NCBI GenBank assembly: GCA_028281285.1
Contig: JANQKF010000019.1
Span: 1 to 64,000, forward strand
Direction: 5' to 3'
Origin: Cyclobacteriaceae bacterium
GTDB taxonomy: Bacteria; Bacteroidota; Bacteroidia; Cytophagales; Cyclobacteriaceae
DNA: 64,000 nucleotides
The notes under the pieces were generated by a model. It worked only from the letters and a program-made list of their open reading frames with translations. It did no database searches and had not been told where the DNA came from. A program made the position numbers and the translations under genes. Numbering within the stretch: position 1 is the first letter of the stretch; every line of letters begins with the position of its first letter. Positions 1 to 64,000 of the stretch are shown piece after piece.

Positions 1-26
1 GATTGTCACAAAAAGTAAATTCCTAA

Positions 27-1535
27 TCATACCAGAATATCTCCTGTCATCTCCTCAGGAATACTTAACCCCATCAATTGTAGTATTGTTGGCGCCAAAT
101 CTCCCAATTTTCCGTCCTTCATAGTCGGACGATAATCATTGTCAACGAGAATACACGGAACTAGGTTGGTTGTATGAGCCGTATTTGGAGATCCATCCGG
201 ATTAATCATCATGTCTGAATTCCCATGATCGGCAATGACTATTGACGTATATCCATTCGCCAAAGCCGCATCCAAAACCTCTCCTGCACACTTATCTACT
301 GTTTCACATGCTCTGACAGCCGCCTCAAAAACTCCGGTATGACCAACCATATCAGGATTGGCGAAATTCAGACAGACAAAATCCACCTCTCCCTCTCTGA
401 GCTCTTCAATTATGGAATCCTTAATGTCATTGGCACTCATTTCGGGTTGCAAGTCGTATGTAGGTACCTTGGGCGATGGACATAAGATTCTCTTCTCTCC
501 CGGGAATTCTTCCTCGCGTCCCCCACTAAAGAAGAAGGTTACGTGAGGGTATTTCTCCGTTTCTGCTATCCGAATCTGTTTCTTTTGATTATCCGAGAGC
601 ACCTGGCCGAGCGTATTCGCCAGATTATCCTTATCGAAAATCACATCAACACCTTTAAAGGTATCATCATAGTTGGTAAGCGTTACATATTTCATATCTA
701 GCTTTGCCATTTCATGCTCAGGAAAATCCTTCTGGGTCAAAGCTTGAGTAATTTGTCGTCCTCTATCCGTTCTGAAATTGAAGCAAATCACGACATCACC
801 TTTCTGAATTTTTCCGTTTACTTCCGAATTGATAATCGGCTTTAAAAACTCATCAGTGATTCCTTCCTCATAGGAAAGTTCAACTGATTGAATTAAATCT
901 TCGGATGGAGTACCAATGCCTTTTACCAACGCATCATAGGCAACCTTAACTCTTTCCCATCTCCTATCACGATCCATGGCATAGTACCTTCCTACAACTG
1001 AAGCAATCTTTCCTGTAGTCTGTGCAAGGTGGTTCTGAAGATCGGCAATATATCCAACAGCCCCATTCGGATCTGTATCGCGCCCATCCGTAAAGGCATG
1101 AATAAAAAGATTCTCCACTCCGGAGTCGGCTGCAATCGAAGTAAGCCCTTTCAAATGATTGATGTGCGAATGAACACCACCATCTGAAACCAATCCAATG
1201 AGATGAATCGCCTTGTCATTTTCCAGAGCGTATTCAAAAGCCTCCTTCAGAGTTTCGTTTTCACCAAGACTACCCTCACTTACTGCCTTGTTTATTTTCA
1301 CGAGGTCCTGGTAAACAATCCTGCCAGCACCGATATTCATATGTCCAACTTCTGAATTTCCCATTTGCCCTTCCGGCAAGCCAACCTTCAAGCCTGAAGC
1401 TTCCAGCTTACAATGCCGATACTTCGTATAAAGAGAATCGATATAAGGGGTATGAGCCTTATCTATTGCTGAGACCTCAGGATTCTTCGCCAGACCCCAA
1501 CCGTCAAGGATCATGAGCAAAACGCGCTTATTCAT
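27..1535 (-). CDS. gpmI: 2,3-bisphosphoglycerate-independent phosphoglycerate mutase
   Basis: Interconverts 3- and 2-phosphoglycerate in cytosolic glycolysis and gluconeogenesis. The 502-residue length is normal for the iPGM family. The N-terminal metal-binding motif LDGWG has Asp11, and GNSEVGH carries the phosphorylated Ser61. The C-terminal metal site shows as ADHGNSD near residue 440. The start is ATG and the stop is TGA close to the window edge. It is transcribed away from the DUF4783-nadC genes, so the 127 bp between them should hold divergent promoters, though no convincing promoter was seen. Nothing is unusual. Confidence 0.97.
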   Translation of the reverse strand: MNKRVLLMILDGWGLAKNPEVSAIDKAHTPYIDSLYTKYRHCKLEASGLKVGLPEGQMGNSEVGHMNIGAGRIVYQDLVKINKAVSEGSLGENETLKEAFEYALENDKAIHLIGLVSDGGVHSHINHLKGLTSIAADSGVENLFIHAFTDGRDTDPNGAVGYIADLQNHLAQTTGKIASVVGRYYAMDRDRRWERVKVAYDALVKGIGTPSEDLIQSVELSYEEGITDEFLKPIINSEVNGKIQKGDVVICFNFRTDRGRQITQALTQKDFPEHEMAKLDMKYVTLTNYDDTFKGVDVIFDKDNLANTLGQVLSDNQKKQIRIAETEKYPHVTFFFSGGREEEFPGEKRILCPSPKVPTYDLQPEMSANDIKDSIIEELREGEVDFVCLNFANPDMVGHTGVFEAAVRACETVDKCAGEVLDAALANGYTSIVIADHGNSDMMINPDGSPNTAHTTNLVPCILVDNDYRPTMKDGKLGDLAPTILQLMGLSIPEEMTGDILV

Positions 1536-1662
1536 GCGGCAAATATAAATATTAAACAGTGTTTGTAACTGACTGACCTTTCTATTAATTTGATCTTCCC
1601 ATAAGGCTCTGGGGCACTAATTGGCATAATTTTCGTTTACTACTCTAGACCTCGAAATCAAA

Positions 1663-2073
1663 ATGAAAAAGTTCCTTTCTACAGCCTTAATTACCCTTTT
1701 GATTTGCTCTTTAGGGAATTATTCTAATGCCCAAGAAAAGCTGGATAAAGAAATAATAAATCAAGTAGAAGAGGCGCTGAAATCAGGAAGTTCCAGGGAG
1801 TTGTCTAAGTTTTTGCATGCAAGAGTAGAAATAAAACTTGATAACAGCCGGAAAGAGTACAGCATTAACCAGGCAGAAATCGTCCTCAAAGATTTCTTTC
1901 AGAAACAACCGTCTTCTGGAGCCGAATTCATTCACGATGGCGATTCAGCGGGAATGATCTACGCAATTGGAAGCTATACATCCGGGAATAGTAGCTATCG
2001 AATAATGATGCGCGCAAAAAAATACAAAGAGGAATATAAGGTCTATCATCTCGAATTCACTAAGGAACGCTGA
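1663..2073 (+). CDS. DUF4783-type secreted protein
   Basis: A 136-residue exported protein with a signal peptide at about residues 1-23, ending just after SNAQ. The mature part is a small alpha/beta domain of NTF2-like appearance, with a helix-rich start and a C-terminal run of strands (residues ~95-135). The family is a Bacteroidota-specific domain of unknown function often found just upstream of nadC, as here with a 49-bp gap. Family assignment is from memory of the pattern and neighbourhood. The biochemical role is not known. Confidence 0.75.
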   Translation: MKKFLSTALITLLICSLGNYSNAQEKLDKEIINQVEEALKSGSSRELSKFLHARVEIKLDNSRKEYSINQAEIVLKDFFQKQPSSGAEFIHDGDSAGMIYAIGSYTSGNSSYRIMMRAKKYKEEYKVYHLEFTKER

Positions 2074-2122
2074 TTCCAATCTCTACTCTGGATTCCATTA
2101 AACGATTTTCTAATTTTGGGAC

Positions 2123-2980
2123 ATGCTACCCAACTACATCACTGAAGAGAGACTCAATCAATTTATAAATGACGCCTTAGCTGAGGATATTGGAGATGGT
2201 GATCATTCGACTTTGGCGTCCATTCCCAGGTCTGCAACCAACAAAGCTTATATGATCATGAAGGAAGATGGCATAATTGCAGGTGTGGAGCTTTGTCGAA
2301 TGATCTTCAAAAGAATAGACCCAGACTTACAAATAGAGTGTTTGGTTGAAGACGGTGACCGGGTGAGCAAAGGCGATATAATCGTCAGATTGAACGGCAC
2401 CTCAAGAGCGATCCTTATCGGGGAACGTCTCGTTCTCAACTGTATGCAGCGAATGAGTGGTATTGCCACCTTTACTCAAAAACTAGTGCAATTGATTAGT
2501 GGAACTAAAGCTCAACTCCTTGATACTCGAAAAACGACCCCAAACTTTCGAATAATGGAGAAATGGGCAGTGCTTATAGGAGGAGGTGTAAATCATCGCT
2601 TTGGATTATATGATATGGTTATGCTCAAAGACAATCATATTGATTTTGCGGGTGGTGTTTCGGAAGCCATTCGATCCACCAAAAAATATCTGAAGAAATC
2701 AGGGAAACAACTGAAAATCGAAGTTGAAACCAGGACATTGGAGGAAGTTGAAGAAGTCTTGACTGAAAATGGTGTTGACCGAATCATGCTGGATAACATG
2801 AGCCTGGATACCATGAAGAAAGCGGTAAAATTAATTAACGGCCGTTCAGAGACTGAGGCATCCGGTGGGATTACCGAGGAAACCATTCGGTCGGTTGCCC
2901 AGACCGGAGTGGACTATATTTCCGTAGGAGCTCTTACCCACTCTATTAAAAGTATCGATATCAGTCTTAAGGCCGAGTGA
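2123..2980 (+). CDS. nadC: nicotinate-nucleotide pyrophosphorylase (carboxylating)
   Basis: Quinolinate phosphoribosyltransferase, which converts quinolinate and PRPP to nicotinate mononucleotide, CO2 and pyrophosphate in de novo NAD synthesis. The 285 residues match the family length. The PRPP/quinolinate-binding stretch DTRKTTPNFR is clear, followed by the HRFGLYDMVMLKDNH motif, and the C-terminal barrel strand SVGALTHS is present. The start is ATG. The stop codon overlaps a small reading frame (GTGA), which suggests translational coupling to the downstream genes. Confidence 0.96.
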   Translation: MLPNYITEERLNQFINDALAEDIGDGDHSTLASIPRSATNKAYMIMKEDGIIAGVELCRMIFKRIDPDLQIECLVEDGDRVSKGDIIVRLNGTSRAILIGERLVLNCMQRMSGIATFTQKLVQLISGTKAQLLDTRKTTPNFRIMEKWAVLIGGGVNHRFGLYDMVMLKDNHIDFAGGVSEAIRSTKKYLKKSGKQLKIEVETRTLEEVEEVLTENGVDRIMLDNMSLDTMKKAVKLINGRSETEASGGITEETIRSVAQTGVDYISVGALTHSIKSIDISLKAE

Positions 2981-3078
2981 AACAAGAAAAGCCAAAACGC
3001 AATTTTTTAGTACTAATGATTGAAGCCTTGATTTTGATCATTATGTTTGTGTTCCTTTTAAGACATTGCGTGAGCTAG
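2977..3078 (+). CDS. possible 33-residue single-pass membrane protein
   Basis: A short frame starts with GTG overlapping the nadC stop by 4 bases (GTGA) and ends at TAG 12 bp before the YcxB-like gene. It would encode a basic N-terminus (KQEKPKR) followed by a hydrophobic helix rich in Leu, Ile and Phe (about residues 10-28) and a short tail. The layout is typical of coupled small membrane proteins and the frame fills an otherwise empty gap between two co-directional genes. No family is recognised and coding status is unproven. Confidence 0.4.
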   Translation: MKQEKPKRNFLVLMIEALILIIMFVFLLRHCVS

Positions 3079-3090
3079 ACTGGGAATTCG

Positions 3091-3564
3091 ATGATTGTTA
3101 AGACTAAAAAATATGCCCTGGATAAAAAAGAATACAGACGTGTGGGCATGCGAAATATTTTAAAAGAGCAATGGTGGGTAGGGCTGATCGTACTGGCTCT
3201 CTCTTCGATGACTTTCGTGATTCCCTCCAATTGGTGGTGGATCGGAACTTTGATCGCACTAGTACTTTATTTGCTCTTTTGGTTGATCCAATTCACCGGA
3301 GTGACTCAGCTTGAACAAAGCAAAATGCTCTTTGAAAAACTGTCTTATGAAATTGATAGCAGACAGGTTTTGATTAAGATGAGTTCAAAACAAGGCATGC
3401 CGATGAAATGGGACCAGATCAAGAGAGCATGGATGGACAAAAAACAATTCGTTCTTATCATCAATAAGGCACAATTCATGCTGTTTCCCTATACTGTTTT
3501 CAAAACTCAGAACGAAATCAAATTCGTAGAAACCATTCTTAAGAGGAAAGGCTATCTTAAATAA
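3091..3564 (+). CDS. YcxB-like membrane protein
   Basis: A 157-residue protein with a cytosolic N-terminus, two transmembrane helices close together (about residues 29-46 and 48-68), and a C-terminal soluble domain. That domain has the layout of YcxB-like C-terminal domains: a core where strands alternate with KMSSKQGMPMKWDQIKRAW, then a final helix. The family's function is not established. Position suggests an operon with nadC and the small membrane frame. There is no evidence of a role in NAD synthesis beyond that. Confidence 0.6.
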   Translation: MIVKTKKYALDKKEYRRVGMRNILKEQWWVGLIVLALSSMTFVIPSNWWWIGTLIALVLYLLFWLIQFTGVTQLEQSKMLFEKLSYEIDSRQVLIKMSSKQGMPMKWDQIKRAWMDKKQFVLIINKAQFMLFPYTVFKTQNEIKFVETILKRKGYLK

Positions 3565-3623
3565 GATATTTCAAAGCCATTCCATTCTAATTCTATTGCC
3601 TAATTTGCGCAAAAGCGTGTCCG

Positions 3624-4493
3624 TTGAAATCTCGCTATTACATTGAGGGTATAATTGCTGCATTTCTTTTTGGAATCACTCCTGTTTTCATAAAGCACGT
3701 TACCGCCAGCGCTGTTACAATAGGTATTGTAAGACTTCTTATAGCCTCTATACTCATGTACTTGTTGTTCGTGGGTAGAAAAAAGTTAGCGATGCTGCGA
3801 TCCAAAGATTGGAAGGCACTTATGTTGATAGGTGTGGTATTCGGTCTTCACTGGGTTTCTTATTTCTATGCGGTAAAAATTGCTACCCCTTCCATTGCCA
3901 TTCTAGGTCTCACTTCCTTTGGGATATATGTGATTTTGATTGACTGGATTTTTCAAGGCAAAAAACCGCAGTGGATCGACTGGCTCTCTGTTGGCATTGC
4001 CATTGGAGGTAATCTGCTGATCGTTCCTGAATTCAGTCTTCAAAATGATATTACACTAGGTCTGGTGGTAGGACTTTTTAGTGCTCTCTTCTTTTCTTTT
4101 CTACCCTATCTACAGCAAAAAAATGTCCATATTGAATCATATACAAGAGCATTTGGTCAATACTTTTTTGGATTGATGTTCTTCGCTTTACTCATTTCCG
4201 AATCCGATTGGGATTTGCCAAACTCCGATTGGTATTACCTTGGAATACTTGGGGTCCTATGTACGCTGGGAGCACACACACTTTGGTTACGGGCCACTAC
4301 CATGTTGCCAGGTACAGCAACAAGCATCATTTACTACCTGGGCATTCCTGTCGCTATGTTCTCAAGTTATTTGTTCCTGGATGAAGCCATGCCGGAAAAA
4401 AAAGTGATCGGAGCTATACTGATCATTCTAGCCAATCTGATTGGAATCATAAAGCACGTGAATAAATCTACGACCAGAAAACCACGAAGCTGA
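3624..4493 (+). CDS. EamA/DMT-family transporter
   Basis: An inner-membrane permease of the drug/metabolite transporter superfamily, 289 residues with about ten hydrophobic helices arranged as two EamA repeats (roughly 5-135 and 145-280). The second-repeat hallmark is the sequence around LGAHTLWLRATTMLPGTATS, and the protein ends in a basic tail. The likely start is TTG at the 5' end, giving MKSRYYIEG and leading directly into the first helix. The substrate cannot be inferred. Members export amino acids, metabolites or drugs. Confidence 0.88.
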   Translation: MKSRYYIEGIIAAFLFGITPVFIKHVTASAVTIGIVRLLIASILMYLLFVGRKKLAMLRSKDWKALMLIGVVFGLHWVSYFYAVKIATPSIAILGLTSFGIYVILIDWIFQGKKPQWIDWLSVGIAIGGNLLIVPEFSLQNDITLGLVVGLFSALFFSFLPYLQQKNVHIESYTRAFGQYFFGLMFFALLISESDWDLPNSDWYYLGILGVLCTLGAHTLWLRATTMLPGTATSIIYYLGIPVAMFSSYLFLDEAMPEKKVIGAILIILANLIGIIKHVNKSTTRKPRS

Positions 4494-4603
4494 TAGGTTC
4501 AAATATTTGTGATTCGCTTGACTACTTGTGTCAATCTTTAATAGTTTCGTCAAGCATTGTTGATCAATGTGAATAATGAAATTAAGTATTGTTTATGTAA
4601 TAT

Positions 4604-7600
4604 ATGAAGTCAATGATACTTCGGAAGTCTATAATTTTATTGCGAGCCAACGTAACATACTGTCGGGCACTATGTATAATCGTTTTCATGGGTCCAATGA
4701 GCGTATTCTCAGGCGTTGAACTATGGAAGAGTAAAATATCAGACCCAGTTTTTCAAGACAGCAGTCAATTCAGAACTTTGGTGGCCAAAGGCCTCTCACT
4801 TGTAGAAGATGGTAGTATTGATGAAGCGATCAATACCTTCAAAAGTTCTTTTCGACATTCCCAAAACCTAATTGACAGTATTGAGGCCAATTATGAAATT
4901 GCCGAAGCATTTGATCGAAGATATAAACTTGATTCTTCGCTGCTATACCTCGATGAAGCGGTTCGATTGATGAATGAAAAGAAAGAAGTGAATGATTTCA
5001 GAGAAAAGGAAATCTTTGCCAAGGTATACCGAAAATGGCGAGTAATTAAGTATGATTTAGGCGATTATAATGGAGCTCGAGATGCATCACTCAAGGAAAA
5101 GGCCCTGATAGATGGCGATACGGCATTTGTAAAGAGATATCGACAACTCTATCTTAACATGAGCGTTGAATTCTGGGCGATGGCAAAGCTTCCTGAGGCC
5201 ATTGATATGGCTTACCACTCACTTTCATCTTCCACATCATTAGATGATGAAGACCCAAACAAAGTTCCGGGTGTCCTAAGGTCACATATGATGCTTGGCT
5301 TGATATTCGATAACATGGGTCAATCCGAAAAGGCTATTGCTCATCACAAATTGGTTTTGGATGTAATTGGTGATGATGTGGAGAAAGATGCCTATAACTA
5401 CATGGCGACATCCACCAATATTGGAAATATTTACATGTCCTGGGAAGACCATACGAAGGCCTCGGAGTATTTCAATCAGGCATTGGTTGGTCTCGAAATG
5501 ATAAATACTCACGCAACTTATTGGATCTTTAAATTCAGCATTCTTCATAATCTTGGTATGAATGCCACAGCTGCGGGAGACTACTCTGAAGCCCAGAGAT
5601 TTTTTGAACAAGCATCAGTAGCACTTGGGAAAGGTGTGCCTAATAATCATCCCAAATACGGAATACTCGCTTTATCGATTGGCAGAAATTTTCAAGCATC
5701 AGGTAATAACCCAAAGGCAATTGACCACTTCAAGAAAGCGATTCAAAATAGAAAACAAGCCTTCGGGGAGCGCAGTGCCCAATTAAGTGAGATATACAAC
5801 GAATTGGGTGTTTCGTATTATGAAGATAAAGAATTCATACTGGCAGACACCTATTTCGACAGTGCCTTGTACTCCAATCCATCTCTCGAGTTGAATTCTA
5901 AATTAGTCTATGAAAATTCTACACAGGCCATTTTGACCTCATCCAATAAAATCATGAATCTTGAAAATACTCATCCGAATATTCGTGATAGGAAGTCGGC
6001 ATTGATGGAGATTTATCAAGGTATCATCGATCAGGCCAATATGTCTTTTATTTTGGGTGAGGATATTTCAGAAGACATTATTTCTCTATTTGAAGTCATA
6101 TATATAGAAACTCAAAACCTCTATACTGAGCTTCAGGATACGGAATTATTGGAAATGCTCTGGGAAATAACCGAGTATGATAAGTCCAGAAGGCTACTGG
6201 TTCATTTGAACGAACAGAATGCTTTTGAAAGTGCAATTCCCGAATCCTATGTAGAACGCCAGCAAATCATTCAGGACAGCATTGAAAGTGTCTTATCAAC
6301 TGAATTTGACGACAAAAAACTCAGAGATTCTACATTAACAGTATTGAATACCGCCTATGACAATTTGATTCGAGAACTTGGAACCAAGTTCCCTGAATAT
6401 CACGCATTAAAATATAATCATGAAGTAGTTTCACTGGAATCTGTTCAAAAGAGTTTGAATAATTCCAATGCTGTGGTAGAATACTATATAGGTGATTCAA
6501 CCAGTCATGTCACGGTAATCACTCCTGAACTCATCGAAACCCGAAGGCTGATTAAAGATTCACTATTCGAAGCAAGTTTGAATTCGTTTCAGTTGAGCTT
6601 GAGAAAGCCTGACAAAGTGCCTGAAGCAGGAGACTTGATACAGTCGTCATACACCCTATATCAATACCTCATCGAACCTATTTCGGATTTGATTGCAAAC
6701 CTGGACTTGATAATTGTTCCTAGCCCCGAGTTGTTCACCTTGCCATTTGATGTTTTGCTTACTCAAAAGGTGCATCCCAATGAAATCAGTCATTTTAAGT
6801 CACTACCGTTTCTTATTAAACAAAGAGCGTTAAGCTATGCCAATTCAATGACACTCCTCAACAACTCCCTTAGCAAGCCCTCATCAAGGAACAACGGTCG
6901 AATCCTGGCTTTTGCCCCCTCATTCGGAACCAATAGATCGTTTCAACAGCAATATGATACCTTGAGAAATGGCCTGGCTCCGTTGAAATGGACGTTTAAT
7001 GAAATTGAAAACATATCAGGAAAATTTAAAAGTGATGTTTTCCTGGAGGATAATGCTACAGAAACTCGATTCAGAAGTATTGCCAAAGACTATTCGGTCA
7101 TTCACATAGCTTCCCATGGCATGGTGAACGATGTGGATCCTATGTATTCAAAAATCGTACTTTCAACTAACGAATCTGATAGTCTTAATGACGGCTATCT
7201 ACACACATTTGAGTTGTTCAATACAACCCTTAATGCCGATATGGCTGTTTTAAGTGCATGTAATACAGGCTTTGGAAAAGTGCAACCTGGTGAAGGTGTT
7301 ATGAGCCTGGCACAAGGGTTTATGTATTCGGGTGTAAAGAGTACTATCATGAGCCTTTGGCTTGCCAATGACGAATCTACAGCCAAGATAATGAATGGCT
7401 TTTATAATGAGTTGGCCAAGGGGGCTACAAAGGATCAGGCTCTTAGAAAAGCGAAATTGGATTATCTCAATTCCAGCGATAACCTCCGGGCTCATCCATT
7501 CTATTGGGCACAGTTTATCGCCAACGGAAACATGCGACCAATTAAGAGATCAGCAAGTCTTGCTTATTATTGGTATGCTTTTATTGCACTACTTATTGTA

Positions 7601-7642
7601 GGGTCCATTATTCGGCATCGAAATAAGACAAGGCCAGTTTAA
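4604..7642 (+). CDS. membrane-anchored TPR-CHAT protein
   Basis: A 1012-residue protein with an N-terminal hydrophobic export or anchor segment (about 15-37), then tetratricopeptide-type repeats (about 55-430). A helical linker precedes a CHAT peptidase domain (about 640-975), and a C-terminal transmembrane helix (~986-1003) ends in a basic tail. CHAT is a caspase-like cysteine protease fold. The candidate catalytic dyad is His838 in IASHGM and Cys886 in LSACNTG, and both residues are intact. TPR-CHAT proteins are common in Bacteroidota and cyanobacteria, and some act in proteolytic signalling or defence. No obvious substrate gene lies next to it, as the neighbours are a transporter and uvrA. 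The two hydrophobic ends suggest the bulk lies in the periplasm, which is an inference. Confidence 0.88.
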   Translation: MKSMILRKSIILLRANVTYCRALCIIVFMGPMSVFSGVELWKSKISDPVFQDSSQFRTLVAKGLSLVEDGSIDEAINTFKSSFRHSQNLIDSIEANYEIAEAFDRRYKLDSSLLYLDEAVRLMNEKKEVNDFREKEIFAKVYRKWRVIKYDLGDYNGARDASLKEKALIDGDTAFVKRYRQLYLNMSVEFWAMAKLPEAIDMAYHSLSSSTSLDDEDPNKVPGVLRSHMMLGLIFDNMGQSEKAIAHHKLVLDVIGDDVEKDAYNYMATSTNIGNIYMSWEDHTKASEYFNQALVGLEMINTHATYWIFKFSILHNLGMNATAAGDYSEAQRFFEQASVALGKGVPNNHPKYGILALSIGRNFQASGNNPKAIDHFKKAIQNRKQAFGERSAQLSEIYNELGVSYYEDKEFILADTYFDSALYSNPSLELNSKLVYENSTQAILTSSNKIMNLENTHPNIRDRKSALMEIYQGIIDQANMSFILGEDISEDIISLFEVIYIETQNLYTELQDTELLEMLWEITEYDKSRRLLVHLNEQNAFESAIPESYVERQQIIQDSIESVLSTEFDDKKLRDSTLTVLNTAYDNLIRELGTKFPEYHALKYNHEVVSLESVQKSLNNSNAVVEYYIGDSTSHVTVITPELIETRRLIKDSLFEASLNSFQLSLRKPDKVPEAGDLIQSSYTLYQYLIEPISDLIANLDLIIVPSPELFTLPFDVLLTQKVHPNEISHFKSLPFLIKQRALSYANSMTLLNNSLSKPSSRNNGRILAFAPSFGTNRSFQQQYDTLRNGLAPLKWTFNEIENISGKFKSDVFLEDNATETRFRSIAKDYSVIHIASHGMVNDVDPMYSKIVLSTNESDSLNDGYLHTFELFNTTLNADMAVLSACNTGFGKVQPGEGVMSLAQGFMYSGVKSTIMSLWLANDESTAKIMNGFYNELAKGATKDQALRKAKLDYLNSSDNLRAHPFYWAQFIANGNMRPIKRSASLAYYWYAFIALLIVGSIIRHRNKTRPV

Positions 7643-7646
7643 TCGG

Positions 7647-10460
7647 TTATAGGACTTCTTTCAGATATTGGGCAGTATAGTTCCCCTGGACTTTAATCAT
7701 TTGTTCAGGAGTACCTTCGAAATTCAGGCTCCCCCCCTCTTCTCCTCCTTCTGGCCCAAGATCGATGATCCAGTCGGCAGTCTTGATCACTTCCGTATTA
7801 TGTTCAATGATTACCACTGAGTTGCCCTGTTCAATTAGTGCATTAATTGCTCCCATCAGTTTTGCGATGTCATGAAAATGCAACCCTGTAGTCGGCTCAT
7901 CAAAAATGAATAGGATATGATCGCGATTAGTAGATTTTCCCTTGCTGAGATAGTAAGCCAACTTAACCCGCTGAGCCTCACCTCCAGATAGCGAATTTGA
8001 CGATTGACCCAGTCCTATATACCCGAGCCCAACATCTTGTAATGGTTTTAATTTACCTATAACACTTTTCTCCTCGCCAAAGAAATCCATAGCATCGTCA
8101 ATGGTCATGTTGAGCACATCAGCTATGTTCTTATCCTTATAAGTAATTTCCAGGATTTCCTGTTTGAATCGGTCTCCTTTGCAACTTTCACAGGTCAAAA
8201 GGATATCAGCCATAAACTGCATTTCAATTTTGACCGTTCCCTCCCCCTGACAAGTTTCACACCGTCCTCCATCAACATTGAATGAAAAGAATGCCGGTTT
8301 GTATCCCCTCTGTTTCGCCAATGGTTGATTAGCAAAGAGGTTTCTTATTGCATCGTAAGCTTTGACGTAAGTCACCGGGTTAGATCGGGATGATTTACCA
8401 ATAGGGTTCTGATCTACCAGTTCAATTTGTGTGACTTTCTTAACTGCTCCCTCAAGACTATCGAATTTTCCGGTCTGTTCCCCTACTGTTCCAAGTGTCT
8501 TACCCAGTGCCGGATATAGAATCCTTCTTATCAGGGTGGATTTACCCGAACCACTCACTCCAGTGACTACGGTCAAGACACCCAACGGAATTTTGACATT
8601 GAGATTTTTCAAATTATTCTCTCTCGCCCCTAAAATTTCTATGGCATCGTTCCAATTTCTTCTTCTGTCGGGAACAGGCATTGAAGAAGTGCCATTCAAG
8701 TAATTAGCGGTATATGTATTGGCCGAACTCTTTAATTCGTCCAAACTCCCTTGGAAGACAAGTTCTCCACCGTGAGATCCCGCATCAGGACCAATATCGA
8801 TAATCTGGTCAGCCGCGAGCATTACCTTTTCTTCATGTTCAACGACTACCACCGTATTGCCCAGATCACGTAAGGTCTCAAGTACGGATATTAGTCGATC
8901 GGTATCTCTTGGATGAAGTCCAATACTTGGTTCGTCCAATATATACATGGAACCTACCAAGGCGCTTCCCAAAGATGTAGCCAATTTAATTCGCTGATAT
9001 TCCCCTCCGGAAAGTGTAGACGTAAGGCGGTTTAGAGTTAGATAGCCGAGGCCTACCTTGTTGAGGTATTCCAGTCTATTATTGATCTCTTTTAGAAGTC
9101 GTCTGGCAATCTTTTGATGATGTTCCGATAGTTCGAGCTCTTCAAAGAACCTAATTGACTTACCAACCGGCATCAAAACCAGATCAGTTATAGATTTGCC
9201 ACCAATCTTGACATAGGAAGCGTCTTTGCGCAATCGGGTACCATGGCATTCCGGGCAATCTGTTCTACCTCTGTATCGAGATAGCATTACTCGGTATTGG
9301 ATCTTATGTGTTTTGGACTCCAAAAACTTGAAGAAGGCATTGATCCCCTTGAAGTATTCATTCCCTGTCCAAAGCACTTCCTTCTCTTCATCAGTCAGTT
9401 CACTATAAGTCCTATGTATCGGAAAGTCGAACTCGATGCCATGCTTAAGCAATGGTTCCAACCATTTTCTCATGGTCTCACTTCTCCACGGAGCGATTGC
9501 GCCCTCATAAACTGAGAGACTTTTGTCGGGTATCACTCGATCAGGATCAATACCCAATATTTTGCCAAAACCTTCGCATCGCTTGCAAGCACCAAAAGGG
9601 TTATTAAAAGTGAAAAGGTTTACAGACGGTTCTTCGAAAAGAATTCCGTCTGCCTCAAATCGATCGGAAAAATGATGTCGCTTCTGACCAGGAATTTCAA
9701 CGATACAATCTCCTTCACCCTCAAATAGGGCGGTTTGTACCGAATCTGCAAAGCGAAACTGGGTGTCCTCATCATGCTGAACAACTCCTCTGTCAATTAA
9801 CATTTCAACCTTTAACCCATCAAGTTCCTTTTTCTCTTCAATCAAATCTTCGATGAAATAAGGACTACCATCAACAAGCACTCTGGTATAACCCTTTTGC
9901 AGGAGAATATTCATTTCCTGTTCCAGGCTCCTGTCCTCATGCTTTTTTAGAGGGCAAAGGATCATTACTCTTTCACCTTCATCCAATGCCATTAGAAATT
10001 TGACAATATCGGTTACTGAATCCCTTTGAACCTCCTTTCCACTTATCGGTGAGTAAGTGGTCCCAATTCTGGCAAATAACAGCTTTAGGTAGTCATAGAT
10101 TTCAGTAGAAGTGCCTACAGTTGATCTCGGGTTGCGAGTGTTGACTTTTTGCTCAATGGCAATTGCTGGCGAAACACCTTTGATATAGTCCACTTCGGGC
10201 TTTTCCATACGCCCTAAGAACTGACGAGCATAGGAACTCAAGCTTTCAACATACATTCGCTGTCCTTCAGCAAAAAGCGTATCGAAGGCCAACGAGGATT
10301 TCCCTGAACCAGAGAGTCCTGTAACAACAATCAACTTATTTCTTGGAATGGCAACATTGATCCCTTTCAGGTTATTGACCCTGGCCCCTTTGATGATTAT
10401 AAATTCCTTAGGGTCTAGTTGATCAATAGGGGTATCAAGTATGTCGATTGTTGAATTCAT
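7647..10460 (-). CDS. uvrA: excinuclease ABC subunit A
   Basis: DNA-damage recognition ATPase of nucleotide excision repair, acting with UvrB. Its 937 residues are normal. Two ABC ATPase modules are present: the first Walker A is GLSGSGKSS at residues 48-56, and the second, GVSGSGKST, lies near residue 635. Both signature motifs (LSGGEYQR and LSGGEAQR) are intact. The zinc-binding Cys pairs CKRCEGFG and CETCQGEG...CESCKGD are complete. It converges on the CHAT gene with only 4 bp between the stop codons. The start is ATG. Confidence 0.97.
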
Positions 10461-10492
10461 GAAGACGCAAAGATAACAGAGCGGACGGCTTA

Positions 10493-10663
10493 ATGTTAAA
10501 TTTGAATCAAGTTGTCGTGATCAGAATTTTATTCGTTATTCTGGCATTATACTTGCTTAGAATTTGGCAGGTTACGCAGATGACCTCTTCAAAAAAGAGA
10601 ATCTTCGAAAAAAGCCTAATTTCTTTGCAATCTTTAAAGGTTTCAATACATTTGAGATCGTAA
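10493..10663 (+). CDS. possible 56-residue single-pass membrane protein
   Basis: A short frame with an ATG start lies in the 280-bp gap between uvrA and the sigma-factor gene. The predicted product has a hydrophobic helix at about residues 7-25 (VVVIRILFVILALYLLRIW) followed by a basic, Ser- and Lys-rich tail. This organisation is plausible for a small membrane protein but no family is recognised. The remaining ~75 bp before the sigma gene is A/T-rich and probably holds its promoter. Coding status is unproven. Confidence 0.35.
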   Translation: MLNLNQVVVIRILFVILALYLLRIWQVTQMTSSKKRIFEKSLISLQSLKVSIHLRS

Positions 10664-10740
10664 AATTTTTGATAATTCATTTCTAACCAAACCAGGACAA
10701 TATGATATAAACCTCTACGTTACTAAAACGAATACTAAAA

Positions 10741-11340
10741 ATGAGGAAATATTCAGTTAGCGATAGTCAGTTGATATCGCTTTACAAAAATGGTAACGAA
10801 GAGGCCTTCGCGGACCTGGTTAATCGTCACAAGAATAAGATTTATACCACCATTTACATGATCGTAAAGGATCAGTATTTGGCAGAAGACCTACTTCAAG
10901 AAACGTATGTCAAGGTAGTGAACACTATCAAATCGGGTAGATACAATGAAGAAGGGAAGTTTTTACCGTGGGTGACCCGAATTGCCCATAACCTTGCCAT
11001 AGATCATTTTAGAAAGGCAAAAAGATATCCTACGATCGTCATGGAAGACGGTAGTAATATCTTTAACACGTTAGAATTTTCAGAAGACTCAATTGAGTCT
11101 CAGAAGATAAAAGAGGACACTCATGCGTTATTGCGCGATTTGATCAAAGAATTGCCTGATTCGCAAAGAGAGGTACTCATGATGAGGCATTATATGCAAA
11201 TGAGCTTTCAGGAGATAGCTGAAGCTACGGACGTTAGTATCAATACGGCACTTGGAAGAATGCGATATGCGCTCATCAATTTGAGAAAAAAGATGGACAA
11301 ATTGAATGTAGCCTATGATAAAAACCTTTACCCAAAATGA
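10741..11340 (+). CDS. ECF-type RNA polymerase sigma factor
   Basis: A 199-residue group 4 sigma factor. The region 2 core (about 25-95) contains the DLLQETYVKV motif and the WVTRIAHNLAIDHFRK segment that binds -10 type sequences. Region 4 (about 125-185) has the helix-turn-helix in SFQEIAEATDVSINTALGRMRYAL. It lacks a C-terminal extension. The 3' end overlaps a small acidic protein gene by 26 bases, a usual arrangement for a sigma factor and its regulator. Targets are unknown. Confidence 0.93.
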   Translation: MRKYSVSDSQLISLYKNGNEEAFADLVNRHKNKIYTTIYMIVKDQYLAEDLLQETYVKVVNTIKSGRYNEEGKFLPWVTRIAHNLAIDHFRKAKRYPTIVMEDGSNIFNTLEFSEDSIESQKIKEDTHALLRDLIKELPDSQREVLMMRHYMQMSFQEIAEATDVSINTALGRMRYALINLRKKMDKLNVAYDKNLYPK

Positions 11341-11551
11341 TTTAATCCGGTATATATACCAGGAAACAACACAAGAAGAAAATACTGAAATTGAAAATGC
11401 ACTCATCTTTGATGAAGCGCTTAGCGATGAGCTAATTGAACTCCAGGAAACTGTAGGAGCAATAAGCATAGTTGAGAAGTCTCCTTCAAAACTGAGTATT
11501 GACAAAATTTTAAGTTATTCAAAGTCGTACGACATGCATGCCGTGAATTAA
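11315..11551 (+). CDS. small acidic protein, possible anti-sigma-like partner
   Basis: A 78-residue soluble protein whose ATG lies within the end of the sigma-factor gene. The N-terminal half (IRYIYQETTQEENTEIENAL, then a helix with LSDELIELQETV) resembles the short helical N-terminal part of Bacteroidota anti-sigma proteins, but there is no zinc motif and no transmembrane helix. Translational overlap with the sigma gene suggests a stoichiometric partner. The anti-sigma role is an inference. A palindromic terminator begins before its stop codon. Confidence 0.6.
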   Translation: MIKTFTQNDLIRYIYQETTQEENTEIENALIFDEALSDELIELQETVGAISIVEKSPSKLSIDKILSYSKSYDMHAVN

Positions 11552-11569
11552 TTCACGGCATTGCTTTTT
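11539..11569 (+). terminator. Rho-independent terminator after the sigma/partner operon
   Basis: A perfect 22-bp palindrome at 11539-11560 (TGCCGTGAAT mirrored around TA) is followed by a T-rich run at 11561-11569. The stem includes the last codons and stop of the 78-residue gene, so the terminator overlaps coding sequence. Confidence 0.8.
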
Positions 11570-11585
11570 GTGCTATTTTTATCGC

Positions 11586-12239
11586 ATGACGCGAAAAGAA
11601 CGCTACAAGGCGTTTATTGATTATTTCAGTGAAAACCTTCCTGAGGCAGAAACGGAATTGAACTACAGCAATCCTTTTGAATTGCTCGTAGCAGTGGTAT
11701 TGAGTGCACAGTGCACAGATAAACGAATCAACATAGTTACTCCAAAGCTATTTACCGATTTCCCGACCCCCGAACATCTTGCTGCCTCTAATTTTGACGA
11801 GTTATTCCCATATATTAAATCTGTTTCGTATCCCAACAACAAAACCAAACACTTACTCGGTTTGGGCAAAATGCTTGTTGAAGATTTCGGTTCAGAAATC
11901 CCCGAAACGGTAGAGGATCTTCAGAAATTACCGGGTGTCGGACGGAAAACAGCCAATGTAATTACTTCGGTAATCTGGAATCAACCACGCATGGCAGTGG
12001 ACACCCACGTCTTTCGGGTTTCAAAGCGTCTCGGACTCGTTACTCAAACCGCTAAAACCCCTTTGGAAGTGGAGAAGCAGCTTGTCAAGAACCTGCCCGA
12101 AGAGGTTATTCACAAAGCACATCATTGGCTAATACTTCATGGCCGATATACATGCCTGGCAAGGACACCCAAATGTGAGTCCTGCAACCTCATCCATTTT
12201 TGTCGATATTTCGAAAAGAAAGAAGGGATAAAACGCTGA
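11586..12239 (+). CDS. nth: endonuclease III
   Basis: DNA glycosylase/AP-lyase that removes oxidised pyrimidines. From the ATG at 11586 the product is 217 residues, matching the family. A longer TTG start 18 bases upstream would fall directly after the terminator and is less likely. The helix-hairpin-helix LPGVGRKTANV carries the catalytic Lys121, and Asp139 lies in AVDTHVFR. The [4Fe-4S] cluster ligands Cys190, 197, 200 and 206 are complete (C-x6-C-x2-C-x5-C). The asnB gene starts 3 bp downstream. Confidence 0.96.
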   Translation: MTRKERYKAFIDYFSENLPEAETELNYSNPFELLVAVVLSAQCTDKRINIVTPKLFTDFPTPEHLAASNFDELFPYIKSVSYPNNKTKHLLGLGKMLVEDFGSEIPETVEDLQKLPGVGRKTANVITSVIWNQPRMAVDTHVFRVSKRLGLVTQTAKTPLEVEKQLVKNLPEEVIHKAHHWLILHGRYTCLARTPKCESCNLIHFCRYFEKKEGIKR

Positions 12240-12242
12240 GCC

Positions 12243-14066
12243 GTGTGTGGTATTAACCTAATCATCGATAAAAATACCGGACTCCAGGATGATGTCATCC
12301 AAAGAATGAACACGGCTATTCACCATAGAGGTCCAGATGCGAGTGGATGGATAATAAAAAGGACAGAATCTCATTCAATTCACCTTGGAAATACCCGACT
12401 TCAAATCGTTGATCCGGATAAAAGATCAAACCAACCCATGGGTTCTCAGGATGAGTTGTATTGGCTAACCTTCAATGGTGAAATCTATAATTACAAAGAG
12501 CTTCGAGTTGCCCTGGAGAAAAAGGGGTATGAATTCAAGACAGAAAGCGATACGGAAGTTGCGCTCTACTGGCTAGTGGAATATGGCAAAGCCGGACTTT
12601 CAGCATTGAATGGAATGTTTGCCTTGGTTTTTCTGGATCTTATCAGCGATTCAATTCTGGTAGCTAGGGATCGGCATGGAATCAAGCCTCTTTATTATTC
12701 CAGGTATTCAAAGAGGGCATTTTTTTCTTCCGAAATCAAAGGTATTCAAGCCACAAACCTCACGAGTAATCAACTTAACGAAAACCAAATTCAGCACTAC
12801 CTACAATTCAGGTATGCAAAGGCCCCGGAAACCTTCCATAAAGGCATTTTTTCAGTCAAACCAGGTCACTGCATTTCCATCCAAAATGATGAATGGACTG
12901 AAGAAGGATTTGTAAAACATAAGCAAATCGAAACTGAAACCCTCACTATCGATCAGGTTGAGTCTCATCTCCTGAATTCAGTTGAACGCAGTTTGAAAGC
13001 CGATACTCAAGTTGGCTTATTTCTAAGTGGGGGAATTGATTCGACATTACTGTTGGCGCTATCAAAGGAGTTAGGTGTCCAAAACCTACCTACCTTCTCA
13101 ATCTCCCATTCTCTAAAGGAAGGGTCGTATGGCACCGAAGACGGGAAATTTGCAAAACTCGCCTCAGAAGTTTATGACAGTGAGCACTATGAGTTTCAGA
13201 TCAATTCAGGAATCCTCGACTCGATGGAAGAGCATCTTGGTCATATGGACCAACCCATCGGTGATAGCAGCTCCCTTCTAAGCGATTACTTGTCTAAGGA
13301 AACCGCCCGAAACGTGAAATCGGTGCTTTCAGGGGCCGGTGCAGATGAGTGGTTTGCTGGCTATAATCGTCATGAAGCCTATTATCGTTATCTGTCCAAT
13401 GGAATCATCAAGGGCAATTCCAAGATATTGCGAGGAGTGGCAAATTGGCTTCCAACTGGAATTGATCACCCGCTCAGAAAACCGTTTCAATTGGCTAAAA
13501 AATTTCTGAATAACCTTGATTCCGATCCTCAAGAGACTTATATGAATTTTTTGAGTTTTCCTTATTTCAGAGAGGTAAGACAAAGAATCGAAACAATCGA
13601 ATCAGACCTGTTTCAGTGGGCACTCAATCACGATCGATCCAACTATCTCGTAGAAGATGTTTTGTCCCTGTCTGATCAATGGACAATGAGAAACTCGATC
13701 GAGATGAGAGTGCCTTATCTGGACAATGAACTAACCAAACTGATCTCCTCCGTAGATCAAAAAGAACTGATCACAAAAGGAAAAAAATGGATTTTGAAAG
13801 ACCTGCTGACCAAGTATGGTGGACAAAAATTCGTGGATCGACCCAAGGAAGGGTTTGGCTTGCCCACGGGAAAATGGCTACAGGATGGAATGTTTCGAGA
13901 ACAACTCAACTTTTTAAACGATCCAAAGAGTATTATCTTTAAGTATATCGAAAAGGACAGAATTGCCAATTTGGTGCATGCTCATGAACGGAAGAAAGGC
14001 GATTATTCGTTAGAATTCTGGAACGTGATGACCCTGGCCAACTGGCTACAAGTCCATTTCGCCTAA
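12243..14066 (+). CDS. asnB: glutamine-hydrolysing asparagine synthase
   Basis: A 607-residue two-domain amidotransferase. The start is GTG, which places the nucleophile Cys2 directly after the initiator (MCGIN). The N-terminal class II glutaminase domain spans about 1-200 and includes the HHRGPDASG motif. The C-terminal AMP-forming synthase domain begins with the PP-loop SGGIDS at 262-267. Its stop overlaps the start of the next glycosyltransferase by one base (TAATG). In Bacteroidota such pairs often belong to surface-polysaccharide modification, so the substrate may be a sugar acid rather than aspartate. That is an inference from the neighbour. Confidence 0.92.
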   Translation: MCGINLIIDKNTGLQDDVIQRMNTAIHHRGPDASGWIIKRTESHSIHLGNTRLQIVDPDKRSNQPMGSQDELYWLTFNGEIYNYKELRVALEKKGYEFKTESDTEVALYWLVEYGKAGLSALNGMFALVFLDLISDSILVARDRHGIKPLYYSRYSKRAFFSSEIKGIQATNLTSNQLNENQIQHYLQFRYAKAPETFHKGIFSVKPGHCISIQNDEWTEEGFVKHKQIETETLTIDQVESHLLNSVERSLKADTQVGLFLSGGIDSTLLLALSKELGVQNLPTFSISHSLKEGSYGTEDGKFAKLASEVYDSEHYEFQINSGILDSMEEHLGHMDQPIGDSSSLLSDYLSKETARNVKSVLSGAGADEWFAGYNRHEAYYRYLSNGIIKGNSKILRGVANWLPTGIDHPLRKPFQLAKKFLNNLDSDPQETYMNFLSFPYFREVRQRIETIESDLFQWALNHDRSNYLVEDVLSLSDQWTMRNSIEMRVPYLDNELTKLISSVDQKELITKGKKWILKDLLTKYGGQKFVDRPKEGFGLPTGKWLQDGMFREQLNFLNDPKSIIFKYIEKDRIANLVHAHERKKGDYSLEFWNVMTLANWLQVHFA

Positions 14067-15289
14067 TGAAAATTATATACGTCCATCAGTACTTTAAAAC
14101 TCCGCAAGAAGGTGGAGCCATTCGCTCGTACTACCTGGCGAAGGGTTTGGTGGATAATGGTTTTGAAGTGGAAATGGTTACCACTCACAACGAACCCTCC
14201 TATCGACATGTAGTAATTGAAGGAATAAAGGTCCACTACCTTCCAGTTCCATACGATAATAGTATGGGATTTGTAAAGCGAGTGTTGGCATACATGGGAT
14301 TTGTTCGAAAGGCGAAAAGACGCATTCGAAAGATCAAAAATGCTGATATAGTCTATGCTACATCTACACCTTTGACGGTTGGACTTGTTGCACTCTGGGC
14401 AAAGAAAAAATTGCGGCTTCCGTATTATTTCGAAGTAAGGGATCTCTGGCCCACAGCTCCAATCGAGGTAGGTGCAGTCAAAGGAGCAATCTTCAAGAAA
14501 TGGCTTTATGGTCTTGAAGCTAAAATCTACAGAAAAGCAGAAAAGATCATCGCCTTGTCTCCAGGAATGCGGGATTGGATAAAAAAAGTTGTGCCCAAAA
14601 AAGAGGTCTATATGATCCCGAACATGGCTGACTGTGTTTTCTTTAACAAAGAAATCAAAGACCCAAAACTGGTGGATTTCTACCATGCCAGCCAACCCTT
14701 TGTAATTACCTATCTCGGATCAATAGGGATGTCCAATCACCTCGAGTTCTTTTTGGATATTGCACAGGAATCAAAAAAACAAGGGCTTAATATCAACTTC
14801 AAAATTGTAGGAACAGGCTCCCAGGTAAGTCGAATCAAGATGCTTTCTTATATGAAGAAGCTCCAGAATGTAGAGTTTTTCCCACATCAAAATAAAGAAG
14901 GTGTTAAAGACATACTCAATGTAACGGACGCCACTTACGTTTGCTTTGCCAATTTACCAGTACTTGCCACCAATAGTCCTAACAAACTTTTTGATAGCCT
15001 TGCCTCCGGAAAGCTTACCATAGTGAATACCCCGGGCTGGACCAAAGATCTGGTGGAGAATCACCAATGTGGTTTTTATGCCAACCCACTTGACCCTACC
15101 ATATTCATTGAAAAGGTTAGACCATTTCTGGAGCAACGAGAGCTATTGGAACTTTATAAAAACAATGCTCGGACCACCGCTGAAAAGCACTATTCCAGAA
15201 AGCTACAAATTGAAAAGCTGGTAAAAATCTTTAATAATGAGCAACGTCTCAAAGTTAGCGACTCTGAGGTCTATATTTTGACTGCATAG
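14066..15289 (+). CDS. WbuB-like family 4 glycosyltransferase
   Basis: A 407-residue GT-B glycosyltransferase. The N-terminal donor-side start MKIIYVHQYF followed by a Gly-rich GGAIRSYYLAKGL loop is typical of WbuB-like GT4 enzymes. A WPTAPIEVGAVK segment sits mid-domain, and the C-terminal domain contains the conserved region ATNSPNKLFDSLASGK near residue 310. It is cytosolic or membrane-associated and probably adds a sugar in O-antigen or exopolysaccharide synthesis, but no other polysaccharide genes are nearby. Its last 13 codons lie in a 38-bp sequence that is repeated at the 3' end of gldB. Confidence 0.88.
   Translation: MKIIYVHQYFKTPQEGGAIRSYYLAKGLVDNGFEVEMVTTHNEPSYRHVVIEGIKVHYLPVPYDNSMGFVKRVLAYMGFVRKAKRRIRKIKNADIVYATSTPLTVGLVALWAKKKLRLPYYFEVRDLWPTAPIEVGAVKGAIFKKWLYGLEAKIYRKAEKIIALSPGMRDWIKKVVPKKEVYMIPNMADCVFFNKEIKDPKLVDFYHASQPFVITYLGSIGMSNHLEFFLDIAQESKKQGLNINFKIVGTGSQVSRIKMLSYMKKLQNVEFFPHQNKEGVKDILNVTDATYVCFANLPVLATNSPNKLFDSLASGKLTIVNTPGWTKDLVENHQCGFYANPLDPTIFIEKVRPFLEQRELLELYKNNARTTAEKHYSRKLQIEKLVKIFNNEQRLKVSDSEVYILTA
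15251..15288. repeat. 38-bp direct repeat, left copy
   Basis: Identical over 38 bases to 15769-15806. This copy encodes the C-terminus of the glycosyltransferase (KVSDSEVYILT and the start of the final Ala-stop region). The base after the repeat completes its TAG stop codon. Confidence 0.95.
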
Positions 15290-15768
15290 ACGGCTTTTTA
15301 ATTATTCAACTAATAACTCCTTTAAAAGTGGCATTGGCGTAAATGTGCTAAGAAATTCAATAACGTATGCGGTTAAATAGGTTTCGCTGTCTGAGCGAAG
15401 CGAGTTTGAAGCCTATCAGCAATAAGTTTTTGAATTTTAGCATTTACGGCTTGCCTGAGCTCCGAGATTCTCTCGGAGTGCTTCGTTTTTGATAATGAAG
15501 ACTGATTTTCATAACTAATTGAGTCAGTAGTAGCGAGCGCTCCCCACTAAGTTTGACAAATCATCTGATTTGTCAGGTTCTGATCAATTGTACTTCTTAC
15601 TTTCTTTGCCCGTCCAAAGAAAGTAGCAAAGAAAAGACGCAAACGTCAAAACCATTGGAGGAACGTTGAAGCAAAATCAAAATATTATGGCCAATGGTCA
15701 CGCTGACGTTTGAACTCAGCCCTCGGTCACAGTTTCGAAACGGTGTTCCCATAATACCGCAGCAACTT
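15289..15768. repeat. ~480-bp hairpin-rich non-coding element between direct repeats
   Basis: No frame here resembles a protein. The segment carries several strong inverted repeats. A nested structure has outer arms 15338-15360/15430-15448, with ATAGGTTTC/GAAGCCTAT (15377-15385/15408-15416) inside. Perfect hairpins lie at 15460-15478 (8-bp stem), 15554-15575 (10-bp stem, 2-nt loop) and 15599-15624 (ACTTTCTTTG stem, 6-nt loop). A two-step stem pairs 15641-15648 with 15704-15711 and 15651-15658 with 15691-15698. The flanking direct repeats suggest insertion. No transposase or clear terminal inverted repeats were found, so it may be a non-autonomous or REP-like element. Confidence 0.7.
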
Positions 15769-15806
15769 AAAGTTAGCGACTCTGAGGTCTATATTTTGAC
15801 TGCATA
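15769..15806. repeat. 38-bp direct repeat, right copy
   Basis: Identical to 15251-15288. Read on the minus strand it encodes the last ten residues and stop codon of GldB (MQSKYRPQSR). The same bases therefore serve as the 3' end of two convergent genes, one per copy. Confidence 0.95.
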
Positions 15807-16768
15807 AGGATGTCTCTGGCATTAGTCATTGCCATCAACCTTACTAAATCTTCCCCTTCTCTTTCTTCCCATTGCTGAACCATTCTCCATCCCAGCCACC
15901 TTCCAATTCGTCCCGGACAAATGGGGTCAATCTCCGGAATGCCGGGCCTTTCATTAACATACTTTGCCAAATTCAAGGTATTCTTATCATAGAGCAATTG
16001 GTTCTCGACAAAATAAGACCAAATAAACGCCTCGCTTACCCTAATATCTGCTGATGTTTGTGGGCTATAGCCTTCAATGATGTGATCGCTTACACAGGGC
16101 ATCACAGTCTTCATAAAATGATAGGTCTTTCCGAAGAAGATCATCTCGTCCAACATGGTTTGTGAACTCAAATCAGATTTATTGAACCTGTCAGACATGC
16201 CCATTATAATAACCGGAACGAGATGTTCAGGAGTCATTCTTTCAAGCAAATACTCATAGAGGTCAGGCTTGTATTTGGAATTATCCCCCAAATAATAGTC
16301 AAGACCTATTACAATCAGAGAATCGGTGAGATAGACATCGCTGCCAAACCCTGAAACGACTGTCTGAACTTTAGGTGCCTCAAATTCTGGATAGTAGTAC
16401 TTGATTCTTTTGAAAGCGTCTTCAAATTGGAGTTGTAAGTTTTCCCCATTGCCATACACCAGTTTAACCTGCCGATAGAGCGTATCCATATCGGGACTCT
16501 TGATCAGTTTGAATACCTCTGACAACATTACATCCTTGGAAGGATAGTTGAGTTCATAGAAGAATTCCCTGGCGATTACCGGGTTGGTTTCCAAGAAACG
16601 AGCGAGTTGTGAAGTATCAGCCACAGCAAACAACTCATTTTCCAAAGGCTCCACGGTTACCGATAGCTGAATACCCGAGATATCCTGCTTATCGCTACAG
16701 GTTTTCTGCTTGCATCCTGCAATCACTAAAAGAGCCAGAAAAAATGGCAAAACTTTACGCATACCCAT
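15773..16768 (-). CDS. gldB: gliding motility lipoprotein GldB
   Basis: A 331-residue lipoprotein with signal peptide and lipobox VIAGC, giving lipidated Cys19. GldB proteins are needed for gliding and for stability of the type IX secretion/gliding machinery in Flavobacterium. The body shows the family's Zn-protease-like fold features, including the late segment GRIGRWLGWRMVQQW. It diverges from an outer-membrane barrel gene 38 bp away. Its C-terminus lies wholly within the right-hand 38-bp repeat. The usual partner gldC is not adjacent. Confidence 0.9.
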   Translation of the reverse strand: MGMRKVLPFFLALLVIAGCKQKTCSDKQDISGIQLSVTVEPLENELFAVADTSQLARFLETNPVIAREFFYELNYPSKDVMLSEVFKLIKSPDMDTLYRQVKLVYGNGENLQLQFEDAFKRIKYYYPEFEAPKVQTVVSGFGSDVYLTDSLIVIGLDYYLGDNSKYKPDLYEYLLERMTPEHLVPVIIMGMSDRFNKSDLSSQTMLDEMIFFGKTYHFMKTVMPCVSDHIIEGYSPQTSADIRVSEAFIWSYFVENQLLYDKNTLNLAKYVNERPGIPEIDPICPGRIGRWLGWRMVQQWEEREGEDLVRLMAMTNARDILMQSKYRPQSR

Positions 16769-16806
16769 TTTTTAAATGACAAAAGTATTTATTTATTTTA
16801 ATCCAC

Positions 16807-17454
16807 ATGAGGAAATATATCGGGTTAGTCATTCTGTTTGCCTCTTTCTATTCTTTCGGGCAAACCCAGGATTATAAAATCGGGATTAGAATTGGCCCGT
16901 CATTCTCCAACGTCAGAACAAGCACTGAAGGTACAAGCACCTCAGTAAGTAGAGATGGAACCTCGGTAAAATTCCTACTGGGTGCCTTTGTTGATATCCC
17001 TTTTAAGGAAAATTACTACTTCCATGGAGGCGTGAATTTCGCTTCAAAAGCCTCCAAAATTGAAGCCTCCGATCCGTTATTCGGAGCTGGTACTCCTTTC
17101 AATGAGGAATATGATCATGAGTATATTCAGGTGCCTTTATTGCTGAAATTGTATACCAATGAAGTAGTATTGGACACTCGACTGTTCTTCAACTTTGGAC
17201 TAATCCCCGAATTGCGACTGAACAGCTCTAGTGAAGAACCAACGAATCTGCTGATCACGGAATTCTCAAATTTCGATCTGGCAGGCAACTTTGGAGGTGG
17301 CGTTGAGCGAAGCATCGGTGTGAATACACGAATCTTTGGAGCACTAAACTATAACATTGGGTTCCTCAATCAGGTTAAAACCCAAAACACCGCCTTTGAC
17401 GAATTTGTACTCAAAAGTAACTTGATCAGTATTGAGTTTGGGGTGAAGTTTTAA
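16807..17454 (+). CDS. PorT-like outer-membrane beta-barrel protein
   Basis: A 215-residue protein with a signal peptide (cleavage after SFGQ, about residue 19). Alternating amphipathic strands run through it and it ends in a terminal Phe (EFGVKF), a typical barrel-insertion signal. The pattern YKIGIRIGPSFSNV at the start of the mature part matches the small outer-membrane barrel family that includes PorT. It is too general to assign a type IX secretion role. A bidirectional terminator lies just downstream. Confidence 0.75.
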   Translation: MRKYIGLVILFASFYSFGQTQDYKIGIRIGPSFSNVRTSTEGTSTSVSRDGTSVKFLLGAFVDIPFKENYYFHGGVNFASKASKIEASDPLFGAGTPFNEEYDHEYIQVPLLLKLYTNEVVLDTRLFFNFGLIPELRLNSSSEEPTNLLITEFSNFDLAGNFGGGVERSIGVNTRIFGALNYNIGFLNQVKTQNTAFDEFVLKSNLISIEFGVKF

Positions 17455-17458
17455 ACAA

Positions 17459-17486
17459 AAAAGCCCTCTCTTTCGAGAAGGCTTTT
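17459..17486. terminator. bidirectional terminator
   Basis: A hairpin with outer stem AAAAGCC/GGCTTTT and inner stem TCTC/GAGA around a TTTC loop. The A-run on the left and T-run on the right serve both the barrel gene (+) and rng (-), which converge here. Confidence 0.8.
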
Positions 17487-17506
17487 CAATCCATTTTCAA
17501 GTTCGT

Positions 17507-19063
17507 TTAGGAAACCAGCTCAATCTCCTCTCCCAACTTATTGTGGAAGGAATATTCAGAGATTCCCAATGAACTGTCTTTTTCTATTTTCACCCAAGTA
17601 TGGTGCTTCTTGTACCATTCCCAACGCTTAGAGAACACGCCTTTCGTGAAGTAGGCGTGCAAGAAGGGGTGCACCGTCATCGTCAATCCCTTTTCGTTCT
17701 GAGTGGATAACACATGCTCCAGATTCTTTTCGATCTGATCGGAAACGAGGATGGTAGCACTCACCTTTCCAGTTCCTCCACAAGTCGGGCATTCCTCCTT
17801 GGTGGCAATAGTCATCTCTGGCCTCACGCGTTGACGTGTAATCTGCATCAAACCAAACTTGGTCAAAGGCAGAATCGTGTTCTTAGCACGATCGTCCTTC
17901 ATGACCTCCTTCATATGGGCATAGACCTTCTTTTTATTCTCGGTCCTGCGCATATCGATAAAGTCGATAACAATGATACCCCCCATATCACGCAGCCTCA
18001 GCTGACGGGCAATCTCTTTGGCAGCCTCAAGGTTAACAGTCAGCGCAGTCGCTTCCTGATCTTCTCCGGCATTGGATTTATTGCCACTATTCACATCGAT
18101 GACATGGAGTGCCTCTGTATGCTCTATAATCAGATAGCCGCCTTTTTGGAGACTCACTGATTTGCCAAATAGGGATTTCACTTGTTTTTCAATACCGAAG
18201 GCTTCAAAGATCTTCGCCTTACCATTGTATTGCTTCACAATCTTCTCCTTATCAGGAGCAATCTTTTTGATGTAAGACTTCACTTCATGGAAGATGGTCT
18301 TATCATCGGTCGTTACGCTGTCGAACGATTCATTAAGAATATCTCTGAGAATGGATGAGGCTCGACTCATTTCCCCGATGACCTTTTCACGTGGTTTCAC
18401 TTTGTGCAGGCGCTTCATGCCTTCCTGCCAGCTTTCCACAAGGTTTCTTAAATCCCGATCTAATTCCGCTACTTCCTTGCCTTTGGCTACGGTACGGATG
18501 ATCACACCGAAATTGTCGGGTTTAATGGAAGACATCAAACGCATCAACCGTTTGCGTTCTTCGCTCTCAGTAATTTTCTTCGAAATATTGACAGTATTCG
18601 AGAAGGGTACTAACACCATGTAGCGCCCTGGCAATGACAACTCGCAGGATAGTCGCGGCCCTTTTGTTGAAATCGGTTCTTTTACAACTTGAACCAGAAT
18701 CTGTTGGCCTCGGGTCAGCACTTGGTTCATCTTACCAAGCTTATTGATATCAGGCTCATTTTTGAACTTTCCGAGAAGACCGTTGGTGTTCTTGGAATGT
18801 TGAGTCTGTTTTGTGTATTTGTTTAGAGACCGAACTTGTGGTCCCAAATCAAGGTAATGCAGAAAGGCGTCCTTTTCGTAGCCAATGTCTATAAATGCTG
18901 CATTTAATCCTTGAACAATTTTCTTTACTGTCCCTAGGTATATATCCCCAACTTTGAACTTGTTGCCTTCCTGATCATGATGGAATTCAACAAGGCTCTT
19001 TTCTTTTAGGAGGGCTATACGACATCCATCTTGAGTCGAATTGATTATTAATTCGTTACTCAA
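17507..19063 (-). CDS. rng: ribonuclease E/G family endoribonuclease
   Basis: A single-strand-specific endoribonuclease for rRNA and mRNA processing, 518 residues, RNase G-sized. The N-terminal S1 RNA-binding domain (about 35-130) starts at VGDIYLGTVKKI. The DNase I-like catalytic core holds metal-binding aspartates in HVIDVNSG and IVIDFIDM. A Zn-link CPTCGGTG near residue 427 mediates dimerisation, and the RNase G small domain follows. It lacks the long scaffold tail of RNase E. It lies downstream of the small basic protein, TPR and HU genes on the same strand. Confidence 0.95.
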   Translation of the reverse strand: MSNELIINSTQDGCRIALLKEKSLVEFHHDQEGNKFKVGDIYLGTVKKIVQGLNAAFIDIGYEKDAFLHYLDLGPQVRSLNKYTKQTQHSKNTNGLLGKFKNEPDINKLGKMNQVLTRGQQILVQVVKEPISTKGPRLSCELSLPGRYMVLVPFSNTVNISKKITESEERKRLMRLMSSIKPDNFGVIIRTVAKGKEVAELDRDLRNLVESWQEGMKRLHKVKPREKVIGEMSRASSILRDILNESFDSVTTDDKTIFHEVKSYIKKIAPDKEKIVKQYNGKAKIFEAFGIEKQVKSLFGKSVSLQKGGYLIIEHTEALHVIDVNSGNKSNAGEDQEATALTVNLEAAKEIARQLRLRDMGGIIVIDFIDMRRTENKKKVYAHMKEVMKDDRAKNTILPLTKFGLMQITRQRVRPEMTIATKEECPTCGGTGKVSATILVSDQIEKNLEHVLSTQNEKGLTMTVHPFLHAYFTKGVFSKRWEWYKKHHTWVKIEKDSSLGISEYSFHNKLGEEIELVS

Positions 19064-19083
19064 CTTGAAAGAAATTAAAGGTT

Positions 19084-19115
19084 AAAAAAGATACAAGCCC
19101 ACATTGCATGCGGGC
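19084..19115 (-). terminator. possible attenuating hairpin before rng
   Basis: On the minus strand an 8-bp stem (GCCCGCAT with ATGTGGGC, one G-U pair) and 3-nt loop is followed within a few bases by a run of T at 19084-19089. It sits between the 29-residue basic gene and rng, so it would terminate or attenuate read-through. Confidence 0.45.
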
Positions 19116-19130
19116 ATAGCTCAGAAGAAA

Positions 19131-19220
19131 TTACTTCTTCTTATGTCTATTCTTTCTTAGTCTTTTCTTTCTCTTGTGAGTAGAGATCTTATGTCTCTTT
19201 CTTTTTTTACCACACGGCAT
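19131..19220 (-). CDS. 29-residue basic AURKAIP1/COX24-type protein
   Basis: The frame MPCGKKRKRHKI...KKK encodes an extremely Lys/Arg/His-rich peptide of 29 residues. It matches the small Bacteroidota proteins assigned to the AURKAIP1/COX24 domain, related to mitochondrial ribosomal protein mS38, so binding to rRNA in the small ribosomal subunit is likely. This is family knowledge and not shown here. It starts with ATG and has an A-rich leader. Such short genes are often missed by annotation. Confidence 0.85.
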   Translation of the reverse strand: MPCGKKRKRHKISTHKRKKRLRKNRHKKK

Positions 19221-19247
19221 AATTGAAATTTTTTAAAGTTTTAATAA

Positions 19248-20063
19248 CTATTTAATTCTTTGCAGGAGCCCGTCAACGATGGCATTCACCTCATCACCAG
19301 CATCCATTTCTTTAACTTTTTGAAGTTGTTCCTTCGCTTTGTCCATCTGATCAGTTTGGAAGTAACACACTCCAAGCCAGTACTGCCCATCCACATTATC
19401 AGGATGATATTTCACCAATGCCTCGAATCGCTGGACAGCTATTTCCAACTGATTCGAGAGCATGGACAGTCGGCCCATGTTAAATAAAGCATTTTCATTT
19501 TGAGGATCTTCTTCCAATACACCTCTCAACATCAAGATGCCTTGCATTGGGTTTGGCCCCTGGACCATCGTCATTGCGATATTGCTCTTAACATCAAGAT
19601 CATTTACACCGGAATCGAGAATCTTATTGTAATATTCTCTCGCTTTGACTGTCAATTGCGCCACTTTAGCTTCTTCCAGAGCGAAGGTAAATGCCTCAAA
19701 ATATGCATCACCGGCCTTCCGCCAGTGCTTAATTTCTTGATAGTTATCTGCGAACAAACCTGCATAGTAAGCCGCACTATCATACTTATTTACTCTTTTG
19801 AAAACCTCCATTAAGGAATCGAGTGCTGACTCATCATTTTGAATCTCTCCATTTGCCATCAAAACGCCCTTCCAGCGATCTATTTCAGGCAAGGTCTCCT
19901 CCGGGATAGCTTCGGAATGATCTTCCATGGCACCCGGAATAATATCATCTACAATCTCACTTCCTGTTTCTTCGTCATTGTCAACAACAACCTTTGGAAG
20001 GCTATAAAGGGCTCCAACCAGAACCACGGCAACAACGACCAGGATGATTTGCAGTTTATTCAT
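19248..20063 (-). CDS. membrane-anchored TPR protein
   Basis: A 271-residue protein with an N-terminal transmembrane anchor (about residues 4-24), an acidic linker, then tetratricopeptide-like helices. The clearest repeats are at the C-terminal end (ENALFNMGRLSMLSNQLEIAVQ and the unit with DGQYWLGVCYFQ). It probably scaffolds protein interactions on the periplasmic face. It lies between HU and the small ribosomal-type gene, 12 bp from HU, so probably in one operon. Function is unknown. Confidence 0.8.
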   Translation of the reverse strand: MNKLQIILVVVAVVLVGALYSLPKVVVDNDEETGSEIVDDIIPGAMEDHSEAIPEETLPEIDRWKGVLMANGEIQNDESALDSLMEVFKRVNKYDSAAYYAGLFADNYQEIKHWRKAGDAYFEAFTFALEEAKVAQLTVKAREYYNKILDSGVNDLDVKSNIAMTMVQGPNPMQGILMLRGVLEEDPQNENALFNMGRLSMLSNQLEIAVQRFEALVKYHPDNVDGQYWLGVCYFQTDQMDKAKEQLQKVKEMDAGDEVNAIVDGLLQRIK

Positions 20064-20075
20064 TAGCCTTCCGGC

Positions 20076-20378
20076 TTATTTGTTAGCAGCTTTGACCTTA
20101 TCGCTACCCTTCACTTGCTCCACAAAAACCTTAGAAGGTTTGAAGCTCGGCACAAAGTGCTCATCGATGACAATCGCAGTATTCTTAGAAATATTTCTGG
20201 CGATCTTCTTCGCTCTTTTCTTATTCACGAAGCTACCAAAGCCTCTCACATAGATGTTTTCACCTTCGGCCATTGAATCCTTCACTACTTTGAAAAGTGC
20301 CTCAACGGTAGTAGTAACATCTGACTTATCTATTCCTGTTTTATCTGCGATCTGCGCAATAACCTCTGCTTTAGTCAC
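20076..20378 (-). CDS. HU/IHF-family DNA-binding protein
   Basis: A 100-residue histone-like DNA-bending protein. The N-terminal dimerisation helices start TKAEVIAQIADKTGI, and the DNA-binding arm includes the hallmark IYVRGFGSF near residues 42-50. The C-terminal tail is Lys-rich and longer than in E. coli HU. The initiation codon is GTG, with no better in-frame ATG nearby. It diverges from mutY across 157 bp. Confidence 0.93.
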   Translation of the reverse strand: MTKAEVIAQIADKTGIDKSDVTTTVEALFKVVKDSMAEGENIYVRGFGSFVNKKRAKKIARNISKNTAIVIDEHFVPSFKPSKVFVEQVKGSDKVKAANK

Positions 20379-20535
20379 CTTAGTTAAATTTTAGATTTAT
20401 AATTATTGTGTAAAAAACTAATTCCCAGTTATTTTGGGTCGCAAAATTACGAGATCATTTCTAATTAAAAAACGAATCTCCAAAATTTTAGAGGCCCTCA
20501 AACGGGGTTAAATTTCCAATAAGTCTACAAAGTTA

Positions 20536-21600
20536 GTGACGAATCAAGACTTTGCTAATCAGTTAATTAGGTGGTATCAACATCACAAGCGCGATTTACC
20601 ATGGCGTAAGACTAAAGATCCATATAAGATTTGGTTGTCCGAAGTGATCCTCCAGCAGACAAGAGTGAATCAGGGCATGCCCTATTATCTCAAGTTTGTT
20701 GAAGCCTATCCCACCGTTTTCGACTTAGCTTCCGCTCCCGAAGATGAAGTAATGAGGCTCTGGCAAGGGCTTGGCTATTACTCAAGAGCCAGAAATTTGC
20801 ATGCCTGTGCCAAAATGGTAGTTCAAGAATTTAATGGTCAGTTTCCTTCCTCCTATGATGGGCTACTCAGGCTCAAGGGAGTTGGCAAGTACACTGCAGC
20901 CGCGATTTCTTCTTTTGCATTCAATCAGGCTAATGCAGTGGTTGACGGCAATGTTTTCAGGGTCTTAAGTAGAGTTTTTGGAATTGCTGACGATATCGCT
21001 TCGACCAAAGGTGCAAATAAGTTTGAAAGTCTGGCTAACGAATTGATCGATCAGGATTCTCCTGGCGAATACAATCAGGCCATTATGGAATTTGGTGCAA
21101 TGCATTGCAGCCCCAAGACTCCAGCTTGTGGGCTTTGTCCAATCTCTTCAGACTGCTATGCCTTCAATCATAATGCTCAACAAAAACTCCCCGTCAAACT
21201 GAAGAAAACTAAAGTAAGAACCCGGTACTTCAATTATTTCTTACTCAGATCAGGAGACCAGTACTACATGAAGCAACGAGGTGCTGGTGACGTCTGGCAG
21301 GGACTCTATGACTTCGCCCTTTACGAAAGTAACAGGCAAGTGGAGACAGAAGAATTTATGGATACTTTTCCTAAGGAATTTTTGTCAAATGTAATTCTTG
21401 AAGATCGGTCCAAAATATTCAAGCATGTTTTAAGTCATCAACGTATCTTTGCAACGTTCTATCAATTCAATGTCAAGAACAACAAAGCAATTGAAGCACT
21501 GGATGCATTTGAGAAATTGAAAGCGTATCGAATTGAAGCGATTAAGGAGCTGCCCAAGCCAATCCTCATCAACAACTTTTTGGACGAGTTTATCTTTTGA
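20536..21600 (+). CDS. mutY: adenine DNA glycosylase
   Basis: Removes adenine opposite 8-oxoguanine. The 354 residues include the catalytic Glu36 in LSEVILQQTR and the helix-hairpin-helix LKGVGKYTAAA, with Tyr119 in place of the endonuclease III Lys (diagnostic of MutY). Asp137 sits in VVDGNVFR. The [4Fe-4S] ligands are Cys191, 198, 201 and 207. The C-terminal NUDIX-like 8-oxoG recognition domain covers about 225-350. The start is GTG. It opens the mutY-ssb-gldE-gldD cluster. Confidence 0.95.
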   Translation: MTNQDFANQLIRWYQHHKRDLPWRKTKDPYKIWLSEVILQQTRVNQGMPYYLKFVEAYPTVFDLASAPEDEVMRLWQGLGYYSRARNLHACAKMVVQEFNGQFPSSYDGLLRLKGVGKYTAAAISSFAFNQANAVVDGNVFRVLSRVFGIADDIASTKGANKFESLANELIDQDSPGEYNQAIMEFGAMHCSPKTPACGLCPISSDCYAFNHNAQQKLPVKLKKTKVRTRYFNYFLLRSGDQYYMKQRGAGDVWQGLYDFALYESNRQVETEEFMDTFPKEFLSNVILEDRSKIFKHVLSHQRIFATFYQFNVKNNKAIEALDAFEKLKAYRIEAIKELPKPILINNFLDEFIF

Positions 21601-21643
21601 CTAAATTGATATACTTAAAATTTTTAAAGACTAATCTGAAGTA

Positions 21644-22072
21644 ATGGCGGGAGTTAATAAAGTGATCCTCATTGGAAATTTGGGCAAAGACCCTGAAGTA
21701 AGACATCTTGATAATGGCAGAGCTGTGGCCAATTTTTCCCTGGCAACCAGCGAGACATATAAAAACAAACAGGGCGAAAGAGTAACCAATACGGAATGGC
21801 ACAATATTGTACTTTGGACACCACTTGCCGAAATAGCCGAAAGATTTTTGAAAAAAGGCGGTCAGGTATATATCGAAGGAAAACTGACCACACGCTCCTG
21901 GGATGACCAGGAAGGTAACAAACGTTATACTACCGAAGTCGTAGGTAATAATATGACACTGTTAGGATCACGCCCTGATGATGGTGGCAGTCCTAGCCAA
22001 AGTGCCAGTCCAGCAGCGGAAAGCCCGGTCTCATCGATACCAGAAGATGATTCGGATGACCTTCCGTTCTGA
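21644..22072 (+). CDS. ssb: single-stranded DNA-binding protein
   Basis: A 142-residue SSB with an OB fold at about 1-105, starting [20 protein letters not shown], then a Gly/Ser/Pro-rich linker. The acidic tail ends DDSDDLPF, the usual protein-interaction tip that recruits RecG and other repair proteins. The start is ATG. It lies 43 bp after mutY and 24 bp before gldE. Confidence 0.96.
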
Positions 22073-22096
22073 TAGTGTTTAACTAAAAAGAAAAAT

Positions 22097-23440
22097 TTGG
22101 AATCAGCGACAGACGACCCCTACCCTAGTTTAATTTTTCTGGCTGAACTTGCGGATATTTCCACCCTGTACATTGTGGTAAACGGGGTGGTTTTTATTTT
22201 TCTGATCCTTCTATCTGGAATGATCTCAGGCTCTGAGGTCGCGTTCTTCTCCCTCGAACCAGGTGATCTGGATGAATGTAGAGAAAATGATACCCCTGCC
22301 AATCGAGCCGTGTTGAAATTGCTGGATCACCCCAGAAGGCTATTGGCCACAATTTTGATCATGAACAACCTGGTCAATATTGCTATCGTAACGCTTTCTA
22401 CATTTTTCACCTGGAATTTAGTAGGTACCCAAAGTACTGAAGGTAAGATTGTGGTGACCATGACGGCAATTGTGACCTTTGTTATACTCTTCTTTGGAGA
22501 AGTCGTTCCCAAAAACTTTGCAACTCAGAATAATCTGAGGTTTGCCAGAACAACGGCCAAACTACTGCTCTTCCTCAGAGGCTTGTTCAGACCTATGTCT
22601 TATCTCCTGATCAATGTTACCAACATTATTGAAAAGAATGTTGAACGAAAAGGGCATGATATTACAGTCGATCAATTGAATCAGGCTCTCGAAATGACTG
22701 TAGGTGAAGAAACTACGGAAGAAGAAAAGGGGATTTTAAAGGGAATTGTAAATTTCAGTACACTATCGGTAAAGCAAGTGATGCAATCCCGGATGGATAT
22801 TATCGCGGTGGATATTGAGGATGGTTTCCATGAGTTGATGGATCGTATCAACAAATCCGGTTTCTCAAGAATCCCTGTTTATCGGGAAACCATTGATAAA
22901 ATTGAAGGGATTCTATACGTTAAAGACCTCCTACCTCATATAGAAAAAGAGGAGGATTTTGAATGGCAGCAGGTGCTGAGGCCCGGATTCTTCGTGCCAG
23001 AGAACAAAAAGATCGATAGCCTCTTAAAGAACTTTCAGGATAAGCGGGTGCATATGGCGATTGTGGTTGACGAGTATGGAGGCACTGCAGGTTTGATCAC
23101 TATGGAGGACATCATCGAAGAGATTGTTGGTGAAATCAATGATGAATTCGATGACAATGATGTAGCATTCAATAAACTCGATGATTCTACGTATATCTTT
23201 GAGGGAAAGACTTCGCTGAATGACTTCTGCAAGATCATTGATGTTGAACCGGGAATCTTCGATGAAGTAAAAGGAGAAAGTGAATCACTTGGTGGTTTGC
23301 TTCTTGAGCTTCATTCAAAACTTCCGCGAGCCGGAGAGAAAGTGGAATTCGGTCCTTTCCTGTTCACAGCGGTAGCTGTGGATAATCGCAGAATTAAAAG
23401 AGTGAGAGTCTTTATGAAGAAGACTCCCGTTACGACCTAG
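22097..23440 (+). CDS. gldE: GldE, CNNM/CBS-domain membrane protein
   Basis: A 447-residue integral membrane protein. The N-terminal CNNM/DUF21 domain has about four helices (about 25-185). A pair of CBS domains follows (about 205-330, with the VKQVMQSRMDIIAVD start), and a CorC_HlyC domain is C-terminal (about 345-440). Gliding motility GldE belongs to this family, and the ssb-gldE-gldD order supports the name. A general ion-transport CorC homologue is the alternative. The start is TTG, the first in-frame start after ssb. Confidence 0.88.
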   Translation: MESATDDPYPSLIFLAELADISTLYIVVNGVVFIFLILLSGMISGSEVAFFSLEPGDLDECRENDTPANRAVLKLLDHPRRLLATILIMNNLVNIAIVTLSTFFTWNLVGTQSTEGKIVVTMTAIVTFVILFFGEVVPKNFATQNNLRFARTTAKLLLFLRGLFRPMSYLLINVTNIIEKNVERKGHDITVDQLNQALEMTVGEETTEEEKGILKGIVNFSTLSVKQVMQSRMDIIAVDIEDGFHELMDRINKSGFSRIPVYRETIDKIEGILYVKDLLPHIEKEEDFEWQQVLRPGFFVPENKKIDSLLKNFQDKRVHMAIVVDEYGGTAGLITMEDIIEEIVGEINDEFDDNDVAFNKLDDSTYIFEGKTSLNDFCKIIDVEPGIFDEVKGESESLGGLLLELHSKLPRAGEKVEFGPFLFTAVAVDNRRIKRVRVFMKKTPVTT

Positions 23441-23443
23441 ACG

Positions 23444-24034
23444 TTGGTGAAAAAATTCAAAGTTCCGATTCTGATTGTAATAGTGTTTGGCTTGGCTGCG
23501 GCCAAATGCTCCGAAGATTATGTACCCAAACCAAAGGGGTACAACAGAATTGATCTTCCGGAATTTGCCTATCAGACGCTTCCCGATACCATGCCTTATC
23601 GCTTTGATTATTCTCAGTTTGCGAGTCTCTCGAGGGATTCCTTCCATCTGGCCGGAAGGTATTGGACCAACCTGAACTATTATGGGTTTGATGCGCTTAT
23701 ACAAATCACCTACAAGGACCTTCGAGATCCTGACAATGACATACGCCTGTTGTTAGATGATGCCTATGAGCTTTCATCTCGACATAACACGAAAGCCTAT
23801 TCCATTGAAGAGAGCATCATTAATTTGCCAAGTGGCCAAAGGGCAAGCGTGATCGAGTTGGATGGGGAAGTACCTTCGCAGTTCCAGTTCTTTACTACAG
23901 ACACCTCCAGGCATTTTTTGAGAGGTGCATTGTATTTCAACCGAGCTAACAAGAACGATTCCCTCTCTCCGATTATCGAATACATCAAAACGGATGTCAT
24001 TCAGATGTTGAATACCTTGGAGTGGAAGTATTAA
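23444..24034 (+). CDS. gldD: gliding motility lipoprotein GldD
   Basis: A 196-residue exported protein with a hydrophobic signal segment ending LAAAKC, so Cys22 or so is the likely lipid site, although Lys at -1 is atypical for a lipobox. The mature start KPKGYNRIDLPE is the GldD family signature. GldD works with GldE in gliding and the type IX machinery. Start is TTG at 23444 or GTG at 23447. It begins 3 bp after gldE and overlaps the convergent membrane-protein gene by 4 bases. Confidence 0.88.
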   Translation: MVKKFKVPILIVIVFGLAAAKCSEDYVPKPKGYNRIDLPEFAYQTLPDTMPYRFDYSQFASLSRDSFHLAGRYWTNLNYYGFDALIQITYKDLRDPDNDIRLLLDDAYELSSRHNTKAYSIEESIINLPSGQRASVIELDGEVPSQFQFFTTDTSRHFLRGALYFNRANKNDSLSPIIEYIKTDVIQMLNTLEWKY

Positions 24035-24459
24035 AACCTTGGTTTGCCCCTCTGAAAATCTCTTAACTGATGCAAATCCAATGTGATAAGCTGCCCATTT
24101 CTGTTCGCAACAATTTCCAATTTTAAGAACCAGTGTTTGGGATTATGATCGGTTCTTCTAAGTTCTAATTTATAGCTTTCACGGACTCTTCTTGGAATCT
24201 TATTATACCTCCTAATCATCATTTTAGCCTTTGCATAACCTTCCCAAATGGCAATTGAGATTATTACAATACCCAAACCATTTCCATACAGTTCAGTAAG
24301 TAAAAAAATCTCGAATGAAGTCATTTCCTCTTTCTCTGAGACAAAGATGACGGCCAACAAAGTGGCGATAACTGAAAAAATCAGAATAGTCACCCTTAAA
24401 GCATACTTGATTGTGGATTTATTAAGTTTCAGGTATTGAGAAAAACTTAAATTGTGCAC
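24031..24459 (-). CDS. unknown two-helix membrane protein
   Basis: A 142-residue protein with two hydrophobic helices (about 22-41 and 56-75) followed by a basic cytoplasmic domain rich in Arg and Tyr (WEGYAKAKMMIRRYNKIP). No family is recognised. Initiation is at GTG, and the 3' end overlaps gldD by 4 bases. Coding potential is supported by clear helix periodicity, but the start choice is uncertain. Confidence 0.6.
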   Translation of the reverse strand: MHNLSFSQYLKLNKSTIKYALRVTILIFSVIATLLAVIFVSEKEEMTSFEIFLLTELYGNGLGIVIISIAIWEGYAKAKMMIRRYNKIPRRVRESYKLELRRTDHNPKHWFLKLEIVANRNGQLITLDLHQLRDFQRGKPRF

Positions 24460-24499
24460 AGGTAAAATTTAATCCTCTTCAATTTCATCAATTTACTGA

Positions 24500-26593
24500 A
24501 TGCCGTCATTCTTCGAAACGCGAATCGAATTTCTTAAGGGCGTTGGCCCTTCGAAAGCGGCATTAATCAATACTGAACTTGGAATCTTCACTTATGGAGA
24601 TCTTATTCAGCATTACCCCTTCCGATACGAAGATCGTACCAAATTTCATCAAATTGGTTCCCTGAATCCGGATTTGCCGTTTGTCCAAATCAAAGGTCGG
24701 ATTCGAAAAATGGAAACGGTGGGTCAGCTTAGAAAAAAGAGACTGGTTGCCACCTTCGAGGATGAGACCGGACAAATGGAGTTGGTCTGGTTTAAGGGAA
24801 TTCAATGGGTATCCAAAAAACTGAAGGTAGGAGTAGATTATGTTGTGTTTGGCAAACCCACCGTATTTGGTTCCAAAATCAATATCGCTCATCCTGAAGT
24901 TGAGGTGCTTACCACCCAGAACGAAAAGGCAGCTTTCCTCCAGCCCGTCTATCATACCTCTGAGAAGTTGAAGGCCAAGTATGTAGACAGTAAAGCCATT
25001 TCCAAGTTGATACGTCAGGTAATGGTGATGGCCGAAGGGCATATTCACGAGACTTTACCCGATCATCTCTCGGACCAATTCGCCTTGTTGGAAAAGAAAT
25101 TTGCTTTATGGCATATCCATTTTCCCTCGAATAACGAACTCCTTAAAAAAGCCCTGTTCAGGTTAAAATTTGAAGAGCTTTTTTACATTCAATTGCGACT
25201 TTTAAAGCTGAAACTCACACGAATTGACAAGTTCCGAGGCCAGGTGTTTAATGACTCTGCCTTGCTAACCGAGTTCTACAACAACCACCTTCCTTTTAAT
25301 CTTACCGGTGCTCAAAAGAGGGTGATTAAGGAGATTTACCAAGACATGAAGTCGGGTCGGCAAATGAACCGATTACTACAAGGTGATGTCGGTAGTGGCA
25401 AAACCATTGTCGGCTTTATCTGCATGTTATTGGTGGTGGGCAAAGGTGCTCAGGCCAGTATGATGGCTCCTACCGAAATCCTGGCTGATCAACACTATGG
25501 TGAACTCAAGGAATATGCCGATAAACTCAATATTGGCATAGCATTGCTCAAGGGGTCGACAAAAACGAGTGAGCGGAAGGAAATTCATAAAGGGCTGTTG
25601 GAGGGGTCCATCCAAATCCTGGTCGGTACGCACGCACTTCTCGAAGATATTGTTCAGTTTAAAAACCTTGGATTGGCGATCATCGATGAGCAGCATCGTT
25701 TTGGCGTGGCGCAACGCGCCAAGCTTTGGAGTAAAAACAAGGAAGTCTATCCGCATGTGCTGGTCATGACTGCGACTCCAATTCCAAGAACACTGGCGAT
25801 GACCCTATATGGTGATCTGGATGTCTCGATAATCGATGAAATGCCCAGAGGCCGAAAACCAATCAAAACGATCCATCAATATGAGAATAAGCGACTCCAG
25901 GTCTTCGGTTTTATGAAGGAACAAATTGCCTTAGGCAGGCAAGTGTATGTGGTTTATCCATTGATTGAAGAATCCTCTAAAATGGACCTGAAAGACTTGA
26001 TGGATGGTTACGAAAGCATCACGCGTTCCTTCCCGGATCATCATGTCTCCATTGTACATGGCAAGATGAAGCCCCAGGACAAGGACTTTGAAATGCAACG
26101 ATTTGTCCGTCATGAGACCCAGATCATGGTGGCCACTACAGTAATAGAAGTAGGCGTGAATGTGCCTAATGCCTCTATTATGGTGATTGAAAATGCCGAA
26201 CGATTTGGTTTGGCTCAGCTTCATCAGTTGCGTGGACGAGTTGGTCGAGGAGCTGAGCAATCCTACTGTGTGTTAATGACCGACTACAAACTCAGCAAGG
26301 AAGCACGTACCCGGTTAGAGACCATGGTTCGCACCAATAATGGCTTTGAAATAGCCGATATGGATCTAAGACTTCGCGGACCAGGAGACATCACCGGCAC
26401 CCAGCAAAGTGGTGTGCTCGACTTATTGATTGCTGACATCTCCAAAGACAGTCAATTGCTGCAAACCGCACGAAATGCAGCCCAGGATATTCTGGACAAC
26501 GACCCCAATCTTGAAAAACCTGAGAACTGGAATATCAATAGGCATATCAATTCTTTAAAAAAATCAGTGGTGAATTGGGGGAGGATTAGTTAG
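24500..26593 (+). CDS. recG: ATP-dependent DNA helicase RecG
   Basis: A branch-migration helicase for stalled forks and Holliday junctions, 697 residues. The N-terminal wedge domain with an OB fold spans about 1-240. The helicase core has Walker A GDVGSGKT at 295-302, the DEQH box at 396-399 and motif III MTATPIPRT. The C-terminal motif region includes QLRGRVGRG and the RecG-specific GPGDITGTQQSG segment. Intact in all motifs. The start is ATG. Confidence 0.97.
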   Translation: MPSFFETRIEFLKGVGPSKAALINTELGIFTYGDLIQHYPFRYEDRTKFHQIGSLNPDLPFVQIKGRIRKMETVGQLRKKRLVATFEDETGQMELVWFKGIQWVSKKLKVGVDYVVFGKPTVFGSKINIAHPEVEVLTTQNEKAAFLQPVYHTSEKLKAKYVDSKAISKLIRQVMVMAEGHIHETLPDHLSDQFALLEKKFALWHIHFPSNNELLKKALFRLKFEELFYIQLRLLKLKLTRIDKFRGQVFNDSALLTEFYNNHLPFNLTGAQKRVIKEIYQDMKSGRQMNRLLQGDVGSGKTIVGFICMLLVVGKGAQASMMAPTEILADQHYGELKEYADKLNIGIALLKGSTKTSERKEIHKGLLEGSIQILVGTHALLEDIVQFKNLGLAIIDEQHRFGVAQRAKLWSKNKEVYPHVLVMTATPIPRTLAMTLYGDLDVSIIDEMPRGRKPIKTIHQYENKRLQVFGFMKEQIALGRQVYVVYPLIEESSKMDLKDLMDGYESITRSFPDHHVSIVHGKMKPQDKDFEMQRFVRHETQIMVATTVIEVGVNVPNASIMVIENAERFGLAQLHQLRGRVGRGAEQSYCVLMTDYKLSKEARTRLETMVRTNNGFEIADMDLRLRGPGDITGTQQSGVLDLLIADISKDSQLLQTARNAAQDILDNDPNLEKPENWNINRHINSLKKSVVNWGRIS

Positions 26594-26623
26594 GTGGTGA
26601 ATCAACTATCTCTTCGTCATTAA

Positions 26624-28774
26624 TTACAATCTCCAGAGATAGCTCGCCTTAAAGAAGAATCCCGAAGAAGTTCTTAGGTAATTATCATGAGGTACGTACT
26701 CGGTGCCATCCCAACGTACTCGTTCGAAGACATTGCCATAACCGAAATGCACCACCGTACCCGGGATATAGGTAAAGGAAGCCAGGAAATTGGAGCTCCA
26801 AACCTTGGACAGGCTATTGTACTGAGAAATCGCCCGAAAGAATAGATACTGATTCACCTGGTACACCAATCGTCCTCTGACAATATGAAGATCGAAGTAT
26901 TTCGCATCAGTTTCCTCACTAAAAAGGGAAACGAAATTATGATTCACCTGGACATTCACCTTGTCCGACATTTGCCAATTGATAAAGTTGCTCACCCTTC
27001 TTCCATAGCCCTGCTCGGCATCCTGGAAATAGATGCCCTTGTCCCATCGATAGCTTGATCGGAAGAAGAATCGCTTGCTGATCTGAGAACTCGCATTCAG
27101 GCTGAGTCCACCATCATCAAAGGTCTGTCCCTGGTAAATCTCTGTAGAGAAATCATTGTCAATTGAAAGCCTCGTGTTTCGTGGTAAAGTAAAGGACAAA
27201 GAGGTATAGAGCACATGCTCAAATTTTCCACTGGGCTTGTCCTTTGTGAGGGCTCCGTAAATGGTGGGGTCGATTCTTTTTACCAAACCCTGTTTTGGAA
27301 AGATTTTCGGAGTCATGCTTGCTGTTGTTCGCCAAACTCCGGTCCGAGTGATGTAACCCACATCCGATCTGAAATCTTCAGCTATGTCGGTGAAAGTGAT
27401 AGTGCTATTAAAGTTTCTTGTATTCCGCTGAAACTTCACGGCCATGGCTCCTTTGTTTTCCACACTGCTTTCTGGCGTATCCTTAGTTAGTGTATTAAAA
27501 AAATGGCCACTGATCATATTGGCCTTATTGAATCTATACTGACCGTCAAAACCATAAAGTGTGTTGTAGGTCCCATTTCGCCATCTACCTGTTCCTACAA
27601 AACCCACATAACTGTCTTGGGTCAGCGAACGCATATAGCGCACTATCCCAACATCGGCCGTCTTATCTTCCGCGAAATCCGAAAGGGTTTCGTCTGCCCG
27701 ATCGGCAGCGTAGATAGCAGATAGAATGTTCTTATCCCCGATTTTCCCCGTCAGTTTAGTAGCTGCCCTTGGGGACACGATCGTTCGGGTATTCACGACT
27801 TGACGAATAGGAGCGAATAATGAGTTACCTGCAAAATTGAAGTTCTCATTACCTTCTAAAAAGAATGGCCTTCTTTCCGGAAAGTTGACTGGAAAGCGCT
27901 GGTTCACCTCCACTTGTGGCACATCCGATTCCACTTGAGAGAAATCAGGATTTACGGTAGCATCCAACACTAATTCGGAAGTCAAACCAATCTTGGCGTT
28001 GATACTTGGCTCAAAATTATCTGTGTTCTCGTATTCTCCGTTGACATGGTTTTTATTCGTGGCGTAGGTCACTGCAGGCAGAATTTCCACTAAAGTTGAT
28101 TTCTTAACACCGCTATAGTGCATGGGCATCATTTGGGTCAGAAAAGCAAAGCCTTGCTCAGGATCGAGGGCAGGATAAGTCCCTTGGATGGAAAATCGGC
28201 TGATCTTTCTTTCGAAAATTACTCCCATTTCCACCTCACCATCATGAGCAGCATAACGGATACTTTTGAATGGGATTCTGGCCTCTACGATATAGCCATC
28301 CTCCACAATTTTTCCGGCACTGTACCAAATCAGATCAAGACCTATATCTTCATTGCCCGCAGCAAAACGAGTGTCCATTTGAATCCCACTTGGGTTTACA
28401 TATAATCCATACAGTGATTGTCCTCCGTTGAACGAATCAAGGTTGATACAAACCCAGTCGTCATCACCGATTCTGTCGCGCTGGGCTATGGAAGTCTTGA
28501 CTTCATTGGGATCGTCAAAACACTTAATAGCGAAATAGAGATTTTCTTCATCGTGCGCTACATAGGCCACCGTTTTGAAAGGCATATCTCCGCTGAAATC
28601 GGGGACAAAGGTTTTAAAACCCGTCACAGTAGGACTGTTCTGCCATACTTCATCGTCCAACGAACCATCAAGAACTGGCGCCACATCTGTTTTATAGGAG
28701 GTGACTTGTTGTGCCTTCGCTGAATAAAAAGTAAAAAGTAAGGCGAAGAAAAAAGTTAGATTTTTGACCATCAT
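26624..28774 (-). CDS. DUF5916-type outer-membrane protein with family 9 carbohydrate-binding fold
   Basis: A 716-residue exported protein with a signal peptide to about residue 22 (SAKAQ). The N-terminal part (about 25-210) has the CBM9-like sandwich pattern, including LDGSLDDEVWQNSP. The C-terminal two-thirds is the DUF5916-type beta-barrel with alternating aromatic strands and many R/N/Y turns. The substrate is unknown. It converges on recG with a ~30-bp gap and diverges from the metallo-hydrolase. Confidence 0.82.
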   Translation of the reverse strand: MMVKNLTFFFALLFTFYSAKAQQVTSYKTDVAPVLDGSLDDEVWQNSPTVTGFKTFVPDFSGDMPFKTVAYVAHDEENLYFAIKCFDDPNEVKTSIAQRDRIGDDDWVCINLDSFNGGQSLYGLYVNPSGIQMDTRFAAGNEDIGLDLIWYSAGKIVEDGYIVEARIPFKSIRYAAHDGEVEMGVIFERKISRFSIQGTYPALDPEQGFAFLTQMMPMHYSGVKKSTLVEILPAVTYATNKNHVNGEYENTDNFEPSINAKIGLTSELVLDATVNPDFSQVESDVPQVEVNQRFPVNFPERRPFFLEGNENFNFAGNSLFAPIRQVVNTRTIVSPRAATKLTGKIGDKNILSAIYAADRADETLSDFAEDKTADVGIVRYMRSLTQDSYVGFVGTGRWRNGTYNTLYGFDGQYRFNKANMISGHFFNTLTKDTPESSVENKGAMAVKFQRNTRNFNSTITFTDIAEDFRSDVGYITRTGVWRTTASMTPKIFPKQGLVKRIDPTIYGALTKDKPSGKFEHVLYTSLSFTLPRNTRLSIDNDFSTEIYQGQTFDDGGLSLNASSQISKRFFFRSSYRWDKGIYFQDAEQGYGRRVSNFINWQMSDKVNVQVNHNFVSLFSEETDAKYFDLHIVRGRLVYQVNQYLFFRAISQYNSLSKVWSSNFLASFTYIPGTVVHFGYGNVFERVRWDGTEYVPHDNYLRTSSGFFFKASYLWRL

Positions 28775-28907
28775 TCTGACCTTAATCGATGCAAATTTAG
28801 AATTCCATTGTCATTTGCCTTAACCATTAGTGTATTTACTTACCTAAATAGTTGTGTTTAGTTGCGAATTAGATCAACATGCAGGTGATATAATCGTAAA
28901 ACCCAAG

Positions 28908-29711
28908 ATGTTTGCTGTGAATAGGTTCCTAATTCTTCTTTCAGTACTGCTGACCACTTCAATTTCAGCCCAGGATGTCAAAATCACGTATTTGGCCAAC
29001 GAAGGCGTATTGATCGAATCAGATGACAAAAAAGTAATGGTCGATGCCCTCTTTGATGATCATTATAAGGCATATATGAGTCCATCACCTGAACTTGTTG
29101 CCAGAATGAATAACAAGCAGAACCCATTTGAACAGGTGGATCTGGTTTTAACTACTCACATCCATCGCGATCATTATGAAGCCAAGATCACCGGTGACTT
29201 TTTGTCGGCCCATGAGGAATCAAAGTTTATAAGTTCGGCCCAGGTAAGGGATGATCTTGAAGAAAAATATATCTCGTATGCCGACATAAAGCCCCGCGTC
29301 ATCGCCCACAACAGAGATACCTATACCACAAGAGAAGTGATTAACGGGATTACTGTACACTCCTTCTTTATCAACCACAGCGGGGGTTTTAGAGCGGCCA
29401 ATATTGAGAATATGGGGTTCATCGTTGAATTAGGTGGTAAAAAAATACTCCATCTAGGAGATTCAGATATGGATGTCGAACGGTTTAGGGCTGTCAATCT
29501 GAGTCAGTACAATGTTGATGTTGCTCTTATCCCTTATTGGTACATGGTGGATGAGAAAGGCCAGGAGATAATCCGTAATCATATCAAGCCCGGAAATCTA
29601 ATTGGTGTCCACTACCCCAAAGTCGGATCACCTACTGCATTGGAAGAAATCAATTCAAGTTTTCCTAAGGCTATCGTTTTCAAAACAGCTTTGGAATCCC
29701 GGCAATACTAA
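28908..29711 (+). CDS. secreted metallo-beta-lactamase-fold hydrolase
   Basis: A 267-residue MBL-fold protein. The ATG at 28908 is preferred over an upstream GTG because it leads directly into a signal peptide (about residues 1-21, ending ISAQ). The metal-binding motif HxHxDH is present as THIHRDH, and a LGDSDMD segment contributes a later ligand. UlaG-like hydrolases share this layout. The substrate is unknown, and periplasmic location is inferred from the signal peptide. Confidence 0.85.
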   Translation: MFAVNRFLILLSVLLTTSISAQDVKITYLANEGVLIESDDKKVMVDALFDDHYKAYMSPSPELVARMNNKQNPFEQVDLVLTTHIHRDHYEAKITGDFLSAHEESKFISSAQVRDDLEEKYISYADIKPRVIAHNRDTYTTREVINGITVHSFFINHSGGFRAANIENMGFIVELGGKKILHLGDSDMDVERFRAVNLSQYNVDVALIPYWYMVDEKGQEIIRNHIKPGNLIGVHYPKVGSPTALEEINSSFPKAIVFKTALESRQY

Positions 29712-29813
29712 GCAACTATTTCAAGAGGATACCTTTCTTATTTCAGCGAGTAGTGTTCAATAGTTTTTTGGCAAAATCGAAACAACCTTAAAAAAACTTC
29801 GTATGATTGCTTT

Positions 29814-30149
29814 ATGAAAGGAACTAACCTCGGAGAACTGGAGGAACTGGTACTGCTTATGGTAGCCAACCTCTACGATGACGCCTATGGTCTTGCCATC
29901 CGAAACGAAATCAAAGACAAATGTAACCGAGCGGTCAGCCTTGGAACCGTGCATTCCACACTACATCGACTACAAGACAAGGGATTTGTCGATTCTAAGT
30001 ATGGAACCAAGAATCCATCATCTCGTGGAGGCAGGCCCAAGCTTTTGTTCAAGGTAACTCAATCGGGAGAGCGAGCATTAAGACAAAGCCGGGAATTGCG
30101 AAATCAGCTTTGGGACACCATACCAGAATTAGTCTTTGGACCAAAATAG
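29814..30149 (+). CDS. PadR-family transcriptional regulator
   Basis: A 111-residue winged-helix regulator with the PadR core: the LGELEELVLLMVANLYDDAYGLAIRNE opening helices and a wing containing SSRGGRPKLLFKVTQSGE. It precedes an orphan permease by 6 bp, and the two genes are probably co-transcribed. PadR repressors in such pairs often control the adjacent transporter. The 102-bp upstream gap is A/T-rich with no clear operator. Confidence 0.9.
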   Translation: MKGTNLGELEELVLLMVANLYDDAYGLAIRNEIKDKCNRAVSLGTVHSTLHRLQDKGFVDSKYGTKNPSSRGGRPKLLFKVTQSGERALRQSRELRNQLWDTIPELVFGPK

Positions 30150-30155
30150 AAGGAT

Positions 30156-32777
30156 ATGAATCAGCCCAATGCACCAAAATGGATCGTCCGCCTTGTCCAA
30201 CGTCTCTTAGATCCCAGCCTTTTAGACGCGGTGCTTGGTGATCTGATGGAAGAGTTCGACCAAAATGTCTCCCAGGTTGGATTGCGTAAAGCCAGGAGGC
30301 AATTTGCCCGGAGTGGTTTGGTTATCCTTTTCCAGCACCGGCTAAGGAGAAAAAGGGTGGCCAGGAGATCGATATGGAATGCCTCCATGCTTGGCTATCA
30401 CATCAAGCTCTCTTTTCGACAGATCCGCAAGAACTTTCTTTTCTCCGCCATCAATATTTCGGGTGTAGGGTTTAGCATGGTAGGCATACTATTAATCGGT
30501 TTTTATCTTACACGGGAGCTTTCTTATGATCATTTCTTCTCTGACCTCGACCGAATCTACCGCGTCATACCCATTTATCATAACTCAACCAACGACCGTC
30601 CCATGCCGTCAGCTCCTCCCGCTTTAGGCCCTTTATTGGTCAATGCCCATGGAGGCATTGAAAAAAGCGCACGCGTGTATATCTCGGACATCAATAATGT
30701 TTTGGGTTATGAAGATCGTCACTTTATAGAAAAGAGAATCTTTTATGCGGATTCTGCCTTTCTTGATATTCTTGACTTCCCTTTGATTGTTGGTAATTCA
30801 GAAACTGCACTTAATGCGCCAAATACAGTCATCTTGTCTCGCAGACATGCCATTAAGTACTTCGGAACCGTAGACATATTGGGCAAATCGCTTCATTTCA
30901 ACGAGGACAGGACTGTCATGGTCACCGGAGTGGTAGAAGTTCCTGAAAACTCACACCTGCAATTTGATGTACTGATGTCTTTCTCCACATACAGGGTGCC
31001 TCCCGGATATACCGATGACCTGACCAGTTGGCGATGGAATGGCTTTTTTACGTATGTCAAGCTTTCCGGTGCAGAACAGCAAACGACTATTGAGCAGTTC
31101 CTCACCGATACCTGGATGGCTAATCAGAATCGTGACCGGGAAGTCACTGTCACTTTGCAGCCAGTGAAAGACATCTATCTGGGTTCGTCCTATGTGTACC
31201 ATCCCTATTTCGCCTACCACTATCAAACGGGTGATGCAAAAGCACTATATGGACTCATTGGGGCAGGAGTCTTATTATTGACCATCACACTCTTTAATCT
31301 CGCCAATCTGTCTTCTGCACAACTCACGAGGAGGTTTAAGAACATCACCATATCTAAAATTCTGGGTTCTTCCACCCGATCGATTGGCTACCAGCTTCTG
31401 GTTGAAGCGTTATTGATTTCTTTCCTGGGAGTCTTATTGGCATTTGTCGGCATTGTCATCTTTTCGGATCCATTTGAAACACTAATTGGATATCAGTTAG
31501 AACTTAAAGGACAAGAGGTGGTACCATTTATCGGTATTGTGCTCCTTGCTATAGTTATTCTTGCTTCGGTCCCAATCTCGGTGTCTGTACTCAAGGCTTC
31601 ACGACACAGCATCAGTGATCGTGCGATTTCCGTCAAATCGATCAATCGTGGGTTGAGTTGGAGATCGATCCTTATGATTTTTCAACTCATTGTAACCTCT
31701 GTATTGCTAACGGCCACGCTAGTCATGAAAGATCAGCTAGCTTTTATATCTCAACGCAACCTGGGTTTCGAAAAAGAAAACGTGATCATTGTTGAAATGC
31801 AGGGGGAGATTCTGGAGCGCCATTATGAACGTATTAAGACTGGATTGAGCAACAATCCAAATGTCACCGGGATTAGTAGATCAAAATATGCCCTCAATGG
31901 CAAAAGCGGTGGCTCTCCACTATCCATGAAATCATGGGATAGCTCAGAGTCCTTCGGAGTGGCAGTGTATGAGTCACATTATGATTTCCTCGAAACCCTT
32001 TCCATTGAGATACTCGATGGCCGCAGCTTTTCTCAATCATTTCCAACCGATTCGGCAAATGCGATTATTCTCAATCGAACGGCTGTGGAGATGCTGGGCC
32101 TGGATGTTGAAGCAGCTGTCGGGCAACAAGTCAGGTTGCTGGATTGGGATAAGACTATTGTTGGTGTGGTGGAAGATTTCCACATTGCCTCGTTGCATGG
32201 AACAGTGCGTCCTATGGCGATGGTCATGCCATTTACGCATTCTACCAAACTGCTGGTGAAACTAAGTTCGGGGGATGTATCAACACATATTTCATCCATT
32301 CAGGAAGACTGGAGGGCTTTGCTTTCTGATGTTCCTTTTGACTTTCACTTTCTTGATGACTCCATCCAGAGTCAGTATGAAATGGACCAGCGATTTTCAA
32401 GGCTAACCACCACTTTTTCCACTATCGCTATTGTAGTGGCACTCCTGGGTCTATTCGGGGTTTCAGGGTTTCTCTTGCAAACCCGACTTAAGGAAGCGGC
32501 AATTCGCAAGGTACTGGGAGCCAGTTTTGGAGAAATTGTTCTCTTACTTTCCAAAAGCTTTTATTTCCAAATGCTCTTGTCGGTGCTCATTTCCATTCCG
32601 GTTTCCATTTACATCATGCAGCATTGGTTGAACAACTTCGCCTATGCAATTGACCTGAATGCCAATTCAATCCTTATTGCGCTACTTCTGGTGACCACCC
32701 TGGGCGGAGCGACAATCTTCTATCAATCCAGCCGTATTGCCATCGTCAATCCCTCGAAAAACCTACGCAATGACTGA
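30156..32777 (+). CDS. orphan MacB/FtsX-type permease with prefix domain
   Basis: An 873-residue inner-membrane permease. An N-terminal cytosolic 'permease prefix' of about 80 residues (PKWIVRLVQRLLDP...LGDLMEEFD) precedes the MacB-like core. The core has a first transmembrane helix (about 97-118), a large periplasmic domain, three helices with an FtsX block near 360-480, and a final FtsX block at the C-terminus. There is no ATPase partner nearby. The ACTCAAA motif seen before the core of four other prefix permeases is absent here. The last 8 bases overlap the next permease's ATG. Confidence 0.88.
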   Translation: MNQPNAPKWIVRLVQRLLDPSLLDAVLGDLMEEFDQNVSQVGLRKARRQFARSGLVILFQHRLRRKRVARRSIWNASMLGYHIKLSFRQIRKNFLFSAINISGVGFSMVGILLIGFYLTRELSYDHFFSDLDRIYRVIPIYHNSTNDRPMPSAPPALGPLLVNAHGGIEKSARVYISDINNVLGYEDRHFIEKRIFYADSAFLDILDFPLIVGNSETALNAPNTVILSRRHAIKYFGTVDILGKSLHFNEDRTVMVTGVVEVPENSHLQFDVLMSFSTYRVPPGYTDDLTSWRWNGFFTYVKLSGAEQQTTIEQFLTDTWMANQNRDREVTVTLQPVKDIYLGSSYVYHPYFAYHYQTGDAKALYGLIGAGVLLLTITLFNLANLSSAQLTRRFKNITISKILGSSTRSIGYQLLVEALLISFLGVLLAFVGIVIFSDPFETLIGYQLELKGQEVVPFIGIVLLAIVILASVPISVSVLKASRHSISDRAISVKSINRGLSWRSILMIFQLIVTSVLLTATLVMKDQLAFISQRNLGFEKENVIIVEMQGEILERHYERIKTGLSNNPNVTGISRSKYALNGKSGGSPLSMKSWDSSESFGVAVYESHYDFLETLSIEILDGRSFSQSFPTDSANAIILNRTAVEMLGLDVEAAVGQQVRLLDWDKTIVGVVEDFHIASLHGTVRPMAMVMPFTHSTKLLVKLSSGDVSTHISSIQEDWRALLSDVPFDFHFLDDSIQSQYEMDQRFSRLTTTFSTIAIVVALLGLFGVSGFLLQTRLKEAAIRKVLGASFGEIVLLLSKSFYFQMLLSVLISIPVSIYIMQHWLNNFAYAIDLNANSILIALLLVTTLGGATIFYQSSRIAIVNPSKNLRND

Positions 32778-35415
32778 TCCTGAGGGACATACCGATCCTC
32801 CAAAATGGGCGATCAAAGTACTCAAACGGTTCTTATCTCCGCATATCTATGACGGTGTACTGGGAGACCTTTTGGAAGACTTTGACTACAACACCAATAA
32901 GTACGGTCATCGAAAAGCGAGACTTAAATTTCTAAAGACGGTCTTCGGCATTCTTCGTCAGAGGAATCTGAAAAACAAGTCTCATTATCGTCAACACTCA
33001 AACTTCAACGCCATGTTCAAAAATTATCTCAAAACATCATTCAGAAGCTTTTATAGAAGAAAAGCTTACTTCCTACTCAATATCTTGGGTCTGTCCATAG
33101 GCCTTGCCTCTTTTATCGCCATACAGAAGTATGTGGAATTCGAAAAGAGTTTTGACCAATTTCATGATGGCGCTGAATCCATTCAGAGGATACTGAAGTT
33201 TGATGAGGGAAACCAAAGTTACACTGTAGGAAACCATCCGGATGTGGGGCTAAAACTGAAATCAAATATCCCGGGAGTAGAGTCAGCAACCCGATTTTAT
33301 AATCGCAACAATGGAATCCTTCAATACACCAGGGACGGTGATATGGACCTTTTCAAGGACTTTGACCTATTTTATGCAGACAACAACTTCTTCACGGTAT
33401 TCACCTTCCCCTTCATCAAGGGAAGTGGTATCAACCCTTTGGAACAACCCAATAGCATTGTCCTCACCGAAAGCCTGGCTAGTCGCATTTTCGGAGATGA
33501 AGACCCAATAGGAAAGACGGTCCATTTTAAGGACCCAAATTTCCCTTTATTGCCATGTACGGTTGTAGGTGTTACGAAGGATGTACCAAAAAACTCTCAT
33601 TTCAGCTTTGACGCAGTGCTTTCGCTCAATACCCCAGTTCGTGATGGTGCCTCATTGGACAAATTGGGTTGGAACGCCTACAGCACTTATGTGAAACTGA
33701 ATGGAGACCTCTCGGATGAGCAACTGGAGAGGGTTGCTCGTGAGCAGTATGTAGAGAACAGCAATCTCAAGTTGCGTTCACAAAACATCACGGACATCCA
33801 CTTGAATTCAGGTGCCTTGTTCGAAGTGAGTGAAAATGGCGACAAACGCCTCACCAATTACCTGGCACTAACTGCGGTCTTTATTTTGTTGATGGCCTAC
33901 TTCAATTATATCAACTTTTCAACAGCTAAGTCTCTGGAGAGAGCAAAAGAAGTGGGCGTACGCAAGGTAATGGGATCGAGAAAATCCGATTTGACCATCC
34001 AATTTCTGGTGGAAACCTTCCTAATCAACCTGGTCAGTTTGGTTTTGGCATTTGTCCTATTGATTGGTTTGGCCCCGATTATCCCAATGACGAATGTATC
34101 ACTGAATTTAGATGGTCTTTTTGATTTTTATGGAAATGAAGTAGTATACATCGTTTTGGCTTTCGTGATCGGCACAATCATTTCTGGTCTCTATCCAGCG
34201 ATTATGATGTCTTCATTTAAGCCTTCAGTGATTCTTCGTGGGAAATTTTCTCGATCTTCAAGTGGTAAAACCATTAGAGGTCTTCTGACATCCCTCCAAT
34301 CTACGATTTCCGTGGCCCTGGTTATCATCACCACGGTGATTTACAGCCAGATCAACTTCATGATTAATCAAGACAAGGGAGTCGACATTACGGATGTTGT
34401 AGTCATTGAAACACCAGATATCAGGGGGGAAAACTATCGAACACAGCTCGATGTTTACAAAAACATGCTCTTGGCACACCCCTTTGTTCAAAGTGTATCC
34501 ACTTCGTCTACGCTCCCCGGAAATTCACTGAATTATGCCACGCCCGTGAGGTTACCAAATCAGCGGGTCGAGGAGTCCATAATGCTGCATACCGATGGTA
34601 TAGACGAGGAGTTTGTCAGTCATTATGATGCCGACCTTCTTGCTGGTCGAACATTTGATCGCTCCTTTGGACGAGAATTTGACAATGTCCTTTTGAATGA
34701 AACTTCCATCCGTCTATTGGGTATCAATAGTCCCGAGGAAGCCCTTCGGACTAAGGTATTGATGGAAGGTGACACCTTCACCGTGATCGGTGTAATTGGA
34801 GATTATAATCATTACTCATTAAAGCAAAGTGTCAATCCTCAGATATTTCGATTTTACGGAAGCTGGGTTCCCCATTTTTCAGTCAAGATGACGGCTAACT
34901 CACAGGACGGTTGGACTCGTCAAATAACTTTGTTGGAGGATGACTTTCATGAGGCTTTTGGTGACAATATTTTTAATGCCTCCTTTCTCGAACAACGATT
35001 CAATGCTCAGTATGATGAAGACCGGCAATTCGGGAATATTTCAGGTTTCTTCTCGGCAATTGCGATTATCATAGCAATTCTCGGACTCTTGGGTTTTATC
35101 GCTTTTACAGTATCCATCAAGAGCAAGGAAATAGCTATTCGGAAAGTGCTTGGAGCAAGTAAGGGAAACATCATATTGAATATCTCCCGAAGCGCAATTC
35201 TTTTAAATCTGATTTCAGGACTGGTCGCGGGGGGAATTGCCTATTACTTCCTTGGAGATTGGTTAAATCAATATGCTGCCAAGCTCAATCTGACCCTATT
35301 CCATTTTCTGGTTCCGATTGTCGGATTAGTGGTAGTGGTGGGAATAATCATCACAATTCAAGCGATGAGTCTGCTCTCGAAAAATCCTGTCTCGGCAATC
35401 AATACAGAGTCTTAA
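32770..35415 (+). CDS. orphan MacB/FtsX-type permease with prefix domain
   Basis: An 881-residue permease whose ATG at 32770 overlaps the preceding stop (ATGACTGA). A TTG 33 bases upstream is possible but less likely. The prefix domain (residues ~10-70, PPKWAIKVLK...LGDLLEDFD) precedes a core that starts near Met82 (MFKNYLKTSF). The core has a periplasmic domain and two FtsX blocks, with four terminal helices each near AVFILLMAYFNYINFS and IAILGLLGFIAFTVS. It forms an apparent operon with the PadR and first permease genes. It converges on the LytTR regulator with 3 bp between stops. Confidence 0.88.
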   Translation: MTDPEGHTDPPKWAIKVLKRFLSPHIYDGVLGDLLEDFDYNTNKYGHRKARLKFLKTVFGILRQRNLKNKSHYRQHSNFNAMFKNYLKTSFRSFYRRKAYFLLNILGLSIGLASFIAIQKYVEFEKSFDQFHDGAESIQRILKFDEGNQSYTVGNHPDVGLKLKSNIPGVESATRFYNRNNGILQYTRDGDMDLFKDFDLFYADNNFFTVFTFPFIKGSGINPLEQPNSIVLTESLASRIFGDEDPIGKTVHFKDPNFPLLPCTVVGVTKDVPKNSHFSFDAVLSLNTPVRDGASLDKLGWNAYSTYVKLNGDLSDEQLERVAREQYVENSNLKLRSQNITDIHLNSGALFEVSENGDKRLTNYLALTAVFILLMAYFNYINFSTAKSLERAKEVGVRKVMGSRKSDLTIQFLVETFLINLVSLVLAFVLLIGLAPIIPMTNVSLNLDGLFDFYGNEVVYIVLAFVIGTIISGLYPAIMMSSFKPSVILRGKFSRSSSGKTIRGLLTSLQSTISVALVIITTVIYSQINFMINQDKGVDITDVVVIETPDIRGENYRTQLDVYKNMLLAHPFVQSVSTSSTLPGNSLNYATPVRLPNQRVEESIMLHTDGIDEEFVSHYDADLLAGRTFDRSFGREFDNVLLNETSIRLLGINSPEEALRTKVLMEGDTFTVIGVIGDYNHYSLKQSVNPQIFRFYGSWVPHFSVKMTANSQDGWTRQITLLEDDFHEAFGDNIFNASFLEQRFNAQYDEDRQFGNISGFFSAIAIIIAILGLLGFIAFTVSIKSKEIAIRKVLGASKGNIILNISRSAILLNLISGLVAGGIAYYFLGDWLNQYAAKLNLTLFHFLVPIVGLVVVVGIIITIQAMSLLSKNPVSAINTES
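32996..33015 (+). promoter_or_regulatory. internal ACTCAAA-N10-ATG motif
   Basis: ACTCAAA at 32996-33002 lies exactly 10 bases before the ATG encoding Met82, where the core permease (MFKNYL) begins. The motif is also read in frame as part of HSNFNAM. The same motif lies in the untranslated leader of the prefix-less permease at 44677. Confidence 0.45.
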
Positions 35416-35418
35416 GGA

Positions 35419-36204
35419 TTATTGACCTTCTCCGTCAAACCATGTTTTAAAGGCATTTACCTTTTCGCGGCTGACAATAATCTCACGATCAAAGTCTTGG
35501 GTGAGAATGATTCTTAGTCGGCTATTGGAGTAAACGATTACGTCCTTGATTGCATTAATCTCGATGATAAAGGTTCGGTTGACCCGGAAGAATTTTTTCG
35601 GATCGAGCATTTCTTCGAGGGTCTCTAATTTATAGTCGATGATTAAGCGTTTTCCTTCATTGGTAACGATATATGCATTGCGACCTTCAGCGTAAAAAAG
35701 GTCAATATTATCGGTGGTGACGGAACGGATGTGCTCTCCGATCTTAACCATAAATCGGGTTTTGTATTCACGTTTGCTCAACATCTGCAATGCGCTCTGC
35801 AGATCGATCACTGAGGTAGCTTCAGCCTGACCTGGTTCCTGAAGCTTGTTCGTCAACTTCTTGAATTTCTCAAGACTTTCAGATAATGCATCGTAGGTGA
35901 TTGGCTTAAGCAAATAATCGATCCCATTTGCCTTGAAAGCATCTATGGCATACTCATTATATGCTGTCGTGAAGATTACGGGAATATCGAAAGAAGTTTG
36001 TTTAAAAATGTCGAAGCTCAAACCGTCAGTCAATTGAATGTCCATAAATAATAGGTCGGCTTTGCCGTCTTCATTTAACCATTCCACCGCCTGCTTCACG
36101 CTCATGGCCGTGCCAGCCACTTCAATTGATTCATCATAACGATTTAAAAGTCGAATGACTTTTTCGTATGCTGGAATTTCATCTTCGATTATAAAAACTC
36201 TCAT
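35419..36204 (-). CDS. LytTR-family response regulator
   Basis: A 261-residue regulator. The N-terminal receiver domain (about 1-120) has acidic pocket residues in IIEDE and phospho-acceptor Asp55 in LLFMDIQ, with Lys104-type KPIT near its end. The C-terminal LytTR DNA-binding domain (about 155-255) includes FYAEGRNAYI and FFRVNRTFIIE. It starts 3 bp after the pseudokinase gene and is probably the output of the kinase pair. Target sites are unknown. The neighbouring envelope genes are candidates. Confidence 0.94.
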   Translation of the reverse strand: MRVFIIEDEIPAYEKVIRLLNRYDESIEVAGTAMSVKQAVEWLNEDGKADLLFMDIQLTDGLSFDIFKQTSFDIPVIFTTAYNEYAIDAFKANGIDYLLKPITYDALSESLEKFKKLTNKLQEPGQAEATSVIDLQSALQMLSKREYKTRFMVKIGEHIRSVTTDNIDLFYAEGRNAYIVTNEGKRLIIDYKLETLEEMLDPKKFFRVNRTFIIEINAIKDVIVYSNSRLRIILTQDFDREIIVSREKVNAFKTWFDGEGQ

Positions 36205-36207
36205 AGG

Positions 36208-37263
36208 CTAAGATCCATTGATGTTTAATAAGGGAAGTTTCATGAAAACGTCCCCGTATGCTTTAATCTGAATTACTGGTCGATCCGTGAAGTAGGCATA
36301 AGCTTCATGCAACTGCTCGCGCCTTCTGACTACTTCTCTCGCCAGACTCAGTTTATCGTTCTCTTTATGTTGTACAATCAGGTAGTCCTCCTGATCATCA
36401 TAGCTAACAGTAATGCTCAAAGGTTGTCTCTTTGATATTATGGTACTGTTCATAATACAGTCGAGCAATATAGGCATTGAATTGGGCACCATATGGCGAT
36501 CACCGCAGCAGCTCAGGTCCATGATTTCCAAATTGACCTGTTCTGGAAATTTCTCTTTAAACAGATGAAATATATTTTCCGAGGCCCTTACCTCTTCCCT
36601 AAGGTTTACCAACTCTCTCTTTCTGTTTTCAAGAATGTATCGATAGACAACAGAAAGGCGATCAACAAAGTCCTCTGCACCATCGAGATCATGATGAACC
36701 AAAGAGATTAAAGTCTCGAGGCTTTGAAAAAGAAGGTCAGGGTTGATCTCATTATTGAAAATCTCAAGCTGATGTTCAAGGTTTTGTCTTTTTAGATCTT
36801 CTTGCCTGATCTGGGTTTCATTGCGATTGGTCAGGAAATAAATACTCAGATAAAACAGGGTATACAGACCGCTGCTAATCCCGAATGTCCAAACCAAAGT
36901 CAATAATTCAGTCCTGAAGGACTCAATAGAAGTTCTTTCCAGGTACGCGGTAAAGTAGAGATAGGTGAACAAGAAGGCCAAACCTGTTCCAATCACCAAA
37001 TTAGCAACAAATAGAACTGACATGTTCACCGGTTTCTTTAACTCCCCGTCAAATCTTTTTTCAACCATGACGGTAGAAAACCGGGCTCCCTCGGACACCA
37101 AATATGCCAGAATCACACAAACCAATAGCTCCTGTGTCAACATGGTTTCTGAGATGGTGTACATTGAATTCATTACCAACAGAATGAGGAAATACATCAT
37201 GAAACCATAAACCGGTGGTACCGCTATTCTAAAAAGGGGCTGATGCAACAGGTTCTTCCTCAT
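36208..37263 (-). CDS. degenerate LytS-type sensor (pseudokinase)
   Basis: A 351-residue membrane protein with about four helices (roughly 14-32, 45-64, 81-103, 122-144), a coiled segment and a His_kinase-type domain. The phospho-acceptor motif reads INPDLLFQSLE, so the usual His is Asp176. The N-box is not conserved (PILLDCIMNST instead of ENAVKHN-like), and no Gly-rich ATP-lid is visible. Loss of both phosphate acceptor and ATP-binding signatures points to a non-catalytic sensor, possibly pairing with the intact kinase encoded just upstream. Its start overlaps that kinase's stop by 4 bases. Confidence 0.85.
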   Translation of the reverse strand: MRKNLLHQPLFRIAVPPVYGFMMYFLILLVMNSMYTISETMLTQELLVCVILAYLVSEGARFSTVMVEKRFDGELKKPVNMSVLFVANLVIGTGLAFLFTYLYFTAYLERTSIESFRTELLTLVWTFGISSGLYTLFYLSIYFLTNRNETQIRQEDLKRQNLEHQLEIFNNEINPDLLFQSLETLISLVHHDLDGAEDFVDRLSVVYRYILENRKRELVNLREEVRASENIFHLFKEKFPEQVNLEIMDLSCCGDRHMVPNSMPILLDCIMNSTIISKRQPLSITVSYDDQEDYLIVQHKENDKLSLAREVVRRREQLHEAYAYFTDRPVIQIKAYGDVFMKLPLLNINGS

Positions 37264-38291
37264 GAGGCATTCAATATTGGAAGTTCAACCTGGAAATAAT
37301 CTTCGTCCACAACTGAAATATCATCTGGTGTAAAGAAGGAATACCGTTTACGTATATTGTCCAGGCCGACTCGGTGCGAACTTGTCTTACTTGGCGTGCC
37401 TGTCTTGTTATTCAATATGATCAAACGCTTGCCATCTTGGCGTACATTGATCTTTAAGGGATCATCGTCAGAAATGATGTTATGCTTCACCGCATTTTCG
37501 ATCAAAAGCTGAAGCGTCAAGGGAGGAATTGGCGAACTCAATAAATCCTTAGGAATATCAATTCTCAGATCCACAGCCTCTGCATATCGAATTCTCAATA
37601 AGTAGTTAAAGTCTTTAAGTGCTTCTATCTCTTCTTTGAGTGTGACCAACTTCACGTCTTTGGTTTTCAGCACATAGTTGAAGGTGTCGGCAAGGTTTCT
37701 GATGAAATTTTCTGCAATAGCCGGATCACGATAGATCAACGATGATATCGTATTCATACTATTAAAAAGATAGTGAGGACTCAATTGGCTTTTCAGGGCT
37801 TCGAATTGAAACTCTAACTGTTTTCTTTCTGCCCTCAATTTTCTTATCTGCCCTACAGAGTACTCACTATACGAGAACATCACAAACTCAATGAGGTTAA
37901 AAATGAAAAGCCCTAGTACTGTGAGCACAATGAGCTTCAACTCCAATTCATTTTCGATCAATGCGGTACCAAAAAGGTCGAGATCAGCCATGCCCACAAG
38001 ATTGGCCAGGCTAGCCAAAAGAATCAGCATGATCAGCACCCAAGCGACATTCAGAATCAACCCCACCACAAATCTTAAGGTGATGTTCTTCCTCCAGGGC
38101 AGCTTTTTATTGAGCCATTTGTTAAGAATGTCAATGCCAATTCCAGCGGAAATTGAAGATACAATTGTGAGCAGGTACAGTACCCAGGCTTCACCAATAC
38201 CCGGCAAGGTGTCATTCTCTCCATAGTATAAGTACATGAAGAAGAAAAGTCCGATGACTGAGAAAAGGATCAGTCGAATTAGCCGCGACAT
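37260..38291 (-). CDS. LytS-type sensor histidine kinase
   Basis: A 343-residue kinase with four transmembrane helices (about 5-23, 35-57, 73-95, 119-140) and no obvious periplasmic sensor. The catalytic domain is intact: phospho-acceptor His173 in LSPHYLFNSMN, N-box ENAVKHN at 265-271, and a Gly-containing lid ending GLDNIRKRYSFF. It probably phosphorylates the LytTR regulator. A related leader, AACCCAAA, lies 9 bases before its ATG. It overlaps the pseudokinase gene by ATGA. Confidence 0.93.
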   Translation of the reverse strand: MSRLIRLILFSVIGLFFFMYLYYGENDTLPGIGEAWVLYLLTIVSSISAGIGIDILNKWLNKKLPWRKNITLRFVVGLILNVAWVLIMLILLASLANLVGMADLDLFGTALIENELELKLIVLTVLGLFIFNLIEFVMFSYSEYSVGQIRKLRAERKQLEFQFEALKSQLSPHYLFNSMNTISSLIYRDPAIAENFIRNLADTFNYVLKTKDVKLVTLKEEIEALKDFNYLLRIRYAEAVDLRIDIPKDLLSSPIPPLTLQLLIENAVKHNIISDDDPLKINVRQDGKRLIILNNKTGTPSKTSSHRVGLDNIRKRYSFFTPDDISVVDEDYFQVELPILNAS

Positions 38292-38359
38292 TTCAGATTA
38301 TTTGGGTTTAGACACAAAATTCAACCTTAAAACAGTTGAAGGTGTATTTCTAAGGTAAG

Positions 38360-38390
38360 AAAAAAAGTGATGCCGATCAGGGCATCACTT
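38360..38390 (-). terminator. terminator after the 11-repeat protein gene
   Basis: On the minus strand a perfect 10-bp stem (AAGTGATGCC/GGCATCACTT, 6-nt loop) is followed by a run of T at 38360-38366. It ends the repeat-protein transcript before the kinase gene, so the kinase operon probably has its own promoter. Confidence 0.85.
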
Positions 38391-38404
38391 CTGGATAGAA
38401 AACA

Positions 38405-40045
38405 TTAACGAATGCATCGCGAAACTCTACCGTAGTAGGTATCGGATTTAATTGTATTCATTGCTTTTCGGAAGGCTTTTTCCAATTCTGCGTCATCTCC
38501 TATTTCGTCACAAACTCCGATCAGTAAGTTTGCTCGATAGTAATCAGAATTCACATCTTCAATACCCTCCAATACTTTCAGTAGTGTGGCTTTAGAAGGA
38601 TCTCCCTTCATCAATTCCTTCAAGAGGTTCACCTTATAGTGATCAGAGAGATCATCAGAAACCTCAAGAATCTTAGTATAATTTTCCTCTGTCAGTTTAT
38701 TTCTGCTGTCCATTACTTCCTTGATAATGTTGGTTTTGTAATGGTCCGACATGCTTCTGGTCAAGCTTATGATTTCGTCAATATGCTTCCCAGAAAGATC
38801 ATCATAATTCAACATTCTCTTCACGATGTTGGTAGTATAGTGATCGGACAAGTTTCCAACTCTTTGAAGTACTTTGTCATAATCCTCGGCTTTCAACTTT
38901 TGCTTGCTCATCAACTTTGAAAGCGTGTTGCTTGAATAGTGATCGGACATATCATCGACCATATCAAGGATGGTATCGAAGTCATTTGAGCTTAAATCTT
39001 CATTGTCCAGAAGATAATTGAGAATATTGTTTCTATAGTGATCGGACATGTCGTCAGCTGATTTCAAAACATCATCAAAGTACTCAGACTTGATTTGACG
39101 ATTTCTCAACATCTTATTGAGAATCCCAGACTTGTAATGGTCTGACATATCATTAGAATATTCCAAAACCTGCTTGACCATACCTTCTTTGAAATCTCTT
39201 CTATCGATCAATTCTTTTACAATTCCTGACTTATAGTGATCTGATCCCATATCACCGGCAGCATCGAGTACTTTGGCCAACATAGCCTCACTTAAGTCTT
39301 CTCTGAGTGTTCTTTTAAGGATGATCGACACGTAGTGATCAGAATCCATTCTGCGGATCGCAGTTAAGAAAGCATCGGTAGTCTTATCGTTCTTGAGGAA
39401 GAGATCTCCGTAATCTTTAAATACCTCAGTGATATAATGATCAGAATCAAGCTCTCTTGGAACATATCCGGCAATCTTGACGAGTTCATCATCCTTAAGT
39501 CCATCAGTATCCAAAAGTTCCTGCAAGTAGATGTGACTTACATAGTCGTTTCTGATATTATCTACTTCTTCTAATACATTATCCACTCCACCACTTTTGT
39601 AGAATCGAGCTACACGAGCTTCAGCACCAATACCAGTAGTTCGGATTACTTCTAACAGGACATCCGCCAACCACTTTTTTCCTTCAGCATCAAAATCTTG
39701 CTTTCTTCGGCCTTCATAGTATTCGTATACTATTGTGCCATCAGTGTCTGGCTCTGCAGTTATTTCTCTTCTGTTTCCGAAAGAAGTGCTTCTGACCCTG
39801 AACCATCCTCCTCTGGAAATTGATTTTATTGCTTTATCATCATCTGTAAACTCTACTCGTCCTTCGTAGTCAACCTCAAGGCGGCTAGACCCTCTCTTTG
39901 AAGTATAAGTCCATCGTCCGTCTCTTTCAGAGATTGTGGTAGAGCTGCGCTGTGCCTGGGCCTCATGAACTGTTATGAACATGGCCAACAAAGCAATGGC
40001 TACTCCAACGATGATACTCCCCTTTTTCATATTGTGCGTTTTCAT
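38405..40045 (-). CDS. secreted protein with head domain and 33-residue repeats (11 units)
   Basis: A 546-residue exported protein (signal to about residue 32, EAQAQ). A head domain at about 54-135 (EVDYEGRVEFTDDD ... AEGKKWLADVLLEVIR) is shared with the next two genes. An alpha-solenoid-like region follows, with anchors SDHY at 201, 235, 268, 301, 334, 367, 400, 433 and 467, SDYY at 500 and SDTYY at 534. The period is 33-34 residues. As I recall, similar head-plus-SDY repeats occur in extensions of M56/BlaR1-type proteins, but no M56 gene is present. The likely role is an envelope interaction scaffold. The upstream ACTCAAA leader supports the first ATG. Confidence 0.85.
   Translation of the reverse strand: MKTHNMKKGSIIVGVAIALLAMFITVHEAQAQRSSTTISERDGRWTYTSKRGSSRLEVDYEGRVEFTDDDKAIKSISRGGWFRVRSTSFGNRREITAEPDTDGTIVYEYYEGRRKQDFDAEGKKWLADVLLEVIRTTGIGAEARVARFYKSGGVDNVLEEVDNIRNDYVSHIYLQELLDTDGLKDDELVKIAGYVPRELDSDHYITEVFKDYGDLFLKNDKTTDAFLTAIRRMDSDHYVSIILKRTLREDLSEAMLAKVLDAAGDMGSDHYKSGIVKELIDRRDFKEGMVKQVLEYSNDMSDHYKSGILNKMLRNRQIKSEYFDDVLKSADDMSDHYRNNILNYLLDNEDLSSNDFDTILDMVDDMSDHYSSNTLSKLMSKQKLKAEDYDKVLQRVGNLSDHYTTNIVKRMLNYDDLSGKHIDEIISLTRSMSDHYKTNIIKEVMDSRNKLTEENYTKILEVSDDLSDHYKVNLLKELMKGDPSKATLLKVLEGIEDVNSDYYRANLLIGVCDEIGDDAELEKAFRKAMNTIKSDTYYGRVSRCIR
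38426..39445 (-). repeat. eleven ~99-bp tandem coding repeats
   Basis: Each unit encodes about 33 residues anchored on an SD(H/Y)Y tetrad followed by K/x-(S/T/N)-(G/N)-(I/L)L. Nine of eleven units carry SDHY, whereas the neighbouring paralogue has only SDYY-type units. The repeats are coding and diverged at DNA level, unlike CRISPR repeats. Confidence 0.9.
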
Positions 40046-40062
40046 TGTTCTTTATTTTGAGT
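40046..40062 (-). promoter_or_regulatory. ACTCAAA leader of the 11-repeat gene
   Basis: Reading the minus strand, ACTCAAA (40056-40062) lies exactly 10 bases upstream of the ATG, in an A-rich leader without a purine-rich Shine-Dalgarno site. Confidence 0.45.
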
Positions 40063-40325
40063 TGTCTGTCGGTTGGCGGGTGACCAAACCCACCCCGGTG
40101 CAGACTGTTGTATATTGAGTTTTTGATCTTTGTTGGATTCCTTTACGGGAATCGACAATACAATGATGCTAAGAATAGATACAAATGAAAACCCTATTGA
40201 ATCGAACTGTCATAACTCTGCACTGAACTGTAAAATCACTGTTGTTTTGGTTTTAGAATAGGTTTCTTAGTCGATTACACTCAGCATAATTTGCTTGAAA
40301 CTCACAAGAAGAGTAACCAAAAGAC
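40063..40325. other. non-coding gap upstream of the 11-repeat gene
   Basis: About 260 bp between the leader of one repeat-protein gene and the terminator hairpin of the other. No plausible frame, RNA gene or clear Bacteroidota -33/-7 promoter was recognised. The upstream side should contain the promoter of the 11-repeat gene. Confidence 0.5.
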
Positions 40326-40359
40326 AAACGTCATTCCCACTTTCGTGAGAATGACGTTT
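40326..40359 (-). terminator. terminator after the 5-repeat protein gene
   Basis: An 11-bp stem (AAACGTCATTC/GAATGACGTTT at 40326-40336 and 40349-40359), extended by CAC/GTG pairs after one mismatch, lies 21 bp past the stop. The T-run is short (GTCTTTT), so efficiency is uncertain. Confidence 0.6.
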
Positions 40360-40380
40360 AAATCGTGTCTTAAATTATTC

Positions 40381-41412
40381 CTACATATCGGCACACCTTG
40401 CTACTGAACCGTAATAGGTATCGGATCTAATGTGATTGGCCGCCTTCCTGAACGATGACTTCACCTCATCATCAGAGCGTTTGACCAGGCTACACCCGCT
40501 TTTCAAGACCTGTGACTTGTAATAATCTGAATTGATATCTCGAACCGTATTGAGCACACTGAGGATTTGCGCTTTGGTTGGTCTCCAATCCAATATGTCT
40601 TTTAATATCTCCGATTTGTAGTAGTCTGAATTGATATTGCTGACATTGTCCAATACGCGATCCATGGCACTGTCGGTTAATTCCTGGCGCAGTACATCCT
40701 TGAGAATTTCGGAGATGTAATAGTCCGAATCCATTCTATTCATTGCGGTAAGAAAGGCTTCGATGGATTCTGAGCTCTTCAAAAATAACTTGCTATAATC
40801 TTTAAAGACCTCTGATATATAATAATCGGAACTTAAGTCCTTGGGCACAAAGGCGGCAATTTTGATAATATCGGCATCTGGAATGTCGTCCTGATAAATG
40901 AGCTCCTGGAGATAAATATGACTGGCCCAATCGCTTCTGATCAATTCCACTTCCTTTAGAACACCTTCCACTCCTCCTTGCTTATAGATACGCGCTACTC
41001 TATCTTCTGCTCCTATTGCAGTTGCACGAATAACTTCCAAAAGAACCTCGGCCAACCATTTTTTGCCTTCCGGTTCGAATGGGACCTGCTTTCTTCCTTC
41101 ATAGTATTCGTAGACAATTTCCCCATCGTCCATTTCAGCCATGATCTCTTTCTTTTCACCAAAAGATGACTTTCTGATTCTCATAAAGCCGTACCTCGAC
41201 ATTGACTTGATCGCTGAATCGTCATCTGTAAACTCAATTCGACCATCATAGTCGATTTCAAGCCGCATTCCATCATCGCGAATAGAATAGGTATTGACTC
41301 CGTTGCGATGTGATATTCTGGTTTTTCTTTGGGCTCTGGCTTCCTGGAAGCTGGCGACAACGATTAAAGCACCGATTGAGACTGATGCTAATGACTTAAG
41401 TGTTGACCTCAT
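40381..41412 (-). CDS. secreted protein with head domain and 33-residue repeats (5 units)
   Basis: A 343-residue paralogue of the 546-residue protein. A signal peptide ends near residue 28 (EARAQ). The head domain is at about 49-130 (EIDYDGRIEFTDDD ... EPEGKKWLAEVLLEVIR). The repeat anchors are SDYY at 195, 229, 262 and 295 and SDTYY at 330. The region between head and repeats (RVARIYKQGGVEGVLKEV) is strongly conserved with the longer protein. It is probably periplasmic or cell-surface. Partners are unknown. Confidence 0.85.
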   Translation of the reverse strand: MRSTLKSLASVSIGALIVVASFQEARAQRKTRISHRNGVNTYSIRDDGMRLEIDYDGRIEFTDDDSAIKSMSRYGFMRIRKSSFGEKKEIMAEMDDGEIVYEYYEGRKQVPFEPEGKKWLAEVLLEVIRATAIGAEDRVARIYKQGGVEGVLKEVELIRSDWASHIYLQELIYQDDIPDADIIKIAAFVPKDLSSDYYISEVFKDYSKLFLKSSESIEAFLTAMNRMDSDYYISEILKDVLRQELTDSAMDRVLDNVSNINSDYYKSEILKDILDWRPTKAQILSVLNTVRDINSDYYKSQVLKSGCSLVKRSDDEVKSSFRKAANHIRSDTYYGSVARCADM

Positions 41413-41429
41413 GATATTGCTGTTTGAGT
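41413..41429 (-). promoter_or_regulatory. ACTCAAA leader of the 5-repeat gene
   Basis: ACTCAAA at 41423-41429 (minus strand) sits 10 bases before the ATG. Together with the 40045 gene it shares the longer string ACAACTCAAA. Confidence 0.45.
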
Positions 41430-41526
41430 TGTAAGATGAAGTTCATCAATACTTTGTTCTCTAAAAACCAGATTGCACTGAACTAACGATACACTGAAGT
41501 GAATTGTAGAATGGAGGTTATTACAT

Positions 41527-41556
41527 AAAAAAGGCCATCCACTTTCGCGAATGACC
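41527..41556 (-). terminator. terminator after the proline-rich gene
   Basis: An imperfect hairpin (GGCCAT ... ATGACC with interior mismatches) whose minus-strand 3' side runs into a stretch of six T. It lies 23 bp after the stop codon of the proline-rich gene and shares its ACTTTCG loop with the hairpin at 40326. Confidence 0.55.
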
Positions 41557-41578
41557 TAAGATGTGAAGATGTGAATTT

Positions 41579-42199
41579 TTAATGATCCAGTTTTTTTATC
41601 AGAGTATCCCAAATTTCTTTCAGCCATTTTTCGCCTTCTCCTTCAAAAGGAAGCTTTTTTCCTTTTTTGTAGTAGTCGTAATAAAGCTCTCCATCAGGGT
41701 CTTGTTCTACATAAATTTCCCTGCCTGTTTCCTTTTCTTTGACCTTCAGGAATCCATCTCTGGAAATTGACCTTATTTCCTCACCGTCTCCTGAAAACCG
41801 AACTCTACCTCTGGTTTCAATATATAGCTCACTTTCCTCATCATAAGCCACGAAAAAATCATCTCCTCGATGGCTCCACCCCCAATCGGAAGACCAGGAA
41901 TCCGCAGGCGAAATTGGAGTAATGGGTTCGATTGGGTCTATGGGAGCTATTGGCTCGATAGGCGAAATCGGATCTATCGGTGGTATAGGTGGAATTGGCG
42001 GTACGGGAGGAACAGGTTTCATCGGTGGAACCGGAGGAACCGGTGGTACAGGCGGAACCGGAGGTACTGGTCTGACCCACTCCCAACGATCCCTGTATTT
42101 CTTTCTTTTTTCTTTATCCTGAGCACTGACGTTGGTAATGGTGAAAACCATCATAATCAATACTAACAATGCAGGAAAGGTGCGTTTTACATTTCTCAT
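41579..42199 (-). CDS. secreted protein with proline-rich arm and shared head domain
   Basis: A 206-residue exported protein (signal to about residue 26, NVSAQ). A proline-rich tract (residues 43-98) consists of PVP/PIP triplets that grade into PIDPI/PIEPI units. The C-terminal head domain (about 125-200, IETRGRVRFSGDGEEIRSIS) is shared with the two repeat proteins, but it has no solenoid repeats. The proline arm may span the periplasm or peptidoglycan, which is an inference. It is on the same strand as the repeat-protein genes and 103 bp from the permease. Confidence 0.8.
   Translation of the reverse strand: MRNVKRTFPALLVLIMMVFTITNVSAQDKEKRKKYRDRWEWVRPVPPVPPVPPVPPVPPMKPVPPVPPIPPIPPIDPISPIEPIAPIDPIEPITPISPADSWSSDWGWSHRGDDFFVAYDEESELYIETRGRVRFSGDGEEIRSISRDGFLKVKEKETGREIYVEQDPDGELYYDYYKKGKKLPFEGEGEKWLKEIWDTLIKKLDH
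41906..42073 (-). repeat. 9-bp-period proline-rich coding repeat
   Basis: Encodes residues 43-98. The DNA alternates GGAACC/GGTGGT-type units on the plus strand with a 9-base rhythm. The opposite strand has long Gly-rich frames that are a by-product of the repeat. Confidence 0.85.
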
Positions 42200-42301
42200 T
42201 TGTGGATAGTTTTTGACATTACAATGATTGTAAGTTCTTACTCAACTAAAAACCAATAAGTAATGAACTGTCGCAATCATGAATTGAATTGTCGAATCTT
42301 C

Positions 42302-44677
42302 TTATTCGTATCTCATTGCCTTTACCGGATTGGCTGTTGCCGCTTTTAAGGTTTGCAAGCCCACTGTTAACAGCGAAACCAAAAGTGTTCCTCCCAATGC
42401 CACAGCGAATACCAAAGCGCCAATATTGATTCTGTAGGCAAAATCACTCAGCCAGTTCTCGAGCATGTAGTATCCAACTGGAACGGCAATAACAAACGCC
42501 ATAAAAATCAATAGTGCATAACCACGAGTCAGCAAATAAATGACCTGGGAAACGGAAGCTCCAAGTACCTTTCGAATACCGATTTCCTTGGTACGTTGAG
42601 CCGTCATTAGGGAAGAAAGTCCTAGCAGTCCCAGACACGCGATAATGATGGCCACTCCTGAAAATGTGCCTATCGCACCTGTCAATCGATCATCAGATTC
42701 ATAGAGTCTTGAAAACTGATCATCCAGGAAATAATAGTCAAATGGCACCGATGGCAGCACCTTACTCCACTGCTCTTCAGCCAAGGCTAACGCCTCCTGC
42801 GCTCTACCTTCAACTATACGTGCCACTGTGAGCCCGTGAACAGCATTGGTAGGTCTTCTATAGAAGTGAATAACCGGCTCCACATCGTTTACTAATGATT
42901 GAAAATTGTAATCATCAACCACACCCACTACTTTAATTCTACGACTTCCAAAATTCAGGTATTTACCTTCAATCGTACCCCAACCATAGGCCTCGAAAGC
43001 AGCTTGATTGACAATGGCTGACCCGCTACGATCCTCTTCACTGTTTGGAATAAAATCCCGTCCCTGGAGCATTTGAATTTTAAAATTCGAGAAGTAATGA
43101 TGATCCACATAGGTGATCCGCATTCGTAACCGTTGTTCCGGAGTAAAGCCATCAGGCACAACAAATGTGTAGCTGGCATTAAAATTACCGGGTATCGCTC
43201 TGGAACTACTCCATGATTCAATCGCTGAACTTTGCTCAAGTGAATTTCTCAGTGAGGCCAGTCCATTTGTTCCTTCCTCCTGGCTTGGAAAATCTCTAAC
43301 ACTAATGGGCAGGACCATCAAATTGGCCTTATCGAAGGCCATGTCTTGGGTCTTCATGTGTTTTACCTGCTTTCCGATGACCATCGTACCAACGATTAGC
43401 AAAATGGAAAAAGTGAACTGCAATACGACCAGGGAATTGCGGATAATCCTACTCGATTTGCTGGTTTTAACCACTTTTCCCTTTAACGAATCTACACTCT
43501 TGAGTGAAGTGAGATAGAATGCCGGATACAGCCCTGATATTAATCCGATAAATAACCCAAGTCCTATTAGTCCGGCCAGATGCAATGGTCGATCGGCTAA
43601 ATTCAGAATAAGCTCTACACTGTACAGTGCATTGAATCTTGGGAGCAGTAAAGCCGCGGCTACCACTCCAATTATCATCGAAACGAAAGTGATACTGAGC
43701 GATTCCACAAGGTATTGACCCACCAATTGCTTTCGAAGAGCTCCAAGTACCTTTCGCATGCCTGCTTCACGTGCGCGCTCCATTGATCTGGCTGTAGCCA
43801 GGTTCATAAAGTTGATTGAAGCAATCGTAATAATGATGAAGGCCACGGCCAAAAGTATGTAGGCATACTGTCTGTTGCCATTAAACTCATCATAAATCTC
43901 AAGCAGGTTGATCAACTTAAAGTTGGTTGTTTCTGCAGTTTGCTCATTCCATATTTTGGCAATGAACGGTTCGAAAGATTCTTCCAGCTGCCCAATATCC
44001 GTTCCATTTTGAAGCACCAAGTAGGTCTCAAGAAAGGACGATCCCCAATTGCCCGAAATCCCTTCATACTGGGGGTGGCTTTGAATTGGGATTAATGCGT
44101 TTGGCTGTAACCGAGTATTGTAAGGCACGTTTCCGATGATTCCGGTAACTATGTACTGATTGTTCAAACTAGGAGCCTCGACCGTCTTTCCAATTGGGTC
44201 CTCATTCGGGAATAAACGATCGGCTGCTTCTTTAGAAAGGACGATTGAGTTTAGATTCGTGAATACTGACTCGGGATTCCCGGAAATGAATTCATAATCG
44301 AAGACACTAAAAAACGAGGCGTCAGTCAAAAAAGTTGACTCATTGAAACGTTGATCGCCCACTTCAAACCAAACCGCATTCTCAGCCACTCTAACCCCGT
44401 CAACGATTTCAGGATAGTCTTCTTTCATCGCTTCCAGCATAGGAGCCCAGGTATCGTAGGTCTCTTGCGTGCCTGTTGGGGTAATCCGTTCTTTGTAGAC
44501 CATATAGGTCTGATCGGCCTTGGAGTGCATTTTGTCATAGCTTAGCTCACTTTCAGAATAGAGCAGAATTAAGACAGCTGCACCGATTCCCACGCTAAGA
44601 CCAAAAATATTAATGAAGGTGTAGCCCTTATGCCTGAGCAGGTTCCTAAGGGCGATTTTGATGTAGTTTTTTAACAT
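42302..44677 (-). CDS. orphan MacB/FtsX-type permease, no prefix
   Basis: A 791-residue inner-membrane permease starting directly with the core MLKNYIKIALRNLLRHKGYT. The first helix is at about 20-40, followed by a large periplasmic domain with the usual DASFFSVFDYEFISG and EDPIGKTVEAP motifs. The first FtsX block (around ATARSMERAREAGMRKVLGA) and second block (TKEIGIRKVLGASV) give about eight helices in total. It carries the ACTCAAA leader. No ATPase is adjacent. It could drive envelope transport or act as a stress-sensing permease like the PadR-linked relatives. The substrate is unknown. Confidence 0.9.
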   Translation of the reverse strand: MLKNYIKIALRNLLRHKGYTFINIFGLSVGIGAAVLILLYSESELSYDKMHSKADQTYMVYKERITPTGTQETYDTWAPMLEAMKEDYPEIVDGVRVAENAVWFEVGDQRFNESTFLTDASFFSVFDYEFISGNPESVFTNLNSIVLSKEAADRLFPNEDPIGKTVEAPSLNNQYIVTGIIGNVPYNTRLQPNALIPIQSHPQYEGISGNWGSSFLETYLVLQNGTDIGQLEESFEPFIAKIWNEQTAETTNFKLINLLEIYDEFNGNRQYAYILLAVAFIIITIASINFMNLATARSMERAREAGMRKVLGALRKQLVGQYLVESLSITFVSMIIGVVAAALLLPRFNALYSVELILNLADRPLHLAGLIGLGLFIGLISGLYPAFYLTSLKSVDSLKGKVVKTSKSSRIIRNSLVVLQFTFSILLIVGTMVIGKQVKHMKTQDMAFDKANLMVLPISVRDFPSQEEGTNGLASLRNSLEQSSAIESWSSSRAIPGNFNASYTFVVPDGFTPEQRLRMRITYVDHHYFSNFKIQMLQGRDFIPNSEEDRSGSAIVNQAAFEAYGWGTIEGKYLNFGSRRIKVVGVVDDYNFQSLVNDVEPVIHFYRRPTNAVHGLTVARIVEGRAQEALALAEEQWSKVLPSVPFDYYFLDDQFSRLYESDDRLTGAIGTFSGVAIIIACLGLLGLSSLMTAQRTKEIGIRKVLGASVSQVIYLLTRGYALLIFMAFVIAVPVGYYMLENWLSDFAYRINIGALVFAVALGGTLLVSLLTVGLQTLKAATANPVKAMRYE

Positions 44678-44694
44678 GATCAGATGGTTTGAGT
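44678..44694 (-). promoter_or_regulatory. ACTCAAA leader of the prefix-less permease
   Basis: ACTCAAA at 44688-44694 (minus strand) lies 10 bases before the ATG that starts MLKNYIK. The related prefix-fused permeases have the motif at the same distance from their internal core Met. Confidence 0.5.
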
Positions 44695-44796
44695 TTTTGG
44701 ATTAGAGTAAAAGTGCGTAAGCACTATCATAATATCCAATGGGACAACATGAACCATCTTTCGGTTACGGTGAACCGTATTGGGATTGTACTGAAC

Positions 44797-46413
44797 TTAA
44801 AAAGAGGTGTTTACCTGGACCCTGAAGCCGTTGGAAGCTGGTACGAAACGACAGATCCCTCCTACACATATTAGCCCGCTACGTTCGCGTACATAACTTA
44901 GGCCAACACTCAAAGGGCCCTTACGATAGTTGGCTCCCACTGAATAATAGTGAATGGAGTTGTCATAATTCCATTCGTCCGAGATGTAAGTGCTAAGCTT
45001 TGGGGACCATCCATACTCTACCAGGGCAAACAACCAATTGCCAAAGTGCTGATTAGCGGACATGTGCTGCAGTTCGGTTCTGATAAACCTCCTCTCCGGC
45101 AGTCGATAGGAAACCTCGGTAAACAAAGTAAATGAATTCACAAACCCACTCCCCGGAATTCCCTCAATCACATCCTGATTGTATTTGATATACGACCAGC
45201 CCGCAGCGTATCTCAGTTGCCGATTCACTCTCTTGGTCACCTCGAAATTCCAGTTGACATAGAAGAGTGAGTCCGAGAAGGCAAGTTCGACTACTTCTGC
45301 ATTGGGAAGACCCGAACCATCTTCAGTTTTCAATGCCGTGATATACGAAATATCTGTAGCTATTTTGGTACCATACTTACCTCCAAGTGGTGTTCCCTTT
45401 TTAATGTTGAAGAATAAATCAGCATTTATACCATTCTCACCGTTTCCCTGAGTAGCATATGGATATAACGTAGTCAGCCGATACGTATTCACATTGCTGT
45501 TGGGAGGAAGATAATTGATACCGGAGGTCACATTAGACAATGACTCACGGTCAGACCTGAAAAACATGTTTTTTATGTATTTCCAATTGACATTGAACCC
45601 AAACCCTTTTTTGGTATAACCTGTTGAGATGAACAGTCCGGATCCATTTCCATCTCGAAATTGGTTCAGAGAATGCGGTTCACGTTCCTTATATCCATAT
45701 TCCACCCCAAAACTAAAACCCTTAATGCGGAGGTCACTCCGAAATGAATAAGCAGTTGTGCTCGAAGGAATTACCAACCCGGTTTCATTGTCTTCATCTT
45801 TGTGAACCAGGCTACCTCCAATGTCCAGGGAAACACCATTTTCTTTGAATCCTTTGAACACCTCATTCCATGAAAGATCGAAATCAAAGCCGGTTATAGA
45901 CGAATCGTCTCTTTCGAAATAACGCCTGTTCTTACCAGCCAAAGCCGTGAGACGAATAATGTCAGAGCTGAACTTGATTCTGGCACCAAATACAGAATTG
46001 TCGAGCCCAAGTTGTGGCTCATAGTATGATCGAAGGACCATCCCTGAACCAAACTGTTCGTAGAAATTTCCTACTGTAAAACTGAAATTCTTATGATCGT
46101 AGTTAATGAATACGTTTCCAATACCATCACCATCCAACTGTCTTTCAAAGCCCAGTAACGGGGGTAAATAGGCTTCATATCGAAATCCTGCCGAAAGGCC
46201 CTTCCAGAGGTAGTTTAATTGCAGGGCACTATTCACCCCAAGGGTTTCATCTCCCGGCAGCAATTCAGCATTTATCGTTTCATCTTCATAATAATATTGA
46301 GAAGTGAGATAGAAATCTCCAGAGATTCTGGCATCCTTAATTTGAGCAAACGGAGTCTGCACAAAGCATAAAAAAATAAGGAAAAAGATTCCCTTTAATT
46401 TGAATCCGCTCAT
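44797..46413 (-). CDS. DUF6029-type outer-membrane beta-barrel protein
   Basis: A 538-residue protein with a signal peptide to about residue 24 (PFAQ). Tandem beta-strands rich in Tyr/Phe/Gly run throughout, and the protein ends in the terminal Phe of RVQVNTSF. The pattern NFYEQFGSGMVLRSYYEPQLG near residues 105-130 fits the DUF6029 family, which in Bacteroidota is often encoded beside TlpA-type thioredoxins and Omp28 lipoproteins, as here. It overlaps the thioredoxin gene by 4 bases. The partner or substrate is unknown. Confidence 0.78.
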   Translation of the reverse strand: MSGFKLKGIFFLIFLCFVQTPFAQIKDARISGDFYLTSQYYYEDETINAELLPGDETLGVNSALQLNYLWKGLSAGFRYEAYLPPLLGFERQLDGDGIGNVFINYDHKNFSFTVGNFYEQFGSGMVLRSYYEPQLGLDNSVFGARIKFSSDIIRLTALAGKNRRYFERDDSSITGFDFDLSWNEVFKGFKENGVSLDIGGSLVHKDEDNETGLVIPSSTTAYSFRSDLRIKGFSFGVEYGYKEREPHSLNQFRDGNGSGLFISTGYTKKGFGFNVNWKYIKNMFFRSDRESLSNVTSGINYLPPNSNVNTYRLTTLYPYATQGNGENGINADLFFNIKKGTPLGGKYGTKIATDISYITALKTEDGSGLPNAEVVELAFSDSLFYVNWNFEVTKRVNRQLRYAAGWSYIKYNQDVIEGIPGSGFVNSFTLFTEVSYRLPERRFIRTELQHMSANQHFGNWLFALVEYGWSPKLSTYISDEWNYDNSIHYYSVGANYRKGPLSVGLSYVRERSGLICVGGICRFVPASNGFRVQVNTSF

Positions 46414-46931
46414 TTGTTCAACCCTTCGATAATTTCCAGGTATTCCTCTTCATCACCCGGGACATAGCTGGTATGCTGGTAGACAATCTTATTACTTCGA
46501 TCAACAATGAAGGTATGAGGAACATTTAGAACATTGAGCTTTCTTTTTAGCAGACTGTTTTCATCCAATAAAACCGGAAATTCCCACCCTTTGCCGTTGA
46601 TAAATGGCAAAACTCTTTTGCTCGAACGCGCATCATCAATGGAAACTGCGTAGACCGTCACCTCCATATCTTCCTGAAGCTCGTCATACATGTCGTTGAG
46701 AAAATCCAACTCCTGAATGCACGGCTTACACCAGGTGGCCCAGAAGCTAATGATCATAATTCCTTTATCTTCTTCGGCTATCTCATCAAAACTCAGCGCT
46801 GCACCATTCATATCCTCGACTTTCACCCCTTTCGAAAGTTCAGTAACCGTTTGTGCATAAAGTGCATTAGAAAGTAAAAGGATTAAAATCAGGGGAGTAA
46901 AAAAGCAGTTAAAGCGGAGTAGTCTTTGCAT
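46410..46931 (-). CDS. TlpA-type periplasmic thioredoxin
   Basis: A 173-residue exported thioredoxin with a signal segment at about 1-27 (NALYAQ). The redox motif WCKPC gives Cys68 and Cys71 within FWATWCKPC. The later cis-Pro region VPHTFIVDR is conserved. It probably reduces or oxidises thiols in the periplasm. It is translationally coupled (ATGA) to the DUF6029 barrel and diverges from the Omp28-like genes, which carry a related WCGWC motif. Confidence 0.9.
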   Translation of the reverse strand: MQRLLRFNCFFTPLILILLLSNALYAQTVTELSKGVKVEDMNGAALSFDEIAEEDKGIMIISFWATWCKPCIQELDFLNDMYDELQEDMEVTVYAVSIDDARSSKRVLPFINGKGWEFPVLLDENSLLKRKLNVLNVPHTFIVDRSNKIVYQHTSYVPGDEEEYLEIIEGLNK

Positions 46932-47038
46932 ACCAGTAGTCTATTAACCAGACTTAAAGCTAGTTATATAAAAAATTTATAAGGGATTTACCCTAATTAC
47001 ATGTTCCAATATTAGGGTTTTTCGTTAAAGTAACGACC

Positions 47039-47977
47039 ATGAAACTAAAAGCCACAGTTTTATTTTTGTTAATCCTCGCAATTGGGTGTAAAACCGAAGA
47101 CCCAGAAACCAACCCCATACCACAAGCTGAAACTGTTCTTGGTTGTACTGATCCGATGGCTTCAAACTTTAGTTCTGACGCAAACGAAGATGATTGCGAT
47201 TGTCAATATGACGGCTTCACGGCAATTGGAAATGCCCCGTCAAGTGTTACCAAAAACATTTTAATTGAAGAATTTACTGGGGAATGGTGTGGTTGGTGTG
47301 TGGATGCCACTTCAATAATCGATGAAATTAAGCAGGAACATGGCGATCGAGTCTTTGTAAATGCCATGCATCAGGGTGATTTTCTTGAAAATCGGGATGC
47401 CACTGAACTTAGAGGGCTATTCAGTGTTTCGGGCTATCCGAGCGGTTTGGTGAACAGGAAAACCGGAGCAGTAGTCCCCAGAGAATTGTGGATTAGCATG
47501 AGTGACGATATCCTGGAGGAATCAGCCAAAGTTGGGATTGCTCTCGAAACAAAAGTGACAGGCGCTATTTTGGATGGAGTCGTCCATGTTGATTTCAATG
47601 AGGATCTTTCCGGAAGCGACTATCTTCTTCATATTTATCTTTTGGAGAATGGTATTCCAGCCGTGGCACAAGAAAATTATTACAGTAGTCTGTATGGCAC
47701 ACACGGGCAAGGTCATCCTTACTATGATAGGCCGGCCCGCTTAGGTCCTGATGAATACATACATGACCATGTACTGCGAAGAATTCTTATCAAGAATCAA
47801 AAAATTGCACCAAAGGCAATCCGAGGTGAGGGTATTTTTACCCGAAAGTTTAGTATAGCTATAGCCGACTTCGTTCGTGAGAACGTTGAAGTGATCGCCT
47901 TTGTAAGTAAAAATACTGGACTTCAGCTTCTAAATGTTGCAGGAGCAAATGCTGGAGAAACGTCAAATTGGAAATGA
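47039..47977 (+). CDS. Omp28-like thioredoxin-fold lipoprotein, copy 1
   Basis: A 312-residue lipoprotein with lipobox LAIGC (lipid Cys17). A small Cys-containing module follows, GCTDPMASN ... DDCDC (Cys36, 53, 55), common in Bacteroidota surface proteins. A thioredoxin-like domain with WCGWC (Cys84 and Cys87) comes next, then an Omp28-type beta domain to the C-terminus. It may shuttle disulfides or fold outer-membrane proteins. It is followed by two paralogues in the same orientation. Confidence 0.85.
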   Translation: MKLKATVLFLLILAIGCKTEDPETNPIPQAETVLGCTDPMASNFSSDANEDDCDCQYDGFTAIGNAPSSVTKNILIEEFTGEWCGWCVDATSIIDEIKQEHGDRVFVNAMHQGDFLENRDATELRGLFSVSGYPSGLVNRKTGAVVPRELWISMSDDILEESAKVGIALETKVTGAILDGVVHVDFNEDLSGSDYLLHIYLLENGIPAVAQENYYSSLYGTHGQGHPYYDRPARLGPDEYIHDHVLRRILIKNQKIAPKAIRGEGIFTRKFSIAIADFVRENVEVIAFVSKNTGLQLLNVAGANAGETSNWK

Positions 47978-48082
47978 TCATTTCTCAAACCTCTTGTTTG
48001 GGGCTGTTTCATTTTGAAATTTTCAGGTTACAATTGTAATTATGTAATTGAATACATACTTTTTTCGACCCATTCACGAACT

Positions 48083-49003
48083 ATGAACCAAAATACTGTG
48101 AGAAAGATCAACTACCTATTAATTGCAGCACTATTCATTGTAGCTGCCTGTGCTGAGGGAGACGGTGATTCCGCTCTTGGCTGCACAGACCCCAAAGCCG
48201 CAAACCACAATCCGGAAGCTACGGTTGATGACTGTAATTGTGAATACACTGGATTTACGGCCATCGGAACCCCTCCGGCTGAAGCTGTAAAGAATGTCAT
48301 CATTGAAGAATTCACTGGAGAATGGTGTGGCTGGTGTGTAGATGGTACGTATCGAATTGAAACACTCATCGAAGATTATCCGGGTAGGGTATTTACCACG
48401 GCCATCCATCAGGGAGACTTTTTAGAGACGGATCTTACCAGACCACTTATGGAAAGGTTCGGTGCAAGCTTCTTTCCATCTGGCGTTGTGGATCGAAAAA
48501 TTGGAGCACTGAGCCGTGAGATATGGGAAGGAAGAACAATTGCAGGCCTGGCTGAGGTGGCAAAAGTAGATATTGCTATAGAAACACAGTTCGCTGCCGG
48601 GAATATGCTCGAGGGTGTTATCCATGTAGATTTTAAAGAAAACCTGAATGGTGCCACCCAGCGAGTCATTGTATATATCGTTGAAAATGGTATTTCTGCA
48701 CTGGCTCAACAAAACTACTATGCCAATCTTGGGTCTGCCAGGGAGCATCCATACTATAGCCTTCCTAGAACGTTGAATGGAGAGGATTTCACGCATAACT
48801 TCGTATTGAGAGATATTGCCGGAAACTTTGAAATCGCTGATAAGGCGATTAGAAATGAAGGCGTTTTCAAACGAAAATTCTCGATTGATGTCTCCGGATA
48901 TAATCAGGCAAATCTTCAAGTCATTGCACTCGTAGTTGACAGTGAATTGAAAAATTCACTCAATGTAATAGGAGTAGATGCAGGCAGTACAGTAGACTGG
49001 TAA
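48083..49003 (+). CDS. Omp28-like thioredoxin-fold lipoprotein, copy 2
   Basis: A 306-residue paralogue of copy 1. The ATG at 48083 is preferred over an upstream TTG because it gives a clean signal peptide with lipobox FIVAAC (lipid Cys23). It has the GCTDPKAAN module (Cys34, 51, 53) and WCGWC with Cys82 and Cys85. Relative to copy 1 it is most diverged in the C-terminal beta domain. No terminator was seen before copy 3. Confidence 0.85.
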   Translation: MNQNTVRKINYLLIAALFIVAACAEGDGDSALGCTDPKAANHNPEATVDDCNCEYTGFTAIGTPPAEAVKNVIIEEFTGEWCGWCVDGTYRIETLIEDYPGRVFTTAIHQGDFLETDLTRPLMERFGASFFPSGVVDRKIGALSREIWEGRTIAGLAEVAKVDIAIETQFAAGNMLEGVIHVDFKENLNGATQRVIVYIVENGISALAQQNYYANLGSAREHPYYSLPRTLNGEDFTHNFVLRDIAGNFEIADKAIRNEGVFKRKFSIDVSGYNQANLQVIALVVDSELKNSLNVIGVDAGSTVDW

Positions 49004-49097
49004 TCAGTCGGTTTCATTAACTTTCTGTTTCTTTTCAGGTAGATAGCGTTTAACTTGTATTAGCAGGGGACACTTAACCCGCTAATATGAGTCAACC

Positions 49098-49961
49098 TTG
49101 AAACTAAGAATTATCATATCGACAATTCTGTTCTCTCTTATCTGGTCTTGTGGCCAAGACGAAGACTTGATTGAGGGATGCACTGACCACCTTGCAGTAA
49201 ACTTCGAACCTGAAGCTGTAATTGACGACTGCGAATGCACTTATGAATACTTTTCCCACCCAGGTCCACCTCCGGCCACAGCGGTCAAAAATATTATGCT
49301 GGAACCCGGTAGTGATCGCTTCAAAAACGAAATTGATCAATTTGGACTAGAAAATCCCGGGCGCGTTTTCATCCTTCGAAATGCAAGTAAAGCTTTTCTG
49401 GACCCAAAAAACCCAAACGTTAATTATCCCTTCGGAACAAGAACTAATAGTACATACTACACCGGAGTGCTGGTTGACAGAATTCTTGGTGATACTGTAG
49501 ACACCTGGGAACAACGAGTCAATCGAAGAATTGCCAGTGCAGCGAAAGCCGAAGTCAGTATCCAAAGCAAAATAAATGAGGAAGGTTTTTTGACTGGACT
49601 CATATCCGTTCATTTCAAGGAAGATGCATTACCTGAAGGCGGACGTGTTTACATATACTTAATGGCCGACTACCTCACTTCGGATCAGAAATCTTACGAA
49701 AGACGAAACTATTCATTGAACATCATCGGGAATCATGAAATTCCGCCTAAGGCACTTAAAGGTGAAGGCGTTTTTACTCGAATGATAAAAATTGATCTGG
49801 AAAGAACACTCGATACCGGTGCATGGAATTGGTTGAGACACCTGACCACTAACATTCGATTAGTGGCATTTATAACTGATGGTGCATCAAAAAATGTGGT
49901 TAACTCCAACGGAGTTCCGGCCGGTTCGAACATCCGCTGGAATAATCTTGGTGACTTTTGA
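49098..49961 (+). CDS. Omp28-like lipoprotein, copy 3, lacking the redox site
   Basis: A 287-residue paralogue with lipobox IWSC (lipid Cys18) and the GCTDHLAVN module (Cys28, 45, 47). The stretch aligned with WCGWC reads EPGSDRF and there are no Cys residues beyond position 47, so it cannot use the disulfide chemistry of copies 1 and 2. The C-terminal beta domain is retained. The start is TTG with no in-frame ATG nearby. It may be a binding or structural variant. Confidence 0.8.
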   Translation: MKLRIIISTILFSLIWSCGQDEDLIEGCTDHLAVNFEPEAVIDDCECTYEYFSHPGPPPATAVKNIMLEPGSDRFKNEIDQFGLENPGRVFILRNASKAFLDPKNPNVNYPFGTRTNSTYYTGVLVDRILGDTVDTWEQRVNRRIASAAKAEVSIQSKINEEGFLTGLISVHFKEDALPEGGRVYIYLMADYLTSDQKSYERRNYSLNIIGNHEIPPKALKGEGVFTRMIKIDLERTLDTGAWNWLRHLTTNIRLVAFITDGASKNVVNSNGVPAGSNIRWNNLGDF

Positions 49962-50013
49962 TAGATTTCAAATCGGTGAAGTACTATCTTGTACATCAAT
50001 TACCTGATTTGAT

Positions 50014-50817
50014 ATGAAACGCTTTCTTTCTTATTTCTTCTCATTGGCTATAGCCATCCTCGTTTTTTCATGTGAGCAGGCTGCCCAAAACAATAACGAA
50101 TCATCTGACCCAAACCCGGCCGCTGAGGGTTTCAATCTGGAAGGCTCTGACCAATCCGCAATTTTAGTTGCCAACGAAGTTATGGAGGCAATGGGAGGCC
50201 GGGAAGCCTGGGACAATACTCGCTATCTCTGCTGGAAGTTCTTCGGAAGAGATGCCCTCGTATGGGACAAGTGGACTGGCAACGTCAGAATCGACCGACC
50301 TAATGGAACAACATTGCTCACCAATATTCATGAAGGCACCGGAAAAGCATTTGTCAATGGTACAGAAATCACTGAAGCCGATTCTGTAGCCGGCTATATG
50401 GAAACTGCCAAGCGCATCTGGATCAATCATTCCTACTGGTTAGTGATGCCTTACAAGTTGAAGGACTCTGGTGTTACCCTCAAAGCCATGGGTGAAGACA
50501 CTACCCAAGACGGAAAGATGTGCGACAAACTAATGATGACTTTCGAAGCAGTTGGGGTTACTCCTCAAAACAAATACGAAGTGTGGGTAGACAAGGAGTC
50601 CAGACTCATCACTCAATGGGCACACTATCGAAATGCGGATGACACGGAACCTCGATTTATAAATCCGTGGAAAGACTATCAGAAGCATGGTGAAATTATG
50701 CTTTCCGGAGATCGCGGTGGAAGAGGAATGGAAGACATTATGGTCTTTGACGAACTCCCCGAATCGGTATTTACTTCGGTTGAAAAGCCTGAGCTTACTC
50801 CTCAAGGTACGGAATGA
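50014..50817 (+). CDS. unknown lipoprotein, possible LolA-like fold
   Basis: A 267-residue lipoprotein with lipobox LVFSC (about Cys20), an Asn/Ser-rich linker, and a domain starting AILVANEVMEAMGGREAWDN. That start is similar to Bacteroidota proteins with the half-barrel fold of LolA/LppX. No catalytic motif is visible. Its stop overlaps the next gene's ATG by 4 bases, so the two are probably translated together. The fold assignment is inferred and weak. Confidence 0.65.
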   Translation: MKRFLSYFFSLAIAILVFSCEQAAQNNNESSDPNPAAEGFNLEGSDQSAILVANEVMEAMGGREAWDNTRYLCWKFFGRDALVWDKWTGNVRIDRPNGTTLLTNIHEGTGKAFVNGTEITEADSVAGYMETAKRIWINHSYWLVMPYKLKDSGVTLKAMGEDTTQDGKMCDKLMMTFEAVGVTPQNKYEVWVDKESRLITQWAHYRNADDTEPRFINPWKDYQKHGEIMLSGDRGGRGMEDIMVFDELPESVFTSVEKPELTPQGTE

Positions 50818-51857
50818 AACAGCTCGCTAACGTCTTTATTGTCTTAATGGTCTTGTCTTCCTGTGCAAAGGAAAAGAAGACTGAATTACGAGAACCTTAT
50901 TGGTCACCTCAGGAAAGTAATACAGCATCTTCACTTCGTGGGTTAAGCAGTGTTTCTGAAAATGTAGCTTGGGCAAGCGGAGCAAAAGGTACTGTAATTC
51001 GGACGGTAAATGGAGGTGAAAATTGGGAACGTGTCTCTGTTCCTGAATCCGATACGGTGGATTTCAGAGACATTGAGGCCTTTGACGAAAACCGTGCTAT
51101 TATACTTAGTGCTGACCAAGACTTGGTATTGATCTATAAAACCATTGATGGGGGTAAAAACTGGGACCTGAAGTACACGTCAGACGCCAAAGGCACTTTT
51201 TACGATGCCATGGACTTCTGGGATGAACAAAATGGAATTGCCTTTGGTGATGCCGTTGATGGTCGACTCTTAATTTTAAGGACATTTGACGGTGGTGACT
51301 CCTGGCAAGAACTTCCGTTCGAAAACCGTCCTCAGGCAATAGATGGGCAAGGTGGATTTGCAGCAAGTGGCACTTGCCTAAGAACGCAAGGTGATAGTAA
51401 CGTCTATATTGGGTTGGGAGGATTGGAGTCCAGTGTCTTTTACTCTAAAGATCGTGGCGAAACCTGGCAAAAGTCAATTGCTCCTATCGATCACGGTCCG
51501 AGTTCCGGCATCTTTTCGATACAATTCAGCAATGAACTTTCCGGTATTGCCATTGGAGGTGATTATCAAGGAGATTCACTGACTAAGGAGCATCGTGTGG
51601 CCTACACAAGAGATGGAGGCAAGACCTGGAACAATGTAATGAGTGGAATGGAACCCAATGGTTATCGTTCCTGTATTGACTTCTTTGAAGAGTTTGTCTT
51701 CGTTGTGGGTAGAGAAAGCTGTGATTATTACCGCCAAGGTGAGTATTCATACACTCCAATGGAAGGAAAATACTATTCCGTAAGCACTTCAAAAGATGGC
51801 AAGGCAGTATGGGCTTCAGGATCGAGAGGTGCTATCGCCAGACTCGCATTTAGATAA
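50814..51857 (+). CDS. Ycf48/BNR-repeat-like lipoprotein
   Basis: A 347-residue exported protein with lipobox-like LSSC near residue 17. The beta-propeller pattern includes repeated Asp-box motifs such as VNGGENWE, IDGGKNWD, FDGGDSWQ, RDGGKTWN and SKDRGETWQ. Ycf48-like and related BNR proteins bind partners rather than act as enzymes in most cases. It is translationally coupled to the preceding lipoprotein, and the two may form a surface pair. It is followed by a convergent permease. Confidence 0.8.
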   Translation: MKQLANVFIVLMVLSSCAKEKKTELREPYWSPQESNTASSLRGLSSVSENVAWASGAKGTVIRTVNGGENWERVSVPESDTVDFRDIEAFDENRAIILSADQDLVLIYKTIDGGKNWDLKYTSDAKGTFYDAMDFWDEQNGIAFGDAVDGRLLILRTFDGGDSWQELPFENRPQAIDGQGGFAASGTCLRTQGDSNVYIGLGGLESSVFYSKDRGETWQKSIAPIDHGPSSGIFSIQFSNELSGIAIGGDYQGDSLTKEHRVAYTRDGGKTWNNVMSGMEPNGYRSCIDFFEEFVFVVGRESCDYYRQGEYSYTPMEGKYYSVSTSKDGKAVWASGSRGAIARLAFR

Positions 51858-51900
51858 TAAGTGAAGCCTCCCCTGGCTGCCGGGAGACTCCACCGTATGA

Positions 51901-54255
51901 TTACTCATACCTCAAACTCTTTACGGGATTGGCAAGTGCCGCGCGAATGGAATGATAACTAACTGTTAACAGTGCTATCAAAACTGCAGCACCTCCGGCC
52001 AGCAGAAACACGGTAACTCCAATACCCACATTGTATTCAAATGCGGTTAACCAATCGGTCATAACAAAATAGGCTGCGGGTATGGCCAATCCAAAGCCGA
52101 ACAATACCAGAAGCAGGAAATTCTTAGCAAGCAAAATCACAAGGTTAAATAGCCCCGCCCCGAGTACTTTTCTGATCCCAATCTCTTTGATGCGTTGTTC
52201 TGCAGCAAACGATGCTAAACCAAAAAGCCCCAGCAACGAAATTAGTATGGCAATTCCGGCAAAATAGTTTGCCAGGGTACCTACATTTGTTTCTCTCTCA
52301 TAAAGGGATGCATACGTCTGATCAAGAAATCCATATTCAAATGGATAACTAGGGTTAAACGCTTTAAAATTCTCTTCAACGAAGGATATCGTCTCTTCTA
52401 TATTCTGACCATTCAATCGAAGGATCATATGGTTAATGTTTTCCGGTCTTCTGGAAATCACCAAAGGCTCGATTTTGGAATGAAGAGAGGAAAAATGAAA
52501 GTCTTTGACTATGCCGACTACTTTCCCTTCTCGTCCCCAAAATCGAACGGGGTAGTCAACCACTTTTTCCAGGTCCATGGTAGCTGCGGTGGCTTCATTC
52601 ACAACGATACTTGCCGAATCACTGAGCAATTTTTTATCAAACGGCCGTCCATCGGCCATTGTCATGCCAAATGTTTCAAAGAAGTCGTCCTCAACAAGCA
52701 GTACCTGAAATAGCTGTGTATTCTCCGGGTCTTTGCCATCCCAACGAAAACCTCCGGATGTGGAACTCCCCATGTAAATGGGCAAAACGCTTGTCCCGGT
52801 GACACTTTTGATATTTGGATTCTCCAACATCTTAGATTTAAAGAGATCCGCTTTATCCCTTAGGTCACCTTCCACTGGTAGGTGGACCAGGTTATCTTTG
52901 TTATAGCCCAAATTTTTGTTCTTGACATAGCTAATCTGATTATGAACAACCAGCGTTCCCATTATCAAAAAGGTGGAAATCAAGAATTGAAATACAACGA
53001 GTCCCTTTCGAATTCCATTGCTCCAGCCAGATGACTTGAAGGCTCCCTTTAACACTTTTATTGGGGCGAATGAGGAAAGGAATAATGAAGGATAGCTTCC
53101 AGCTAACACCCCAACTACGAAGGCGATAGATGCAAGAATGGCAAAATCAGAAATGTTCAATAGCGAAAACTGCATTGCCTTGCTGGTAAATTCGTTCAAG
53201 CCAGGGAGTACAAGCATTATGACAAGACCTGCCAGAATCGAAGAAATCAAGGCCATTAAAATAGACTCTGCCATGAACTGAGTAATCAAATAACTCCGTG
53301 TAGATCCAACCACTTTCTTAACACCTACTTCCTTGGCCCTTTTCGATGAGCGTGCGGTGGCCAGATTCATAAAATTGATACAGGCTATCAAAAGAATGAA
53401 GACCGCTACTACACTGAATAATCGAACATAGACTATTCTACCTCCTGATTGTATACCATCTTTGAATCCGCTTTTCAGATAAACATCCCCTAATGGATGG
53501 AGAAATAGATCAATGACCGATCCCTCATCCTTTGATTTGACATAGCCTTTGATCTTTGCTTCAAATCCCGCCTCATCTACACCCTGATGAAGACTTAGAA
53601 AATGCCGAATACCATTATTACCCCAGTCTTCAAGCCAGGTATTATCATCCCACCACTTTTGATTATTGATTACAAAGTCGAATTGAAAAGTAGAATTGGC
53701 AGGTACATCTTCAAATACCCCGGCCACTCGATATTCACCCCAACCATTCACAGTTACGGTTTCATCCATGGCAGATCCACTGAACATCTTTCTGGCAAGA
53801 CTTTCAGACAGATATACCTGATCCGGAGCGGTTAGTGAACCTTCTTTGGTCCCATCGACCAAGGGAAAATCAAAAAGATGGAAAAAATCACTGCTGACCG
53901 CCCGTCCTGTTTCCTTGAAGGTTTTATCTGCCAGTATAAAAAGCTTCTCCACAGGCCATGACATCTGTACCATGTGTTCTATCTCAGGCATTTCCTCCTT
54001 AAAAGCCTCCATCAATGGACCAGGATTGGCTGTTGTCGTGAAGACTGTTCCAGAAGAATAATTCTGATGTTCCATCACCTGGTAGGTGCGCTCATATTTT
54101 GTATGAAATCTATTTACACTGTATTCGTCCTGGATGTAGAGAAAAAGCAACAGACTGGCGCTAATACCGACTGTCAAACCCAGAATATTGAGGAAACTAT
54201 AGCCCTTCTCCTTCCAAAAGACCCGAAGAGCAACCTTTAAAATATTCTTGAACAT
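51901..54255 (-). CDS. orphan MacB/FtsX-type permease, no prefix
   Basis: A 784-residue permease starting MFKNILKVALRVFWKEKGYS. It has the family layout of first helix, periplasmic domain (with SSDFFHLFDFPLVDG) and FtsX blocks near ATARSSKRAKEVGVKKVVGS and RIKEIGIRKVLGAG. The leader carries AGTCAAA 13 bases before the ATG, a related but displaced version of the ACTCAAA motif. No ATPase or PadR gene is adjacent. The nearest regulator is the membrane LytTR protein 314 bp upstream on the same strand. Confidence 0.9.
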   Translation of the reverse strand: MFKNILKVALRVFWKEKGYSFLNILGLTVGISASLLLFLYIQDEYSVNRFHTKYERTYQVMEHQNYSSGTVFTTTANPGPLMEAFKEEMPEIEHMVQMSWPVEKLFILADKTFKETGRAVSSDFFHLFDFPLVDGTKEGSLTAPDQVYLSESLARKMFSGSAMDETVTVNGWGEYRVAGVFEDVPANSTFQFDFVINNQKWWDDNTWLEDWGNNGIRHFLSLHQGVDEAGFEAKIKGYVKSKDEGSVIDLFLHPLGDVYLKSGFKDGIQSGGRIVYVRLFSVVAVFILLIACINFMNLATARSSKRAKEVGVKKVVGSTRSYLITQFMAESILMALISSILAGLVIMLVLPGLNEFTSKAMQFSLLNISDFAILASIAFVVGVLAGSYPSLFLSSFAPIKVLKGAFKSSGWSNGIRKGLVVFQFLISTFLIMGTLVVHNQISYVKNKNLGYNKDNLVHLPVEGDLRDKADLFKSKMLENPNIKSVTGTSVLPIYMGSSTSGGFRWDGKDPENTQLFQVLLVEDDFFETFGMTMADGRPFDKKLLSDSASIVVNEATAATMDLEKVVDYPVRFWGREGKVVGIVKDFHFSSLHSKIEPLVISRRPENINHMILRLNGQNIEETISFVEENFKAFNPSYPFEYGFLDQTYASLYERETNVGTLANYFAGIAILISLLGLFGLASFAAEQRIKEIGIRKVLGAGLFNLVILLAKNFLLLVLFGFGLAIPAAYFVMTDWLTAFEYNVGIGVTVFLLAGGAAVLIALLTVSYHSIRAALANPVKSLRYE

Positions 54256-54569
54256 GGCGATTTTGGTTTTTGACTTGGAAATAAATTCCTGAATAGCAAT
54301 TGAAAACGAAAACCTTGTGCTTTCAACTCACACAAAAGTGTATTCAACTGTTATTCAATTGATTCAGAATGTTTGGTTGTCTCATAATGACGAAACCATT
54401 TTGAAAACATTACTCCAAAACGATGAATCCGTTACTTGGTGGTCAATAAACTCATCACTTAGATTGTGCATTTTATCCCAGATCAACACTTCCCGTCCAA
54501 GATTAGGCAGATTTTGATGAGATTGAATAATGTGTGAAATGGAGAAGTGAGTTGAGGCGCTAATTTGTT
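54256..54569. other. intergenic stretch without a confident gene
   Basis: 314 bp between the permease and the LytTR gene. A 63-codon frame on the minus strand begins with a GTG overlapping the LytTR stop, but it has no recognisable domain. No terminator or RNA gene was identified. Confidence 0.5.
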
Positions 54570-55463
54570 TCACTGCAGTGACGAAGAGTCGTCAAATACG
54601 GCTTCAATCATCTTTTTAATGTTTCCGGAATAACTTCTGGCAACCGGTACTATTTTGGTTGTAGTGAGTAGATGAAGCTTGTAGCCTTGTGAGTTACCTT
54701 CTAGGTAGCTCACTTTTTTTATGTTTACAATATAAGTTCGATGACAACGCTGCAGTATGGGGTACTGCCTAACTTGTTCTTCAATTTCTGAAATTTTGTT
54801 TCTTAAGAGTGTCTTTTTCTCCTGATCCCCTTCAGTATAAAATACTTCGACATAATTTCCTGCAGCGGCAATGCAGGAGATTGTGCGATGATCGAGCTTG
54901 ATGTGCTCACCTTTGTTGGTTGAAGTCAATACTACAAACTCATCCCATTCCTTAAGAGTTGATCTGTTGAGTATTTCATTGAGATGTTCTACCTCTTTAA
55001 GATTGACCTTGTATTGATAGATCTGCTTATAGAAAATGACACCCAATGCAGGCATGATACCGATGATAAAGGTGTATTTCATCACACCTAAGAAGGTGAC
55101 CCAATCCGGTGCAAAATCGAAGAAATAATGAGCGTATAGATAATTGAGCGTGGTGATGAAAAAAAGCATCCATACCACCCAAATCACCTCTTTATATACC
55201 TTCCATCGCTCTTCACTCAACAATCTCGGAAAGACATAAGGCATGACTACCATATTCAAGAGGCTTGCCATTAAGGTCACTATACCAAAACCAAAAGAAA
55301 CTGCATTTTGAATCTTCATTGGCAATTGGTCCATTCCATAGGGCTTGAATGCCAAGCAAAAGAAACCGATAAATATTGATATGAATATTACCAGTTGCAG
55401 CGCCTGCTTAGAATTCGCATAAAATGGATAGGGCTGAAAGAAAAATTCCTTGACCTTTTGCAT
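54570..55463 (-). CDS. membrane-anchored LytTR transcription factor
   Basis: A 297-residue protein with about four transmembrane helices in the first 150 residues and a C-terminal LytTR DNA-binding domain (about 190-290, including CIAAAGNYVEVFY and LQRCHRTYIVNIKKV). There is no receiver domain, so it could sense membrane or ligand state directly. It lies 48 bp downstream of a prefix permease on the same strand, which is followed upstream by a PadR gene. Co-expression is likely. Confidence 0.9.
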   Translation of the reverse strand: MQKVKEFFFQPYPFYANSKQALQLVIFISIFIGFFCLAFKPYGMDQLPMKIQNAVSFGFGIVTLMASLLNMVVMPYVFPRLLSEERWKVYKEVIWVVWMLFFITTLNYLYAHYFFDFAPDWVTFLGVMKYTFIIGIMPALGVIFYKQIYQYKVNLKEVEHLNEILNRSTLKEWDEFVVLTSTNKGEHIKLDHRTISCIAAAGNYVEVFYTEGDQEKKTLLRNKISEIEEQVRQYPILQRCHRTYIVNIKKVSYLEGNSQGYKLHLLTTTKIVPVARSYSGNIKKMIEAVFDDSSSLQ

Positions 55464-55511
55464 GATTAAAAGATCAAGGAATTTAGAAAATTATTTGGTG
55501 TCTTGCTCCGC

Positions 55512-58154
55512 CTATTCCACTCTGAGGTTGTCGATAGGGTTTCGAGTAGCTGCTTTCAATGATTGATAGCCCACGGTCATCCAGGCGATTATCAAAGTTC
55601 CTAATGCACCGGCAATGAAAAACACCGGACTCAGTTTTATGGCATAGGCAAAGCCACTTAGCCAGTCACTTGCAAAATAGTAAGCTACCGGTACTGCCAA
55701 TAATGCTGAAATGAAAACCAAGACGGTGAATTTTTGAAATAGTAACCTCAAAAGCTTAATGGTAGATGCTCCAAGGACTTTGCGAATTCCAATTTCTTTT
55801 TTGCGTTGCTCTGTCACATAGGCGGCCAACCCAAACAAACCTAAGCTTGCCACTAAGATGGCCAATACCGTGAGTACCGAAAATATGGTTTTGATTCTAT
55901 TCTCATTATCAAATGAACGCGCAAACATCTCATCTAAAAAATCAAATTCAAACGGCAATCCTCCACTCATCTCGGACCATAGTTCTTCGGAAATTTCTAA
56001 AACTTCTTTCGTAGCAGCTGCCTTAAACTTCACGCTCATACCACCTATATCCGGACGTAACATCAGGATTTGAGGAAGAATGTCAGTTCTCATTGACTGA
56101 TAGTGAAAGTCCTTCATTACTCCGATAATTGTAAAAACTGACACGGCCTGTTGTGCATTTAATGCCATTGGCTTGATTTTCTTACCTATCGGGTCGTCAT
56201 AACCAAATCTTCGTGCAGCCGTCTCATTGACTACAACTCCCATTGAATCGGTTGGAAACTCTCTGTCAAAGAACCGGCCTTCTGTGATTTGCAGCCCCAA
56301 CGTTTTGGCATAATCATAATCAACATTCCAGTATTGGATGGATACCGCTTCATCTGAAGTGGTCGCATCTTCCCTGACAAAGGGAGTATCGTTGAAAATG
56401 TTAGCGGCAGGGATATAACTGGATACGGAAACACTCTCTATGTTTGGGTTTCTCAGCAACTCATTCTTGAAACTCATCATATTCTGACCCAAGAGACCGG
56501 CATTATTGACAATCAGTACCTGGTCTTTGTTAAATCCAAGCTCCTTATTTTGTAGATAACTGAGTTGACTATAGACGATAATTGAACCAATAATCAGGAA
56601 AATAGAAGCGGTAAATTGAATCACTACAAGAATGCTTCTGATCCAGGAGGCTTTTTTACCTTGTGTAACTTCTCCTTTCAACACTTTAACAGGACGGTAG
56701 GAAGACAAGACAAAAGCAGGATAAATGCCTGCCAAAATACCCACTGCAAGGCAACTCACTACCAAATAAGGCCATAAGCCGGAAGCACCAAATAAAGGAT
56801 CGACCAGGCTCTTGTTGGTGATTTGATTAAAATACGGCAATGCAACATAGGTAAGTATTATACCCAGAATAAAAGCCAACAAGCTGTTCAAAATCGCTTC
56901 CGTCAGGAACTGATTCACTAATTGTTTTCTCAATGAACCCAACACTTTTCTTACTCCTACTTCCTTGGCACGGATTGAAGCTCGTGCTGTGGCCATATTC
57001 ATAAAGTTGATACAAGCTATCAGTAAAATGAAGAACCCAATTATGCTGAACAGGTACACATATTGTACTGAACCATTCGCCTCCAGTTCAAAGTCTTTGT
57101 TGGAATGAAGGTGAATATCATGAAGCGGAATCAATGAGTAATCAATGATATTTCCTGAAGCTAAAGCCGTTTCAAGAGAGACACCAACCGCTTGTTGCAC
57201 CTGCTCCGCAAAATACTTTTTGACAAGGCCTTCAAATTGGGATTCAAAGGCTTCTTCAGTCGTGTTCGGGTTCAGTCGAATATAAGTGACAAAGTTGTTG
57301 CTCAACCAAAACTGCTGGTTGTGGTCTCCACGATCCAGCATGGTACGAAACATCTGGAAATGAAAGTGAGTATTTGATCGGATGTCTTCGACTATACCGG
57401 TGATTTTCAAATCCTGATCCTGACCTTCAATTCGGATTATTTGGCCCATAGGATCTTCTTCTCCAAATAATTTTTCTGCAGTACTTCGATTGATGACTAC
57501 GGTATTCGGCTCATCAAGAAGATGTTCTCGATTACCCCTGAGTAGCTCAATAGAAAATATGTCGAATATTGAATTGTCAGCGTAGGTGATATTCTCCTGT
57601 CGGAAAAACTGGTTATTCACAGAGATCAACGAGCTGAAATTTCCTCTGACCCTACCCGATTGCTCTACCTCAGGGTAGTCTTGCTTCAATGCTGCAGCCA
57701 TTGGACTTGGCGTGGCAATCATATCGAATATGTTGTCAGCAAATTTTAAATAACTCTGTACTCGATAGATTTGATCTGAGTTCTCGAAATGACGATCGTA
57801 GCTCAGTTCGTCTTTCACAAAAATAGCGATGAGCAAACAGGCTGTGATACTGATAGCAAGGCCCCCAAGATTGAGGAAAGTGTAGAATTTGTGGCGCATC
57901 ATACTGCGATAAGCCACCTTTAAGTTGTTTTTGACCATAGCAAAATAAATTGAGTTTCTGCTAAACCAATTATCACGTAACAGCGAGAGACGAAACAGGA
58001 GGATGACATCTACAAAAAACTTTCGATTGGCGTATTTTTCTCCTTTATCCTCCAGATTTAAGGCATAATATTCCTCCAGGTCACCTTTGATATCCTCTTG
58101 AAAATCTGGGTGACAGTAAAAACTAAATAACCTTTCTCCGAAGCGTTTCAGCAT
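55512..58154 (-). CDS. orphan MacB/FtsX-type permease with prefix domain
   Basis: An 880-residue permease. The prefix (about residues 1-70, including HPDFQEDIKGDLEEYY) precedes the core, which starts at Met73 (MVKNNLKVAYRSMMRHK). The core has the family periplasmic domain and FtsX blocks (ATARASIRAKEVGVRKVLGS and KKEIGIRKVLGAST). The start overlaps the PadR stop by 7 bases (ATGCTGA). It is in one apparent operon with the PadR regulator and the LytTR protein. The prefix probably links the permease to a partner or regulator, which is an inference. Confidence 0.9.
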   Translation of the reverse strand: MLKRFGERLFSFYCHPDFQEDIKGDLEEYYALNLEDKGEKYANRKFFVDVILLFRLSLLRDNWFSRNSIYFAMVKNNLKVAYRSMMRHKFYTFLNLGGLAISITACLLIAIFVKDELSYDRHFENSDQIYRVQSYLKFADNIFDMIATPSPMAAALKQDYPEVEQSGRVRGNFSSLISVNNQFFRQENITYADNSIFDIFSIELLRGNREHLLDEPNTVVINRSTAEKLFGEEDPMGQIIRIEGQDQDLKITGIVEDIRSNTHFHFQMFRTMLDRGDHNQQFWLSNNFVTYIRLNPNTTEEAFESQFEGLVKKYFAEQVQQAVGVSLETALASGNIIDYSLIPLHDIHLHSNKDFELEANGSVQYVYLFSIIGFFILLIACINFMNMATARASIRAKEVGVRKVLGSLRKQLVNQFLTEAILNSLLAFILGIILTYVALPYFNQITNKSLVDPLFGASGLWPYLVVSCLAVGILAGIYPAFVLSSYRPVKVLKGEVTQGKKASWIRSILVVIQFTASIFLIIGSIIVYSQLSYLQNKELGFNKDQVLIVNNAGLLGQNMMSFKNELLRNPNIESVSVSSYIPAANIFNDTPFVREDATTSDEAVSIQYWNVDYDYAKTLGLQITEGRFFDREFPTDSMGVVVNETAARRFGYDDPIGKKIKPMALNAQQAVSVFTIIGVMKDFHYQSMRTDILPQILMLRPDIGGMSVKFKAAATKEVLEISEELWSEMSGGLPFEFDFLDEMFARSFDNENRIKTIFSVLTVLAILVASLGLFGLAAYVTEQRKKEIGIRKVLGASTIKLLRLLFQKFTVLVFISALLAVPVAYYFASDWLSGFAYAIKLSPVFFIAGALGTLIIAWMTVGYQSLKAATRNPIDNLRVE
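57939..57955 (-). promoter_or_regulatory. internal ACTCAA(T)-N10-ATG motif
   Basis: ACTCAAT at 57949-57955 (one base off ACTCAAA) lies 10 bases before the codon for Met73, the first residue of the core permease. Confidence 0.4.
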
Positions 58155-58486
58155 AGTTTGAACTCAAAGGCGACATCCGGAATCTGATTCCAGAGGTCTA
58201 ATCTCGTTTGCATGTTATAGTCGAGAGCCTTTTTGCCCAAAGCTGTGATTTTGAAGTATCTCTTTCTTTTTCCTCCTCGCATTTTGGTCGACTCTCCGAA
58301 TTCCGAATCTAAGAAACCTTTCGATTCCATCCTTCGCAAAGCCGATTGCAAAGCACCAACACTTACTTTTCTTTTCTGGCGCTTTTCAATTTCTTCTTTA
58401 ATGGAAACACCATAGGCATTGCCATAAAGAACACCAACCGTCAGGAGCACGATTTCTTCAAACTCACCAAGCTGGTACTTTTTCAT
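58148..58486 (-). CDS. PadR-family transcriptional regulator
   Basis: A 112-residue winged-helix protein with the PadR opening KYQLGEFEEIVLLTVGVLYG and the basic wing MRGGKRKRYFKIT. It overlaps the permease start by 7 bases, so translation is coupled. Two near-identical 18-bp direct repeats lie 15 and 57 bp upstream of its ATG and are candidate autoregulatory sites. Confidence 0.92.
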   Translation of the reverse strand: MKKYQLGEFEEIVLLTVGVLYGNAYGVSIKEEIEKRQKRKVSVGALQSALRRMESKGFLDSEFGESTKMRGGKRKRYFKITALGKKALDYNMQTRLDLWNQIPDVAFEFKLC

Positions 58487-58501
58487 TCACAATTGATTTA
58501 A

Positions 58502-58561
58502 TTCCTAAAAGTAGTTTTTTAAAACGGGAGAAAAAAATAAAAGTTCCTAAATGTAGTTTTT
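58502..58561 (-). promoter_or_regulatory. pair of 18-bp direct repeats upstream of padR-like gene
   Basis: TTCCTAAAAGTAGTTTTT (58502-58519) and TTCCTAAATGTAGTTTTT (58544-58561) differ at one base and are spaced 42 bp start to start, close to four helical turns. The downstream copy includes TACTTTTA on the coding strand, near the TAnnTTTG-like -7 region of Bacteroidota promoters. They may form a promoter with operator. Confidence 0.55.
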
Positions 58562-58608
58562 ATCATTAAAAAACGAGCTCCAGCCATGCCAGAGCCCGTT
58601 TCTGCCCA

Positions 58609-61218
58609 TTAGTCTTGGCGCAAATTTCGAATCGGATTGATCAGAGCCGCCCTTACCGATTGATAACCGACTGTAATCCAGGCTACAAGCAATGTGCTTC
58701 CCAAGGCCAGGGTAAATATTAAAGGCCCTAAGTCGGTGCGATACGCAAAACCAGATAGCCATTCACTCATCAAATAGTAAGACAAAGGCAAGGCGATGAT
58801 ATTCGCAACAAGAACAAGCGCCAGAAACTTTGTTGTTATCATACCCGAAACCCCAGTCACCGAGGCACCTAAAACCTTCCGAACAGCGATTTCTTTCAAC
58901 CTGTCTTTAATGGTCATATTGGCTATGGCAAACATTCCCATAAACGCAATGAATACCGCCAGAAAGGTCAAGTAGAGAAGAATGTTAGAGAGTTTCTCTT
59001 CCTGAACGTGCAATGAAGCATAGGTTTCATCCAGAAAATAATATTCGAACGGGGCACCATTGGATGCGACATTCCAAGCCTCTTCAATTTGAGTCAATGT
59101 CTGACCAATATTCGTGCTATTCAGTTTGATATAGCTGTAATCCTTCGTGTTGGTTCGGTATACAAATGCAAATGGCTTAATCTCCGACTTGAAATCAGTA
59201 AAGTGAAAGTCCTCAATAACTCCTAAGACCGTTCCGTTAATGATAGAGTCGCCATTGCTAAACATCGGAACCGGTTTTCCGACATCTTCCATGGTAAGCC
59301 CAAGATCAGAAAGTGCTTTCTTGTTGACAATCAAGTTTCCTCCCTGTGCATCCGTAGGCCTTTCCTTGTCAAAATTTCTTCCCTCAAGTAGTTCGAAGCC
59401 CATGGCATCAATAAAATCAGGGTCGGTTACGACATAGTTCATAAGCACTCCATTAGGGGTACCTACTGTCATGGTCCAGTTCAGACCTCCAATAATTCCA
59501 TCCGCTACAGAGGCACGACTTATCGCTGGTATTCTCTCCAGCTCAGCCTTGAAGGTCTCCTGGTTCGAAATTCTCCTGGAGTTTTCTATGATTAACACCT
59601 GTTCGCTTTCAAAACCCAGATCAGAATTCTGAACATACTTCAGTTGTTCAAAGACCACCAAGGTTCCTACAATCATGATCGTGGAAATCGAGAATTGAAT
59701 TACCAGCAATGTCTTACGAAGCCCTTTAGCAGATCTACCCGACTTGCTCACGATCCCCTTAACAGCACTTGCTACTTTAAAAGAGGACATGTGAAGTGCC
59801 GGGTACAAACCGGCAAGAATCCCGAAAACAACACCCGTCAAGCCGATCAACAAGAAGACTTGAAGGTTTTCAACTTGGAGCATGCTGACATTTCGGCCAA
59901 GAACATCACCCATATTGCGGAACAAAGCTTCCGCAAATACCCCTCCAATGACTATCGCAAAAATTATTGTTAGTAAGGCTTCGATCAGGAATTGGGAAAT
60001 CAATGACTTCTTATGGGCTCCAAATACTTTCCTTACTCCGATTTCTTTGAGTCGTTTCAAGGAATCAGCAATCGTAAGGTTGAGATAATTGATGCAGGAA
60101 ATCAACAAAACAAATACCCCAAGCGCCCCGAAAATATAAATGTTGTCCATGTTCCCATTCACACTCAATTCCCATTTCAAATTGGACTTTAAGTGAATGT
60201 CTGTAATCGCTTGTGTATATATAGGAGCATATCGTTCCTGGTCGGGTCTTGCTGACTCATAAAAGCCGAGCAGCTTTCCTCCCAAAGCACGCATATCAGT
60301 GTCCTGGTTAACCTTGACGTAAGTATAGTAATTCCACCATCCCCAATTATTGTCAATGTTATTGAAGTTAAGACGGGTGAGAAAATCGAAGGTGAAATGT
60401 GAAAACTCGGAAACGTCTTCAACTACCGCAGAGATGCGCTTGACTTGATTGTTGCTTCCATAAATAGTAAGTGTTTCGCCTAATACATTTTCACGTCCAA
60501 AATATTTTAAAGCCATACTTCGCGTAAGCACCATTTTATCCGGTGCATCCAATGCCGTTTTAGGCTCCCCATGAATGAATGGGAAACTAAAGACATCAAA
60601 GAAGCTGGAATCTGTTTGGATAAGTTCTTCTTCGAAATATTGTTGATCTTCATTCGCACCTATCAGGAATTTTCTTCCCCACTTAGGAAATACCCTTGTG
60701 GAAGAAGCAATCTCCGGTAGTTCACGCTGAAGGGCAATGGCTAAAGCCGGTGGTGTAGTGGCATCTGGTAGAATCCCTCCATCGGATTCGAACAGATCGA
60801 TCACCACTCGGTGAATACGATCCGAATCGTTATGGAATTTATCATAGCTAAGTTCCCCTTTGATATAAATGAAAATAAAGATAAAACATGCCATGCCTAC
60901 TCCGAGGCTCAGCAGATTCATCAGAGTATTCGTTCGATGTTTTTGCATGTTTCTCCATGCATACTTGAAATAGCTCTTGTACATGATGTTGAAATTTGAG
61001 TCTTGAATTTTCCTTTTTAGTGCGAATGGCCTGAGAAAGTGTAGTACATGAAACCAATAACTAATTCCCGCACGCCATTCACTTTTTGTTTTTCTTTCCA
61101 GCAAATAATATTCAAAGAGATCCCCTTTGACCTCTTCGAGAAGTTCTTCCCTGCAAAACCAACGGAGAAAACGATCCGCAGCTTTTGGCGGTTGATATGT
61201 ACTTGACGAATCCTTCAC
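58609..61218 (-). CDS. orphan MacB/FtsX-type permease with prefix domain
   Basis: An 869-residue permease. The prefix at about residues 1-70 (QPPKAADRFLRWFCREELLEEVKGD) leads to the core start Met79 (MYKSYFKYAWRN). Two FtsX blocks follow (IADSLKRLKEIGVRKVFGA and LKEIAVRKVLGASV). The start is GTG overlapping the stop of the upstream permease (GTGA). Its first 120 residues are nearly identical to that neighbour, while the rest is more diverged, suggesting tandem duplication with uneven divergence or gene conversion. Confidence 0.9.
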   Translation of the reverse strand: MKDSSSTYQPPKAADRFLRWFCREELLEEVKGDLFEYYLLERKTKSEWRAGISYWFHVLHFLRPFALKRKIQDSNFNIMYKSYFKYAWRNMQKHRTNTLMNLLSLGVGMACFIFIFIYIKGELSYDKFHNDSDRIHRVVIDLFESDGGILPDATTPPALAIALQRELPEIASSTRVFPKWGRKFLIGANEDQQYFEEELIQTDSSFFDVFSFPFIHGEPKTALDAPDKMVLTRSMALKYFGRENVLGETLTIYGSNNQVKRISAVVEDVSEFSHFTFDFLTRLNFNNIDNNWGWWNYYTYVKVNQDTDMRALGGKLLGFYESARPDQERYAPIYTQAITDIHLKSNLKWELSVNGNMDNIYIFGALGVFVLLISCINYLNLTIADSLKRLKEIGVRKVFGAHKKSLISQFLIEALLTIIFAIVIGGVFAEALFRNMGDVLGRNVSMLQVENLQVFLLIGLTGVVFGILAGLYPALHMSSFKVASAVKGIVSKSGRSAKGLRKTLLVIQFSISTIMIVGTLVVFEQLKYVQNSDLGFESEQVLIIENSRRISNQETFKAELERIPAISRASVADGIIGGLNWTMTVGTPNGVLMNYVVTDPDFIDAMGFELLEGRNFDKERPTDAQGGNLIVNKKALSDLGLTMEDVGKPVPMFSNGDSIINGTVLGVIEDFHFTDFKSEIKPFAFVYRTNTKDYSYIKLNSTNIGQTLTQIEEAWNVASNGAPFEYYFLDETYASLHVQEEKLSNILLYLTFLAVFIAFMGMFAIANMTIKDRLKEIAVRKVLGASVTGVSGMITTKFLALVLVANIIALPLSYYLMSEWLSGFAYRTDLGPLIFTLALGSTLLVAWITVGYQSVRAALINPIRNLRQD
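60985..61001 (-). promoter_or_regulatory. internal ACTCAAA-N10-ATG motif
   Basis: ACTCAAA at 60995-61001 lies 10 bases before the ATG of Met79. In frame the motif is part of QDSNFNIM. Confidence 0.45.
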
Positions 61219-63833
61219 CCTCCCGTTCTGAGTCCATGAATCGGATTCTTTCGACCAGCATTTGAGGCCCTAAGTCCTGCGGTTAGAATCACCGACAAAA
61301 GGCCAATTCCAAACACTATCAATACAGTGGATAGGTCGATCGAAGTACGATAAGCGAATCCCTCAAGCCAACGAGTCATAACTCTGTAGGCTATTGGTAT
61401 TCCGATTATATTGGCTACGATCACCAGAAGTACAAATCTCTTGGTAAGAGAGAAGGAAATATGCGATAGGGAAGCTCCCAAAACCTTTCGAATGGAAATT
61501 TCTTTCTTCCTGTTCTGAATTGTAATGTTAGAGATGGCAAGCATGCCCATCATAGCCACAAAAATTGCTAACACAGTGACATAAAGAAGTACCTGTTTCA
61601 GCTTTTGTTCTTCAATGTGAAGTGTTTGAAATGTCTGATCGAGAAAAGCATAGTCCATTGAAGTACCATTCGAGAACTCCTTCCACTTAGATTCGATTTT
61701 TTCAAGAGACTCTGAAAGACCGTCCGTGGCGAGTTTCACGCTGAGAAAATTGACACCATCATCGTTATAGAAAAGTGCCATTGGTTTTATTTCGTTTTTA
61801 AAACTCCTAAAATGAAAGTCTTTGACCACTCCTAGTACTGTGCCATAGACAATCGAGTCTCCTTTTTGCTTATCCAAAGGTAAAAGCCGGCCTACATCAC
61901 CCAGCTCTAGCCCAAGGCTTTCCAACCCTTGTTCATTCACAATCATTTGGAGTCCCTGCTTATCTACTTCCAAAGCACTATTAAAATTTCGGCCTGATAT
62001 CAGTTCCAAACCGAGAGTTTCAATAAATTCAGGGTCCGTATTCACAAAATTCATAACAAAAGAATTAGGATAACCCAAACTTGTAGTCGAATAGAAATCA
62101 CCAATCATACCATTGGAGCTGGTCACCGATTCGACAGCTGGAATATTGAGAAGTTGTGATTTGAAAAGATCAAGATTATTGACTGAGCTTATGTTCTCTA
62201 TCACCAAGACTTGATTGACATCGAGGCCGAGGTTTTGATCTTGGATGAAGTTGAGCTGCCTTTGAACCACTAATACTCCCAGAATCATGAATGATGAGAT
62301 AGTGAACTGAATAATCAACAATCCCCTTTGAAGGCGATATTTCTTCTTTCCTGTACTTCCAAATATGCCTCGAACGGCATTTGATACTTTATGAGATGAA
62401 AGAAACAATGCCTGATAAAGTCCCAGAAACAGTCCGAAAGCCAAAACACCTAACGATAAGGTCAATAAAATGGAGAGATTGTCTGCATCGAGCAAGGATA
62501 TTTTACTTCCAAGTAGCTCATCAAAATTCAGGAAGAGCAATTCCGAAAATAATACTGCGAGTATCAACGAAACGATCAGTATGAGGAAAGACTCTACCAA
62601 AAACTGGCGTATCAAAAGTCTTTTATTTGCCCCGTAGACCTTGCGAACACCAACTTCCTTTAATCTTTTGAATGAATGGGCTATTGATAGGTTCAGGTAG
62701 TTAAGACATGATACTATTAATAGGAATACTCCCAGTGCCGAGAAAATGTAAACATTGGACATATTTCCGTTCGCCCCAAGCTCAAACTTCAAATTAGACC
62801 GAAGATGAATTGTGGTTATAGGCTGTGTGTATATGATGTTATTCTTATCATTCGGATTGGTCACCTTCGTTTCATAATAAGGCTGAAGTTTGTTCTCAAA
62901 TTCATTCGAATTCGATTCCGGACTCAATCGTATATAGGTGTAGAAGTTGAACCATCCCCAATTTTTATTGATCCAATAAAAGGTCAGGGGGGTTAGGAAA
63001 TCGAAATCGAAATGTGAGTTGTCAGGTATATCTTCTAAAACAGCACTGACCAAATGGGGCTTATTATCGAATGAGTAAACTGTCAACGTTTCGCCTACCA
63101 CATCCACTTTGGAAAAATACTTCAGCGCCATGCTTTTGGTAATTACAATTTTATCTGGCGCGTTTAAGGCTTCATCCAAATTTCCATGCAAGACAGGGAA
63201 GTCGAAAACATCAAAAAAAGTAGAATCGACTCTGATCAGTCCTTTCTCATAAAAGCGCTGTTGATCACTAGTGCCAATTAAAAATTTACTGCCCCAAGCC
63301 GGGAACAATCGGGTCGAAGCCTCTACTTCCGGAAAATCCTTCTCTAGTGCCAATGACAAGGCAGGTGGAGTAGTAGCATCTGGGATTCTGACTCCTTGGT
63401 CATCCACGAAGTCAATCACCACACGCTGAATTGAGTCTGCTTCACGATGGAATTTGTCATAACTTAACTCCTTGTTGATATAAATGGAAATGAATATGAA
63501 ACAAGCTATACCAACACTTAGGCTTAGCAAATTCATTAGCGTATTCATCCGATGTTTTTGCATGTTTCTCCATGCAAACTTGAAATAGCTCTTGTACATG
63601 ATGTTGAAATTTGAGTCTTGAGTTTTCCTTTTTAATGCGAATGGTCTGAGAAAATGAAGTACATGAAACCAATAGCTGACTCCAGCTCGCCATTCACTCT
63701 TTGTTTTTCTTTCCAGCAAATAATTTTCCAGAAGGTCCCCTTTAACCTCTTCGAGAAGTTCTTCCCTGCAAAACCAACCGAGAAAACGGTTGGCCCATTT
63801 TGGTGGTTGATATTCTTTAGTTCGTCTCTCCAA
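61215..63833 (-). CDS. orphan MacB/FtsX-type permease with prefix domain
   Basis: An 872-residue permease closely related to its downstream neighbour, starting with TTG (MERRTKEYQPPKWANRFLG). The prefix domain, core start at Met79 (MYKSYFKFAWRNM), periplasmic domain and FtsX blocks (HSFKRLKEVGVRKVYGA and KEISIRKVLGASL) are intact. The 5' end overlaps a PadR gene by 17 bases. Together with the neighbour this is a PadR-permease-permease operon, mirroring 29814-35415 on the other strand. Confidence 0.9.
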   Translation of the reverse strand: MERRTKEYQPPKWANRFLGWFCREELLEEVKGDLLENYLLERKTKSEWRAGVSYWFHVLHFLRPFALKRKTQDSNFNIMYKSYFKFAWRNMQKHRMNTLMNLLSLSVGIACFIFISIYINKELSYDKFHREADSIQRVVIDFVDDQGVRIPDATTPPALSLALEKDFPEVEASTRLFPAWGSKFLIGTSDQQRFYEKGLIRVDSTFFDVFDFPVLHGNLDEALNAPDKIVITKSMALKYFSKVDVVGETLTVYSFDNKPHLVSAVLEDIPDNSHFDFDFLTPLTFYWINKNWGWFNFYTYIRLSPESNSNEFENKLQPYYETKVTNPNDKNNIIYTQPITTIHLRSNLKFELGANGNMSNVYIFSALGVFLLIVSCLNYLNLSIAHSFKRLKEVGVRKVYGANKRLLIRQFLVESFLILIVSLILAVLFSELLFLNFDELLGSKISLLDADNLSILLTLSLGVLAFGLFLGLYQALFLSSHKVSNAVRGIFGSTGKKKYRLQRGLLIIQFTISSFMILGVLVVQRQLNFIQDQNLGLDVNQVLVIENISSVNNLDLFKSQLLNIPAVESVTSSNGMIGDFYSTTSLGYPNSFVMNFVNTDPEFIETLGLELISGRNFNSALEVDKQGLQMIVNEQGLESLGLELGDVGRLLPLDKQKGDSIVYGTVLGVVKDFHFRSFKNEIKPMALFYNDDGVNFLSVKLATDGLSESLEKIESKWKEFSNGTSMDYAFLDQTFQTLHIEEQKLKQVLLYVTVLAIFVAMMGMLAISNITIQNRKKEISIRKVLGASLSHISFSLTKRFVLLVIVANIIGIPIAYRVMTRWLEGFAYRTSIDLSTVLIVFGIGLLSVILTAGLRASNAGRKNPIHGLRTGG
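63600..63616 (-). promoter_or_regulatory. internal ACTCAAA-N10-ATG motif
   Basis: ACTCAAA at 63610-63616 lies 10 bases before the core Met79. The surrounding 40 bases match the copy in the adjacent paralogue. Confidence 0.45.
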
Positions 63834-64000
63834 AGTTTAATCCCTTTAGCGCCAGGTCTGAGATTTGATTGAATAATGAGTTTCTGAGTTCATGGTTCTT
63901 TTCCATGGCTCGCTTTCCTGAGGCAGTAATTTGAAAAAGTCGCTTCCTTCTCCCACCCCGCTCGTGAGTGGCATCAGCTAGCTCTGATTTTACAAACCCT
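63817..64000 (-). CDS. PadR-family regulator, C-terminal part (truncated by window)
   Basis: The last ~60 residues of a PadR protein, running off the window end. The fragment begins GFVKSELADATHERGG, with the wing RRKRLFQITASGKRAMEKN, and ends in GETN followed by TAA. Its stop overlaps the permease start by 17 bases. It gives the third PadR-orphan permease pairing in the window. Confidence 0.85.
   Translation of the reverse strand, partial: GFVKSELADATHERGGRRKRLFQITASGKRAMEKNHELRNSLFNQISDLALKGLNFGETN

Follow-up and report, generated by a model that had tools for sequence, protein, structure and literature searches.

Some integrative elements, such as islands and prophages, use the 3′ end of a gene as their attachment site, and direct repeats restore this end around the foreign DNA. 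Insertion sequences also leave a short direct repeat of the target on either side of the insert, usually of 2–14 bp, and template-switch events of the MMBIR type insert ectopic DNA together with a local duplication. REP/BIME palindromic repeats are dispersed intergenic hairpins, the REP unit being 20–40 bp long (PMC3733652). Discussions of gene overlaps (e.g. PMC3887535, PMC2268670) usually let them arise or disappear via changes of start and stop codons. In a literature search covering few subscription journals, neither the separation of an overlap by duplication, nor long target duplications in bacteria, nor attachment sites in convergent overlaps were found among the matches listed.

The junction described here, between a glycosyltransferase gene (GT) and gldB in the draft genome of a Cyclobacteriaceae bacterium (G000), shares something with each of these systems. 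Direct repeats restore gene ends around foreign DNA as they do at integrative elements, but no integrase is seen, the inserts found in G000 and in a sister genome (G011) are shorter than 1 kb, and two convergent genes are restored at once. A direct repeat of the target flanks the insert on either side, as with insertion sequences; however, the repeats measure 38 and 47 nt, the G000 insert holds no transposase-sized ORF, in agreement with the initial annotation, and the repeat finder reported no terminal inverted repeats of at least 12 nt for it. Part of the insert resembles REP/BIME repeats in being a dispersed intergenic hairpin sequence, although it is ~130 nt long, with two different proposed hairpins, and no Y1 (RAYT-type) transposase was found in G000. 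Ectopic DNA inserted with a local duplication also recalls MMBIR, whereas for the left part of the insert G000 yielded no template copy.

The GT/gldB junction in G000 and its relatives

The window, a stretch of 64,000 nucleotides, lies on contig C20 of the 5.16-Mb draft of G000 (other labels in G denote genomes of relatives, those in L loci). A 38-bp sequence occurs in it twice, at 15251–15288 and 15769–15806, with 38/38 identity and 518 bp from start to start; the extended alignment is 92% identical over 48 nt. The first copy terminates the GT gene (14066–15289, plus strand), a GT family 4-type ORF with PF13579, PF13439 and PF00534 above cut-off. The second terminates gldB (15773–16768, minus strand), which encodes a gliding motility lipoprotein (TIGR03514 above cut-off, 199.9 bits; PF25594). 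The initial annotation had proposed that collapsing the repeat would give back a convergent overlap with both frames intact. When the repeat was collapsed by script, a GT of 407 aa and a GldB of 331 aa were indeed obtained, both unchanged, with a convergent overlap of 35 bp.

The strand opposite the GldB C-terminus encodes the C-terminal tail of the GT, KVSDSEVYILTA; EVYILTA lies antisense to the GldB end SKYRP. Copy 1 ends two bases (TA) into the GT stop codon, whose third base, a G giving TAG, is the first base of the insert; the stop at this point is TAA in the five other loci shown (L010, L011, L012, L016 and L026). Similarity past the repeats is weak in G000 (p 0.05 on the left, 0.21 on the right). 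That the duplicated overlap is seen in two separate assemblies, with a different insert in each, makes an artefact of assembly unlikely.

We compared the orthologous junction in relatives, all represented by draft genomes: 18 congeners, which with G000 make a genus set of 19; other searches covered 39 genomes (G000 and 38 others). The uninterrupted overlap anticipated by the initial annotation is present, at exactly 35 bp in 11 of the 18 congeners; with 41 bp in G003 and 32 bp in G015, 13/18 carry an overlap of 32–41 bp. This is the single-copy empty site expected of a transposon insertion with target-site duplication. The overlap measures just 4 bp in three congeners (G004, G005 and G014), one (G008) has no GT beside gldB within the fetched stretch, and in G011, the only opened junction among the 18, the GT and gldB stops are 896 bp apart. 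The tail EVYILTA is found in 12 of the 13 congeners with a 32–41-bp overlap, G015 ending in EVYIST, and is absent from the three with a 4-bp overlap. The tail can be lost, and so the GT may not depend on it.

Outside the genus, 11 loci from other genera comprise four overlaps (35, 32, 4 and 4 bp), one GT at a distance of 104 bp and six loci without a GT beside gldB. A GldB search added five named relatives, including a Cytophagales MAG (42% identity), Echinicola and Lunatimonas (39% each); two of these gldB loci overlap a GT (35 and 29 bp) and three have none. A family-wide motif search gave 30 loci, a sample which, being picked by motif, carries no information on frequency. Sixteen of them have gldB (two genomes already counted), with overlaps all of 32–38 bp, and the remaining 14, without gldB in the fetched stretch, were taken as chance matches. 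A longer motif is present in 55 of 390 family genomes and occurs in two exact copies only in G000; it misses the second G011 copy by one base, and a looser pattern shows that copy. Two nearby motif copies are confined to G000 and G011 among the 19 genomes of the genus. Because 13 of the 18 congeners have a 32–41-bp overlap, the comparison clearly indicates that the GT/gldB overlap is the ancestral state.

The gldB genes of the same collection show one further feature. In 11 congeners (loci L017–L025, L027 and L029) the GldB open frame is 430–436 aa long, and the query finds a second match, at 22–30% identity, in an N-terminal stretch of ~100 residues, perhaps an internal N-terminal duplication.

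Composition of the 480-bp insert

The DNA between the two repeat copies (15289–15768) is absent from the GT/gldB junction of the 13 overlap-bearing congeners. It contains no ORF of at least 60 aa, and so is non-coding as first described. The initial annotation had also called it rich in perfect inverted repeats. The insert does fold better than its shuffles (z −5.7, 0/100 as good), but the repeat finder lists only one inverted repeat of at least 12 nt in 15100–16000, and the hairpin richness rests on shorter stems of ~7–11 pairs in the predicted fold. A long imperfect hairpin is predicted in the centroid structure at 15330–15455, in the part of the insert for which no other copy was found. It is followed by a terminator-like hairpin of nine pairs and a T-rich stretch (15459–15479, plus strand; 1 found against 0.6 expected from shuffles). 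Promoter-like matches in 15200–15850 number 4 against 1.1 expected, and no Rfam family was found in the window at gathering scores.

A search for further copies of 15289–15768, suggested by the initial annotation, was successful for ~130 bp of it. The segment 15595–15725 (plus strand) is a dispersed REP-like repeat with two proposed hairpins. It has eight further matches in G000, and of the 38 other genomes searched, 7 also gave matches. Across eight aligned copies, 96.7% of cells are paired and changes on both sides occur at 7/24 pairs. The covariation score was reached by 0/500 shuffles; the score for further pair types was below that of shuffles (499/500 as high). The single-sequence fold of the insert forms hairpin 1 of the repeat, with hairpin 2 missing, and GTAG follows hairpin 1 in three of the eight aligned copies. 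Y1_Tnp has no match in G000 and matches in 14 of the 18 congeners. Dispersed copies with conserved hairpins, as in REP/BIME, were found for this segment only. For the left 272 bp (15289–15560), no match at E ≤ 0.1 was obtained in the rest of G000, and the other 38 genomes gave only matches of 18–41 bp, all with E > 0.001 (best 0.0013 outside its own locus).

The whole insert is therefore not one multicopy element. Given that only 15595–15725 is dispersed and that the left 272 bp has short, weak matches, the insert is a patchwork rather than a single mobile element. Insertion with duplication of the target, the interpretation first offered, is the best reading because the uninterrupted overlap of ~35 bp is found in relatives. 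A transposon as the agent is unsupported: the insert has no ORF of at least 60 aa, no terminal inverted repeats of at least 12 nt were reported, and the sister species has a different insert at this site.

The sister junction and the origin of the duplications

G011 is the closest relative of G000, with 66–67% identity in GldB and 85–86% in the GT. It carries the overlap block twice, as a 28-bp identical core within 47 nt with 4 mismatches, the similarity running beyond the core on both sides (p 0.02 on the left, 0.016 on the right). Its insert is occupied by a compact ORF for a 271-aa CPBP-type protease (PF02517), which was matched in none of the other 38 genomes searched, G000 among them. 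No significant similarity was detected between the G000 and G011 inserts (score 31, which 35/200 shuffles reach). The dispersed repeat has six matches in G011, none on its contig C20, where the sister insert sits. Since G011 is only 66–67% identical in GldB, the timing of events is coarse.

The four copies of the block can be compared at 38 aligned sites, six of them variable: four group the copies by genome, none by gene role, and two otherwise. The two G000 copies show 0/38 differences between them, while 66% of four-fold sites differ between the genomes (47/71 in gldB, 96/145 in GT). In the gldB copy, 0/7 degenerate same-residue codons changed between G000 and G011, against 124/206 over the whole gene (P ~0.0016 if codons are independent); what did change there is one M (to T), two Q (each to R) and the stop, from TAA to TGA. 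Five of the 12 GT-copy codons differ, all synonymously, and this copy is likewise invariant over GAG-GTC-TAT-ATT-TTG. Such a pattern would be expected if the divergence arose while the block was a single overlapping copy under the GT frame, which favours two later, independent duplications. The 0/7 codon result could also reflect continued constraint on a short block. The likeness of copies within each genome by itself points to either two independent events or one event followed by gene conversion.

We propose, at roughly even confidence, that the ancestral 35-bp overlap was opened in G000 by an insertion that did not involve a transposase and duplicated its target, and that a separate event took place in G011. 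Starting from convergent GT and gldB genes overlapping by 35 bp, the G000 lineage would have received 480 bp of DNA at the overlap, with ~38 bp of target copied and both 3′ ends left whole. In the G011 lineage, a different compact single-gene piece would have been added at the same overlap, with ~47 bp duplicated. The likeliest step would be a staggered break with fill-in, or a replication template switch stepping back ~40 nt, by which foreign or ectopic DNA would be joined into the site. Selection would then keep those cases in which the duplicated block covers the overlap, though the GT end may be under weak selection, since three congeners are without the GT tail. Of this sequence of events, the ancestral overlap, the duplication, the difference between the inserts and the likeness of the copies within each genome are observed, while the independence of the two events, the chemistry of the break or template switch and the sieving by selection are inferred. 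Ku was found in 0/19 genomes of the genus (a control search found it in 1/14 known genomes, Bacillus subtilis), which argues against classical end joining. Together with the lack of a Y1 transposase in G000 and of any ORF resembling a transposase or an integrase in the two inserts, this leads us to prefer a break or template-switch event. Template switching within G000 itself is unsupported, because no donor copy of the left part of the insert was found.

That so rare an outcome is shared by two sister genomes and missing from all other congeners could alternatively go back to a single insertion and duplication before the split of G000 and G011, after which the insert would have turned over and gene conversion would have kept the copies alike. 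This history is simpler than two events and accounts for the restriction of the doubled motif to two sister genomes of the 19 in the genus. We nevertheless consider it unlikely: the two inserts are without significant similarity, the copies are alike within genomes in spite of the divergence at four-fold sites, and 38 bp is short for gene conversion. Rather less probable, in our opinion, is site-specific integration, with the overlap as attB, the repeats as attL and attR, and an integrase since lost. Elements with their target in a gene 3′ end, which they restore on integration, use att sites in this manner. Identical repeats flank the insert with both gene ends restored, their lengths of 38 and 47 nt are att-like, and different cargo occupies one site in two genomes. 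However, neither insert has an integrase-like ORF, the 23-base repeat motif has 0 exact matches in viral contigs, and two exact motif copies occur only in G000 among the 390 family genomes, where the pattern misses the second G011 copy. No larger motif-bracketed island was seen, and no related element occupies the site, the other 17 congeners having either the overlap or no GT beside gldB.

The borders of the dispersed repeat bear on whether a non-autonomous REP-like or MITE-like element entered the overlap by transposition, duplicating an unusually long stretch of target. The insert does contain a dispersed, structurally conserved repeat, another copy of which is flanked by 19-bp direct repeats, but ~306 bp of insert lie to its left and 43 bp to its right. 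Exact flanking direct repeats longer than 10 bp accompany only two of the eight G000 copies (L001–L008), and their lengths differ (38 and 19). Moreover, G000 has no Y1 transposase, though 14 of 18 congeners do, and no G011 match of the repeat is on the contig of the sister insert; such a transposition thus seems very doubtful. A larger tandem duplication across the junction, with inner gldB and GT fragments that later decayed, would likewise yield a duplicated overlap between intact outer genes. The similarity reaching 47 nt on both sides of the G011 core would suit it, as would the one significant result among nine insert comparisons, between the right end of the G011 insert and GT (score 37, 0/200 shuffles). 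That match, however, is not collinear with such an origin, its distance being ~93 bp to the insert end and ~237 bp to the GT block. Neither end of the G000 insert resembles the gldB or GT 3′ region, and decay of the fragments beside an unchanged 38-bp block is unlikely, so that we disfavour this origin as highly improbable.

This junction is a clear example, backed by empty sites, of a gene overlap removed through duplication while both proteins remain unchanged, each copy being freed from double coding. It also offers a route to detect insertions with long duplications. Both genes stay whole only where the duplication spans the overlap, and a minimum duplication length is thereby recorded.

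Other junctions and direct repeats

A broader proposal, which we advance tentatively and rate as improbable, is that in some bacteria without Ku short foreign or ectopic DNA is captured at gene 3′ ends with 19 to ~50 bp of target duplicated. Convergent overlaps would be natural traps, insertions that copy the whole overlap alone leaving both genes whole, and GT/gldB would have been opened twice independently. Candidate sites in G000 are the window junction (15251–15806), C4:11425–11674 and C1:31384–32151.

On contig C4, a conserved convergent junction carries the dispersed repeat inside an insert of 212 bp, bounded by 19-bp direct repeats; this second case in G000 speaks for the event proposed at GT/gldB. 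The gene pair, encoding DUF4097 and DUF1835 proteins, is convergent in the relatives read, and its spacing there is −14 to 82 bp in 15/16 junctions printed; G011 has a 236-bp spacer of other sequence (L141:1126–1363). By reading, copy 1 would correspond to the second half and T-run of the terminator hairpin of the first gene, and copy 2 to the coding end of the other. At C1:31384–32151 (L127:11384–12151), a second copy of ~50 bp from the 3′ end of a 555-aa ORF stands 713 bp downstream, past a 127-aa ORF. Three relatives (79–86% identity) have one copy of the end in the fetched stretch, followed by other genes, and no exact empty site could be read. Two minus-strand ORFs after this candidate presumably represent an AbiE-like toxin-antitoxin pair.

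Direct repeats around copies of the dispersed repeat are convincing at only two of 15 loci, L001 and L003. A 16-bp direct repeat at L054 was discarded, as it falls inside another dispersed repeat; this locus, another wide convergent spacer read in G011, is likewise filled with repeats.

We scanned 1,169,379 bases of G000 (22.7%) for exact direct repeats of at least 15 bp, 60–4000 bp apart, leaving out deep coding sequence and applying a low-complexity filter. The scan gave 19 rows, with the window repeat among the two longest (38 bp); the other long row, on C1, looks like a dispersed repeat. Judged from the printed ORF lists, only the window pair among the 19 rows has both copies as coding 3′ ends of two different genes. 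The same bases contain 137 convergent ORF pairs, 33 of them overlapping and 10 with more than 150 bp between them, and two of these 10 wide spacers, those of the window and C4, are bracketed by exact direct repeats of at least 15 bp at the gene ends. When gene 3′ and 5′ ends of G000 were compared as queries, 11 and 7 edge or intergenic matches were obtained in 905 and 908 queries, respectively; the window GT/gldB event enters the 11 twice, and several rows in both sets resemble paralogues. Small stretches of G011, G007 and G009 gave 4 and 0 matches in 111 and 113 queries, the G011 event being counted twice. There is no clear enrichment of such duplications at gene 3′ ends over 5′ ends, a point against the explanation preferred above.

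Some further repeats were encountered in G000. At C20:108024–108944 (L113:4024–4944), a 17-bp direct repeat, GAAAAACACAATTTTTG, stands at the start of an ORF that we take to be AraC-like and again before the next gene. This repeat (C20:108026) was set aside as the probable operator of that ORF; it is possibly another duplicated end. On C1, a small ORF, presumably GIY-YIG-like, lies between 15-bp direct repeats (L129:15705–16254), the second of which is in the 3′ end of a minus-strand gene; this arrangement may be due to chance. In the window, a 29-nt repeat occurs in four copies with 99- or 201-bp spacing at 38628–39055, and is probably a coding repeat. Direct repeats 2615 bp apart at 60569–63483 (300 nt at 62%, with exact stretches of up to 72 nt nearby) are probably neighbouring paralogous genes.
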